45,793 nt of DNA, from the NCBI GenBank assembly GCA_039028635.1, contig JBCCHV010000056.1, positions 1-45,793 on the forward strand, read 5' to 3'. This DNA is from Acidobacteriota bacterium (lineage in GTDB: Bacteria > Acidobacteriota > Thermoanaerobaculia > Multivoradales > JBCCEF01). This document shows positions 1 through 45,793 of the stretch, one piece after another. Both the position numbers and the translations under genes were made by a program. The notes beneath the pieces are model-generated. The model did not search any database. It saw only the letters and a list, made by a program, of their open reading frames with translations, and had not been told where the DNA came from. Positions within the stretch are counted from its first letter, which is position 1; each line of letters begins with the position of its first letter.

Positions 1-246
1 GTCGGCGAGGATCGCGGTCGAGCGAGGCGACGAATGGCGAGGCTGGTCGGCGGTCGCCGCCGAGCTCGGGTACGCCGGCGCCAGCACCAGGTTGCCGTTG
101 AACAGGTTCACCGAATCCAGACCCGAGTAGTCGTAGACCTCACCGGGTGAGAAACCGCGCGCTTCCACCGGCTTTGGCTGGGCGAGGGCCGGGGCCACGA
201 GCGCGAGAAGAAGAATGAGAATCGCGGCAAAGACGAGGCGGCTCAC
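1..246 (-). CDS. N-terminus of an exported protein, possibly RHS-repeat type (partial)
   Basis: The reading frame opens at a GTG (244-246) and runs off the window edge without a stop, giving 82 codons. It starts with a clear signal peptide (Leu/Ile-rich core, then ALA-Q). The following GFSPGEVYDYSGLDSVNLFNGNL resembles in its last part, DSVNLFNGNL, the opening seen in many exported RHS/YD-repeat proteins. The GTG overlaps the stop of the upstream gene (GTGA), so translation is probably coupled to it. After residue 55 the sequence (PAYPSSAATADQPRH) no longer looks like the usual RHS continuation, so a frame disturbance or divergence near the edge is possible. The signal peptide is seen; the RHS assignment is inferred from one short motif. 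Confidence 0.5.
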   Translation of the reverse strand, partial: MSRLVFAAILILLLALVAPALAQPKPVEARGFSPGEVYDYSGLDSVNLFNGNLVLAPAYPSSAATADQPRHSSPRSTAILAD

Positions 247-881
247 GGCGACACCTCCTCACCGGTCCAGATCAGCTCCAGGGTCGACGTGTCGATCACC
301 ACCAGCACGTCCTCCGGTTGCAGAGATCCCGGAAGCTCCGAGCCGCCGTCCTGGGCCGCCAGAGACGACAGCGAAAGGTTCACCGAGCCGTTCTCGAAGC
401 CATCGCCGTCCGCCGAAGAACCGTCGCCGATCGACTGGCGCCAGCCGGCGGTTCCAGGACGCACCAGGAACGCCTCCACCTGGCGGTGCGGCAAGGTCAG
501 CGACTCGCCGGTGGGGTCGAGCGCCGTCGCCGGCAAGCTCGACACCGAACCCTCCCAGCCCGGCGACGGGAGGACCGTCACCGCACCGGTGGAAAGATCC
601 GCCACCCCCCAGGAGGCCAGCGCCGGCATCCCGCCGGCGGGCTCGTAGGTGATCCGGCCGTCGCCGTCCGAGTCGCTCAAGGTCTCCGAGTAGGTCGTCA
701 GCACACGGTTGTAGCCGTCTCGGCCCTTGCCGACTCCGAAGACCCAGAGCTCCGAGTCTGCCGGGACCCGGGCGATCGTCAGGGACTTCGGTCCCGAAAC
801 CAGCTCCAGGCCCGATAGTGAGCCACCCAAGAACAACAGCCCCGACACCGCCAACATCAACGCTCGATGCATCACGTTCAA
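243..881 (-). CDS. Secreted protein of unknown function
   Basis: A 212-residue protein opening with a signal peptide (MNVMHRALMLAVSGLLFLGG). The mature part is acidic and Ser/Gly/Asp-rich, with a DSDGDGR stretch near residue 72 that resembles a calcium-binding DxDxDG loop. No enzyme motif is recognised. It lies directly upstream of, and overlaps by four bases, the partial exported protein at the window edge, so the two are probably co-expressed and this one may act as a partner of that large exported protein. The C-terminus (VVIDTSTLELIWTGEEV) reads as ordinary beta strand. Product family not recognised. Confidence 0.75.
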   Translation of the reverse strand: MNVMHRALMLAVSGLLFLGGSLSGLELVSGPKSLTIARVPADSELWVFGVGKGRDGYNRVLTTYSETLSDSDGDGRITYEPAGGMPALASWGVADLSTGAVTVLPSPGWEGSVSSLPATALDPTGESLTLPHRQVEAFLVRPGTAGWRQSIGDGSSADGDGFENGSVNLSLSSLAAQDGGSELPGSLQPEDVLVVIDTSTLELIWTGEEVSP

Positions 882-1003
882 CCTCCCAAGAAATGCCCTC
901 GTCCTTCTAGGACAACGTAAAACTCGATTCAGTTCCTTGCCAAATCTCTAAAGCAAGCGCCATGCCGTGGAGGCCATCGCCGTTTGACGGGCGTTTTTGG
1001 CGA

Positions 1004-1414
1004 TCAGGCCCGAAAAAGATGTCCGGAAGACGTCCGGAAGATGTCCGGAAATCTCGAAGAGGGCGGCGGCCTGCCCGCGGGCCTATGCAGGTTGCGGAGG
1101 CTTTCCAGGGAACGCGCCAGCAGCTCGAGGGAGTCGGCCGCGCGCTCGGCAAAGGCAGCGCGAGTGATATCGCAAGGCTCACCCTGCGGGTCCATTCGGC
1201 GCAGCAGACGGCAGAGGTACCGCAGGTCGCTGGCCACGGCGGCAAGCTCCGGGGCGAGGGAGCGGTCGACGCTCGGTGGCGTGGGCTGGCAGACGAGGCG
1301 CTCGTGGAGCGCCTCGCCCAGCCAGCGCAGGGCAGAGCGCGTTTCGGCGTCCGCCACCAAGGCGAGGGCCGTTTCTCGCAGAACCGATTCCGGCACGGGA
1401 GATCGCAAGCTCAC
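1004..1414 (-). CDS. Small helical protein of unknown function
   Basis: 136 residues, probably all alpha-helical, with Leu/Arg heptad-like patterning (residues 55-105, for example LRYLCRLLRR and SLELLARSLESL). It has no signal peptide or membrane segment. The GTG start (1412-1414) overlaps the stop of the pterin-dehydratase-like gene, so the two form a translationally coupled pair. The last residues (SRFPDIFRTSSGHLF) are encoded by a run of three 11-bp direct repeats, which suggests a recently altered C-terminus. I do not recognise the family. Confidence 0.6.
   Translation of the reverse strand: MSLRSPVPESVLRETALALVADAETRSALRWLGEALHERLVCQPTPPSVDRSLAPELAAVASDLRYLCRLLRRMDPQGEPCDITRAAFAERAADSLELLARSLESLRNLHRPAGRPPPSSRFPDIFRTSSGHLFRA
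1016..1048. repeat. Three tandem 11-bp repeats at a gene 3' end
   Basis: The unit AAGATGTCCGG occurs three times in a row, the middle copy reading AAGACGTCCGG. The array lies inside the last codons of the minus-strand gene ending at 1004. Eleven bases is not a multiple of three, so any change in copy number would shift the C-terminal frame. Confidence 0.85.
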
Positions 1415-1938
1415 GACACGTTCGCCTGCGAGGGATGGTCCGGCGACTGGCGCGACAGGCGCTCGGCGAGGGCGAGCTCGACCTCGGTCAAGCCCCGTAC
1501 CCGAGGGTTAGTGAGGACCACCCACACCGTGTTGAGGACCACCGCCATCGCCGGGAAGGAACCCGCTGCCTGCAGAATGCCGGTGATGAACGCCGCAAAG
1601 CCAAGGGCTGCTTCCGAGCTGTCGAGCACGAAGGGCCGCACCAGGCTGCGGTTGTCATCCGCCAGGCGCCAGCCCGCAAAGGCCTCGGAACGCTCGCGCA
1701 GGGCGGCATCCCCCAGTCGCGGCAGGGTGATCGCGGGGCCTGGGGCGGATTTCTTGCCCGGGGAAAGGAGCGCCGCCCGGCCTTGAGCCAGGGTCTTCTG
1801 GATACGCTCCGGCTTCAGGTGGCCGGGCAGGTCGCCCGGGCCGGGAAAGCCGGCGAGGCCGCTCTCCCAAAGGAGTTGGTAGTAGGCCGCCGGTTCAAGA
1901 TCTAGAGATGTTGAGACCGAAGATTGTCCTTTCGTCAT
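1411..1938 (-). CDS. Degenerate pterin-4a-carbinolamine dehydratase-fold protein
   Basis: 175 residues from the ATG at 1936-1938, preceded by a good GGGAGG ribosome site; a longer frame to 2022 lacks such a site. Residues 88-160 follow the pterin-4a-carbinolamine dehydratase (PCD/DCoH) pattern: GW at 89-90, a hydrophobic EAALGFAAFI helix, then VVLNTVWVVLTNPRVRGLTEVELALA, matching the family's strand and 'L T .. GLT..D..LA' signature. Active PCDs carry a His-His-Pro motif in the middle; here the position reads GSFPA, so both histidines are missing and dehydratase activity is unlikely. An 80-residue N-terminal extension is unlike classical PCDs. It heads a two-gene operon driven by a strong promoter at 2019-2047, divergent from the XRE regulator. 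Confidence 0.6.
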   Translation of the reverse strand: MTKGQSSVSTSLDLEPAAYYQLLWESGLAGFPGPGDLPGHLKPERIQKTLAQGRAALLSPGKKSAPGPAITLPRLGDAALRERSEAFAGWRLADDNRSLVRPFVLDSSEAALGFAAFITGILQAAGSFPAMAVVLNTVWVVLTNPRVRGLTEVELALAERLSRQSPDHPSQANVS

Positions 1939-1957
1939 CGGAGACCTCCCAATAGTC

Positions 1958-2113
1958 AAGTCGGGACTTCGCGAGACTGCGAACCGCGACAGAAGAACGT
2001 TACATTGACTTCGGAAACACAATAGATTTAAAGGGGAATTTTGTCAAGAATTCTAGACTTCTAGTAGACTTAAACAAAGGAACCAGGAACGCAGGAAGTC
2101 TCAATAAAGACTT
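1958..2113. promoter_or_regulatory. GACTT pentamer cluster, candidate operator array
   Basis: The pentamer GACTT, on either strand, occurs seven times in 156 bp: 1958-1962 (AAGTC), 1965-1969, 2007-2011, 2056-2060, 2067-2071, 2096-2100 (AAGTC) and 2109-2113. Two pairs form inverted repeats (1958-1969, 2-bp spacer; 2096-2113, 8-bp spacer) and one pair is a direct TAGACTT repeat 11 bp apart, one helical turn. About 0.3 occurrences are expected by chance. The region is AT-rich compared with its surroundings and contains the divergent promoters. The neighbouring XRE regulator is the obvious candidate ligand (inference). Confidence 0.5.
2019..2047 (-). promoter_or_regulatory. Sigma-70 promoter of the PCD-like operon
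   Basis: On the minus strand a perfect TTGACA (2042-2047) is followed by exactly 17 bp and TATTGT (2019-2024). Transcription would start near 2012, leaving a leader of about 74 nt before the ATG at 1938. GACTT pentamers lie just upstream of the -35 (2056-2060) and at the predicted start site (2007-2011), positions where a bound regulator would control it. Confidence 0.7.
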
Positions 2114-2159
2114 GGCGAGAGTCGATTCGCTGCCTCTTTCGCCTGATCAAGATGTCGTG

Positions 2160-2165
2160 TATAGT
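2160..2165 (+). promoter_or_regulatory. Putative -10 element of the XRE-TPR operon
   Basis: TATAGT lies 10 bp before the ATG at 2176, which would give an almost leaderless transcript. The -35 region is poor (TTCGCC, 16-bp spacing). A second option further upstream pairs TTGTCA (2041-2046) with TAGACT (2065-2070), overlapping the -35 of the divergent promoter. Confidence 0.4.
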
Positions 2166-2175
2166 CTTCCTGCAA

Positions 2176-2658
2176 ATGCGACAGACCAACGATCCGCTAG
2201 GGAAAGCTCTGCGGGAGCTGCGGGAGCACGCAGGCCTGCAGCAAGGCCAACTCGGGCGCAAGTCGGGCGTGACGCAGTCGAACATTAGCGCCTACGAGTT
2301 GGGCAAGCGGGCTCCACAATGGCCCACCTTGGTGCGGCTGCTCGACGCCATGGGGGCTGACCTCCTCGACCTGAGCGTCAAGATGGAGGAGCCGGGCCGC
2401 CTCGAAGAAACACGGGAGGCTCTATGGCAGCTCTTGAAGCCCGCAGAACCCGAGGAGGCTGAACCGAGTCCTCCGGCAACAGACTCGCCGAGTGACGACG
2501 CCTCAGATCAGAAAGACCAAGAGCATCCGCTAGACTACTTAGTTGACGCAGTCATCGACCGAATTGCCGAGCGCACCGTCATGCGTCAAGCGGACAGAGC
2601 TACGGCCCAGCGGTCGGCGCTGGCGACACGGAACGCCTTGGAGAAGGCACTGCCTTGA
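2176..2658 (+). CDS. XRE-family HTH regulator
   Basis: 160 residues from the ATG at 2176; an in-frame ATG at 2152 would add eight residues, but the TATAGT element favours 2176. Residues 8-65 are a Cro/C1-type helix-turn-helix (LGKALRELREHAGLQQGQLG, then SGVTQSNISAYELGKRAPQW and TLVRLLDAMG). An acidic, Pro/Ser/Asp-rich linker follows (about 85-120), then a helical tail with HPLDYLVDAVIDRIAER. The TGA stop is shared with the TTG start of the TPR gene (TTGA), so the two are translated as a unit. It probably binds the GACTT cluster upstream and so controls both itself and the divergent operon; that target is inferred. Confidence 0.85.
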   Translation: MRQTNDPLGKALRELREHAGLQQGQLGRKSGVTQSNISAYELGKRAPQWPTLVRLLDAMGADLLDLSVKMEEPGRLEETREALWQLLKPAEPEEAEPSPPATDSPSDDASDQKDQEHPLDYLVDAVIDRIAERTVMRQADRATAQRSALATRNALEKALP

Positions 2659-3728
2659 CCGACAAGCCCTTCAAAGCACTCGACGCCGAAGAGCTTGCGG
2701 CCCACGATCAAGCTGCTCGGTTGGCCGGCCTCGAAGATGAGGCGCGAGTAGATGCTGCCCGCAAGCTCTCGGGCTGCCATCGCCGGGCCTTCATCCAACT
2801 CGCGATGAGCTTCTGTCGTCAGGGAGACGAACCGCTCGTTTGGGGCCGAGTCGCTGTCGCTGCCGCCGAAGCAAGTCCGCTGTCTTACGGTCCCGAGCTA
2901 CTTCCCCTCGCCTGGGCGACCCTCGGTAATGCATACCGGGTGGCGGATGACATGAGAGCGGCGGAGCGAGCTTTTCTCATTGCTCGGGACCTTACCGACG
3001 ATATAACCGATCCCCTCGACCTAGCGAAGCTCAACTCTCTAGACGCCTCGCTCAGTCTAGACCTGTGCAACCACGGCAGAGCGGAGACTCTCCTTCGACG
3101 GGCCATACAAGATGTCCAGTACATTGCAAGCAGCGGTTTCATCGCCCGCCTAGAAGTCAAACTAGGCCTTGTCCTCACTGACGCCGAAGAAACTGAAGAA
3201 GCCCTGAAGTGGCTTATTCGAGGGCTCCTTCATATTGATGCCAAAGAAAGTGGGCGACTGTTCCTCAGTGCCGCCCATAACCTGGCATTCTGCCTAGCGG
3301 AACAGGGGCGCTACGAGTCCGCGATGCGACTCACTCATCGCCTTGCTGACGAGTACCAAGAGTCTGGGACCGCTAGGGATCGTGTCCACCGAGATTGGCT
3401 CGTCGCCAGAATCACAGCGAACCGCGGGCATCACCGAGAGGCCTGTGACCTCTTCCAGATGGCGAGCGAGAAATCAGAGGCCCTCGACCTCCTCAACGTC
3501 GCCGGAGCGATTCACCTCGATCGCGCCGGCCTCCTCCTGACGCTAGGTAGGTTCTCAGAGGCGAGCTTGGCTGCAGCCGCAGCCAGCAACGCCTTTACTA
3601 CTTCCGGCTCCCCGCAGGAACTCCTGACGGCAGTGCTTGCGGTTCAGCGAGGACTCTCACAACAAGTTGCCCTCCCTCGCCTCCAGCATGCAATCGAAGC
3701 GGCAAGACGCAAGGCGAGACGTGCCTAG
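2655..3728 (+). CDS. Cytoplasmic TPR-repeat protein paired with the XRE regulator
   Basis: 357 residues starting at a TTG that overlaps the regulator's stop. There is no signal peptide or membrane segment. Residues 85-345 contain degenerate tetratricopeptide-like helical pairs: LAWATLGNAYRVADDMRAAE, LAFCLAEQGRYESAM and AGLLLTLGRFSEASLA are typical TPR A/B helices. A DNA-binding protein followed by a TPR sensor in one operon is the two-gene equivalent of RRNPP receptors (HTH plus TPR in one chain), which bind short peptides; that parallel is inference. The TAG stop (3726-3728) overlaps, in the palindrome CTAG, the stop of a small peptide gene on the other strand. Codon usage is less GC-rich than that of the flanking genes. 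Confidence 0.8.
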   Translation: MTDKPFKALDAEELAAHDQAARLAGLEDEARVDAARKLSGCHRRAFIQLAMSFCRQGDEPLVWGRVAVAAAEASPLSYGPELLPLAWATLGNAYRVADDMRAAERAFLIARDLTDDITDPLDLAKLNSLDASLSLDLCNHGRAETLLRRAIQDVQYIASSGFIARLEVKLGLVLTDAEETEEALKWLIRGLLHIDAKESGRLFLSAAHNLAFCLAEQGRYESAMRLTHRLADEYQESGTARDRVHRDWLVARITANRGHHREACDLFQMASEKSEALDLLNVAGAIHLDRAGLLLTLGRFSEASLAAAAASNAFTTSGSPQELLTAVLAVQRGLSQQVALPRLQHAIEAARRKARRA

Positions 3729-3829
3729 CCGTCGGGATCTATCCCAGGATTAGACTCGTTATCGCCACTCCCTCCAGTCGAGGCCGTCTCCCCTCCCAAT
3801 CCCAATAGCTCGAGAATCCATTCCCACAT
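3725..3829 (-). CDS. 34-residue Trp-rich peptide, convergent with the XRE-TPR operon
   Basis: A short frame with an excellent ribosome site (AAGGAGG, 7 nt before the ATG at 3827-3829). The peptide starts MWEWILELLGLGG, a Trp/Leu amphipathic helix, and continues Gly/Ser/Asp/Asn-rich to end in GIDPDG. It has no signal peptide, no Cys and almost no basic residues. Its TAG stop overlaps the TPR gene's stop in CTAG, a tail-to-tail arrangement. An in-frame ATG at 3898, also with a GGAG upstream, would give 57 residues with a very Arg-rich N-terminus; the purine-rich ribosome site would then encode four arginines, so I prefer the short form. It could be a ligand of the TPR protein, a membrane-active peptide, or a chance frame. 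Confidence 0.5.
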   Translation of the reverse strand: MWEWILELLGLGGETASTGGSGDNESNPGIDPDG

Positions 3830-3975
3830 AAGGCGCCTCCTTCTCGCTATGGACACGGCAGCGGCCTCCATGGCCCGCCGGGCCACAGTCTGCACCATTC
3901 TCTCATCTCCAGGGTTCAATTCCGGGCATGAGTATTGCCCCACATGCTCAGCGCACCTCACCCCTTCCGGAAACG

Positions 3976-4012
3976 AAAAAGCGGAGGGACGGAAAATTCC
4001 GCACCCTCCGCT
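3976..4012 (-). terminator. Intrinsic terminator of the outer-membrane barrel gene
   Basis: Read on the minus strand, a 9-bp perfect stem (AGCGGAGGG with CCCTCCGCT, 3980-3988 and 4004-4012), with additional GGAA/TTCC pairing inside, is followed by TTTTT (3976-3980). It sits 23 bp after the stop codon of the barrel gene and insulates it from the peptide gene further on. Confidence 0.8.
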
Positions 4013-4035
4013 CGAAGGCCGACGCTGGCGAATTC

Positions 4036-4680
4036 CTAGAAGCGCAGGATGAGGCCGACGCGGCCCTCCCCCTGGTAGAGGTAATTGCCATCGTCGTAGT
4101 CGTAGCAGTAGCGACGGTCGCAGAAGACCTCGTCGTCTTCGTCGACCACGGTCGAGAAGACCCGGCCCTCGAAGCGCAGGCCGAAGTTGTCGCTGAAGAA
4201 TACCTTGACGCCACCGCCGACGCTGGCGGAGAAGTAGGTCTCGTCGCCGCTGCCGTTGTTGGGAGAAAGCTGCGTGACGCCGGCGCTCGCCACCACGAAG
4301 GGCTTGAGCTGGCCGGGATTCCACTCGTAGAGAATGCCGCCGTGGTAGTAGTCGACATCGATGTCGAAGAGAGTGTCGTCGGGCTCGAACAAGCCGCCGT
4401 CGAAAATCAGCTCCGACTCCTGGCGGCTGGCGAAGAGCTCGACGTAGAAGTTCTGACCGATCGGAAAGTCGACGATGACGCCGAAGCTCTCACCGTTGTC
4501 GACCTCGATGTCGGTGTCGAAGTCGAGGTCGCCGAAATCTTCGTCGAAGCGGTCGAATTCACCGCCGACGCGATAGCCGAAGAAGGGCGTGATCTCGAAG
4601 GATTGTGCCTGCACCACGGGAGCGGTGGCGAGCAGCGCCAGAGCGAACCCGATCACCCAGTTGTATTTCGAACGGTTCAT
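4036..4680 (-). CDS. Outer-membrane beta-barrel protein
   Basis: 214 residues from the ATG at 4678-4680, preceded by GGAGG. A signal peptide ending in VVQA-QS is followed by alternating amphipathic strands rich in Tyr/Phe/Asp (ITPFFGYRVGGEF, FSASVGGGVKVFFSDNFGLR, YLYQGEGRVGLILRF). The chain ends in phenylalanine, as expected for barrels inserted by the BAM machinery. Acidic loops (FDEDFGDLDFDTDIEVD, EDDEVFCDRRYCYDYDD) suggest cation binding or an extracellular face; two nearby Cys could form a disulfide. It resembles small OmpW/OmpA-type barrels, but the exact family is not clear. A terminator follows the gene; the 220 bp upstream hold AT-rich sequence near 4815 but no promoter I can place securely. 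Confidence 0.75.
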   Translation of the reverse strand: MNRSKYNWVIGFALALLATAPVVQAQSFEITPFFGYRVGGEFDRFDEDFGDLDFDTDIEVDNGESFGVIVDFPIGQNFYVELFASRQESELIFDGGLFEPDDTLFDIDVDYYHGGILYEWNPGQLKPFVVASAGVTQLSPNNGSGDETYFSASVGGGVKVFFSDNFGLRFEGRVFSTVVDEDDEVFCDRRYCYDYDDGNYLYQGEGRVGLILRF

Positions 4681-4900
4681 CCGAACCTCCAGAAGGACTC
4701 GTGCTGCGTGTGTCGCGAGGAAATCTCGAGTTTCTTGGACTCCGCGGCCCCGACCCGTCCGTCGAGCAAGGGAAGTTTCGTTTCGGAACCCACTGACTTC
4801 TACGTAATCGGATACGAAAATATTTCCCCGATCCCGCCGTTCGACGGAGGTCGAGAGGAAGACAGCCTGCGACCGGCGGATCGGCGAGTAAGGCCGGCGA

Positions 4901-6913
4901 TCAGAAGGCGCCGCAGTCGCTGACCTTCTCGGCCAGGTAGCGCAGCGCGGCCGCATTGAGGGCCGCCTCGTCCGGAGCCTGCTCGGCCAGCTCGCGCACC
5001 GCCTCACAGGTCTGCACCTTGCCGGAGGCACCGAACCAGCCGGCGATTGCCTGGATCAGGGCGCCGGCCTGGGAGTCTTGACCGCGGTCCGGCGGCAGCT
5101 GCCAGAACTCCGGACAGAGCCAGAGGGTGCGGTCGGAGCCGCCGACGCAGGAGAAGGCGACATTGCCCGCACTGCAGGAAGACGCGACGCCGTTGCACGC
5201 CACCTCACCGGAGCACGAAAAGGAGAGCTTCTTGTCGAAGGACTGGCGAACGTCGGCGAGCACGCTGATCGCCTTGGCGTGGCGCTCGCGGCTGTGCTCG
5301 CCGAGCCAAGCGTTGTAGCGCGCCGCCTTCGATGGGCGCGCCCAACCGCCGCGATAGAAGAGCAACAGCTCGTCGCCGTAGGGCACCAGCGCCGGCACCG
5401 TACCGGACTCCAGCCGCCCTTCGGGAGTCTCGAGGAAGCCGCGACCGACCCAACCCTTGCCGTCGTACTCGATCCAGGCGAGGTGAGCCTCGTTGAGCCC
5501 GCGATAGACCCCGTGGAGGCGGCCCCCGAAGCTGGCGAGGGCGCCACCATCGACGGTCAGCAGGCGTTCGCCGGCCCGGGTGGTGATGGCCTCGCCGCCG
5601 CTCCAGGACGCGCCGTCGAAGGTCGCCCAGGAGAGGGCCGAGTCGCGCCCGTCTCGGTAGATGACGTGCAGGCGGTCCCCGAAGACCGCCAGTGAAGGGC
5701 TGCCGATGGCCGGCAGGCGCTCTCCGGAGGCGAGCTCGATGGGGCGGTTGCCGCTCCAGGTCTCGCCGTCGAAGGAGGCGCTGTAGAGGACATCCTCATC
5801 CTGTCCGCGATAGACCATCTGGAGCCGCTCGCCGAAGACCGTGACGGCCGGCGTGCCGACGGTCTGGGGCCGCGACCCGTCCGCCGTGACCACCGGCTCG
5901 TTGCCATGCCAACCCTCGCCGTCGAAGCTGGTCCAGGAGATGTCCGTTCGGCCCTGGCTGCGGTAGAACAGGTAGAGCTGATCTTCGAAGACCGCCATGC
6001 CGGGACTGGTGGAGGTCCGCGGATGGCTGTCGGGATTGGTCTCGAGCTGCTTGTTGCCGAACCAGTCCTTGCCGTCGAAGATCGACTCGTAGATATTGAA
6101 GCGAGTGAAGCCGATGAAGTACATGAAGAGGCGCTCGCCGAAGGCCTCGACCCCCATCCGCGTCGGGGTCATCGGAACATCCTTGATGGTGGTCTGGATG
6201 CGCTCGCGGCGACGCCACCGCTGGCCATCGAAGGCGGCCCAGTAGATGACGTAGTCGGCGCGCGAATCGAGGTAGTCGAAGGCCTCTTTGGACCAGGAGG
6301 TGCCGCTGACGTTGGCCTCCGAGATATAGAAGCTCGAAGCCGCCTCGCAATCCTCGAACTCGACTCCCAGGGACTGGGTGGCGGTGCCGGTCCTGCCCGC
6401 GTCGCTGCCGCGACTGCCCTCGGCGGCGGCTCCGAGGCTCAGGGTCAGAGCTTCCGCCGCCAGCGACCGGTGAATCCAACCGCCGTCGTCGCCCCGCACC
6501 CACACGGGAACCGACAGCTCGACGCGATATTCGCCGGCCTCGTCGAGGCCGTAGGCGGCCGCCAGGTCGAGCAGGCGGTCGATGGAACCGCCCGAGGGCA
6601 GCTCGATCGGCTGCTCCATTGGCACTGCCTCGACGGGCAGCGAACCACGCACCGCCTGCGGCCCGCGATAGCCAAAGCGGCGATCGCCCCGGGTCACCGT
6701 GAAGAGATCCGCCGACAGCTCCTCGGCGGGTGTGTTCCAGGGCAACAGCAGGATCGGCTGCGCTTCCTCGGAGGCCAGCGTATAGCGCACCCGACCATCG
6801 TCCTCGGCGGTCAGGGAAGCGCTGAGATCACCGGCGGCGAGGCTCGGCACGGAGACTCCGGCCAGCAGAGCGAAAAGGCCCACGAGGCCCCGAAGACGCT
6901 GACTTCCCACCAT
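4901..6913 (-). CDS. Exported M35-type pseudopeptidase with an inserted beta-propeller
   Basis: 670 residues from the ATG at 6911-6913 (AGGGAGG upstream; an in-frame GTG ten codons earlier is less likely). Order: signal peptide (1-27); a beta-rich region like the propeptide of deuterolysin/Lys-endopeptidase proteins (28-160, including LLLPWNTPAEELSADLFTV); a first M35-like piece (185-218, EFEDC...FDYLDS); about six repeats of 'aFgdrLh.vYRg..d..l.wa.fDG..W.g' (219-525), a PLL/WG-like propeller; then a second M35 piece (530-670) with Cys-rich FSCSGEVACNG, TLWLCPEFWQLP and DSQAGALIQ. In M35 enzymes that last segment reads LIHExxH; here it is LIQAIAG, so both zinc histidines and the catalytic Glu are missing. 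It is probably an inactive, carbohydrate- or ligand-binding derivative. Confidence 0.75.
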   Translation of the reverse strand: MVGSQRLRGLVGLFALLAGVSVPSLAAGDLSASLTAEDDGRVRYTLASEEAQPILLLPWNTPAEELSADLFTVTRGDRRFGYRGPQAVRGSLPVEAVPMEQPIELPSGGSIDRLLDLAAAYGLDEAGEYRVELSVPVWVRGDDGGWIHRSLAAEALTLSLGAAAEGSRGSDAGRTGTATQSLGVEFEDCEAASSFYISEANVSGTSWSKEAFDYLDSRADYVIYWAAFDGQRWRRRERIQTTIKDVPMTPTRMGVEAFGERLFMYFIGFTRFNIYESIFDGKDWFGNKQLETNPDSHPRTSTSPGMAVFEDQLYLFYRSQGRTDISWTSFDGEGWHGNEPVVTADGSRPQTVGTPAVTVFGERLQMVYRGQDEDVLYSASFDGETWSGNRPIELASGERLPAIGSPSLAVFGDRLHVIYRDGRDSALSWATFDGASWSGGEAITTRAGERLLTVDGGALASFGGRLHGVYRGLNEAHLAWIEYDGKGWVGRGFLETPEGRLESGTVPALVPYGDELLLFYRGGWARPSKAARYNAWLGEHSRERHAKAISVLADVRQSFDKKLSFSCSGEVACNGVASSCSAGNVAFSCVGGSDRTLWLCPEFWQLPPDRGQDSQAGALIQAIAGWFGASGKVQTCEAVRELAEQAPDEAALNAAALRYLAEKVSDCGAF

Positions 6914-7106
6914 CGCAAGAATCCTCCCTGGGAGCGTTGCCACTCGCCATCGCCCGATGGCCGACGAGAGCGGCGATCGAGGCTAGCACGCCGCTCTCCC
7001 GAGGGACTTCTCCCGCCTTGACCAGCCGACGACGGGAACGGGATGCTAGGATCCCGCCCCACCGTCGGCGCGCAGCGCCGCAGCACCCTCGGAGACCCGA
7101 AAAAAG

Positions 7107-8318
7107 ATGTCGCGAGAGCCCTACTCCACCGCCTTTCTCGAAGCTCTGCCAAAGTCCGACCTCCATCTCCACCTGGACGGTTCGCTGCGCCTGCCGACGC
7201 TCATCGAGCTGGCTCGCGAACGCTCCGTCCCGCTGCCTTCGGAAACTCCCGAGGGCCTGCTCGAGCTGGTCTTCAAGGAGAGCTATCGCGACCTGCCCGA
7301 TTACCTCCACGGCTTTGCCTACACCTGCGCCGTGATGAGCGACCCGGAAGCCCTCGAGCGCATCGCCTACGAGCTCGCCGAAGACTGCCTGGCGGAGGGC
7401 GTGCGCTACATCGAGGTGCGCTTCGCGCCGCAGCTCCACGTCCGGCCGGGCTTCGACATCGGCCAGGTGCTGACCGCCGTCGACCGTGGTCTCGATCGCG
7501 CCCGCAGGGAACACGAGAAGGACCTGCCGGAGGGCGAGCCGCCCTTCCGCTACGGCATCATCGCCTCCGCCATGCGCATGTTCACGGGCGGCTTCGCTCC
7601 CTACTTCAAGAACTTGATGGAGGCCCTCGACCAGTGGCCCGCCAAGGAGGTCTACGGCGTCGCCTCCCTCTCCCTGGCGCGTTCCGTGGTCGAGGCTCGG
7701 GACCGTCTCGGGGTACCGGTGGTGGCCTTCGACCTCGCCGGTGCCGAGGCCGGCAATCCGGCCTCGGACCACGTCGACGCCTACGAGCTGGCGAGCCAGC
7801 ACTTCCTCAAGAAGACGGTGCACGCCGGTGAGGCCTACGGCCCGGAGAGCATCTTCCAGGCGATCACCCTGCTCAACGCCGACCGCATCGGTCACGGCAC
7901 TCATCTCTACTCCGTCGACCAGGTGCAGGCCGATGAGCCGGAGCGCTACGTTCACCAGCTCGCCGAGTACATCGCCGACCGGCGCATCACCCTGGAGGTC
8001 TGCATCACCTCGAACCTGCAGACCATGCCGGACCTGCGCCGGGTGGAGAACCATCCCTTCGGACGCATGCTGCGCGAGAAGCTCTCGGTCACCCTGTGCA
8101 CCGACAACCGGCTGGTGTCGCGCACCAGCGTGACCCAGGAGATCGCCCAGGCCTGCGACGCCTTTGCGATGACTCCCGAAGAGCTGCGCAACGTCGTCAT
8201 CCACGGTTTCAAGCGCAGCTTCTTCCCCGGCACCTATCGCGAGAAGCGCGCCTACGTGCGCCAGGTGATCGACTTCTACGACCGCGTCGCCGCCGAGCAC
8301 GGCATCGGTCCGAAGTAA
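7107..8318 (+). CDS. add: Adenosine deaminase
   Basis: 403 residues; converts adenosine to inosine in cytoplasmic purine salvage. Zinc and catalytic motifs of the adenosine/AMP deaminase family are all visible: SDLHLHLDGSL (zinc His20 and His22), FDLAGAEAG, TVHAGEAYGPES (zinc His and catalytic Glu), RIGHGTHL, LEVCITSNLQT and the C-terminal VTLCTDNRLVSRTSVTQE (zinc Asp). Length is somewhat above the 330-360 usual for bacterial enzymes because of insertions after residue 145. It starts at ATG 7107 after a weak purine-rich leader (GACCCGAAAAAAG). A TAGGAT element at 7047-7052 could be its -10. The gene is divergent from the M35-like gene and monocistronic. The 249 bp after it carry GC-rich inverted repeats (for example CGCGGCACC pairing with GGTGCCGCG around 8430-8495) and no gene. 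Confidence 0.93.
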   Translation: MSREPYSTAFLEALPKSDLHLHLDGSLRLPTLIELARERSVPLPSETPEGLLELVFKESYRDLPDYLHGFAYTCAVMSDPEALERIAYELAEDCLAEGVRYIEVRFAPQLHVRPGFDIGQVLTAVDRGLDRARREHEKDLPEGEPPFRYGIIASAMRMFTGGFAPYFKNLMEALDQWPAKEVYGVASLSLARSVVEARDRLGVPVVAFDLAGAEAGNPASDHVDAYELASQHFLKKTVHAGEAYGPESIFQAITLLNADRIGHGTHLYSVDQVQADEPERYVHQLAEYIADRRITLEVCITSNLQTMPDLRRVENHPFGRMLREKLSVTLCTDNRLVSRTSVTQEIAQACDAFAMTPEELRNVVIHGFKRSFFPGTYREKRAYVRQVIDFYDRVAAEHGIGPK

Positions 8319-8567
8319 GCGCCGCCGGGACTCCGCCGGCAGCGGCGGCCCCACCATGGGCCCGCCCGGTTGCGCCGCCCGCGGCGCGCCCTCACGAGCC
8401 TCCTCCGGGCACTTACTCCGCGCCGCGGCACCCTCCGATGGCCATCGTGCGGCCCACCGACGGCGGTGCCGCGCCGAGGACGCAGCGCCCCGGCGGCGAG
8501 CCCGATGGCATAATGCAAATTCGATCGCTGAGAATTCGTTGAAGATGAAAGTTACCGCCTTTTGCCG

Positions 8568-10208
8568 ATGAGTTTCCACCTGGTCATCGAACCGCGGGAA
8601 GGGCCCACGCGACAACGCGTGTTCACCGGCGAGGAGCTCATCCTGGGGCGCTCCACCGGCTGCGATGTGGTGCTGCGCGACCAGTACCTGTCGCGCCGCC
8701 ATACGCGCATGGTGCAGAGCGACGGTCGGGTGATGGTGGAAGACCTCGGCTCCCGCAATGGCACGCTGGTCAACGGCCGCGCCATCGCCGAGCCGACGCC
8801 GGTGGGCATCGGCGACGTCATCCAGCTCGGCGGTTGCCGCATCCACCTCGACGACGCCACCACCACCTCCGGCACCGGCACCCTGCCGACCGGCGTGAAG
8901 ACCATCTTCCGCAAGGCCGCCGAGCTGATCGAGGACCAACCCGGCGACCCCGAGCTCTACAGCCACCGCCTCAAGCTTCTCAACCAGCTACACGTCGATC
9001 TCGCCCGCCCGATGAACCTCGCGGGGCTCCTCGACCTGGTCCTCGAGCAGGCGTTTCGTCATCTCGAGCCGGAGGAAGGAGCGGTCTTTCTCGAGCGTCC
9101 GGACGGCACCTTCGAGCTCAGCGCCAGCCGCTCCCTGGCGGGCGCCAAGGAGCCCTATCCCTACTCCCGCAGCCTGGTGCGGGAAGTGGTCGAGAAAGGC
9201 CTCGCCGCCCTCGTCCTCGATCTCCAGGCGGACGAACGCTTCGCCGCCTCCGAGAGCATCCTGAGCTCCGGCCTGCGCAGCCTGGTGGCCGCCCCATTGC
9301 TCGCCCCGGAAGGCACCCTCGGCATGATCGTGGTCAACTCTCGCCGCCACGTGCGCGAGTTTCGCGAGGAGGACATGCAGCTCCTCGCCTCCCTCGCCGG
9401 CGCCGCCGGCTTGCGGCTACGCAACCTCACCCTCACCGAGGAGGCCGTCGAACGACGGCGACTGGAGGGTGAGCTCCACCTGGCGCGCAAGATCCAGGTC
9501 GCCCTCCTGCCGCAAACCCTGCCGACCGTGGCGGGCTACCAGCTCCACGGCGCCAATGCGCCGTCGCGCGGCGTCTCCGGCGACATCTACATGGCCGTCG
9601 AGCGTTCGTCCCAGAGCAGCGAGGAGGCCCGCGAAGAGTGCGTTCTGATGGTGGTGGATGTCGCCGGCAAGGGCATGTCCGCCTCGCTCCTGACGGCCTC
9701 CCTCGAGGCCCTCTCGGCAGGTCCGATCGAAGAAGGCGACAACCCCGACGAAATCTGCAACAAGCTCTCGCGGCGGCTGTTCTCGCGCACTCCGCCGGAG
9801 CGCTACGCCACCGCCTTTCTGGCCATCCTCGACCCCGACCAGGGTGCCCTCGAGTACTGCAGCGCCGGCCACAGCCCGGCCCTGTGCATTCGTCTTTCCG
9901 GGGACGTCGAGCCGCTGCCCTGCACCGGCATGCCCCTCGGCCTGGTACCGGATGCCGGCTACCGTAGCTGCGCCCTTCAGCTCGCTCCGGGGGATACGCT
10001 GGTGGCCTACACGGACGGCATTTCCGAAGCCATGAACAGCGAGCAGGAAGAGTACGGCATGGAGCGTCTCGGCGAGGTCTGCAGCCGACACCGCGATCTG
10101 CCGCCGAGGGAGCTCGCCGCCGCCATCGAAGCCGACCTCGACGAGTTCGTCGCCGGAACGCCCTTCGACGACGACCGCACCCTGCTCATCCTGCGCCGCG
10201 AGCGTTAG
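8568..10208 (+). CDS. FHA-GAF-PP2C (RsbU/SpoIIE-type) phosphatase
   Basis: 546 residues; ATG at 8568 preferred over the TTG two codons earlier. FHA domain about 20-90 (LILGRSTGCDVVLRDQYLSRRH and GSRNGTLVNG, the phosphothreonine-binding loops). GAF domain about 130-295. PP2C-type Ser/Thr phosphatase about 325-545 with VVDVAGKGMSASLL, CSAGHSPAL, YTDGISEAMN and DDDRTLLIL. The first metal motif reads GVSGDIYM where many members have GGDxYD: the first Asp is kept and the second is Met, so metal binding may be altered. Such proteins usually dephosphorylate anti-sigma-factor antagonists in partner-switching pathways; no such partner lies next to it. Its stop overlaps the convergent DUF3224 gene (TTAG). 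CATAAT at 8509-8514 is a possible -10. Confidence 0.9.
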   Translation: MSFHLVIEPREGPTRQRVFTGEELILGRSTGCDVVLRDQYLSRRHTRMVQSDGRVMVEDLGSRNGTLVNGRAIAEPTPVGIGDVIQLGGCRIHLDDATTTSGTGTLPTGVKTIFRKAAELIEDQPGDPELYSHRLKLLNQLHVDLARPMNLAGLLDLVLEQAFRHLEPEEGAVFLERPDGTFELSASRSLAGAKEPYPYSRSLVREVVEKGLAALVLDLQADERFAASESILSSGLRSLVAAPLLAPEGTLGMIVVNSRRHVREFREEDMQLLASLAGAAGLRLRNLTLTEEAVERRRLEGELHLARKIQVALLPQTLPTVAGYQLHGANAPSRGVSGDIYMAVERSSQSSEEAREECVLMVVDVAGKGMSASLLTASLEALSAGPIEEGDNPDEICNKLSRRLFSRTPPERYATAFLAILDPDQGALEYCSAGHSPALCIRLSGDVEPLPCTGMPLGLVPDAGYRSCALQLAPGDTLVAYTDGISEAMNSEQEEYGMERLGEVCSRHRDLPPRELAAAIEADLDEFVAGTPFDDDRTLLILRRER

Positions 10209-10708
10209 TCCGTCTTCGGAAGGGTGTACTCGAAGCGGTAGGAATGCTCGCCCTGATCGATCTCGATCACGAAGTCGCCGGCGATGCCGGTCAGCTCTCC
10301 GGTTCCGGAGCCCGGCACCACCTGGATGGTCTGCTGCTGCGACTCCGGCGTCATGGTCGCCAGATGCTGCAGCAGGAAGGAACCCTGGCGACCGTGCAGG
10401 GTGCCGGTCACCCGCTCGATGGCGACATAGCCCGCGGAGCCTTCCGCCGGCGAGCCGCCGGAGAGCATCTCGCCGACGCTGCTGCCGGCGAGATCGCCGG
10501 CGAGGGTCTTGTCGATGGACATGCGACCGATCTTGGTCGCCTTGGCGTCGGCGTAGGTTTCGAGGGGCGCCAGCGAAACCTCGAAGGTGCCGGTGGCGGT
10601 GTGACGCGTCGTCATCTCTCGTTCTCCTTCGGCGGCCGCGACGGTTAGCGCCAAAAGCGCCGCAACCAGCGTTGCGAGGCCAGCTCGGCCAGTGGGGTTC
10701 GAAGCCAT
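10205..10708 (-). CDS. DUF3224 family protein, probably exported
   Basis: 167 residues. Residues 36-165 match the DUF3224 family well: TATGTFEVSLAPLE, IGRMSIDKTLAGDLAGSSVG, GSAGYVAIERVTGTLHGRQGSFLLQH and VVPGSGTGELTGIAGDFVIEI, a small lipocalin-like beta-barrel of unknown biochemical role. The N-terminal 30 residues read as a signal peptide (GLATLVAALLALTVAAA), which most cytosolic members lack. An internal ATG at residue 32 (10615) has its own strong AAGGAG site and matches the usual family start, so both an exported and a cytosolic form are possible. It is convergent with the phosphatase gene, with overlapping stops. Confidence 0.85.
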   Translation of the reverse strand: MASNPTGRAGLATLVAALLALTVAAAEGEREMTTRHTATGTFEVSLAPLETYADAKATKIGRMSIDKTLAGDLAGSSVGEMLSGGSPAEGSAGYVAIERVTGTLHGRQGSFLLQHLATMTPESQQQTIQVVPGSGTGELTGIAGDFVIEIDQGEHSYRFEYTLPKTD

Positions 10709-10823
10709 TCACAGATCCTCGAGTCGTTGCAGATCCCGACGAACCGATCTTAGCCCAGCCTCTTGCCGGCGATGCTTGGGGGCGCGTTCGTCCGCACCTC
10801 CATCCGGGAGGCGAGGGGCAAGC

Positions 10824-10829
10824 TACAAT
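10824..10829 (+). promoter_or_regulatory. -10 element of the LOG-family gene, likely leaderless
   Basis: TACAAT ends 8 nt before the ATG at 10838. Transcription starting 6-8 nt downstream would begin at or next to the start codon, and no Shine-Dalgarno sequence is present, so the mRNA may be leaderless. Confidence 0.45.
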
Positions 10830-10837
10830 GCGCCCCC

Positions 10838-11395
10838 ATGATCCGATCCGTCTGTGTCTTCATGGGCTCCAACGCCGGAGCCGATCCGATCTATCGCGAC
10901 GCCGCCCTCGATCTCGGCACCGCCCTCGGTCACCGCGGTCTCGATCTCGTCTTCGGCGGCTCCCACGTCGGCCTGATGGGCAAGGTCGCCAACGCCGCCC
11001 TCGCCGCCGGCTCGTCGGTGGTCGGGGTCTTGCCCCAGGTGCTCTCCGATCGCGAGCTCGCCCATGAAAGCCTCACGGAGCTGCACATCGTCGACACTAT
11101 GCACGACCGCAAGGCCCTGATGGCGGAGCGCGCCGACGCCTTCATCACCCTGCCGGGCGGCCTCGGCACTCTCGAGGAGACCTTCGAAGTGCTCACCTGG
11201 GGCCAGCTCGACATTCACCGCAAGCCCTGCGGCATCCTCAATGTCGGCGGCTACTACGACGGCCTGGTGAGTTTTCTCGAGCATGCCGGTCAACAGGGCT
11301 TCGTCAGGCCACAGAGCTCGCCCTTGATGATCGTCGAGGGCGAGGTCGAAACTCTCCTCGACCGCCTGACCGCGGCCACCCCACGCAGCTCCTGA
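10838..11395 (+). CDS. LOG-family nucleoside monophosphate phosphoribohydrolase
   Basis: 185 residues, the normal size for the TIGR00730/LOG family. These Rossmann-fold enzymes split the N-glycosidic bond of nucleoside 5'-monophosphates, including cytokinin precursors. Diagnostic motifs: SVCVFMGSNAG at the N-terminus, LVFGGSHVGLMG, DTMHDRKALM and ITLPGGLGTLEETFEVLTW (the PGGxGTxxE active site). The start is placed at 10838 because residues upstream in the longer frame match nothing. It stands alone, divergent from DUF3224. The 203 bp downstream contain the inverted repeat GGAGGAG/CTCCTCC (11549-11572) but no gene. Confidence 0.92.
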   Translation: MIRSVCVFMGSNAGADPIYRDAALDLGTALGHRGLDLVFGGSHVGLMGKVANAALAAGSSVVGVLPQVLSDRELAHESLTELHIVDTMHDRKALMAERADAFITLPGGLGTLEETFEVLTWGQLDIHRKPCGILNVGGYYDGLVSFLEHAGQQGFVRPQSSPLMIVEGEVETLLDRLTAATPRSS

Positions 11396-11598
11396 GCGCC
11401 TCCAGAGCCTTCCTGTAGTTCCTGGCCCGCGGCGGGTCGACCGTCACGCCCAGCGAACGAGCGGATGATTTTTCATACACTCCTCGAGCGGCGGGGGTCG
11501 CGACGCAACCCCTGGACGGCGCCGGCGTAAACGGCATCGGCCTTGCTTGGAGGAGATTCACGAAGCTCCTCCCCACGCCGCATCCGAACGGAGACCGA

Positions 11599-13035
11599 AT
11601 GGCGAAGAAGTCCGTCCTTTTCATCCTCTGCCTGGCCCTGTTGGCGGGATCCGTCGGAGCGCAGGCTTCGCCCACCCTCGAGGAGGGGAAGCCTGAGCTC
11701 GGACTGAGCGCGCCGATCTTCGCCATCGAGGCTCTGCGGGTCGAGGGCAACGATCGGGTGTCGGATGAGATCGTCCTCTCCGAATCGCGCCTCACCGCCG
11801 GCCGCTCCTACGCCGAGAACGAGCTGCGCCAGGCGGCCTACCGCATCGCCCGCCTGCCGTTTATCTACTCGGCCGACTTCTCCCTCGCCAAGGGCAGCGA
11901 GCGCGGCCTCTATGTGCTGGTCATCGAGGTCGAAGAGACCCGGCGCTTCTTCTTCGGCGGCGACCTGCTGTTCAACCGCTTCCAGCCCGAGGTCACCTAC
12001 GCCGACGACCAGGAAGTCGACCTTCAGCCCACCGTCGGAGTGCGCTTCTTTCCCGGCCGCCACACCCTGCTCTACATCGCCACCGGCGGCGACAACCCCG
12101 GCTTCGGCATCACCCGCTATCGCCTCTTCGATCGCCCGGCCCTGCTCAACCTGTCCTATGCCCGCACTTCCTGCGAAGGCTCCCTCGAGATCCGCACGTC
12201 GGACACCGACGACGTCATCATCGGGACCGAGAACTCCGAGTGCCGCACCCGCATCTTCAGCCTCGGCACCGATCCCGCCTACGGTGCCTGGGATCAGCGC
12301 GGCACCACCCAAGATGCGCGCTTCGACCTGCGCCTGCCGATCGCCGGCGCCCACTCCGTCGCCCTGCGCGGAAGTTGGCTGAGCGGCGAGCGCGGCGAGC
12401 GCCCGCCGGTGATCGGAGACCCGAGGGACTCATCGACCTTCCTGTTTCGCGATCTCATCGCCACCGACCTCGAGCTCGCTTGGCTCTACGACACCACCGA
12501 CGACCCGATCTTCCCGGCCCGCGGCCAGCGCCTGTCGGCGGGCCTCGGCTGGCGCACCCTCGAGGCCCGCCTGACGCGAGTCTCCTCGCCGACCATCGCC
12601 GGCGCCGGTCCAGCGACCTTCGACCTGCCGCAAACCGACAGTCGCGAGCTCACGGTGCGCTTCTCCGGCGACCGCCACTGGGCCCTCGATGACCGCCAAA
12701 CCCTGTCCCTGGGGGTGAACGCCAGCCTCGGTCGCAGCCGCCTCGACAACTTCCCTATCGCGGCCGAGGTGGTCGACGACAATCTCGGCCTGTGGCGTGG
12801 CCAGCTCAGCCTGCGTCACACCCGCTCCCTCCTCGACCCCCAGTCGGCTCGCCGCTGGGGCGAGCTGCGCTGGGAGACCACCCTCCAGGTCGGCCACAGC
12901 GGCACCACCCCCAGCCTCGGCGTCGGCAACAACCCGGTGACCACCTGGACCGCCCACACGGGCCTCGCGCTGCGCAACCGCTGGGGCCTGTTCCGGGTCG
13001 GCTTCGCCTTCACCCACGCCGGAGATCGCGAGTGA
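11599..13035 (+). CDS. Omp85/BamA-like protein with one POTRA domain
   Basis: 478 residues, ATG after GGAGACCG. A signal peptide (about 1-22) precedes a single POTRA-like domain (about 38-110: IEALRVEGNDRVSDEIVLSE, YAENELRQAAYRIARLPFI, YVLVIEVEE). The rest is a beta-barrel built of alternating strands (HTLLYIATGGDNPGFG, LTVRFSGD, AHTGLALRNRWGLFRVGFAF). One POTRA rather than the five of true BamA points to a specialised Omp85 protein, a TamA/TpsB-like exporter or an assembly accessory. The chain ends in DRE rather than the usual aromatic residue. The final codon overlaps the next start (GTGA), opening a four-gene overlapping operon with a DUF4390-like protein and an NtrY/NtrX-like two-component system, which may respond to envelope state. 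Confidence 0.8.
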   Translation: MAKKSVLFILCLALLAGSVGAQASPTLEEGKPELGLSAPIFAIEALRVEGNDRVSDEIVLSESRLTAGRSYAENELRQAAYRIARLPFIYSADFSLAKGSERGLYVLVIEVEETRRFFFGGDLLFNRFQPEVTYADDQEVDLQPTVGVRFFPGRHTLLYIATGGDNPGFGITRYRLFDRPALLNLSYARTSCEGSLEIRTSDTDDVIIGTENSECRTRIFSLGTDPAYGAWDQRGTTQDARFDLRLPIAGAHSVALRGSWLSGERGERPPVIGDPRDSSTFLFRDLIATDLELAWLYDTTDDPIFPARGQRLSAGLGWRTLEARLTRVSSPTIAGAGPATFDLPQTDSRELTVRFSGDRHWALDDRQTLSLGVNASLGRSRLDNFPIAAEVVDDNLGLWRGQLSLRHTRSLLDPQSARRWGELRWETTLQVGHSGTTPSLGVGNNPVTTWTAHTGLALRNRWGLFRVGFAFTHAGDRE

Positions 13036-13637
13036 GATCTCGCCTCCTCCTCGGCCTGGTGCTGATCGTCTGGCTGGGCTCATCGGCGGCCTTCGCCGCC
13101 CCTCGCCTGGAGGCCGTCGACGGCGCCTGGGCGATCGCCGGGCTGCCGGATCTGCTGACCGAGGAGGAGATCGCCGGTCAGCTCGAGACCGGCCTCACCA
13201 CCACCTTCGCACTGGTCGCGAGCCGCGGCGGTCAGACCGTCGGCGGGGCCCGCATCGAGATCCGCTACGACCTCTGGGACGAGGTCTTCCGAGTCCGCCT
13301 GCTCGGCGCCGACGGACGACGCCAAGGGCACGACCTCGCCGGCCGCGATGCGCTCCGATCCTGGTGGCGATCGGCCCGCCCGGTGGTGCTGCGCTCGCAG
13401 GCCGTCACGGCGGGCCAGGAGGTTCGCCTGCGCCTCGACATCATTCCGTTTTCCCAAGCCGAAGGGCGCGACACGCAACGCTGGTTCAGTGACGCCCTCG
13501 GGGGCTCCGAGGCGGAGCTCGACAGCGATTCCGTGCCCGGCGTCGACGAAGTGCTCGGCGTGCTCATCGCCACCTCCATCCGGCGCCGCGCCCTGCGCAC
13601 CTTCCGCTGGACGGTATCCGTTCCGAGGAGCCGATGA
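13032..13637 (+). CDS. Exported DUF4390-like protein
   Basis: 201 residues from a GTG that overlaps the preceding stop. Signal peptide RLLLGLVLIVWLGSSAAFAA, then a beta-rich domain: LTEEEIAGQLETGLTTTFALVA followed by ARIEIRYDLWDEVFRVRLL. This pattern ('effector helix, ligand-like strands, y.lwdE.y.V') and the position just before an NtrY-like kinase agree with DUF4390 proteins, which sit beside NtrYX-type genes in proteobacteria. Its periplasmic location makes it a candidate ligand or sensor partner of the kinase. Assignment to DUF4390 rests on pattern and context, not on a search. Confidence 0.65.
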   Translation: MRSRLLLGLVLIVWLGSSAAFAAPRLEAVDGAWAIAGLPDLLTEEEIAGQLETGLTTTFALVASRGGQTVGGARIEIRYDLWDEVFRVRLLGADGRRQGHDLAGRDALRSWWRSARPVVLRSQAVTAGQEVRLRLDIIPFSQAEGRDTQRWFSDALGGSEAELDSDSVPGVDEVLGVLIATSIRRRALRTFRWTVSVPRSR

Positions 13638-14899
13638 TGCCTCCGACCCGCTCATCCGATGGCTGGCGAGCCCCCGCCTGGCGAGGTCCCCTGACCGTTC
13701 TTCTGCTGCTCGCCGCCGCCGCGCTTCTCTTCCAGTTCCTCCAACGTCGCATCTCGGGAGCCTGGATCGCCTTTGCTTCCCACCCCGAGGTGATGTCCGC
13801 CCTCGACCGTTCCCTCGACGACCCGAAACGCCTCGCCGAGCTCGATCCGGACGGCGAAACCGCTTACCGCAGCCGCTTCGCCGAGCTCGAGACCCTCAAC
13901 CAGCGCCTGCGCATCCTGCGCCACAACCGCGATGAGATCGTGCGCCGTTACGAGCAGCTCCTGCTGGTCGCCTTCCTGGCCGCGGCCCTCCTCGCCGCCA
14001 CCGTCGTCGTCCTCCGCCAGCGGCGCGACGAGCGCCGTCTGGCGCGCCTCGGCGAAGCCCTCGCCGGCCTCGCCGAAGGGCGCATCGATCTCGGCCTGGG
14101 GGAGCCGCGGCGCGACATCATCGGCCGCATCGCCGGCATGGTCGAACGCACCTCGCGGCGCATGGCGCGCGACCGCCAGCGCCTCGAAGCGCTCAAGAAC
14201 CTCTCCGCCTGGCAGGAGGCGGCGCGCCGCCACGCCCACGAGATGCGCACCCCACTGACCGGTGCCCGCCTCGAGATCGAGCGCATCGAGCCCCTTCTCG
14301 GGACCGCCCCGGACGGTCAGCGGGACGAGGTCCGCCGCGCCACCGAGAGCGCCCTCCAGGAGCTCGAGCGTCTCGGCAAGTTCACCCAGCGCTTCGCTTC
14401 CTTCGCCCGCCTGCCGGCCCCGCGCACCGAGCGCCACGATCTCGCCGCCCTGGTGGAGGAGTTCGTCGCCACCTTCGCCAGCGCCTGGGACAACCTCGAG
14501 CTGCGCTTCGCCGGAGCGCCACGCTGCGACATCGAGATCGACCGCGAGATGCTGCGCCAGGTGTTGGTCAACCTGTGCGACAACAGCTCCCTGTCCCTCG
14601 CCGAGCACCCTCCCGAGGGCCGCACCCAAGGCACCGTGACCTTCGAGATCGCCGCTGGCGCCTTCGGTCCCTCGCTGGTGGTGGCCGACGACGGTCCCGG
14701 CGTCGCCCCGGAGATGCGCCACCGCTTGTTCGATCCCTATGCCTCGACCCGCACCCTCGGCGAAGGTCTCGGCCTCGGCCTGGCAATCTCGAAAAAGATC
14801 CTCCTCGACCACGGTGGCGATCTCGAGCTGGTGCCGAGCCAGCACGGCGCCACCTTCCGTTTGAACTTTCCGCAACCGCAGGAGACCTCCGCCCCATGA
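13634..14899 (+). CDS. NtrY-like membrane sensor histidine kinase
   Basis: 421 residues; ATG overlaps the upstream stop (ATGA). Two membrane helices (about 20-36 and 108-127) enclose a short 70-residue periplasmic segment, followed by a HAMP-like linker (128-180). The dimerisation box is ARRHAHEMRTPLTG with phospho-acceptor His202. The ATPase domain shows the N box (NLCDNSSLSL), G1 (DDGPGVA), an F-like segment (LFDPYASTRTLGEGLGLGLAI) and G2 in that run. Its stop overlaps the response regulator start (ATGA), so the two are cognate partners. The small sensor region and the neighbouring exported DUF4390-like and Omp85-like proteins suggest it monitors the envelope (inference). Confidence 0.92.
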   Translation: MMPPTRSSDGWRAPAWRGPLTVLLLLAAAALLFQFLQRRISGAWIAFASHPEVMSALDRSLDDPKRLAELDPDGETAYRSRFAELETLNQRLRILRHNRDEIVRRYEQLLLVAFLAAALLAATVVVLRQRRDERRLARLGEALAGLAEGRIDLGLGEPRRDIIGRIAGMVERTSRRMARDRQRLEALKNLSAWQEAARRHAHEMRTPLTGARLEIERIEPLLGTAPDGQRDEVRRATESALQELERLGKFTQRFASFARLPAPRTERHDLAALVEEFVATFASAWDNLELRFAGAPRCDIEIDREMLRQVLVNLCDNSSLSLAEHPPEGRTQGTVTFEIAAGAFGPSLVVADDGPGVAPEMRHRLFDPYASTRTLGEGLGLGLAISKKILLDHGGDLELVPSQHGATFRLNFPQPQETSAP

Positions 14900-16296
14900 G
14901 CCGCGTGCTGATCGTCGAGGACGACCCCAAGATTCGCGCCAACCTGCTCTTCCAGCTCCGCGACCAGGGCCTCTCGCCCACCGCCATGGAGAACGCCGAA
15001 GGGGCCCTCGCTCAGCTCGAAGGCGGCAATGGATCGCTGCCCGACCTGTTGCTTCTCGACGTCCGCCTGCCGGGGATGAGCGGGGTCGATCTGGTGAAGC
15101 AGCTCGCCGCCATCGACCGCCTGCCGCCGACCATCATCCTGTCCGGCGAAGCCTCCATCACGGAGACCGTCGACGCCCTCCAACTCGGCGTCCACGACTT
15201 CCTCGAAAAGCCCTTCAGCCGTGAACGCCTGATGCGCTCGATCGAGAACACCCTCGAGCACACCGCCCTCAAGAAGCAGGTTCACGACCTCGAGCGCGAG
15301 CTCGCCGGCGAACCCAAGCTGCTCGGTGACTCACCGGCCATGGACCGCCTGCGCGAGCTCATCGCCCGCGCCGCCGCCACCGAGGCACGGGTGCTGGTCC
15401 AAGGCGAGAGCGGCACCGGCAAGGAGCTCGTCGCCGCCGCCCTCCACCACCAGAGCTCGCGCCGGGATCGCCCCTTCATCAAGCTCAACTGCGCCGCCAT
15501 TCCCAGCAATCTGATCGAGGACGAGCTCTTCGGCCACGTTCGCGGCGCCTACACGGACGCCAAGGAGTCGCGCCCCGGCCTGTTCGAGGAAGCCGACGGC
15601 GGCACCCTCTTCCTCGATGAGATAGGCGACATGGACGTCCAGCTCCAGGCCCGCCTGCTGCGTGTCCTCGAAGACGGTAAGGTGAGACGCATCGGCGACT
15701 CCCGCGAGCGTTCCGTCGATGTCCGCATCCTGGCGGCGACGCACCGCGACCTCGAGGAAGCGGTACGCCAGCAGAGCTTCCGCCAGGACCTCTTCTTTCG
15801 CCTCGCCCACCTGCCCCTCGAAGTCCCGCCCCTGCGCCAGCGCGGCGACGACATCCGGCTGCTCTTCGACGTCTTCATCGAGCAGTACAGCCGCCAGCAT
15901 CGGCTGCGCCCGCGGCGCGTCGACGAGCAGGTCTACGAGCAGCTCGGGCGCTACTCCTGGCCCGGCAACGTCCGCGAGCTCAAGCACCTGTGCGAGCGGC
16001 TGGTGGTCTTCGGCGGCAAGGAGATCACCGTTGACCAGCTCCCGACGCCGCTCTTCGCCAGCTCACCGAGCGCCGCCGCCGGCGCCGAGGGCACCGACCT
16101 GCTGCGCCTCGAGGCCGCCGGCAGCCTGCCCCTGCGCGAGCTGCGGGCACGCTGCGAGCGCGAGTACATCGAAGCCATGCTGCGGCGGAGCAACTGGAAC
16201 ATCTCGGCCGCCGCCCGCGCCCTCGACCTGCAGCGCACCTATCTGCACCAGAAGATGGCCACCCTCGGCATCCGGCGCCCCAACAACCAGGATTGA
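14896..16296 (+). CDS. NtrX/NtrC-family sigma-54-dependent response regulator
   Basis: 466 residues: receiver domain 1-120 (acidic pocket Asp9/Asp10, phospho-acceptor Asp55 in [10 protein letters not shown], Lys105 in FLEKPF), AAA+ domain about 140-375 with Walker A GESGTGKE (171-178), [17 protein letters not shown] (the sigma-54 contact loop), [12 protein letters not shown] (Walker B) and an arginine-finger region [20 protein letters not shown], and a Fis-type HTH at the C-terminus ([27 protein letters not shown]). It activates sigma-54 promoters when phosphorylated by the kinase encoded just upstream; targets are unknown. The contact loop reads GAYTDA instead of GAFTGA, a variant common in active members. 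It is the last gene of the overlapping operon. Confidence 0.94.
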
Positions 16297-16456
16297 CGCA
16301 GCAACCAGGACTGAGCCGAGACGCGCTCCGCAGCACCCCCTGGTGCCGCCCTCGGCGGGCGCGTTCAATACGCCTTGACGCAGAGACATCCTTGGGGTCG
16401 GGGACGGGATGCGATAGAAACGGGCGGGGCCGATAGCGACCAAGGGGGTGGACACG

Positions 16457-17140
16457 ATGGACTTTCAAGCAGTCATGGGCGAGCTCGAAGCGCTGGGCAC
16501 GGCCCAGAACCGCAAGGTCTATCCGCGTCACGGCGTCCAGGAACCGCTCTTCGGAGTCAGCTTCGCCAACCTCGGCAAGCTGCACAAGAAGATCCGCCAG
16601 GACCATGCCCTCGCCCTCGAACTCTGGGCCTCCGGCAATCACGACGCCCGCGTCCTCGCGACCATGGTGGCCGACGCCAGCGCTCTGGGCCTGCGCGAGC
16701 TCGACGGCTGGTGCCGCGAGATCGACAATTACATCGTCGCCGACGCCTTCTCGAAGCTCGTCGCCCGTGGCCCCCACCGCCGCCGCAAGGTCGACACCTG
16801 GACCCGCTCGCCGCGCGAGTTCGTCGGCCAGACCGGCTACAACCTGCTCGCCAGCCTGGCCCTCGACGATGGCGAGGAGATCGAAGACGCCTACTTCGTC
16901 GCTCACCTCGAGCGCATCGAAGAGCACATCCACGACCGCGCCAATCGCATCCGTCACGCCATGAACCAGGCGCTCATCTCGATCGGTGTGCGCACCCCGC
17001 CGCTCACCACCAAGGCGCTCGCCGCGGCCGGCCGAATCGGCAAGGTCGACGTCGAACACGGCGACACCAGCTGCAAGACGCCGGATGCTGCCGACTACAT
17101 CCGCCGCACCCTCGAGCACCGGCAGAAGAAGGCCGAGTAG
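16457..17140 (+). CDS. AlkD-like DNA alkylation repair (HEAT-repeat) protein
   Basis: 227 residues from the ATG at 16457 (AGGGGG upstream; a GTG three codons earlier is also in frame). The sequence follows the DNA-alkylation-repair/AlkD family: YPRHGVQEPLFGVSFANLGKLHKKI, ALELWASGNHDARVLATMVAD, ELDGWCREIDNYIVADAFSKLV and the C-terminal DCB-like YIRRTLEHRQKK. Family members are HEAT-repeat glycosylases that remove bulky or positively charged alkyl bases, although many distant homologues lack demonstrated activity. It follows the response regulator after 160 bp and precedes the DUF3667-ankyrin gene by 11 bp, so it is likely co-transcribed with the latter. Confidence 0.85.
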   Translation: MDFQAVMGELEALGTAQNRKVYPRHGVQEPLFGVSFANLGKLHKKIRQDHALALELWASGNHDARVLATMVADASALGLRELDGWCREIDNYIVADAFSKLVARGPHRRRKVDTWTRSPREFVGQTGYNLLASLALDDGEEIEDAYFVAHLERIEEHIHDRANRIRHAMNQALISIGVRTPPLTTKALAAAGRIGKVDVEHGDTSCKTPDAADYIRRTLEHRQKKAE

Positions 17141-17151
17141 GAGCCCACGCC

Positions 17152-18612
17152 TTGACCCTCGAGGCCGGCAGCGAAGATCGCGCAGAGATCGCCTTCCCGG
17201 ACGCCGCGGGCGTCAACCGAGAGGCCGGCGATCCCGGGGCTACCATCTGCGGCAACTGCGAGAGGCCATTGCAGGGCGAGTTTTGCAGCGCCTGTGGGCA
17301 ACGCCACTGGCACGACCGCCTCTCCGTAAGCGGTCTCCTCGGCGATCTCTTCCACCGCTTGTTCAACTTCGATCGCGGCATCTGGGTCACGATTCGCGAC
17401 CTCACCGTCGCCCCGGGACAAACCGTGCGCCGCTACCTCGACGGCCAGCGTCGGCGCTACTTGAACCCCTTCACCTACCTCGCCGTCACCTCGGCGGCGT
17501 CGATCCTGGTCCATCACCTGGCGGTCCGTTTCTCGGGCCAGCAGCTCTTCGAAGGTGTCGTCGAGCAGTACCAGACCCTTCCTCCCGAAATGCAAGCCTT
17601 CATGCTGCAGTTCATGAACTGGATCATGAACAACGCGATCTGGGTCAACCTGCTGATTGCGGGGCCCTTTGCCTTCGTGGTGTGGGCCCTGAGCCGCCGA
17701 TCGAACTTGAGGCTCGCCGAAACGGGGGTCTTGGCGCTCTTCGCCTTCGCCCACGTCCAGCTCCTCGGGATCGCAATCTACTTGCCCCTGTTTGTGCTCC
17801 CGGCGTCGATCTACGACTTTCAGACCATGGCTCGGCTGTCGCAAATTCTCCAGTTCGTCATCCCCGTCGCGGCGGTGATGGGCGTTCTCGGAAAGACCTT
17901 TCCATCTTTCCTCAAGGGCGCCGTCGCCGTCGCCGTCGGCTGGGGCGTGATGCTGACGACCTTCGGCATCGCCGCTGGCATCTACGTGTTTCGCCACCCA
18001 GAGCTCCTCACCGGCCCGCAACAACGCTCCCTCTACCAGGCCATCGAGGACCGTCGCATCGACGAGATCGACGCCCTGATCGCCTCCGGCGCCGACATCA
18101 ATGCGCCGCGCATTCAACCGCCACTCCATCTCGCCATCGCGGCCGGCGATTCCGAGATCATCGACCTCCTGATCGGCGCCGGCGCCGATCTCGACGCCCT
18201 CGACTCGAACGGCCACCCGGCCCTGCGTTGGGCGGTGCAGCGGCGCAAGGTCGCCCTGATCGAGCGCCTCCTCGCAGCCGGCGCCGACCCCACGATCACC
18301 GCTCCCGATGGCACCACCCTGGTGATGCTCGCCGCCGACGCCAGCGCCCGCAGTCTCGCTCCGCTGCTCGAGGTCGCCCCCTCCCTGGTCGACCAGACTC
18401 GCGACCATCGCCTGGCCACCGCCCTGATGATCGCCGCCGATGACGGCAGCCGAAAGCGGGTCGAGCTGTTGCTCGCCGCGGGAGCAGATCCGGCGATCAC
18501 GAACAACGACAGTGAGACGGCCCTCGAGCTCGCCGCGCCGCGGGTTCGAGAGCTGCTGGCGGCAGCGAGTCGGCCGCAGGACACGCCGACTCCGAGCCCA
18601 GAGCCTCCCTGA
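17152..18612 (+). CDS. DUF3667 membrane protein fused to ankyrin repeats
   Basis: 486 residues from a TTG at 17152 with AGGAG 9 nt before it. A zinc-ribbon-like start has Cys33, Cys36, Cys45 and Cys48 (ICGNCERP...FCSACGQRH), followed by the DUF3667 signature FHRLFNFDRGIWVTIRDLTV and PGQTVRRYLDGQRRRYLNPF. Four to five membrane helices lie between about 110 and 280 (for example NLLIAGPFAFVVWAL, GVMLTTFGIAAGIYVF). From about 291 on there are at least five ankyrin repeats (LYQAIEDRRIDEIDALIASG, PLHLAIAAGDSEIIDLLIGA, ALMIAADDGSRKRVELLLAA). DUF3667 proteins normally end after the helices; the cytoplasmic ankyrin extension would add a protein-binding arm. Function unknown. Confidence 0.8.
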   Translation: MTLEAGSEDRAEIAFPDAAGVNREAGDPGATICGNCERPLQGEFCSACGQRHWHDRLSVSGLLGDLFHRLFNFDRGIWVTIRDLTVAPGQTVRRYLDGQRRRYLNPFTYLAVTSAASILVHHLAVRFSGQQLFEGVVEQYQTLPPEMQAFMLQFMNWIMNNAIWVNLLIAGPFAFVVWALSRRSNLRLAETGVLALFAFAHVQLLGIAIYLPLFVLPASIYDFQTMARLSQILQFVIPVAAVMGVLGKTFPSFLKGAVAVAVGWGVMLTTFGIAAGIYVFRHPELLTGPQQRSLYQAIEDRRIDEIDALIASGADINAPRIQPPLHLAIAAGDSEIIDLLIGAGADLDALDSNGHPALRWAVQRRKVALIERLLAAGADPTITAPDGTTLVMLAADASARSLAPLLEVAPSLVDQTRDHRLATALMIAADDGSRKRVELLLAAGADPAITNNDSETALELAAPRVRELLAAASRPQDTPTPSPEPP

Positions 18613-18752
18613 AGGTTACTCCTCGCCACCGCGGGATTCTCCTGCCATGTAAACCAACCACCTCCCGACGGTCATTCACGGTTGCCTGATGCGAAACCGG
18701 GCTCCGAACCCCGGGGCGAGCGGTCGCCCCCAACCGACCACGGGAGGTCCCC

Positions 18753-19697
18753 ATGGAGAAACGCGTTCTCGGCCCTGCCGGCGGAGGTTGGCTGGTCTTC
18801 TCCCTGCTCACCCCGGCGCTGCTCCTCGCCGGAGGGCTGCTGCTCGGCGATTCGCCAGCGATGGCGGCGAGTCGGCCCGATCCGAGCGGTGACTGCACTC
18901 CACCCTGCGCCGACATCGTTCGCCTGTCGGCGACCACGGACCGCCTCGAGCATCGCCTGGTGCTCGAGTTCGACCAACCCATCGCGACCCCCGGCAGCGA
19001 CGCCAGCGGCGCCATCTTCGGCTTCGTCGAGCTCGATCTCGACCGCGACCGACAGACCGGTGAGCTCTCCTTCGTCGACTTCCTGACCCCCTTCGAAAGC
19101 GGTCTGGGAACGGACGCCTACATTCCCCTCGCCAGCTACCGCGAGTCCGACCGCAGCGCGCTGCTGATGGACGAGTCCCGCCAGGTCGCTCTCGGTCGCG
19201 TGCCGGTAGAGCTGGCCGGACGGGAGCTGGCGTTGCGAGTGCCGCGAGCTCTGGTATCGAGCCTCGGGCCGGTGCACGCCGCGGCGGTGGTGGGCAGCGA
19301 GAACCGGGTCGGCGATGTCGCCCCGGACGGTGGCTTCGTGGTCAGCACCGGCAGCGCAGCCGCCGACGCGGTGCACCTCAACGGCGAGCGCTTCGCGGTC
19401 GAGATCGACTGGCGCAAGCCGGACGGCGAAACCGGCGTCGGCTCGCTGGTGACGCGTTCCGACGATTCGGCCCTGTTCTGGTTCTTCGAGGCCTCGAACT
19501 GGGAGTTCCTGGTCAAGGTGATCGACGGCTGCCCGGTGAATCAACGCTTCTGGGTGCTCGCCTCGGCGTCGACCAACGTCGAGTACACCCTACGAGTCAC
19601 CGACACCCGCAGCGGCCACTTCCAGGAGTACCGCAACGAGCAGGGCAACAGCGCCGCGGCGATCACCGACACGGCGACCTTCGCCGTCTGCCCCTGA
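18753..19697 (+). CDS. Secreted two-domain beta protein of unknown function
   Basis: 314 residues, signal peptide in the first about 40 (LVFSLLTPALLLAGGLLLGD...AMAAS). The first domain (45-205) opens with CTPPCADIVRLSATTDRLEH and is rich in Asp/Ser. The second (about 207-314: LNGERFAVEIDWRKPDGETG, then ALFWFFEASNWEFLVKVIDG, VNQRFWVLASASTNVEYTLRVTD) is a compact domain whose 'F.V.v.Wr...G..G.a......s..FWFF...N.El.vKvlDg....n.fWVf....sNVeytl.VtD' pattern I know from the C-termini of many exported proteins in this kind of genome; it has no named function that I can state. It sits 11 bp before the DUF1800 gene, so it is probably expressed and exported together with the DUF1800/DUF1501 pair. Confidence 0.75.
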   Translation: MEKRVLGPAGGGWLVFSLLTPALLLAGGLLLGDSPAMAASRPDPSGDCTPPCADIVRLSATTDRLEHRLVLEFDQPIATPGSDASGAIFGFVELDLDRDRQTGELSFVDFLTPFESGLGTDAYIPLASYRESDRSALLMDESRQVALGRVPVELAGRELALRVPRALVSSLGPVHAAAVVGSENRVGDVAPDGGFVVSTGSAAADAVHLNGERFAVEIDWRKPDGETGVGSLVTRSDDSALFWFFEASNWEFLVKVIDGCPVNQRFWVLASASTNVEYTLRVTDTRSGHFQEYRNEQGNSAAAITDTATFAVCP

Positions 19698-19708
19698 GGA
19701 ACGTCGCC

Positions 19709-21214
19709 ATGAGAACCTCCTCGATGGCGTTCTTCGGCAGCCGCCGCCCGCTGCCCCCGACCTCCCGCCCGGCCCGGCTGCCGGTCCTGCCGACTCGGCT
19801 GCGCAACGCCCTTCGCCAAAACCAGCAGGCCGCCGCCGGGGCCCAGACCGCCAGCCGCCACGGTGCTCGCAACCCGCAGCATCGCCTCCTCGACCGCATC
19901 ACCCTGGGTTGGAACGCCGGGCTTCAGAGCCAGGCCGACAGCCTCGGCTACGAAGACTTTTTGGAAGCCCAGCTCCATCCCGAGGAAATCGACGACTTCG
20001 GTCTCGAGGCCGCCCTCGAAGCCGCCTTCCCGACCCTCACCATGACGCCCTGGGAACGGCTGGCGGCCTTCAACGGCCAGGAGAACGTGCCCTTCTTCGA
20101 GCTCATCCTGGCGGCCCTCTACCGCGCTGTCTACAGCCCGCGCCAGCTCTTCGAGCGGATGGCGATCTTCTGGACGGACCACTTCAACATCGACATCCTG
20201 AGCGACTTCGGAGTGTGGCTCAAACCCACCGACGATCGCGACGTCATCCGCCGCCACGCCCTCGGCAAGTTTCCCGATCTGCTGCGCGCCAGCACCAAGA
20301 GTGCCGCCATGCTCGACTACCTGACCAACGACTCGAACGTCAAAGGTCACCCCAACGAGAACTACGCCCGCGAGCTGATGGAGCTCCACACCGTCGGCGT
20401 CGATGGCGGCTACAGCCAACAGGACGTCCGCGAGGTCGCCCGCTGCTTCACCGGCTGGGCCTTCGACCACTACGACAGCGGACCGACCTTCGGCCGTTTC
20501 CGCTTCTTCCCGGAGTACCACGACAGCGATCCCAAGACGGTCCTCGGAGTCGCCTTTCCGGGCGGGCGCGGCGCCGCCGATGCGGAGCAGGTGATCGACC
20601 TGCTGCTGGCTCACCCGGAGACCGGGCGCTTCGTCGGCCGCAAGCTGCTGCGCTACCTGTGGGGCTACGAGCCCGACGGCACCAGCGTCGAGCGCATGGC
20701 GCGGGTCTACCGCAGCACCGGCGGCGACATTCGGGCGATGGTGCGCTCGGCCCTCTCCTGGTTCGAGGCGGCATCGGCGACTCCCAAGCTCAAGCGCCCC
20801 TTCCACCTGGTGGTTTCGACCCTGCGCGCCCTGGCGGCGAAGGTGGTCGATCCCTTTCCCCTCCTCGTCGCCATCCTCTCCGCCGGCCATCTGCCCTTCA
20901 ACTGGGCACCGCCAAACGGCTATCCGGACAGTGCCGGCTACTGGTCCGGGCTGGTGCTGCCGCGCTGGAACTTCACCACCCGCGCCCTGCTCGGCCCGGA
21001 ATCGGGCCTCGCCGTGGACCTCTCCTTCTTGGCCACCGACGCCGCCCCAGCGGCCCTCGTCGACGCCCTCGACCGCCTGCTCCTGAACGGCACCATGACC
21101 CAGACCACGGCACAGGCGGTGACCGCCTTCCTGGCCCGCTGGCCAGTGACCGAAGACCGCCTGCGAGCCGCCGCCGGCCTGGTGCTGGCAGCACCGGAGT
21201 TCCAACACTACTGA
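19709..21214 (+). CDS. DUF1800 family protein
   Basis: 501 residues starting at ATG 19709 (GAGGAA upstream). The whole chain fits DUF1800: RITLGWNAGLQSQADSLGY, YRAVYSPRQLFERMAIFWTD, HFNID, RRHALGKFPDLLRASTKSAA, MLDYLTNDSNVKGHPNENYA, RELMELHTVG, VREVARCFTGW and FVGRKLLRYLWGYEP. DUF1800 genes are nearly always followed by a Tat-exported DUF1501 gene, as here (16-bp gap). The pair is common in Acidobacteriota, Planctomycetes and Myxococcota. Its biochemical role is not established. Unlike many members, this one begins with an Arg/Pro-rich segment without an obvious signal peptide. Confidence 0.9.
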   Translation: MRTSSMAFFGSRRPLPPTSRPARLPVLPTRLRNALRQNQQAAAGAQTASRHGARNPQHRLLDRITLGWNAGLQSQADSLGYEDFLEAQLHPEEIDDFGLEAALEAAFPTLTMTPWERLAAFNGQENVPFFELILAALYRAVYSPRQLFERMAIFWTDHFNIDILSDFGVWLKPTDDRDVIRRHALGKFPDLLRASTKSAAMLDYLTNDSNVKGHPNENYARELMELHTVGVDGGYSQQDVREVARCFTGWAFDHYDSGPTFGRFRFFPEYHDSDPKTVLGVAFPGGRGAADAEQVIDLLLAHPETGRFVGRKLLRYLWGYEPDGTSVERMARVYRSTGGDIRAMVRSALSWFEAASATPKLKRPFHLVVSTLRALAAKVVDPFPLLVAILSAGHLPFNWAPPNGYPDSAGYWSGLVLPRWNFTTRALLGPESGLAVDLSFLATDAAPAALVDALDRLLLNGTMTQTTAQAVTAFLARWPVTEDRLRAAAGLVLAAPEFQHY

Positions 21215-21230
21215 CCCCGGAGGCCACCCC

Positions 21231-22526
21231 ATGAGCTCTCACGACTGCAAAGGTTGCGGCGAGTACCGCCGCGTATCGCGCCGCCAATTCCTGCGCTTCG
21301 GCGGCACCGCCATGGCCGGCCTGGCGACCAGCCTGGCGCAGCCCTCCTGGTTGCCGAGAACGGTTTTTGCGGATTCCGAGAACAGCGCTCGCGATGTCGT
21401 GGTCTCGGTCTTCCTGCGCGGCGGCGCCGACGGTCTCTCCCTGTGTGTACCCCACGGCGAAGCCGCCTACCATCGCCTGCGCCCCAACCTGGCGGTGCCG
21501 AGAACGGGACCCGCCGCGGTGATCGACCTCGACGGCTTCTTCGGCCTCCCACCGGCCCTGCGCCCCCTGCTCGAGGCCTACCGCGGCGGCGACCTGGCGA
21601 TCGTCCACGCCTGCGGCCTGGAAAACTCCAGCCGCTCCCACTTCGACGCCATGCACTTCGTCGAGGTCGGCCAGGGGGATGCCCCTGCCAACCGCGTCAC
21701 CGGCTGGCTCGGCCGCCACCTCGCCGCCACCGCCCCCAGCCAGCGCGACGCCGTGCTGCGCGCCGTCGCGATCGGCTACGGCGTCCCACGAACCCTCGTC
21801 GGCGGCCCCCGGACGGTGCCGATCGACGACCTCGGGGACTACGGCTTCGATGGCGGAGCCGGCGAAATCGCCGAACGCCGACAGGCCCTGGCGGCGATGT
21901 ACACAGAGGCTCCGGAGCTGCTCCGCAGCTCCGCCGAAAACACCTTCCGCACCGTCGACCTCCTCGAGCGCATCGACTTCGCCGGCTACCGTCCGGCCGG
22001 CAGCGCCGTCTATCCGGAAAACGAGTTCGGCCTCTCCCTGCGCTCCTCCGCAGCGCTGATCAAGGCCGAGGTGGGGGTCGAGGCCATCTCCATCGACCTC
22101 GGTGGCTGGGACACCCACGAAATGCAGGGCACCACCGAAGGCGACCTCGCCCAGCTCATGACCACCTTCGGCCAGGGCCTCGCCGCCTTCCACCGCGACC
22201 TCACCGCCGACGGCTTCGACCGCGTCAGCCTGGTCGCCATCTCCGAGTTCGGTCGCAACGCCGCCGAAAACGGCAGCCGCGGCACCGACCACGGCCACGG
22301 CGGCGCCCTCTTCGCCCTCGGCGCCGGCGTCCGCGGCGGCCAGATTTACAGCAACTGGCCCGGCCTCGAGCCCGACCAGCTCTACGAAGGCCAAGACCTC
22401 CAGGTCACCACCGACTACCGCGACATCTACACCGAAATGCTCAGAAAACGCCTCGGCAACAACGACCACCGAACCGTCTTCGACGACCCCACCTACACCC
22501 CAAAAGACCTCGGCATCTTCACCTGA
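21231..22526 (+). CDS. DUF1501 family protein with Tat signal
   Basis: 431 residues. The N-terminus carries a CxxC (DCKGCGEYRR), then a twin-arginine signal SRRQFLRFGGTAMAGLATSLA, so the folded protein is exported by Tat. The body shows the sulfatase/alkaline-phosphatase-like fold features of DUF1501: VVSVFLRGGADGLSLCVPHG, GLENSSRSHFDAMHFVE, ISIDLGGWDTHEMQG, LVAISEFGRNAAENGSRGTD and HGHGGALFALGAGVRGGQIY, with metal-binding-looking His and Asp. It pairs with the DUF1800 protein immediately upstream. The enzymatic activity of this family is not established. No terminator is evident after it; a repeat block follows. Confidence 0.92.
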   Translation: MSSHDCKGCGEYRRVSRRQFLRFGGTAMAGLATSLAQPSWLPRTVFADSENSARDVVVSVFLRGGADGLSLCVPHGEAAYHRLRPNLAVPRTGPAAVIDLDGFFGLPPALRPLLEAYRGGDLAIVHACGLENSSRSHFDAMHFVEVGQGDAPANRVTGWLGRHLAATAPSQRDAVLRAVAIGYGVPRTLVGGPRTVPIDDLGDYGFDGGAGEIAERRQALAAMYTEAPELLRSSAENTFRTVDLLERIDFAGYRPAGSAVYPENEFGLSLRSSAALIKAEVGVEAISIDLGGWDTHEMQGTTEGDLAQLMTTFGQGLAAFHRDLTADGFDRVSLVAISEFGRNAAENGSRGTDHGHGGALFALGAGVRGGQIYSNWPGLEPDQLYEGQDLQVTTDYRDIYTEMLRKRLGNNDHRTVFDDPTYTPKDLGIFT

Positions 22527-22641
22527 GCTCCCATCTCCCCAGCCGGCCGGCACCTCCAAATAACACCCGGTCAACGAGGCTCGCCGACCAAACCAAGCGA
22601 ATCAGCCAAGGAGTCCACCACGGAGCCGGCCGAGGATCCAT

Positions 22642-22790
22642 CGAGCGAGCACGGAGCGCAGATGTCTGAGCGCTCAGAACCTCCCCGAAACCAACTGTCC
22701 TAGAAAGTCCGACCAAGGCCTGCGAAGCCACCAACAGACGCGCGAGTTCCGAGCACCGAGCGCAGCCGATGAATCCACGGCCGGCGGCCC
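22642..22790. repeat. 150-bp repeat, copy 1
   Basis: It begins with the anchor CGAGCGAGCACGGAGCGCAG and ends with GGCCGGCGGCCC. Within it, GAGCGC (22654-22659) and GCGCTC (22670-22675) form a hairpin around ATGT, overlapping the perfect palindrome TCTGAGCGCTCAGA. It is nearly identical to copy 3 over the whole unit, with roughly ten differences. Confidence 0.85.
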
Positions 22791-22857
22791 CGACCGCGCA
22801 GCTCCCAAGCCATCCGCCGTCCTGAGCCAGCATCCCAGGAGCCGGCCGTGGGCCCGG

Positions 22858-23006
22858 CGAGCGAGCACGGAGCGCAGATGTCTGAGCTCACATAACGGAC
22901 TCGAAGCCGTGACCACCCAGCAATCGAATTGACTCTCCGAAGCCACCAAAAGACGCGCGAGTTCCGAGCACCGCGCACAGCCGACGGGACCCGCGGACGG
23001 CGGCCC
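22858..23006. repeat. 150-bp repeat, copy 2 (diverged centre)
   Basis: It shares the anchor and the second half (from GAAGCCACCAA at 22939 to GGCGGCCC) with copies 1 and 3, but its centre is different. The palindrome is reduced to TGAGCTCA. It starts 216 bp after copy 1. Confidence 0.8.
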
Positions 23007-23090
23007 AGCCGCGCAGAAACTCCCGGACCGCCTCAGTCCCAAGCTCTGGAGGGCCCCCAGCCTTCCTCAATCACCAGCCGAGGGGGCCGT

Positions 23091-23240
23091 CGAGCGAGCA
23101 CGGAGCGCAGATGTTTGAGCGCTCACAACCTCCCCGAAGCCAACTGTCCTAGAAAGTCCGACCAAGGCCTGCGAAGCCACCAACAGACGCGCGAGTTCCG
23201 AGCACCGAGCGCAGCCGACGGGACCCGCGGCCGGCGGCCC
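23091..23240. repeat. 150-bp repeat, copy 3
   Basis: It starts 233 bp after copy 2 and carries the same anchor, the GAGCGC/GCGCTC hairpin, the block AACTGTCCTAGAAAGTCC and the end block. It stops 30 bp before the stop codon of the S4-domain gene on the other strand. Confidence 0.85.
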
Positions 23241-23269
23241 GCTTCAGAAGAAGCCCCGCAAGCGCAGTT

Positions 23270-23653
23270 TCACTCCTCCGAAAGACGCCGCCAGCGATCC
23301 ACCTGCCTGCGATCCCGCTTCGTCGGCCGCCCCGCCCCCTTCTCACGCCGCACCGCCGGCTTCTGCATCAAGCGCTCCAGCGAATCGCGCGGCGGCGGTG
23401 GCGGACTGTGGTCCTCATAGAGCTCGCGCGCCAGCGCCTTCGCCACCGGCTTATCGGCCAGTGTCTTCACCACCACGATGCGCGTCCAGTCCCCCTTATC
23501 CACCTCCAAGCGGTCACCCACCTTCAGCGCCCGATGCGGCTTCACCTTGTCCCCCTCGATACGCACCCGGCCCAGCGTGCAGGCACGGGTCGCCTGACTG
23601 CGCGTCTTGAACAGACGCGCCACCTGCAGCCACTTATCGATGCGAACCGCCAT
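23270..23653 (-). CDS. S4-domain RNA-binding protein (HslR-like)
   Basis: 127 residues. Residues 1-60 are an S4 RNA-binding domain: MAVRIDKWLQVARLFKTRSQ followed by ACTLGRVRIEGDKVKPHRAL and KVGDRLEV. A basic, Pro-rich tail (PPPPPRDSLERLMQ, KGAGRPTKRDRRQVDRWRR) matches the Hsp15/HslR type, which in E. coli recognises 50S subunits carrying stalled nascent chains. It lies 15 bp downstream of the AI-2E permease gene on the same strand and is probably co-transcribed with it. No strong ribosome site precedes its ATG. Confidence 0.88.
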   Translation of the reverse strand: MAVRIDKWLQVARLFKTRSQATRACTLGRVRIEGDKVKPHRALKVGDRLEVDKGDWTRIVVVKTLADKPVAKALARELYEDHSPPPPPRDSLERLMQKPAVRREKGAGRPTKRDRRQVDRWRRLSEE

Positions 23654-23668
23654 GGCAGCAAGCGCAGG

Positions 23669-24793
23669 TCAGACCAGCTCGCGAATGTACTTCTCGCGCA
23701 GCAAACGCCAGAACACCACCAAGAACGCGGTCAACGGAATCGCCAAGATCATGCCCATGATGCCGCCCAGCGCCGAGCCCCAGAAAAACACCGCGACGAT
23801 GATGGCGAGGGGATGAAGCCCGGTGCGCTCCCCCATGATGCGGGGCGTCAACAAATAGCCCTCGATCATCTGGACGATGGTGAAGACGGCGATCACCAGA
23901 CCCAAGAGCAACCAACCCCCGCCTTCCTGGAACAGCGCCAAGGGGAGCGCGATCCCCAGGCCGACGATGCTGCCGAGGTAGGGAATCACGTTGAGGAAGC
24001 CCAGCGCCAAGCCGAGCACGAAACCGTAGCGCAGGCCCACCGCGCTGAAGCCGACCGCGAACAGCAGGCCCTGGAGAAAGGCGATCACCAGCTGGCCGCG
24101 GAAAAAGGCCACGATGATCGACACGAACTCCTCGACCAGGTAGACCAGATCGCGCCGCGTCTCCTCCTTGAGGAAGGGCAGGTAGTCTTCCAGCCGACCG
24201 ACGGACTTCGACTCCGCCATCAGAAAAAAGGCGAAGTAAACTGGCAGCACCGCCCAGCCCAACAGCGTGCCGACGCCGCGCACCAACACGCCGCCGATGT
24301 CGAGGGCCTTGCCACCGAAGATCTGCACCCCTTCCATCAGGGTCGACTGCTGACTCTCGGCGGCTTCCTTGATCCGCTGACCCCAGGGATTCTCATTGAA
24401 GAACTGGGCGATCCGCGGCACCCGGCGCTTGATCGACTCGAGCTGGGCCGCCCACCAGTCCGGGAACTGCGCCACCAAATCCGAGATCTGGTCGACCAGC
24501 AGCGAGCCGAACTTCCACAGGAAGGCGCCCACCGGCAGCAGAATCGAGAGAAACACCAGCGCCACCGCGATGGATGCCGGCATGCGCGACCGCAGCCACT
24601 CGAAATAGGGGTTGAAAACCAACGCCGCCACCCCGGCCACGGCGAGCGGCAGCAGCACTCCCGAGAATCGCTGCACAAAAGCGCCGAGGAGCCAGAAGAG
24701 GCCAGAGACGGCGGCCAGGATGACGAGAGCTGCCAGGATGGTGACGGCACTGGCGACGGCCGCCTGCTGGCGCTCACTGAGCGAGAACGGCAT
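23669..24793 (-). CDS. AI-2E/PerM family membrane transporter
   Basis: 374 residues if translation starts at the ATG at 24791-24793, which is 9 nt from AGGGAGG; the ATG two codons earlier is too close. Eight or so hydrophobic helices with the AI-2E (PerM/YdiK) signatures: early helices (ILAALVILAAVSGLFWLLGAF), a soluble segment (about 95-200, WWAAQLESIKRRVPRIAQFF), then GLRYGFVLGLALGFLNVIPY, LGSIVGLGIALPLALFQ, YLLTPRIMGERTGLHPLAII and SALGGIMGMILAIPLTAFL. Some members export autoinducer-2 or act as cation antiporters; the substrate here is unknown. Confidence 0.9.
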   Translation of the reverse strand: MPFSLSERQQAAVASAVTILAALVILAAVSGLFWLLGAFVQRFSGVLLPLAVAGVAALVFNPYFEWLRSRMPASIAVALVFLSILLPVGAFLWKFGSLLVDQISDLVAQFPDWWAAQLESIKRRVPRIAQFFNENPWGQRIKEAAESQQSTLMEGVQIFGGKALDIGGVLVRGVGTLLGWAVLPVYFAFFLMAESKSVGRLEDYLPFLKEETRRDLVYLVEEFVSIIVAFFRGQLVIAFLQGLLFAVGFSAVGLRYGFVLGLALGFLNVIPYLGSIVGLGIALPLALFQEGGGWLLLGLVIAVFTIVQMIEGYLLTPRIMGERTGLHPLAIIVAVFFWGSALGGIMGMILAIPLTAFLVVFWRLLREKYIRELV

Positions 24794-24915
24794 GGGCATT
24801 CCTCCCTCCAGGATGCGGAACTTGCGTGGCGCGATCGTAACTCACCGCTGAGTTTCCTACGACCGAAGGACCGCACAGATTCCTGGACGTCGCATCGCCC
24901 AGGCCGGTGAAGAGC

Positions 24916-25992
24916 TCAGCTCTCGAACAGCGAGAGCTGCACCTGACCGCCCGGCCAGAGCTTCGCCGCGCCGAGGCCGAGCAGGCGTACCGAGCGCGCC
25001 CCGGCGTCGGTCTTGCGCAGCAGATCGCGGCCGTGCCAGGCGAGCGTTTCCACCGTCCGGGACGGGGTCAGCAGGGTGCGCGACCGAGTGATGGTGGTGA
25101 AATCGCCGTAGCGCACCTTCAAGGTCAAGGTCGAGGCCATCAGATCGCGCTTCTCGAGGCCGGCGGCGACCCGCTCCGCCAACCGGCCGATTTCGCGATC
25201 CATCTCGTCATGGGTGCGGAGGTCTTCCGCATAGGTGTTCTCGCTGCTCAGGCTCTTGCGCTCGCGATGGGTGGTCACCGGACGGTGATCGATCCCGCGG
25301 GCGGAATTCCACAAGCCCTCGCCCCAGCGCCCGAAGCGCGCCTCCAGGAGCTCCTGGGGCAGCCCTCGCAGCTCGGCGATGGTCTTCACGCCGAGGCCTT
25401 CCAGGGACTTGGCAGTGGCCGGCCCGACACCGTGCAGGCGCCGTACCGAAAGCGGCGCCAGAAACGCCATCACCTCCTGCGGCCGCACCACCGTCAGGCC
25501 GTCCGGCTTGTCGTGATCGGAGGCGATCTTGGCGACCAGCTTGTTAGGCCCGACACCGACCGAAACGGTCAAGCGCCGCTCCTCCTGCACCCGACGACGA
25601 ATTTCCCGCGCCACCGCCGTCGCGCTTCGCAGCTCGCCGAGGTGATCGCTGACGTCGAGGTAAGCCTCGTCGATGGAGACCCCCTGCACCACTGGCGAGA
25701 AGGAGCGGAAGATCTCGAAGATCTTCTCCGACTCGCGGCGGTAGCGGGGGAAATCGGGGCGGATGAAAACCGCCTGGGGACAGAGCCTGAGGGCGCGCGC
25801 CGCCGGCATCGCCGAGCGCACCCCGAAGCGCCGAATCTCATAGCTGGCGGCGGCCACCACGCCACGGCCGGAGGGATCGCCACCGATCGCCACCGGCAGA
25901 CCGACGAGGGCCGGATCGTCGCGCATGTGCACCGCGGCATAGAAGCAATCCATGTCGCAGTGCAGAATGCGGCGGACGCGATCGCTGGCCAT
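24916..25992 (-). CDS. dinB: DNA polymerase IV (Y family)
   Basis: 358 residues from the ATG at 25990-25992; the frame continues much further upstream but without family similarity. Translesion polymerase of the DinB type. Visible: RRILHCDMDCFYAAVHM (catalytic Asp and steric-gate region), AAASYEIRRFGVRSAMP, PDFPRYRRESEKIFEIF, VVQGVSIDEAYLDVSDH (catalytic Asp-Glu), SVGVGPNKLVAKIASDHDKP, LHGVGPATAKSLEGLGV (helix-hairpin-helix) and the little-finger domain. The C-terminus GQVQLSLFES contains a QLSLF beta-clamp-binding motif, so it can be recruited to the replication clamp. Single gene, divergent from the ECF sigma gene; the 165 bp between hold several TA-rich -10-like hexamers (TAGAAT near 26016). 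Confidence 0.94.
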   Translation of the reverse strand: MASDRVRRILHCDMDCFYAAVHMRDDPALVGLPVAIGGDPSGRGVVAAASYEIRRFGVRSAMPAARALRLCPQAVFIRPDFPRYRRESEKIFEIFRSFSPVVQGVSIDEAYLDVSDHLGELRSATAVAREIRRRVQEERRLTVSVGVGPNKLVAKIASDHDKPDGLTVVRPQEVMAFLAPLSVRRLHGVGPATAKSLEGLGVKTIAELRGLPQELLEARFGRWGEGLWNSARGIDHRPVTTHRERKSLSSENTYAEDLRTHDEMDREIGRLAERVAAGLEKRDLMASTLTLKVRYGDFTTITRSRTLLTPSRTVETLAWHGRDLLRKTDAGARSVRLLGLGAAKLWPGGQVQLSLFES

Positions 25993-26157
25993 CTCCCCCA
26001 CCCTATCGCGGGCAGAGTAGAATCTAGGCTCTGGTTCCCTGAAGCCCTCCGGGGCTGAGTTTTTCGTTGCCGTCTGCGCTGAAGTTCCTGAGGACACCTT
26101 CGTGCCTTCCAAGCCCGAAGAGAATCGCCGCCCCGTAGCTGGCCGCGCCGCGAGGAG

Positions 26158-26715
26158 ATGATGCTCACCGACAAGGCCTTCGACAGTCTGATGGGCTATC
26201 TGGGTCCGGACGAACAGTCGGCGGGGCGCCGTTACGAGGAGATTCGGCAGCGTCTGATCCGGCTCTTCCAGTGGCGCGGCTCGCTCGATCCGGAAGAGCT
26301 GGCGGACGAGACCATCAACCGCGTCGCCCTCAAGCTCGCCTCCGGCGTCGAGATTCGCTCCGAGGATCCCTTCCGCTACTTCTGCGGCGTCGCCCACTTG
26401 GTGTTCAAGGAGATTCTGCGCCGCCAGAAGCGCGAGCGCACCATGATGGAAGAGGTGCGCCAGACCCCGGAGGCCGTGCCCGAAGACTCGGAAGACCCGC
26501 GCATGGACTGGCTGCGTCAATGCCTCGACCAGATGACACCCGAGAACCGCCGCCTGATGATCGAGTACAACCAGGGCGAGAAGGGCCAACGCATCCGGCA
26601 CCGCAAGCGTCTCGCCGGCGAGCTGGGGATTCAGATCAACGCCCTGCGAATCCGAATTCACCGCTTGCGGAGCCGCCTCGAGAGCTGCGTCAAAGAAAGA
26701 GCCGCCGCTTCGTGA
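26158..26715 (+). CDS. ECF-type sigma factor
   Basis: 185 residues, GAGGAG directly before tandem ATGs (26158 and 26161). Sigma region 2 is recognisable (about 28-85: RLIRLFQWRGSLDPEELADE, TINRVALKL, RYFCGVAHLVFKEILRRQKR) and region 4 (about 122-180: LDQMTPENRRLMIEYNQGEK, LAGELGIQINALRIRIHRLR). Sigma factors of this sort, with an 'SLDPEELADET.NR' region 2, are frequent in Acidobacteriota next to TPR/CHAT genes. It is the first gene of the signalling island, 67 bp before its membrane-bound anti-sigma factor, and presumably activates the island itself. Confidence 0.88.
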   Translation: MMLTDKAFDSLMGYLGPDEQSAGRRYEEIRQRLIRLFQWRGSLDPEELADETINRVALKLASGVEIRSEDPFRYFCGVAHLVFKEILRRQKRERTMMEEVRQTPEAVPEDSEDPRMDWLRQCLDQMTPENRRLMIEYNQGEKGQRIRHRKRLAGELGIQINALRIRIHRLRSRLESCVKERAAAS

Positions 26716-26782
26716 AACGTATTTCAACAATTCGACACCTCTCCATAGAAGCCCACGGAGGGCGGACCCGGAGAAGCGACGG

Positions 26783-27724
26783 ATGAACGAACAGAACCAA
26801 CTAGAACGCTACCTATTGGGCGGTCTCTCGGAAGCCGAGAGGGACACCCTCGAAAACCGCCTACTGGCCGATGGCGAGCTCGTCGAGGCGATGGCCATCG
26901 CCGAAGAAGAGCTGCTCGACGCCTACGCCGCCGACGAGCTCACGGCGGAGCGCCGGCAGGCCGTCGAGGCCCACTTGCTGACCACCCCGGAGCAGCGCCA
27001 GCGGCTGGCCTTCGCCAGCGCCTTGCAGGCGGTTGCCAACGCCGAGTCCGGCGGACGGGTGATCGGCGGGGCGCAGCGCTTCCGGCGCTGGGCGGCACCG
27101 CTGTTGGCCGCAGCGGCGGCTCTCATGCTGGTCGTCGGTGGCGTTCTGTGGCAGGACAATCGTCAGCTCGGTGAGCGCATCGCCGGCCTCGAAGCCGAAC
27201 GCCAAGAGCTGATCGCGACGCAGCAGTCCCTCGAGGCCCAGCGGCGCGCCGACAGCGAGCGTTCCGGTGACCACGAGACGGCACGCAAGCAGCTCGAGGA
27301 GGATCTGAGCAACGCCAATCAGCGCCTCGAGGAGCTGACCTCGGAGCTCGAGCTCGCCAAGCGCCGCTCGCCGCGACCGCCACGCCGCGCCAGCTTCGTG
27401 CTGGCAGCAGCACTGCGCTCCGCCACCGGACCCCGCGACCTGGCCGTTCCGGCGGCCACCGAGGTCGTCGACCTGACTCTCGAAATCGGCTCCGAGGAGT
27501 CCTACTCCGCCTATGTCGCCCTGCTCTACGGCCCCGACGGGCGTGAGCTGTGGAGCCGAGCCGACCTCAGCGGCAAATCCGGCGAGGCAGGAACCGCGGT
27601 CACTCTCGAGGTGCCCGCCTCGGCCTTCGGGAACGGTCTCCACGAAGTCTTGCTCCACGGCCGCCAGGGCGCTGCAGAACCGGAGCTGCTGGGCTCCTAC
27701 GAATTCTCCGTCAGCGGCCCCTGA
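26783..27724 (+). CDS. Membrane-anchored anti-sigma factor
   Basis: 313 residues. Residues 1-85 form a helical anti-sigma-like domain (LERYLLGGLSEAERDTLENR, EEELLDAYAADELTAERRQA, TTPEQRQRLAFASAL) without the HxxxCxxC zinc motif of ZAS proteins. One membrane helix at 103-123 (WAAPLLAAAAALMLVVGGVL), a periplasmic coiled coil at about 125-195, then a C-terminal beta domain (about 205-313: RDLAVPAATEVVDLTLEIGS, AYVALLYGPDGRELWSRADL). The architecture lets a periplasmic signal control the cytoplasmic sigma factor encoded just upstream. The C-terminal domain may sense ligand; related domains occur in similarly placed anti-sigma proteins. Confidence 0.82.
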   Translation: MNEQNQLERYLLGGLSEAERDTLENRLLADGELVEAMAIAEEELLDAYAADELTAERRQAVEAHLLTTPEQRQRLAFASALQAVANAESGGRVIGGAQRFRRWAAPLLAAAAALMLVVGGVLWQDNRQLGERIAGLEAERQELIATQQSLEAQRRADSERSGDHETARKQLEEDLSNANQRLEELTSELELAKRRSPRPPRRASFVLAAALRSATGPRDLAVPAATEVVDLTLEIGSEESYSAYVALLYGPDGRELWSRADLSGKSGEAGTAVTLEVPASAFGNGLHEVLLHGRQGAAEPELLGSYEFSVSGP

Positions 27725-27803
27725 GCCGACGGACGAGAGGCGCGGCCAAAGCCCCGCGGCGAAGCCCGCCGTCGCTCGCCTTGGCCCGCCCCACGGGCAG
27801 GGT

Positions 27804-27809
27804 TAGAAT
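27804..27809 (+). promoter_or_regulatory. Putative -10 element of the CHAT gene
   Basis: TAGAAT lies 57 nt before the ATG at 27867. No TTGACA-like -35 is present at 16-18 bp, consistent with an ECF or otherwise activated promoter. It separates the CHAT gene from the sigma/anti-sigma pair. Confidence 0.35.
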
Positions 27810-27866
27810 CCTGCCAGTACTTCGGAAGTCTTTTCTTCGCCATGGGGCGGATTCTCTTGGGGGGAG

Positions 27867-30800
27867 ATGAAGCGCACCGCTCGGATCCTCGTCTGGTTGG
27901 CGACCGCGATGCTTCTCTCCTCGGCGCTGCTTGCCGAGGCCATCGGTACGGCCGTCATCGAACAGCCACTCGCAGGTGGCCAAGAGCATCGCTACGCGCT
28001 GACCTCGGAAGCGGACCGCTACCTCCACCTGCGAGTGGAGCAGATCGGCATCGACCTGGTGGTCGATCTGGTCGACGCCGCCGGTGAGCCCCTCGCCCAT
28101 GCCGACAGCCCCCACGGCAATCGCGGCCCCGAGCATCTCCATGCGCTGATCCCCGAGGCCGGCCCCTACGAGGTGGTGATCAAGGCTCCCTACGAGGACG
28201 AGCCTGCGGGGCGCTACCGCCTCGAGCTGATCGAGCACCGACCGCCCCGGCCTGCGGACCACACGCGAGTGCTGGGCGAACGCCTGCAGGGCGAAGCCCT
28301 CGCTTCCTGGGCGAGCGGCGGCGAAGCCCGGCGCCGTGCCATCGCGCTGTTTCACGAAGCACTCCCTCACTGGCAGACCCTAGAAGACGTCGCACGGCAG
28401 GCGGAAACCCTGACCTTCATCGGCAACGTTCACCGCTCCCTCGGCGAAGCGGCCGAAGAAGCTCCCTTCTACCGCCGCGCCCTGCCCCTCTGGCGCAGCC
28501 TCGGCAATCGTCAACAGGAAGCCCAGGTGCTCAACAGCCTGGGAGCCGCCAACCGCCGCCTCGGCAACAGCCAGGAAGCCCTCGAATCCTCGGGGCGCGC
28601 CGCCGAGCTGTTCCGCGCCCTCGGCGACCAGCGCAACGAAGCCGCCGCCCTCAACAGCTTGGCCGGCATCCACATCGAGCTCGGCGATCTCGCCCAGGCT
28701 CGGCGCCTGTTCGAAGACTCCTTGAAGCTGCGCCGCCAGGTCGGTGATCGACGCGGCGAAGGTCGCACCCTCAACAATCTCGGCCGGGTCCTGCAGCGCC
28801 AGGGCGAAGCCCAGGCCGCCGTCGCCGCTTTTGAACAGGCTCTCGAGCTCTCCCGCCAGACCGAGGATCGACTGGCCGAAGCCGGCGCCCTCAACAACCT
28901 GGTGGCGATCTCGAGCTCCCTCGGCCGCCTGCGCCGCTCCCTGGACCTCTACGGCCAGGTCTTGGAGCTCGCCCGCGAGCTCGACAACCGCCGTGCCGAA
29001 GCCTACGCCCTCAACAACATGGGCACCCTGCACAAGAGCCTCGGGGAGAGCGCCGAGGCGATCATCTACTACCGCGACGCCCTCGACCTCGCCCAGAAGC
29101 TCGGCGATCGCCGTATCGAAGCCAAGGCGGTCGCCAACATCGGCTGGGCCTACCTCGCCGACGACCAGGCCGAAGTCGCCCTCGGCTATCTCGAACGCGG
29201 CCTGGCCCTGGCGCAAGAGCTCGGCGAACCGCGCCGGCGGGCCTTCGCCCTGATCAACCTGAGCATGGCCCACTCGGAGCTCGGACAATCGGACCAGGCG
29301 CTGCAGCTCGCCCGGGAGACGGTGGCGCTGACCGCCGAGATGGATGACCGCATCGTCAAAGCCGAGGCCCAACGTCGACTCGGCGAGGCGCTGCGCGATG
29401 GCGGTCAGCTCGCCGAGTCGCTACCCGCCTTCCACCGTGCCCTCGAAACCTGGAGCGCGCTCGAGTTCCACAGCAGCCGCGCCGGAGCGCTCTTCGAGCT
29501 GTCCCTGGCGGAGCGCCGCCTCGGTCAGCTCGAGGATGCCCGCCGTCATCTGGTGGCGGCCCTCGAGACCATCGACGACCTGCGCACGCAGGTGGCGGTG
29601 CACGACCTGCGCGCCTCCTTCCTGGCGGCCAAGGGGGACTATGCCGAGACCTACATCGACCTGCTGATGGAGCTTCATCAGGCCGAACCGCGGGCCGGCC
29701 ATCAGCTCACCGCCCTCGAAGCCAGCGAGCGTGGCCGAGCGCGCACCCTCCTCGATGCCCTCACCGAGGTCCATGGCCGCATCCGACAGGGCGTCGAGCC
29801 CGCGCTGCTCGAACGGGAGGCGGCGCTGCGCGCGGCCCTCAACGAACGCGAGCGACAGCGGGTGGCGCGCCTCGGTGAAGGCGCCGACGAGACCGTCGTC
29901 GCGAACCTCCTGCAACAGATTCAGGATCTGCGCAGTGAGCACCGGGCGGTCGAAGAACGGATCCGCAGCACCAGCCCTCGCTACGCCGCCTTGACTCGCC
30001 CGGCACCGCTCGGCGTCGGCGCCCTGCAGGACCTGCTCGATTCGAACACCACCCTGCTGCACTACAGCCTGGGTGAAAAGCGCAGCTTCCTCTGGGTGCT
30101 GACGGACGACAGCGTCGAAAGCCACCGGCTGCCACCGCGGGCCAAGATCGAGCAGGCGGCGCGCCGCCTCTACGAGCTGTTGACGGCCGCCAACGTCTCG
30201 CGCCAGGGCGAGACTGCCCAGCAACGGCAGGAGCGCCTGGCAGCAGCCGAAGATGATTTCGAAACCGTCGCCGGCAGCTTGTCGGCGGACCTCCTGGGAC
30301 CGGCCGCCAACCGCCTCACCGGGGGGCGAGTGGTGATCGTCGCGCCGGGGGCGCTGCAGTACATCCCCTTCGCCGCCTTGCCGGCCCCGGGCGGCAACGG
30401 TCGTCCGATGGTCGCCGATCACATCCTGGCGAATCTGCCTTCGGCTTCGGTTCTCGCCATTCTGCGCAGCGAGGCAGCGCGACGACAGGCACCGGGCGGC
30501 GAGCTCGCCATCGTCGCCGATCCGGTGTTCCGGCGGGAGGATCGCCGGGTGCGCCAGGCCAAGCTGGCGGCCGCCGAAGCCTTGCGCTCGACGCCGGACG
30601 ATAGTCTCGATTTCCGCCGCCTCTATTTTTCGCGCCAGGAAGCCCGCACCATCGCCGCCATGGTGCCGCCGGAATCGCGCCTCGAAGCGCTCGACTTCGC
30701 GGCCCGCCGGGAGCTCGCCGTCGACGGTGCGCTGAGCGACTACCGGCTGGTGCACTTTGCCACCCATGGCGTCCTCAACACCGACTACCCGGCCCTCTCA

Positions 30801-31190
30801 GGACTGGTGCTGTCACTGTTCGACGACCAGGGCGAAGAGCGCGAGGGATTCTTGCGGCTGCACGACATCTACAACCTCGAGCTCAACGCCGATCTGGTGA
30901 CCCTCTCCGCCTGCGAGACCGCCCTCGGCCGTCAGATCCAGGGCGAGGGGCTGATCGGCCTGACCCGCGGCTTCATGTATGCCGGCGCACCACGAGTGGT
31001 CGCCAGCCTGTGGAAGGTCCAGGATCGCGCCACCGCCAAGCTGATGGAGCGCTTCTACGCCGGCATGCTGCAGAAGAACCTCCCTCCGGCGGAAGCCCTG
31101 CGCGCCGCCCAGGTCTCTCTGTGGAGCTCCGAGAAGTGGTCCTCGCCCTACTACTGGGCCCCGTTCGTTTTTCACGGCGAGTGGCGATGA
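27867..31190 (+). CDS. Exported TPR-CHAT caspase-like protease
   Basis: 1107 residues after a GGGGGGAG site. Signal peptide 1-26 (ILVWLATAMLLSSALLAEA), a pre-peptidase C-terminal-like beta domain (about 27-125: HRYALTSEADRYLHLRVEQI), then about ten or more TPRs (150-620, each starting EA.ALNNLG or similar), a coiled linker (about 630-720) and a CHAT domain (about 740-1107). The CHAT catalytic pair is present: His967 in VHFATHGVLN and Cys1016 in LSACETALGRQ; also LYFSRQEARTIAAM and RGFMYAGAPRVVASLWKVQD. It should be an active cysteine protease of the caspase/separase clan with substrates chosen by the TPRs. The two small proteins encoded 58 bp downstream are candidate substrates or partners (inference), although they carry no export signal. 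Confidence 0.92.
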   Translation: MKRTARILVWLATAMLLSSALLAEAIGTAVIEQPLAGGQEHRYALTSEADRYLHLRVEQIGIDLVVDLVDAAGEPLAHADSPHGNRGPEHLHALIPEAGPYEVVIKAPYEDEPAGRYRLELIEHRPPRPADHTRVLGERLQGEALASWASGGEARRRAIALFHEALPHWQTLEDVARQAETLTFIGNVHRSLGEAAEEAPFYRRALPLWRSLGNRQQEAQVLNSLGAANRRLGNSQEALESSGRAAELFRALGDQRNEAAALNSLAGIHIELGDLAQARRLFEDSLKLRRQVGDRRGEGRTLNNLGRVLQRQGEAQAAVAAFEQALELSRQTEDRLAEAGALNNLVAISSSLGRLRRSLDLYGQVLELARELDNRRAEAYALNNMGTLHKSLGESAEAIIYYRDALDLAQKLGDRRIEAKAVANIGWAYLADDQAEVALGYLERGLALAQELGEPRRRAFALINLSMAHSELGQSDQALQLARETVALTAEMDDRIVKAEAQRRLGEALRDGGQLAESLPAFHRALETWSALEFHSSRAGALFELSLAERRLGQLEDARRHLVAALETIDDLRTQVAVHDLRASFLAAKGDYAETYIDLLMELHQAEPRAGHQLTALEASERGRARTLLDALTEVHGRIRQGVEPALLEREAALRAALNERERQRVARLGEGADETVVANLLQQIQDLRSEHRAVEERIRSTSPRYAALTRPAPLGVGALQDLLDSNTTLLHYSLGEKRSFLWVLTDDSVESHRLPPRAKIEQAARRLYELLTAANVSRQGETAQQRQERLAAAEDDFETVAGSLSADLLGPAANRLTGGRVVIVAPGALQYIPFAALPAPGGNGRPMVADHILANLPSASVLAILRSEAARRQAPGGELAIVADPVFRREDRRVRQAKLAAAEALRSTPDDSLDFRRLYFSRQEARTIAAMVPPESRLEALDFAARRELAVDGALSDYRLVHFATHGVLNTDYPALSGLVLSLFDDQGEEREGFLRLHDIYNLELNADLVTLSACETALGRQIQGEGLIGLTRGFMYAGAPRVVASLWKVQDRATAKLMERFYAGMLQKNLPPAEALRAAQVSLWSSEKWSSPYYWAPFVFHGEWR

Positions 31191-31248
31191 CGCCCGTCGT
31201 TTCGAGGCCCTCGCGGGCCTATCCCTCCATGCAATCGAGGAGATCACG

Positions 31249-31530
31249 ATGAGAGTAGACAACGGTACGACCGACCCGGTGGACTTCGAACAGACTGGTG
31301 GCGGCGGTGATCCCCAGGACCCCGCCGACAGCAAGCAGAGCAAGTCCGGCCATCTCAATCCTTCCGGTCAGTCGGGGGATGACGAGAGCTTCACCCCGGC
31401 CGGCAAACCGAACTACACGGTGAGCTTCGAGAACTCCAACAACAAGAGCCAGACGGCCACGTCGGCGCCGTTCTCGAACGCCAGTGCCACCGTGACCTTG
31501 AACAGCGACTGGACCGTTTCGGTCAGCTAG
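31249..31530 (+). CDS. Small protein A of a tandem pair with a constant N-terminus
   Basis: 93 residues, GGAG 8 nt before the ATG. No signal peptide, membrane segment or Cys. Residues 1-22 (MRVDNGTTDP to GGGGDP, including VDFEQT) are identical to those of the next gene. A disordered acidic/Ser/Gly linker follows, then a beta-rich C-terminus: SFTPAGKPNYTVSFENSNNK and ASATVTLNSDWTVSV, probably a small beta-sandwich. It lies 58 bp after the CHAT protease gene on the same strand. I know of no characterised homologue. The Gly4 run after the constant segment could act as a hinge or as a cleavage-site neighbour; that is speculation. Confidence 0.75.
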   Translation: MRVDNGTTDPVDFEQTGGGGDPQDPADSKQSKSGHLNPSGQSGDDESFTPAGKPNYTVSFENSNNKSQTATSAPFSNASATVTLNSDWTVSVS

Positions 31531-31534
31531 GGCA

Positions 31535-31819
31535 ATGCGAGTCGACAACGGCACGACCGACCCGGTCGACTTCGAGCAGACCGGCGGGGGAGGAGACCCC
31601 GACGACGAGCTCGAGAACTGTCAGGTGACCGGCAACCTCAAACCAGGCGGCAGCGCCACCTTCGTCCCCGGCTGTCGCCCCCCGTGGACGGTGGTCTTTC
31701 GGGACAACAGCAAGCACGCCAAATCGCGCCCTCTACAAGCCAACGAGGCCAACGCCAAGGTGGTCTTGTGCGCCACGGCCGGCAAATGGAAGGTCAAGAT
31801 CAACGCCGACTGCGACTGA
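31535..31819 (+). CDS. Small protein B of a tandem pair with a constant N-terminus
   Basis: 94 residues; starts 4 nt after the stop of small protein A, without a good ribosome site, so probably by coupled translation. Residues 1-22 are identical to protein A, while 11 of those 22 codons differ synonymously and none non-synonymously. The C-terminal part aligns loosely with protein A: GNLKPGGSATFVPG against GHLNPSGQ...SFTPAG, PPWTVVFRDNSKHAK against PNYTVSFENSNNKS, KVVLCATAGKWKVKI against TVTLNSDWTVSV. Protein B has four Cys and a more basic surface. The pair is thus an old duplication whose N-terminus is under strong constraint and whose C-terminus diversifies. Function unknown. Confidence 0.75.
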   Translation: MRVDNGTTDPVDFEQTGGGGDPDDELENCQVTGNLKPGGSATFVPGCRPPWTVVFRDNSKHAKSRPLQANEANAKVVLCATAGKWKVKINADCD

Positions 31820-31823
31820 TCGC

Positions 31824-31856
31824 CAGGGTCGGCGGAGCTTTTTTCCGTCGGCCCTG
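31824..31856 (+). terminator. Hairpin after the small-protein pair
   Basis: A 13-bp stem with two G-U pairs (31824-31836 with 31844-31856) and a T-rich 7-nt loop follows the stop of small protein B by 4 bp. No T-tract follows the stem, so it may be an RNA-stabilising or weak terminator hairpin rather than a classical intrinsic terminator. Confidence 0.4.
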
Positions 31857-31875
31857 AAATACTTTGCCGCGCCAC

Positions 31876-31907
31876 GACACTCTCGACTGAAAGGTCGAGA
31901 TCGTGTC
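31876..31907 (+). promoter_or_regulatory. Hairpin enclosing the kinase start codon
   Basis: CTCGAC (31882-31887) pairs with GTCGAG (31894-31899) around the loop TGAAAG; outside it GACAC (31876-31880) pairs with GTGTC (31903-31907), which includes the GTG start of the kinase. Folding would hide both the start and the weak purine-rich leader, so kinase translation may be held low or be controlled. Confidence 0.35.
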
Positions 31908-32778
31908 CCTCTTAGCCCATCCCTCTGCAACGCTCCCCAAGACGGAAGCGTTTCCGGTGCCCTGGCGCCGGCCGACGGCGCCGCTCGTCCGGGACCAAGA
32001 ACCCGCGCCCCTGCGCTACCGCGGTCTCGAGCTGATCGGCGAAGGCGGCATGGGCAAGGTCTATCGAGCCTGGGACCCGGTTCTGCGGCGCACCGTCGCC
32101 CTCAAGCGCCTCTTCGGCGCCGGCTGCGATTGTCGCGAAGAAGCCCGCCTGCAGTCGCGGGTGGGCAGCCCTTGGGCGCCGACCGTCTTCGAGGTCGCCA
32201 CCGACAGCCAGCCGCCGTTTTTCGCCATGGAGCTGATCGATGGTCCGACCCTGCGCCAGGCACGCCCACGGCTCGAGCTGGCCACCAAGGTGAGCCTGGG
32301 CCGCGAGCTCTGCCGGGCCGTTGACGCCTGCCACCGCAGCGGTGTCCTGCATTGCGATCTCAATCCCAGCAACGTCGTGATCCGCCCCTGCGGGACGCCT
32401 TGCCTGATCGACTTCGGCGTCGCCATCGACCGCGCCGCCCGCCGCCCCCATCACGTCGCGGGCACGGCCCCCTTCATGGCCCCAGAGCAAGCCCGCGGCG
32501 ACTTCCTGGCGATCGACGAGCGCACCGACGTCTACGGCCTCGGCGCGACCCTCTACCAGCTTTTCTCCGGCCGCCAACCGTTCCGCGGCGAAACCGCCGA
32601 GGCGATTCGCGACCGCGCCGTCCATCAGCCCCCACCGCCCCTCGCCAGCTTCGCCCCGGAGCTGCCCAAGAGCCTCTGCCAGATCGTCGAGCGTTGCCTG
32701 GCGAAAGCTCCCGAAGAGCGTTTCCAGAGTGCCGCTCAGATCGCCGGCGCCCTGGACGACGCCTCGATCGCGGCCTGA
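31903..32778 (+). CDS. Soluble bacterial Ser/Thr protein kinase
   Basis: 291 residues from a GTG. Kinase domain from about 38 to 285: Gly loop GEGGMGKVY (46-54), Lys68 in VALKRL, catalytic loop LHCDLNPSNV (Asp152, Asn157), DFG at 170-172 and APE at 193-195 (APFMAPEQARGD), then TDVYGLGATLYQLFSGRQPF. The catalytic loop reads HCD instead of HRD, making it a non-RD kinase, a class often regulated other than by activation-loop phosphorylation. There is no membrane helix and no PASTA or other sensor domain; the first 37 residues are Pro-rich and unstructured. It lies in the CHAT island 83 bp after small protein B, which places it as a candidate regulator of that island. Confidence 0.9.
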   Translation: MSLLAHPSATLPKTEAFPVPWRRPTAPLVRDQEPAPLRYRGLELIGEGGMGKVYRAWDPVLRRTVALKRLFGAGCDCREEARLQSRVGSPWAPTVFEVATDSQPPFFAMELIDGPTLRQARPRLELATKVSLGRELCRAVDACHRSGVLHCDLNPSNVVIRPCGTPCLIDFGVAIDRAARRPHHVAGTAPFMAPEQARGDFLAIDERTDVYGLGATLYQLFSGRQPFRGETAEAIRDRAVHQPPPPLASFAPELPKSLCQIVERCLAKAPEERFQSAAQIAGALDDASIAA

Positions 32779-32900
32779 GAGCCGGGCTTTCACCGCCGGC
32801 GAGGCCCGGACCTCGCCTCCTCTTTCCCCAGCGCCACCAGCGCTCTCCCGGCGCGCCCAAGGCCGGTGAGCCGGGTGCAGATGTGGCCAAAGGGCTCTGC

Positions 32901-32906
32901 TATGAT
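32901..32906 (+). promoter_or_regulatory. -10 element of the EAL gene
   Basis: TATGAT with a TGC just before it (extended -10 like) lies 9 nt before the first in-frame ATG (32916) and 27 nt before the second (32934). It indicates that the EAL gene has its own promoter, separate from the kinase gene. Confidence 0.45.
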
Positions 32907-32915
32907 TTCCAATGT

Positions 32916-33710
32916 ATGGATTCCCGTCATTTGATGGATTCATCTCTTCTTGCCATGACATCTGAGCCTATTTCCGGCCCTAGCAGCCACCACGACGAGA
33001 TCGAGGCCCTGCATCGCGTCATCGACGGCAAGCTGCTGCGCATCGCATTTCAGCCGATCGTCGATATCCGGACTCGCAAGGTCTACGCCTACGAGGCGCT
33101 GGCGCGCTCGCCCTTCCCGATTTTTCAGGGGCCGCAGCATCTCTACGAGGTCGCCGTGCGGGCCGGTCGGGTCGGCGAGCTCGGTCGGCTGCACCGCATT
33201 CAGGCGACCAAGACCTGCACCGGCTGGCCGCTGTTCCTCAACGTCAATCCCAACGAGTTCGACGAGGGCTGGCTGGTGCGACCGGACGACCCCCTGTTCT
33301 GGCATCGTCACCAGGTCTTCCTCGAAATCACCGAGTCTGCGCCGCTGATCTATTTCGAGCAGTGCTACGGGGTGATTTCCGAGATCCGCAAGAAGCGGGT
33401 CAACCTGGCGGTCGACGACTTCGGTGCCGGCTACTCGAACCTGCGCTACATCTCGGATCTGTCGCCGGACATCGTCAAGCTCGATCGCCAGCTAGTGGCC
33501 GGTCTGCGGGAAGGGTCCCGCCTCTTCCGGCTGGTGCGCTCGATCGTCCGCCTGTGCAAGGAGATGGGAGCCCAGGTGGTCGCCGAAGGGATCGAGACGG
33601 TGGAAGAGCTCGCCGCCGTCGAGTCGGCACGGGTCGACTTCGTGCAGGGCTTCCTGCTCGCCCGCCCGGGCCTGCCGCTGCCCGAAGCCACCTGGCCCGC
33701 CTCCCTCTAG
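32916..33710 (+). CDS. EAL-domain c-di-GMP phosphodiesterase
   Basis: 264 residues from the ATG at 32916; ATGs at 32934 and 32955 are also possible, since no ribosome site decides. A stand-alone EAL domain occupies residues 28-260. All catalytic positions are present: E60-A-L (YEALARS), Asn109 in LNVNPNE, Glu137 in EITES, Asp167-Asp168 in AVDDFGAGYSN, Lys188 in VKLDRQ, Glu in AEGIET and Gln in DFVQGF. It should hydrolyse cyclic di-GMP to pGpG, lowering the level of this second messenger. No sensory or GGDEF domain is attached. Convergent with fumC, with only 13 bp between the stops and no evident terminator. Confidence 0.92.
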   Translation: MDSRHLMDSSLLAMTSEPISGPSSHHDEIEALHRVIDGKLLRIAFQPIVDIRTRKVYAYEALARSPFPIFQGPQHLYEVAVRAGRVGELGRLHRIQATKTCTGWPLFLNVNPNEFDEGWLVRPDDPLFWHRHQVFLEITESAPLIYFEQCYGVISEIRKKRVNLAVDDFGAGYSNLRYISDLSPDIVKLDRQLVAGLREGSRLFRLVRSIVRLCKEMGAQVVAEGIETVEELAAVESARVDFVQGFLLARPGLPLPEATWPASL

Positions 33711-33723
33711 CGGACGGCATCCC

Positions 33724-35124
<1,401 letters not shown>

Positions 35125-35369
35125 CGCCATCTCTCCTCCGGCTCCACCATGGGCCGATTCACCCTCAAATCCTCTCATAGACCCGCGCCGTTGGCAGCGC
35201 CGAAATCCAGCTTCGGGAGGCCCGGAGGAGAGCGCCTTCGCCGCTCTCGACGGGACGATCTCGCCACCGTCCGGCGAGCCGCGATGCAATCCCGGGCGGG
35301 CAGCCGCGGGGACCTCGAGATGGCGGTGATAGGGTCTCGGCCTCTGCAGATTTCCATGAGGGCCCGGCC

Positions 35370-36203
35370 ATGAAGATCACCGATTATTTCTCCCCCCGCC
35401 TGTTTGCCGACAAGACCGTTTTCGTCACCGGTGGTGGCAGCGGCATCAACCTCGGGATCGCCCGCAACTTCGCCGCCGTGGGCGCCAAGCTCGCCATCTG
35501 CGGCCGCACCGAGAGCCGTCTCGACGCCGCCCGGCGCGATCTCGAAGGGCTCGGTGCCGAAGTCTTCACGGCGGTCGCCGACGTCCGCGACTACGATGCC
35601 TTGGCGAGCGCCTTCGAGCAGACCGAGCAAGCCCTGGGGCCGATCCACACCTTGGTCTGTGGCGCCGCCGGCAACTTCCTGGCGCCGGCCGAGGAGCTCA
35701 CCGCCAACGGCTTCAAGGTGGTGATCGACATCGATCTGCTGGGCAGCTTCAACGCCAGCCGGGCGGCCTTCGAGCAGCTCAAGAAGAGCGCCGGCAACAT
35801 CCTGTTCATCTCTGCCGGACAGGCCTTCGTGCCCTACTGGGCGCAGACCCACGCCGGTGCCGCCAAGGCGGGAATCGACAACCTGATGCAGAACCTCGCC
35901 CTCGAATGGGGGCGCTTCGGAATCCGCTCCAACAGCATCGCCCCGGGCCCCATCGAGGGCACCGAGGGCATGCGCAAGCTGGCCCCGACGGACGCCGGCT
36001 TCCACCAGCGCTTCAAGGCCGCCGTCCCGCTGCAGCGCTACGGCACCGTCGACGACATCGGACAGCTCGCCGTCTTCCTGGCCTCGCCTCTGGCCGACTA
36101 CATCACCGGCACGCGGGTAGTCGCCGACGGCGGTCAGAATCTCCCCGGATCGGGCATCTTCACGGCCATGGCGCTCGAAGCGCTCAGGTCCCAGGGGGGC
36201 TAA
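35370..36203 (+). CDS. SDR oxidoreductase, 2,4-dienoyl-CoA reductase-like
   Basis: 277 residues; Rossmann fold with TVFVTGGGSGINLGIARNFA (NADP(H) loop), LAICGRTESRLDAA, and LVCGAAGNFLAPAEELTANG (the NNAG position reads GAAG). The active-site region AQTHAGAAKAGIDNLMQNLA lacks the usual YxxxK tyrosine; the same HAGxAKA arrangement is typical of peroxisomal-type 2,4-dienoyl-CoA reductases (DECR2), as is RSNSIAPGPIEGTEGMRKL. It probably reduces 2,4-dienoyl-CoA esters during degradation of unsaturated fatty acids. A TAGGGT hexamer at 35330-35335 could be the -10. No other beta-oxidation gene is nearby. Confidence 0.88.
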   Translation: MKITDYFSPRLFADKTVFVTGGGSGINLGIARNFAAVGAKLAICGRTESRLDAARRDLEGLGAEVFTAVADVRDYDALASAFEQTEQALGPIHTLVCGAAGNFLAPAEELTANGFKVVIDIDLLGSFNASRAAFEQLKKSAGNILFISAGQAFVPYWAQTHAGAAKAGIDNLMQNLALEWGRFGIRSNSIAPGPIEGTEGMRKLAPTDAGFHQRFKAAVPLQRYGTVDDIGQLAVFLASPLADYITGTRVVADGGQNLPGSGIFTAMALEALRSQGG

Positions 36204-36208
36204 AGGCG

Positions 36209-36283
36209 CCCCCCTCGAGCGAACGCACATGTCGTTCGCTCTCACCCCCATCCTCGGCGGCTATGCCGCCGCCTCGCGACTTC
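36209..36283. repeat. Structured repeat module, copy a
   Basis: It contains a perfect hairpin GAGCGAAC/GTTCGCTC (36217-36224, 36234-36241) around the 9-nt loop GCACATGTC, then CACCCCCATCCTC and a second hairpin GGCGGC-TAT-GCCGCC. It starts 5 bp after the SDR stop codon. Confidence 0.65.
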
Positions 36284-36354
36284 GCGCTCGGGAGCCGTCT
36301 GCTCATCTAGCAGGCGGCCTGCTCGCTGCGGTTGGATGACCGAGGGCTGAACAG

Positions 36355-36459
36355 TCCCCTCGAGCCTGCGCGGCCCGGCGACGCACATGCCGTGCGCCTC
36401 GCGGCCGGCCAGGCACCCCAATCCAGGGCGGCCCCGTCCTCGGCGGCTCTGCCGCCGCC
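36355..36459. repeat. Structured repeat module, copy b
   Basis: Same order as copy a: CCCCTCGAGC, an imperfect hairpin (36377-36397) around the loop GCACATGCC, a CACCCC-ATC stretch, TCCTCGGCGGC and a second GGCGGC-TCT-GCCGCC hairpin that ends at the stop codon of the FG-GAP gene. The 70 bp between copies a and b hold a CGAGGG/CCCTCG inverted repeat and no gene. Confidence 0.6.
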
Positions 36460-38336
36460 TAACCTCCGTCGAGCAACCCTTCGATTCCGCGGCCCGGGCG
36501 GATCGGGAAGATCGGCCCGTCGGGGCCGTCGCCGCGCGGCGCGTTGGTCTCCGGGATGCCGCGGCGGTGGCCGCGAGGCCTCGGCGCCGAGATCATGGCG
36601 CCGTCGAAGATCACCAGATTGCCGACGTCGATGGCGTTTGGCGCCACGCCGTTGCCGATCATTTCGTTGGTGATGATGTCGGTGCGCCCGTCGCCATCGA
36701 CGTCGCCGGCGGCGGCGCTGTAGCAGAGGGTGTCGCCTTCGTCCGGTGAGGGCCCCTGGCCCGACGCCTGAATCCCGCCTTTGGCGCCTTCGATCAGGGT
36801 GACGCGCACCCAGTGGGACGGCGGCAGTCGACCCTCGGCCGTGTCGATGGTCTTCGGCCAGCGGCCACGCTTGCCGAAGATGACGTGCATGCTGCCGGCA
36901 TGGAAGCGGCCCTGCGGATTGTCGTGCGGATTGCCGATCATCAGGTCGCTGATGCCGTCGCCGTTGAAGTCCCCATGGGCCACCGTGTCGGAGCCGATGG
37001 CTCCGGCGACCGGGCCCAGAATGGTGACTTTGCGCTGCCAGCTCGGCAGATCGTCGATCGAGTGGGTGCGCCCCTTGAGCCGCTCGGCGCGGTACAGCAC
37101 GTAGCCGACGCCGGAAACCGGGCGACTGCCGCTGGCGTCGCCAACCAAATCGCCGATGAAGAGGTCGCCGCGGCCATCGTCGTCATAGTCGAGGCCACCG
37201 AGCACCTCCTCGCCGAAGGAGACGTTGTTGCGTCCACCGTTCAGGGTGGTGAGCGAGGCCGGCGGCGTCGCCAGGTCGATCAGCAGATCGGCCGGCCAGG
37301 GCGCCGAAGCCGGAAAGCTGTCGTCCCAGATCACCCACAGGCGCCCCCCCGGGGGGCCGCCCTGGGCGTCGCCGGAGAACTGACCGTCGGGACTCAAGAT
37401 GGCTCCGGCCCGGTTGAGGGCGGCGGCGACGAAAAGCTCGGCGCGGCCGTTGCCGTCGAGGTCACCGAGCTGCAGCGTGGCCCCGAAATGGAAGTCGGCG
37501 GCACCGCGCGGCGGCACGATCTTGGCCACCTGGCCGGCCACCGGCGAGCCGGCGACGGCGCCGAGGTCGATCCTCGCGCCGTTCGCCAGGTGTGGCCCGC
37601 CGCGCACCACGTACACGGCGCCGCGGAAGCGCTCCCCCGGGATCGATTCCTGATCCGCCGCCATCACCAGTTCGTCGATGCCGTCGCCGTCGATATCGCC
37701 GGTGCGGGTCCAGATGCCGAGACGATCGTTGGCGGCGGCGCCGTAGAAGGTGACGATCGGCACCCCCGGCGGCGGATCTCGCAGATCGAGCGGCCGGCCG
37801 CTGGCGGCGAGGTTGCGCAAGGCCGGCCCGCCCACCAGCACGGTGACGCTGCCGGCACCGACGCGGCCCCCGGGGTTGAAGTTCTGGCGACAGACCAGGA
37901 GATCGCCGAGACCATCGCCGGTGACGTCGCCCATCCAGACCTCGGAACCGGCGGCCTCGTGAGCACCATCCCCCTGAATGCGCAGCACCCGACCCTGCGG
38001 GGCCGCCAGATCGACGGCCAGGCTGGTGGTGCCGTCGCCGAACACCAGCTCGACCTCACCGGCGAAGGGTCGCGCCCCGACGGTGGTCGTCATGTGACCG
38101 ACGGCGTAGTCACCGAAGCCATCGCCATCGACGTCGAAGCCCCCCGCCACCGGCGTGCCGAGACGGCCGGTAGTGGTCGCCCCGGGAGCACCGGAAACGC
38201 GAATCATGGGGTCGACGCCGGCGGTGAGCTGGGCGACATCGATGATCAATGCCGGGCCCCGGGCAAGGCCTGCCAGCACCGGCAGAGCCAGCCCGAGGAG
38301 TACGAGAGTCAGGAGGATGACCAGCGGCTTCTTCAT
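36459..38336 (-). CDS. Exported FG-GAP (integrin-alpha-like) repeat protein A
   Basis: 625 residues from the ATG at 38334-38336 with GGGAGA upstream. Signal peptide 1-23 (PLVILLTLVLLGLALPVLAG). The mature protein is a string of FG-GAP repeats, each with a Ca2+ loop: GGFDVDGDGFGDYAVGH, MGDVTGDGLGDLLVC, TGDIDGDGIDELVMAAD, LGDLDGNGRAELFVAAA, GLDYDDDGRGDLFIGDL, HGDFNGDGISDLMIGNP and AGDVDGDGRTDIITNEM: seven blades, as in an integrin-type beta-propeller. It ends with a Pro/Arg/Gly-rich tail. It is a close paralogue of the protein at 40593-42386. Likely role: extracellular ligand or surface binding; not established. Many repeats begin with the same Asp-rich loop at regular 60-80 residue spacing. 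Confidence 0.9.
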   Translation of the reverse strand: MKKPLVILLTLVLLGLALPVLAGLARGPALIIDVAQLTAGVDPMIRVSGAPGATTTGRLGTPVAGGFDVDGDGFGDYAVGHMTTTVGARPFAGEVELVFGDGTTSLAVDLAAPQGRVLRIQGDGAHEAAGSEVWMGDVTGDGLGDLLVCRQNFNPGGRVGAGSVTVLVGGPALRNLAASGRPLDLRDPPPGVPIVTFYGAAANDRLGIWTRTGDIDGDGIDELVMAADQESIPGERFRGAVYVVRGGPHLANGARIDLGAVAGSPVAGQVAKIVPPRGAADFHFGATLQLGDLDGNGRAELFVAAALNRAGAILSPDGQFSGDAQGGPPGGRLWVIWDDSFPASAPWPADLLIDLATPPASLTTLNGGRNNVSFGEEVLGGLDYDDDGRGDLFIGDLVGDASGSRPVSGVGYVLYRAERLKGRTHSIDDLPSWQRKVTILGPVAGAIGSDTVAHGDFNGDGISDLMIGNPHDNPQGRFHAGSMHVIFGKRGRWPKTIDTAEGRLPPSHWVRVTLIEGAKGGIQASGQGPSPDEGDTLCYSAAAGDVDGDGRTDIITNEMIGNGVAPNAIDVGNLVIFDGAMISAPRPRGHRRGIPETNAPRGDGPDGPIFPIRPGRGIEGLLDGG

Positions 38337-38445
38337 GATGAATCTCCCGAGTATGTAGCGCCTGAGTAGCGCCATTCTACGCCACCCTCCGACGGCCTTC
38401 GGGAGTTCACGCGAGTGCGACCGGCCGCGGGCAGCGTCTGCCGGG

Positions 38446-38463
38446 CCCCCTGCCCTCAGGGGG
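38446..38463 (-). terminator. Hairpin after the toxin gene
   Basis: CCCCCTG and CAGGGGG (38446-38452, 38457-38463) form a perfect 7-bp stem with a 4-nt loop, 7 bp beyond the toxin stop codon on the minus strand. No T-tract follows, so its strength as a terminator is doubtful. Confidence 0.4.
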
Positions 38464-38469
38464 TCGAAG

Positions 38470-38775
38470 TCAGGGCTCGCCGCTGAAGATTTGGTCCAGG
38501 TCGCGGGACGAGTGAAGGATCCGCATCACGGTCAGCGGCTCGGCCTCTGGGTCGTAGAGGATCAGGAAGCGATAGACCGGCCACCATCGCAAGGTGCCGC
38601 CGGTGAGTCGCCGCTTGCGATGGCCGATGCCAGGGGAAGATGTCAGGTGATCAAATGCATCGAGAAGGCGCACAAGGACACGTTCGGCACGGCCTCGGCC
38701 GTCCCGCTCAGCGATGAAGAATAGGATCTCCTCCAGCTCGCCCTCAGCCGTTTCTGTGAGGAGATAGCGCTTCAT
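38470..38775 (-). CDS. ParE/RelE-superfamily toxin
   Basis: 101 residues, the usual size. The pattern YLLTETAEGELEEILFFIAE, RAERVLVRLLDAFDHLTSSP, GIGHRKRRLTGGTLRWWPVY and RFLILYDPEAEPLTVMRILH is that of the ParE/RelE fold (toxins that poison gyrase or cut mRNA on the ribosome; sequence alone does not say which). The ATG overlaps the antitoxin stop (ATGA), so antitoxin is made first and the two are translationally coupled. The operon lies between two FG-GAP paralogues and next to structured repeats, a typical accessory position. Confidence 0.9.
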   Translation of the reverse strand: MKRYLLTETAEGELEEILFFIAERDGRGRAERVLVRLLDAFDHLTSSPGIGHRKRRLTGGTLRWWPVYRFLILYDPEAEPLTVMRILHSSRDLDQIFSGEP

Positions 38776-39116
38776 TCAGGCCGCGCCCGCAGCTCCTCCC
38801 GCATGCGGGCCAAGGCACGAGGCCCGTCGACGACCCGGCCCGCTTTGACGTCCTCTATCGCCTCGTCAACGAGACCCTGGAAGTAATCCCGCGTGCGCTG
38901 CTTCAACTCGTCGGGCAGCAGCGCCAGCTCCTCGTCGCTCAGATCCTCGTAAATCCACTTCTCGACCAGCCGGCGGTGTTCAGCCTCTTGCAGCATGCGA
39001 AGCCCATCGCGCACGACCTCGCTCGCGGTCCGATACCGGCCCGTAGTGACCTGCGTCCGCACGAACTGCTCCTGCGCTTCGGGCAGCGACACGTTCATGG
39101 TCTGTCTTTGTGCCAT
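38772..39116 (-). CDS. ParD-like ribbon-helix-helix antitoxin
   Basis: 114 residues. N-terminal RHH DNA-binding domain MNVSLPEAQEQFVRTQVTTG followed by YRTASEVVRDGLRMLQEAE, which matches the ParD/CC2985 family; the C-terminal helices (LPDELKQRTRDYFQGLVDEA, IEDVKAGRVVDGPRALARMR) would wrap the toxin. The ATG at 39116 is chosen; an internal ATG at residue 7 is the start of the conserved domain but has no ribosome site. It probably represses its own operon through the inverted repeat at 39143-39161. Confidence 0.9.
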   Translation of the reverse strand: MAQRQTMNVSLPEAQEQFVRTQVTTGRYRTASEVVRDGLRMLQEAEHRRLVEKWIYEDLSDEELALLPDELKQRTRDYFQGLVDEAIEDVKAGRVVDGPRALARMREELRARPE

Positions 39117-39142
39117 ACCTCAAAGTGCCACGAATCAGCACC

Positions 39143-39161
39143 TGTGTCAATAAACGACACA
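39143..39161 (-). promoter_or_regulatory. Candidate operator/-35 of the toxin-antitoxin operon
   Basis: TGTGTC and GACACA form an inverted repeat with a 7-nt AT-rich spacer. On the minus strand it overlaps a perfect TTGACA (39145-39150) 29 bp before the antitoxin start; the matching -10 (CACTTT, 17-bp spacing) is weak. An RHH antitoxin bound here would block the polymerase. Confidence 0.5.
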
Positions 39162-39220
39162 ATTACACTCGAAGACCACTCCAGAAGATCCAGCGAAGCG
39201 AAAGCAGTCTCGATTCGACC

Positions 39221-39333
39221 GCGCCCTCCGAACCGAGGGCGCGCAACGCGATGCGTTGTCCTCGGGGGTGAGGCCGCACGACATGTGCGTGCGGCCGGGC
39301 CGCGCAGGCCGAGGGGGGCTGGAACAGCACCCC
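39221..39333 (-). repeat. Structured repeat module, copy c (opposite orientation)
   Basis: Three successive perfect hairpins: GCGCCCTC/GAGGGCGC (39221-39242), CAACGC-GAT-GCGTTG (39244-39258) and GGCCGCAC/GTGCGGCC (39272-39296). Read on the minus strand the last has the loop GCACATGTC, the same nine bases as copy a, with different stem sequences. Also on that strand, CCCCTCGGCCTGCGCGGCCC precedes it, as in copy b. Confidence 0.65.
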
Positions 39334-39337
39334 TCTT

Positions 39338-40465
39338 CTAAGGAATTGCCGCCAGCCAGGCCTCCTGTCGGCCCTTCGGGTTGGTGCCGACGCCGACGAT
39401 GGTGTGGCCGTCGGGAGTGATGTCGGCGGCACTGGTGAGGGACCATCCCACCAAGCCCTTGCCGGCACCGGCCTGGGCCAACACATCCCACAGCCGCCGC
39501 AGGCCGTTCTCCGCATCCCACACGAAGGCCTCGCCGTCGCCGCTGGCGTTGGAGGCGAAGCCCACCACCCGCGCGCCATCGGCCGAGACCGCCGTCGCCT
39601 GGCTGGCGCCGCCGCCTGGCAGAGTGCCGAGATCGACCGGCGAGCCATCGCTACCCCACAGGGTGGCCCGCGGCAGCAGGCCCTGGGAGGTGCTGAAGTT
39701 GCTGTTGCCGACGGCCACCGTGCCATCGACCGAAACCCCACCGCCATTGCTGCCATCGGTCGCACCCGGCAGCGGCTGCAGCGCCACCATGCCCTGGGCG
39801 GCGGTCCAGCGAAAGGCGAAGTCCTGCTGGCTGGCATCGGTGCTGATTCCCACCACCACGGAGCCATCTCCGGAGACGCTCTGCCCTTCGCTGGTGCCGG
39901 TCGAGCCGGAGATCACCCCAAGGTCGCGAAAGCCCGCCGCCGCGGTCCACAGAAAGGCGTGATGACCGGTCGCCGTGTTGGCCGCTCCCACGATGCTGCC
40001 GCCGTCGGCGGAGACATCGAGGGCAAAGGAAGGCACCACCGGATCGCCGCCCTGGGGCAGCATCTGCATGCCGCTCGATGAGGTCCAACGGAAGGCCGTC
40101 TCGCCGGCTCGGGAGAAGCTGATACCGACCACCACCGAGCCGTCCGAAGACACCCCGTTGGCGCCGCTGCCGGTGAGATCGGGGACGAAGCCGAGACCGA
40201 TCATGCCGCTCTCGGCACTCCACCGAAAGGCCTCCTGAGGACCGTTCTCGACGAAGTTCGAGCCCACCACGAAACGACCGTCCTCGGAGACGGCGAAGGC
40301 TTGGCTGGTCTCCGTCGCGGGATCCCCCAGCACCCCCAAGGGAATGAACTTCACCGGTCCCGGCCGGATCTCCTCGGTCGGCAAGTCGCCCTCGAGATCC
40401 GGCGCCGGCTGACGGCAGCCCACCATCAAGACGAGAAGCCCCAGAACGATCGACAGGGTACGCAT
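39338..40465 (-). CDS. HAF-repeat lipoprotein
   Basis: 375 residues from the ATG at 40463-40465, AGGAGA 6 nt upstream. The start MRTLSIVLGLLVLMVGC is a lipoprotein signal with the Cys at residue 17, so the protein is membrane-anchored. Repeats of about 50 residues follow: 'G.S.DGsvVVG.s......eAFRWt...Gm..L', for example AFAVSEDGRFVVGSNFVENG, QEAFRWSAESGMIGLGFVPD, GVSSDGSVVVGISFSRAGET and GHHAFLWTAAAGFRDLG, the HAF (extracellular repeat) family that forms a beta-propeller. About seven repeats are visible. Molecular role unknown. It lies in the same direction as the FG-GAP gene upstream, but a strong terminator separates the two. Confidence 0.88.
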   Translation of the reverse strand: MRTLSIVLGLLVLMVGCRQPAPDLEGDLPTEEIRPGPVKFIPLGVLGDPATETSQAFAVSEDGRFVVGSNFVENGPQEAFRWSAESGMIGLGFVPDLTGSGANGVSSDGSVVVGISFSRAGETAFRWTSSSGMQMLPQGGDPVVPSFALDVSADGGSIVGAANTATGHHAFLWTAAAGFRDLGVISGSTGTSEGQSVSGDGSVVVGISTDASQQDFAFRWTAAQGMVALQPLPGATDGSNGGGVSVDGTVAVGNSNFSTSQGLLPRATLWGSDGSPVDLGTLPGGGASQATAVSADGARVVGFASNASGDGEAFVWDAENGLRRLWDVLAQAGAGKGLVGWSLTSAADITPDGHTIVGVGTNPKGRQEAWLAAIP

Positions 40466-40538
40466 GGTTGTCTCCTTTCGCGCCTGTTCTACCACCGGTG
40501 TCCTCTGCCAGGCGAAAGCTTTCGGCGCCGCAACCACG

Positions 40539-40566
40539 AAAAAGGCCGGCCCCTGAGGGGCCGGCC
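40539..40566 (-). terminator. Intrinsic terminator of FG-GAP gene B
   Basis: A perfect 10-bp GC stem (GGCCGGCCCC 40544-40553 with GGGGCCGGCC 40557-40566, 3-nt loop) is followed on the minus strand by TTTTT (40539-40543). It lies 26 bp after the stop codon at 40593. Confidence 0.9.
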
Positions 40567-40592
40567 GTCCTCCCAACGAAGAGCGTTCGCCG

Positions 40593-42386
40593 CTACCAGG
40601 GCCAACGCGGAGCGGTCACCAGACCGCCATCGAAAATCACCAGGTTGCCGACATCGATCGCCGCCGGATCGACCCCGTTGCCGATCATCTCGTTGGTGAT
40701 GATGTCGGTGCGGCCATCGCCATCGACATCGCCGGCGGCGGCGCTGTAGCAGAGGGTGTCGCCGTCGTCCGGCGGCGGGAAGGTACCGTCGGGATTGGGC
40801 AGGCCCCCGCGGGCGCCTTCCACCAGCGTGATGCGAGCTCGCCACCAGGGGGGCAACTTACCGGGGGCGGTATCGATCAGGCGCGGCCAGCGGAAGTAGC
40901 GCCCGAAGAGGATGTGCATGGAGCCGGCGTGAAAGCGATCCTGCGGGTTGTCATGGGGGTTGCCGATCGCGATATCGGCGAGGCCATCACCATCGAAATC
41001 ACCGTGCGCCACCGTGTCCGAGCCGATCGCCCCGGCCACCGGACCGAGGATCTTGGTCATCCGGAAACGTCGCGGTAGATCGTCGATGTTGAAGGTCTTG
41101 CCCTTCAAGCGACGGGCCGTGTAGAGCACATACCCCACCCCGGAAACGGGCCGGTCCTGGGCCGCCGTGCCGTCCCCCACCAGATCGCCGATGAAGAGGT
41201 CGGGCCGACGGTCGCCGTTGTAGTCGAGGCCACCGAGGACCTCCTCACCGAAGGAGACGTTCTGGACGCCACCGCTCAGGGTGGTGAGCGACCGCGGAGG
41301 TGAGCTGAGATCGATCGTGAAGCCCGCCGGCCAGGAACCGCCGTAGGGAAAGGAATCGTCCCAGAGAATCCACAGCCGACCGCCCGGCGGACCGCCGACG
41401 GCGTCGCCGCTGAAGTTGCCGTCGCCGCTCAGCACCGCGCCGGCGCGGTTGAGAGCGGCGGCGATGAAGATCTCGGCGCGACCGTTGCGATCGAGATCAC
41501 CGAGCTGCAGGGTCGATCCGAAATGGAAATCGTCGGCACCGGCCGGCGGCGTGATGCGGGCCAGATTGCCGGCCAAGGAAGTGCTGCCGAAGTCCGCCAG
41601 GTCGATGGTTCCGGACTGCGCCAGATGATCGCCACCGCGCACCACGTAAACGGCACCGCGGAAGGTCTCGCCGGGAATCGACTCCTGGTCCGCCGCCACC
41701 ACCAACTCATCGATGCCGTCGCCGTCGACGTCGCCGGTGCGCACCCAGATGCCGAGGCGATCGTTGGCGGCGGCGCCGACGAAGGTCAACACCTCGACGC
41801 CGGCCGGCGGCGAGCGCAGGTCGAGGACGCCACCCCCGGCCGCAAGGTTGCGAACTTCGGGGCTACCCACGATCACGGTCAGCGCGCCGGCCCCGAGACG
41901 GTCGCCAGGATTGAAGTTCTGACGGCAGATCAGCAGCTCGCCGAGGCCGTCGCCGGTGATGTCCCCCATCCAGATCTCGCTGCCGGTGGCCTCGAAGAAG
42001 CCGTCACCGAGAATCCGCAGCACCCGGGGCTGCGGTACCGCGAGATCGATGTCGCCGCGGGTGGTGCCATCACCGAAGACCAGCTGAACCTCGCCGGCGA
42101 ACACTCGGTCGGGACCGTTGGTGGTGGTCATGTGACCGACGGCATAGTCCGTATGACCGTCGCCATCGATATCGAAGCCACCGGCGACGGGCGTTCCGAG
42201 CTGACCGAAGGTGGTCGGTCCGGCAGCACCGGAAACGCGGATCAGGGGATCGACGCCGGCCACCAGATCGGCGACGTCGAGGGTGAGATTGGGTCCAGAG
42301 TGATTGTGTGACCCCCAAGCCAGGGGTGCGACCGCCAGGGAAGCCATCAGGCTCAATGCTGTGGGGTACTTCAATCTCAAGGTCAT
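40593..42386 (-). CDS. Exported FG-GAP repeat protein B
   Basis: 597 residues from the ATG at 42384-42386 (AAGGAGA immediately upstream). Signal peptide MTLRLKYPTALSLMASLAVA, then seven FG-GAP blades with calcium loops in the same order as protein A: GGFDIDGDGHTDYAVGH, MGDITGDGLGELLICRQ, TGDVDGDGIDELVVAAD, LGDLDRNGRAEIFIAAA, GLDYNGDRRPDLFIGDL, HGDFDGDGLADIAIGNP and AGDVDGDGRTDIITNEM. The two proteins are clearly the product of a duplication: long stretches such as NAGGVDP... aside, GEEVLGGLDY, VSGVGYVLY and VAGAIGSDTVAHGDF are identical. It differs from A in lacking the basic C-terminal tail. Likely a cell-surface or secreted binding protein. Confidence 0.9.
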   Translation of the reverse strand: MTLRLKYPTALSLMASLAVAPLAWGSHNHSGPNLTLDVADLVAGVDPLIRVSGAAGPTTFGQLGTPVAGGFDIDGDGHTDYAVGHMTTTNGPDRVFAGEVQLVFGDGTTRGDIDLAVPQPRVLRILGDGFFEATGSEIWMGDITGDGLGELLICRQNFNPGDRLGAGALTVIVGSPEVRNLAAGGGVLDLRSPPAGVEVLTFVGAAANDRLGIWVRTGDVDGDGIDELVVAADQESIPGETFRGAVYVVRGGDHLAQSGTIDLADFGSTSLAGNLARITPPAGADDFHFGSTLQLGDLDRNGRAEIFIAAALNRAGAVLSGDGNFSGDAVGGPPGGRLWILWDDSFPYGGSWPAGFTIDLSSPPRSLTTLSGGVQNVSFGEEVLGGLDYNGDRRPDLFIGDLVGDGTAAQDRPVSGVGYVLYTARRLKGKTFNIDDLPRRFRMTKILGPVAGAIGSDTVAHGDFDGDGLADIAIGNPHDNPQDRFHAGSMHILFGRYFRWPRLIDTAPGKLPPWWRARITLVEGARGGLPNPDGTFPPPDDGDTLCYSAAAGDVDGDGRTDIITNEMIGNGVDPAAIDVGNLVIFDGGLVTAPRWPW

Positions 42387-42583
42387 TCTCCTTTGGAGTC
42401 CAGCCATTGCGAGAATTTGGAACGACACTTTTCGAGAGACCGAAGACGTGACCAGCCCTTCCATCGAAAGGCGCGGTCGAACCGCGCTCAAGATCAGCCG
42501 CCTCGCGGGCGAGCCGTGAATATCAGTACTACGACATCTGTACGCGCTGCACCAAGGGGGGTTTCAGAGACTCCCCAACTGAG

Positions 42584-42612
42584 TTGCCTCTTATAGTTTT
42601 TTATAGTAAAAT
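42584..42612 (+). promoter_or_regulatory. Promoter of the lysozyme-like gene in an AT-rich island
   Basis: TTGCCT (42584-42589), exactly 17 bp, TAAAAT (42607-42612); transcription would start near 42619, giving an almost leaderless mRNA for the ATG at 42622. The 35 bp up to the ATG are nearly pure A/T in an otherwise GC-rich window and include the inverted repeat TTATAG/CTATAA (42601-42606, 42615-42620) and a TATAAT (42616-42621). Confidence 0.6.
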
Positions 42613-42621
42613 ATCTATAAT

Positions 42622-43488
42622 ATGACTCGTATTCCCCCTTCTCCGATCTCCCGACCGGCACCTCCCCTGCCGTCGTCCGGAGACCCCCTATCGGCGGGAA
42701 AGCCCGCGTCGCTGGACGATTTCGAGACCGCCCCCGGACGCACTCAGCAGCCGGTCTCGATCGCCGAGCTGGTGCAGCGGCAACCAAGCCCTCCGCCGCC
42801 GGGCCTGGCCACCGGCCGCGGGCTCTCGGTGTTGGGCCAGCTCACCTACCGCATCGTTCAGAGCTTCCAGGAACCGCCCGCCGATCTCGCCGCCTTCGAC
42901 ACCGTGAGCGCCGACCGCGAGGGCGCGGGCTTCTCCCTTGGCCTGCTGCGCTGGAGCCTTGGCAGCGGCGACCTCCAGCCCCTCCTGCGCCGCTTCCTTT
43001 CCGGCTTCCGCGACCTGGCGCGAGAGGCCCTGGGAAGCGAGGAGCGCCTGCAGCTCCTCGAGCGCATTGTCGACACCGAGCCCGAGGTCGGTCTCGACCT
43101 GACCCGCCGTCACCTCGTCGAGGGCGACTCCTTCCGCGATGGCTGGGGCGAGTCCCTGACCCGCCTCGCCGGCGACGCCGCCTTCCGCCGCCTGCAGTGG
43201 CGACGCGCTGCCGCCCACATCCTGCAGCGCCAGACCTTCCGCGAGCTGCAGCTCCTCAGCGTCGAGGAGATGCAGGAGCTGATCGATCGCCTGAGCCGAA
43301 CCGAGATCGCCGCCGTCTCCGACGACGAGCGCTCCGAGGCACCCGACCCGACGCGCCGGTTCGAGCCTTTCGCCGGTCTCGAAGGCGACCCCGACGACCA
43401 GGCGGCCCGGCGACGCGACGAAATCGCGCGCGAAACCCAGCGACGACACTTCGAAAACGGTCGCCGATCCATTCCTCACCCGCCCTGA
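42622..43488 (+). CDS. Putative lysozyme/chitosanase-like protein without export signal
   Basis: 288 residues, no signal peptide. A Pro-rich unstructured N-terminus (1-65) precedes a helical domain (about 68-220). The segment LTYRIVQSFQEPPADLAAFD followed by DREGAGFSLGLLRWSLGSGD and LQPLLRRF recalls a group of lysozyme-like proteins with 'G.SFG.LQWN.GQGTLQPLL'; the match is by eye and the catalytic residues cannot be assigned. The tail is charged and disordered. The gene starts from its own AT-rich promoter, lacks a ribosome site and is followed after 33 bp by a peptidoglycan-binding/M23-like gene, which supports a cell-wall role. A phage- or injection-apparatus-linked export route is possible, but no such genes are visible here. 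Confidence 0.55.
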   Translation: MTRIPPSPISRPAPPLPSSGDPLSAGKPASLDDFETAPGRTQQPVSIAELVQRQPSPPPPGLATGRGLSVLGQLTYRIVQSFQEPPADLAAFDTVSADREGAGFSLGLLRWSLGSGDLQPLLRRFLSGFRDLAREALGSEERLQLLERIVDTEPEVGLDLTRRHLVEGDSFRDGWGESLTRLAGDAAFRRLQWRRAAAHILQRQTFRELQLLSVEEMQELIDRLSRTEIAAVSDDERSEAPDPTRRFEPFAGLEGDPDDQAARRRDEIARETQRRHFENGRRSIPHPP

Positions 43489-43521
43489 CCGACTTGGCCG
43501 AAAAACAAGGAGGTTCAAGCA

Positions 43522-44754
43522 ATGGCAACTCCCCTCAGCGGCACCAACGCCGAAGGACTCGATCCCCAGTCCCTGCAACGCCTCGTCGGTACCGGAGAAG
43601 GTGTCACCTCCGACACCGACGCCGCGGCCGGCCTCACCAGCGGCGGTACCGATCTGGTGCTGGCCGGTGCCGACACCTTCACTCAGGCGCCCGGAGATTC
43701 GCTCTTCATCCTCGCCCAGGGTCGGCAGCCGGCCGGCGGCGTCGACGATGTCGCCAACTTCCGCGGCGAGCTGAGGCCCGGCGACCAAGGGCCGGGAGTC
43801 CTCGAGCTCCACGGTGAGCTGCAGGATTTCGGTTTCCGGGTCAGCAATGTCGGCCCGGACCAGTATGGGCCCAGCGTCACCCAGGCGGTGCGCGGCCTGC
43901 AGACCGCCTACGGCCTGCCCGTCGATGGGCAGTTCAAGCCCCTCGACGCCCAAACCCTACAGCAGGCAACGGACCCCTTCCGCGGCGTGATTCCGGAGGG
44001 TCAGACCAACGGTGCCGCCTTCGGCTACCCGCAGGTTCGGGTCCCCGTTTCCGGCTACTGGGAACCCGGTCAGCGGCTCGAGATCAGCGGGGCTTTCATG
44101 GAGCCCTCGGGTCACGGTGGAAAATCGGAGAAGTTCGCAATCTTCAGCGACGCTCCCAACACCGTCGAGCGTCGACCGCCGTCGAACATGAACCTCGGCA
44201 TCGACTACATCGCCCGCCACTCGGACAACACCATCAACTACGACGTCCATAGCTGGTTCAACGGCACCGTACGGCAGATCCAAACGGATCCCGTCTTTGG
44301 CGGTAGCGGAGCCGAGGGCTACGGTCGGCGAGTGGTGGTGGAAACGGACTTCACCTACCCGGTGACGGGAAAGGACGGCGTCACCCGGGACTATCCCGTG
44401 ATGGTCCACTACGGCCATCTGGCGAGCTTCGAGAGCGGCCTGCAGGTGGGCCAGCGAGTGCAGTCCGGGGACGTGCTGGCGCAAATGGGCGGCGCCGGCA
44501 GTCGCGGCGATGGCCAGTACGGCGCCCACGTCGACCTGCGCACCTGGGTGGTCACGGAAGACTACGGTCGGGTCGACATCTCACCCAATCTGCTCACCGG
44601 ACGCGCCGCTTGGGAGAGCAAGGCCAACGATCCGGCCGGCTACCAGCTCGCCGTCGAGGAATACGCCGAGCAGGCCTCGCCGCCACACATCGGTCCCGAT
44701 GGTGCTTGGGCCGAAGGACAGCTCGATCAGGTGATCAGCCCGAACGTCCCGTAG
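43522..44754 (+). CDS. Peptidoglycan-binding and M23-like protein with altered metal ligands
   Basis: 410 residues, AAGGAGG upstream of the ATG. No signal peptide; the N-terminal 80 residues are acidic, Thr/Gly/Ala-rich. A peptidoglycan-binding-1 domain covers about 84-155 (LRPGDQGPGVLELHGELQDF, SVTQAVRGLQTAYGLPVDG). An M23 (LytM-like) domain covers about 190-360. In active M23 enzymes the ligands are HxxxD and HxH; here the first motif is NLGID (Asn224 for His, Asp228 kept), the HxxH-type loop MVHYGHL keeps His296 and His299, and the last motif is GAHVDLR (His336, Asp338 instead of the second His). Two of the motif positions are thus changed, so the metal site is either lost or unusual. It follows the lysozyme-like gene by 33 bp and is probably its operon partner. 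Confidence 0.8.
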   Translation: MATPLSGTNAEGLDPQSLQRLVGTGEGVTSDTDAAAGLTSGGTDLVLAGADTFTQAPGDSLFILAQGRQPAGGVDDVANFRGELRPGDQGPGVLELHGELQDFGFRVSNVGPDQYGPSVTQAVRGLQTAYGLPVDGQFKPLDAQTLQQATDPFRGVIPEGQTNGAAFGYPQVRVPVSGYWEPGQRLEISGAFMEPSGHGGKSEKFAIFSDAPNTVERRPPSNMNLGIDYIARHSDNTINYDVHSWFNGTVRQIQTDPVFGGSGAEGYGRRVVVETDFTYPVTGKDGVTRDYPVMVHYGHLASFESGLQVGQRVQSGDVLAQMGGAGSRGDGQYGAHVDLRTWVVTEDYGRVDISPNLLTGRAAWESKANDPAGYQLAVEEYAEQASPPHIGPDGAWAEGQLDQVISPNVP

Positions 44755-44761
44755 GGAGCTT

Positions 44762-44789
44762 CCCGGCCTCCGGACACCCGGAGGCCGGG
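44762..44789 (+). terminator. Strong GC hairpin between two genes
   Basis: CCCGGCCTCCGG (44762-44773) and CCGGAGGCCGGG (44778-44789) form a perfect 12-bp stem with a 4-nt loop, 7 bp after the stop of the M23-like gene. No T-tract follows; instead the stem's edge runs into GGGGGAG, the ribosome site of the next gene. It may partly terminate, protect the upstream mRNA, or hide the next ribosome site. Confidence 0.5.
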
Positions 44790-44800
44790 GGAGAACACTC

Positions 44801-45571
44801 ATGATCAAGCGACCGATTCTCCTGCTGGCCTTCATCCTGATGGTCTCTTGGCCAGCCGCACCACCCTCCGATGGCGCACCTTTCATCGAGCTCCGGAACC
44901 TCGACCCGACGGACAGCACCGCCGCCCTCGGAGTCGGCCACTTGCGGCTCGCCGACCTGTCGTTTCTGAAACGAGGGGACTGGAGTCGGCACCCGGACAG
45001 CGGCGCCGGCTGGATCCAACGTCTCGACCTGCCCCTCTACAATGCGCCCGGCGGCCTGCCCTGGCGATCACTATCGCGCGGCCGCCTGCAGCCGGCGACG
45101 GCGAGCGACGAGGCGATAGCGATGGCCACCGTCACGACCGCCTACGGCTATGCCTCGATCCCGGTGCTCGAAATGCGAGCCGACGGCTGGTTCCGGTTCG
45201 GCCCGATGCAGCCGGCACCGCTCGCCGATGGCACCGCCTGGGCCCGCCGGCAGGATCTCGACCAACACTTCGTCCTCGAGCCCTATGGCGACCTGCTGCT
45301 GCAGCACCCGGATCCGCTCTACTTCCGCTCCGCCAGGGCCGGCTCCCTCCATCCCTCTCCCGGCGGTCCGGTGGTCGATCGCGTTCGCGGCAGCCACGAT
45401 ATCCATCCCCTCGAGCTGCGCGGCCCCTGGATGAAGGTTCGGGTCATCCGGCCGGCCATCGCCTGCGATCCGGATCCGCCACAGCAGGAGCCACGCACGG
45501 CGGTCGGCTGGATTCGCTGGCGCGACGCGACCGGCAATCCCACCGTCTGGTTTCCCGCCAAAGGCTGCTAG
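44801..45571 (+). CDS. Secreted protein of unknown function, possible SH3-like fold
   Basis: 256 residues, GGGGGAG 7 nt before the ATG. Signal peptide ILLLAFILMVSWPAAPPSDG. The mature part has repeated 'w.r......GWI.w....' elements: GAGWIQRLDLPLYNAPGGLP, LELRGPWMKVRVIRPAIACD and AVGWIRWRDATGNPTVWF, which recall SH3-type wall-binding domains, also YGYASIPVLEMRADGWFRFG. Two Cys near the C-terminus (residues 227 and 256) may pair. Its position after the lysozyme-like and M23-like genes fits a cell-envelope role. The TAG stop codon coincides with the first bases of the palindromic element that fills the rest of the window. Confidence 0.7.
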   Translation: MIKRPILLLAFILMVSWPAAPPSDGAPFIELRNLDPTDSTAALGVGHLRLADLSFLKRGDWSRHPDSGAGWIQRLDLPLYNAPGGLPWRSLSRGRLQPATASDEAIAMATVTTAYGYASIPVLEMRADGWFRFGPMQPAPLADGTAWARRQDLDQHFVLEPYGDLLLQHPDPLYFRSARAGSLHPSPGGPVVDRVRGSHDIHPLELRGPWMKVRVIRPAIACDPDPPQQEPRTAVGWIRWRDATGNPTVWFPAKGC

Positions 45572-45793
45572 CAGGCTGCTGAAAAAGTCCGCTTCGCGAC
45601 TTTTCCAGCGCTGCTAGCTGTTTTTTCCGAGAGGGGCTGCGCGCCCCTGACTGCGCGTCCCGCTCCGGCCCAAGACGCGCGGTTCTTGGGCCTCCTCTCC
45701 TGCCGCGGCGGCCGAGCCGCCGCCGGGCCCTTCCGGGCCCGGAAGCAGGTTGCCGACGAGTTTTTCAGCAACCTGCTAGCAGGCTGCTGAAAA
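45567..45793. mobile_element. MITE-like palindromic element (continues past the window)
   Basis: GCTAGCAGGCTGCTGAAAA occurs as a direct repeat at 45567-45585 and 45775-45793, and inverted as TTTTTCAGCAACCTGCTAG at about 45761-45779. The left end folds back on itself (AGGCTGCTGAAAAAGTC with GACTTTTCCAGCGCTGC, 45573-45614) and the interior has GGGCCCTTCCGGGCCC-like palindromes. About 200 bp with no coding capacity between terminal repeats is the form of a MITE or another non-autonomous element. The right end may be the start of a second copy cut by the window edge. Confidence 0.55.

Follow-up and report, generated by a model that had tools for sequence, protein, structure and literature searches.

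Sequence comparison places two tandem small genes beside a CHAT protease gene in an undescribed small-protein family

We find, by sequence comparison, that two adjacent small genes in a bacterial locus belong to an undescribed family of small proteins, one linked to loci of CHAT proteases. The genes lie in a 45,793-nucleotide stretch of an Acidobacteriota genome (class Thermoanaerobaculia), here called the window. The computed family has 11 members in 10 loci: two in the window, one in a second genome of the same genus (G001), and eight from 140 other CHAT regions. It is probably rich in beta-strands. We tentatively propose, with slightly less than even confidence, that these proteins could be dedicated accessory partners of a proteolytic switch comprising a CHAT protease, an anti-sigma factor, and an ECF sigma factor.

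Small protein 1 (positions 31,249 to 31,530, forward strand; 93 amino acids, no Cys) and small protein 2 (31,535 to 31,819, forward strand; 94 amino acids, four Cys) were both called as open reading frames with a positive codon score. Four bases separate the stop of the first from the start of the second. Codon comparison delimits a constant head of 22 codons in each gene (31,249 to 31,314 and 31,535 to 31,600, both forward strand), which encodes MRVDNGTTDPVDFEQTGGGGDP in both, with 22/22 residues identical. Eleven of the 22 head codons differ, each by a single base and always synonymously; ten of these changes are in third positions and one is in the first position of an Arg codon. By Nei-Gojobori counts, changes fall on 11 of the 15.7 synonymous sites of the head and on none of its 50.3 nonsynonymous sites (pS 0.70, pN 0); in the tail, the corresponding counts are 19.8 of 41.7 and 74.2 of 147.3 (pN 0.50). 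Thus, with synonymous change near saturation and no residue change, the two genes are not fresh copies of each other, and the head has been kept as protein. On the strength of the same near saturation, we rejected recent gene conversion, as well as the idea that the heads are alike for reasons acting on DNA or RNA. The original prediction, made from this DNA alone, had described exactly this pair of genes, of about 93 to 94 residues, with an identical 22-residue head and 11 synonymously differing codons. It had also excluded recent duplication or gene conversion, as do the site counts.

The two proteins match with E = 1.2e-16 and are 48% identical overall, with about half of this identity contributed by the head. 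Their tails can be aligned along their length (19/63 residues identical), and that of small protein 1 is rich in Ser, Thr, and Asn. The tails are therefore homologous and differ in Cys content, as had been predicted for the C-termini. Including upstream sequence, the open frames span 105 codons for gene 2, 99 for the G001 gene, and 161 for gene 1. Because its frame is this long, the start of gene 1 was placed by homology and by its ATG.

The genome of the window (G000, with the window on contig C56) and G001 belong to one genus, and G001 is the sole other genome of their taxonomic family in the genome set. It has a single homologue of the small genes in the same slot, between the CHAT and kinase genes, with 20/22 identical residues in the head and 33/70 in the tail. 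Across the genus comparisons, pN ranges from 0 to 0.06 in the head and from 0.36 to 0.51 in the tail. This supports the preservation of the head by protein-level selection within the genus, in agreement with the strong selection originally proposed. For calibration, protein identity between the two genomes is 66% for the ECF, 56% for the CHAT, 50% for the anti-sigma, and 48% for the kinase proteins. An identity of 20/22 is also reached by 67 of 1,812 22-residue segments of these neighboring proteins (ECF 38, CHAT 27, anti-sigma 2, kinase 0). The head is thus among the most conserved segments of the locus, where others equal it.

Upstream of the small genes, all on the forward strand, lie genes for a sigma factor, an anti-sigma factor, and a CHAT protease. 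The sigma factor (26,158 to 26,715; 185 amino acids) is a candidate ECF-type factor, with matches to TIGR02989 (42.6 bits) and TIGR02937 (22.9 bits) that are both under the curated cut-offs and a Pfam Sigma70_r4_2 match (E 0.062) that is likewise below cut-off. The anti-sigma factor (26,783 to 27,724; PF13490, 25.6 bits against a cut-off of 22.2) has an N-terminal zf-HC2 domain, a single hydrophobic membrane segment evident in the translation, and a long C-terminal part. Its called homologues each have one membrane segment by simple hydropathy, at about residues 110 to 115. The TPR-CHAT protease (27,867 to 31,190; 1,107 amino acids) matches PF12770 (223 bits) and TPR models, and contains HFATHG and LSACET motifs, which we take to hold the catalytic His and Cys. 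Directly after small protein 2 is a terminator-like hairpin with a T run (31,820 to 31,835, forward strand), a weak call given six such sites in the region and 3.9 expected in shuffles. A Ser/Thr protein kinase gene follows (31,903 to 32,778, forward strand; 291 amino acids, kinase domain only; PF00069, 106 bits), and its 48% identical homologue is likewise 3' of the G001 small gene (1,721 to 2,602 of locus L221).

The CHAT/ECF/anti-sigma cluster (23,669 to 35,289 in the window; also L221, L222, L223, L224, and L226) has dinB-like, AI-2E-like, or fumarase-like flanks, named by eye. Flanks of these kinds recur across two taxonomic families, though the CHAT gene and the sigma pair have exchanged order. 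A dinB-like and/or fumarase-like flank (names by eye) is present in the window, G001, G453, G454, G455, and G456. Such shared flanks make the cluster look like an old, vertically kept locus.

Relatives of the small genes were recovered from DNA next to CHAT genes. A BLAST search with gene 2 in 396 genomes of the phylum returned 12 genomes at E 0.01, of which only G000 and G001 were accepted; the remaining ten (E 0.0009 to 0.01) look by eye like unrelated or non-coding frames. A profile of the three genus members returned 56 of 148 class genomes at E 1, none convincing beyond the genus. A scan of genome contigs detected three CHAT loci and no small protein. CHAT genes were listed in 147 genomes of the class Thermoanaerobaculia, 49 of which had a match at 1e-30 among the matches listed. 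For 140 of these matches, the DNA that follows the CHAT gene was read, in some cases only up to a contig end. The first 100 regions yielded eight new members and the other 40 none. Three of these are clear members from a single genus, g228 (G453, G454, and G455; leave-one-out E 3e-16 to 2e-26), and five are weak (G456, G451, G386a, G386b, and G412; leave-one-out E 0.006 to 1.2). In a set of 3,193 sequences, every weak member ranks above all outsiders, although G456, G451, and G386b do so by just 0.4 to 1.2 bits, and the weak members had been selected with the same pattern. Position gives additional support to G456, where the order of CHAT, sigma, anti-sigma, small gene, and small membrane-protein gene is that of G454; its flanks are dinB-like and AI-2E-like by eye.

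Broader profile searches brought no further members. With six members, 22 of 147 class genomes matched at E 0.1, including the profile's own rows. Several of these matches are weak (E 0.001 to 0.1) and fall on a kind of secreted protein that turns up repeatedly, carries LPAG...WTVIFNK, and lacks the head; this type, presumably DUF2911-like, was set aside, and the remainder look like chance. A profile of eight, for which the best 12 candidates per genome were scored in a first look, gave matches at E 0.03 in three of 396 phylum genomes; two of these are G000 and G001, and the third, in G262, is a frame that looks like chance. A profile of ten gave 10 matches below 1e-14 in 147 class genomes, each one a row of the profile itself, and away from these loci no match fell below 0.004; its reach is limited, as it missed the G456 member, which was absent from the profile. 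Searches of Pfam, NCBIfam, and PHROGs with eight of the 11 members (all except G386a, G386b, and G412) returned no family at E 0.5 to 1, consistent with the earlier remark that no described system with this head is known. At title and abstract level, with subscription journals thinly covered, the literature matches listed contained no description of these small proteins. In the same scope, they contained none of an exported CHAT/ECF/anti-sigma switch in Thermoanaerobaculia.

All 11 members are housed in a CHAT locus, an association that is partly by design since members were sought beside CHAT genes. Of the 140 further regions read behind CHAT genes, only eight contain one. Both ECF and anti-sigma genes can be seen in eight of the 10 loci: those of the window, G001, G453, G454, G455, G456, G386a, and G386b, where they are divergent. 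In G412, an ECF gene comes next and the stretch then ends; in G451, the contig ends within the CHAT gene. The order is ECF, anti-sigma, CHAT, small gene in the window and G001. CHAT comes first in G453, G454, G455, G456, and G386a, followed by ECF, anti-sigma, and the small gene. The proposed link to CHAT/ECF loci is thus upheld by the eight further regions together with the window and G001, with nothing found elsewhere below 0.004 in 147 genomes.

Across lineages, the head can be described by the pattern M-x-[IV]-x-N-x-[TS], which is seen in 10 of the 11 members (with one extra residue in G412). Position 13 is F or Y in nine of 11, and a GG begins at residue 17 to 19 in 10 of 11. The G386b protein lacks the head pattern and was joined to the family via its tail. 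In the tail, many rows share, with gaps, a turn rich in G and two strands, one resembling W-T-V-x-F and the other V-x-L. Mean identity between lineages is 0.29 in the head and 0.17 in the tail, and the head is the higher in 35 of 42 pairs (G453, a near copy of G455, was omitted, and three within-genus pairs of 45 were set aside). Within g228, head and tail pN are 0.118 and 0.132 for G455-G453, 0.31 and 0.41 for G455-G454, and 0.27 and 0.41 for G453-G454. On these alignments, the head opens a single homologous small domain, and variation affects the entire domain. The extreme constraint of the head is particular to the window's genus and sits atop a mild family-wide bias.

These comparisons bear on the central idea of the original prediction, a constant head carried by unrelated tails. 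It is not supported, as the tails show homology and the head, too, changes from lineage to lineage. The predicted split in constraint between head and tail is seen in the window's genus and is lost in the closest g228 pair. Equal constraint in homologues had been set beforehand as one outcome that would count against the prediction, and this pair comes close to it.

Structure prediction gave low confidence, with a pLDDT of 44 for an alignment of the window proteins only and 56.5 for gene 2 alone. In the low-confidence gene 2 model, the head has no strands of at least three residues, and the strands fall in the fast-changing tail. A Foldseek search with a low-confidence model returned no fold match (best E 4.1). 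PDB profile matches to WD-40 repeat proteins (E 5.2e-5 to 0.006, positions 46 to 86) were rejected as chance matches to repeats, with no single stretch passing.

Small genes beside CHAT genes were also counted more widely. We scored 83 of the first 100 CHAT loci; 17 were dropped for a contig end or a doubtful CHAT end, including five loci of the family (L091, L095, L101, L118, and L166), and the later 40 loci were searched for the family and excluded from the 83. A same-strand gene of at most 200 amino acids starts within 400 bases after CHAT in 35 of the 83 loci, two of which carry the window's family. In the remaining loci, the first gene is on the opposite strand (20), larger (13), or an ECF gene (10), or nothing close was called (5). 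Clustered at E 1e-3, the 35 small proteins give a group of seven and a pair, and the other 26 stand singly. Nine of the 33 non-family proteins have a GG with at most six residues left to the C-terminus, compared with about 2 to 2.6 in control segments and shuffles; as this pattern was chosen after viewing the data and the proteins include some relatives of one another, we take it as no more than a lead. GGG per se is not enriched among them (5/33, controls 2.9 to 3.5).

Several further features of these regions can be recorded. CHAT-side small proteins of other types lie downstream in L081, L083, L107, L108, L121, L167, and other loci. The motif F-x-G-x-[WY] is close to the start in six of the 35 small proteins, and a post hoc C-terminal expression, [FW][GT][AG][EDS][EDGS]..G, matches seven of the 33 non-family proteins, with 0.2 expected. 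By eye, L083 and L107 have similar C-terminal ends with M. The small proteins of L083 and L121 match no Pfam family at E 0.5. L083 has a tandem small-gene pair (340 to 741 and 1,166 to 1,600), which was rejected as a parallel to the window pair because its DNA is still similar and it looks like a more recent copy. In eight loci (L111, L115, L130, L134, L144, L151, L251, and L260), CHAT is followed, mostly after a gene for a short Pro/Asp/Gly-rich peptide, by a gene for a protein of about 450 to 510 amino acids that begins like NG[IV]DGxTGxYL; this arrangement is recurrent. Two loci from one genus, L060 (G440) and L076 (G016), have 21-residue frames downstream of CHAT that read MRVQTGIKAG...GGG and MKIRTGIKAG...GGGE. 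In Saprospiraceae (Bacteroidota), CHAT genes are likewise found among small genes (L204 and L205), and L205 has three tandem, copy-like genes for 258 to 263 amino acids.

A modular organization of the CHAT slot in Thermoanaerobaculia can be imagined from such observations, and we consider it very unlikely. Small partners of many unrelated families would share a short constant end, serving as the handle for a common CHAT/export machine, with interchangeable sensor or effector bodies. That end would be the N-terminal GG head in the window's family and something like G-[VE]-[FMW]-G-[AG]-[ED]-[ED]-x-G-G at the C-terminus in others, the rest being fast-changing.

The compartments of the proteins were judged by simple hydropathy (13-residue mean within the first 50 residues) rather than by a dedicated signal-peptide tool. 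A strongly hydrophobic N-terminus (mean of about 1.85 or more) was computed for 10 of the 12 CHAT proteins with a called start, and for six of seven among those of family loci; the two remaining proteins score 1.11 and 1.55, and their starts are doubtful. At 2.02, the window CHAT protein has a predicted export signal. By the same measure, none of the 11 small proteins has a strongly hydrophobic N-terminus (maximum 1.19). Gene 2 and the G001 gene also lack upstream space for a signal peptide, since their frames are so short. Since export is predicted for CHAT but for none of the small proteins, the two may never meet, which is a difficulty for the suggested reading of the head by the CHAT protease. 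G000 and G001 each have two C39-peptidase matches, which in G000 are on contigs C41 and C23, apart from the window on C56. An unlinked C39 ABC exporter cluster is common to both genomes (L275 and L276, names partly by eye), with TolC-like, HlyD-like, C39 ABC, and second ABC-like genes and no small precursor gene called nearby.

For the window locus, we infer a switch of the following kind. The TPR-CHAT protease, if exported as predicted, would sense a signal, perhaps via its TPR repeats, and cleave the anti-sigma factor in its outer part, thereby freeing the sigma factor. The small protein would act in this switch as a dedicated partner, whether regulator, ligand, or substrate, with the N-terminal segment (M-x-[IV]-x-N-x-[TS]...GG) as its most constrained contact surface. 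In the window's genus, the gene was duplicated, with the segment kept and the remainder altered in charge and cysteines. Since both copies keep the segment while charge and Cys differ, each copy may answer a different signal.

Other roles for the head have to be weighed against this. The view originally suggested takes the head for a portable recognition tag that CHAT cuts or binds, with the tail as variable cargo. This suits the constant head and faster tail of the window's genus and the CHAT gene adjoining the small genes, and it has a precedent in Csx29, which cuts the product of a neighboring gene (PMC10028731). The short C-terminal motif common to some other CHAT-side small proteins is a possible parallel, found post hoc. 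However, the tails are homologous rather than unrelated cargo, the head itself diverges along the phylogeny, and only CHAT has a predicted export signal. A portable tag is therefore weakened as an explanation and, in our judgment, quite unlikely, while a partner role for the small proteins stands as a proposal. The first interpretation thus survives in its selection on the head within the genus, its CHAT/ECF link, and its lack of a described family, and is not supported in its constant head on unrelated tails. The head could also be a plain structural part of the small domain, kept by both duplicates for folding, as might be expected of a segment that belongs to a family-wide domain and is matched in conservation by 67 of 1,812 segments of neighboring proteins. 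We regard this as unlikely, in view of the low-confidence gene 2 model that places the strands in the tail and none in the head.

Two further explanations take the missing export signals as their starting point. The small proteins may be cytoplasmic regulators acting on the sigma factor, on the anti-sigma factor's inner part, or on the Ser/Thr kinase, with CHAT a mere genomic neighbor. No export signal was predicted in any of the 11 proteins, a kinase gene is directly downstream in the window and G001, and the small gene comes directly after the anti-sigma gene in G453, G454, G455, G456, and G386a. Yet no kinase gene was called beside the small gene in G453, G454, and G455, the G451, G386b, and G412 members do not come after an anti-sigma gene, and small protein 2 has four Cys and small protein 1 a tail rich in Ser, Thr, and Asn, features that may hint at an exported location. 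On balance, a cytoplasmic role is on the unlikely side. Alternatively, the Gly-Gly-ended head might be a leader that is removed by an unlinked C39-peptidase ABC exporter, so that the tail is exported and meets CHAT outside. Such a leader would account for a constant head and a free tail, and it agrees with the position of the GG, with the lack of a Sec-like signal, and with the C39-peptidase genes of G000 and G001, one of which per genome lies beside HlyD-like and TolC-like genes (by eye). Known GG leaders have a hydrophobic residue at -4, whereas only three of the 10 heads with GG do. Moreover, the eight scanned members match no Pfam or NCBIfam leader model, the head changes about as fast as the tail in g228, and there is no exporter in the locus, the C39 genes being on other contigs. 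We find the leader barely plausible.

Partners are known, to our knowledge, for few CHAT proteases, and several genomes of the class have at least 16 CHAT matches. A small duplicated gene with one conserved segment provides a candidate CHAT partner or substrate, together with the residues to mutate. If the proposed switch is real, exported caspase-like proteases would be tied to transcription via an anti-sigma factor, outside any CRISPR system.

The locus resembles several known systems in part. Bacterial gasdermins are encoded by genes beside those of caspase-like proteases, whose likely targets they are, much as the small genes, candidate targets, lie beside the protease gene here. They are much larger proteins, and the eight small proteins scanned had no Pfam match. 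In regulated proteolysis of RseA, the protease DegS cuts and releases a membrane anti-sigma factor (PMC10028731). Shared with the window are a membrane-spanning anti-sigma factor (PF13490 above cut-off, one segment in homologues), an exported protease, predicted here, and an ECF sigma factor (models below cut-off). The window differs in having CHAT instead of DegS, with a putative proteolysis step, and in its extra small proteins. EACC2-caspase systems, proposed to combine sensing with a transcriptional response, likewise bring together a caspase-superfamily protease, an ECF sigma factor, and a TPR protein in one neighborhood (PMC8195603). There, the variable part and the caspase make up one fused protein; the small proteins of the window are separate genes.

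The locus is also close to type III-E CRISPR loci, where the TPR-CHAT protease Csx29 cuts the inhibitor Csx30 and frees the ECF-type CASP-sigma (PMC10028731). In both cases, a TPR-CHAT protease, an ECF-type sigma factor, and a sigma inhibitor share one locus, and the protein at 27,867 to 31,190 has the TPR-CHAT makeup of the type III-E Craspase (PF12770, TPR models). No Cas7-11 or CRISPR genes were recognized by eye among the listed open reading frames at 24 to 40 kb, and PADLOC returned no Cas match for six genes of the locus (kinase: best 25 of 34). With NF041236, the model for type III-E sigma factors, whose cut-off is 100, the window sigma factor reaches 22.9 bits and so falls outside the CASP-sigma family. 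In contrast to the Csx29 system, CHAT has a predicted export signal here, the inhibitor is a zf-HC2 protein with a membrane segment, and the small proteins of 93 to 94 amino acids are an additional component.
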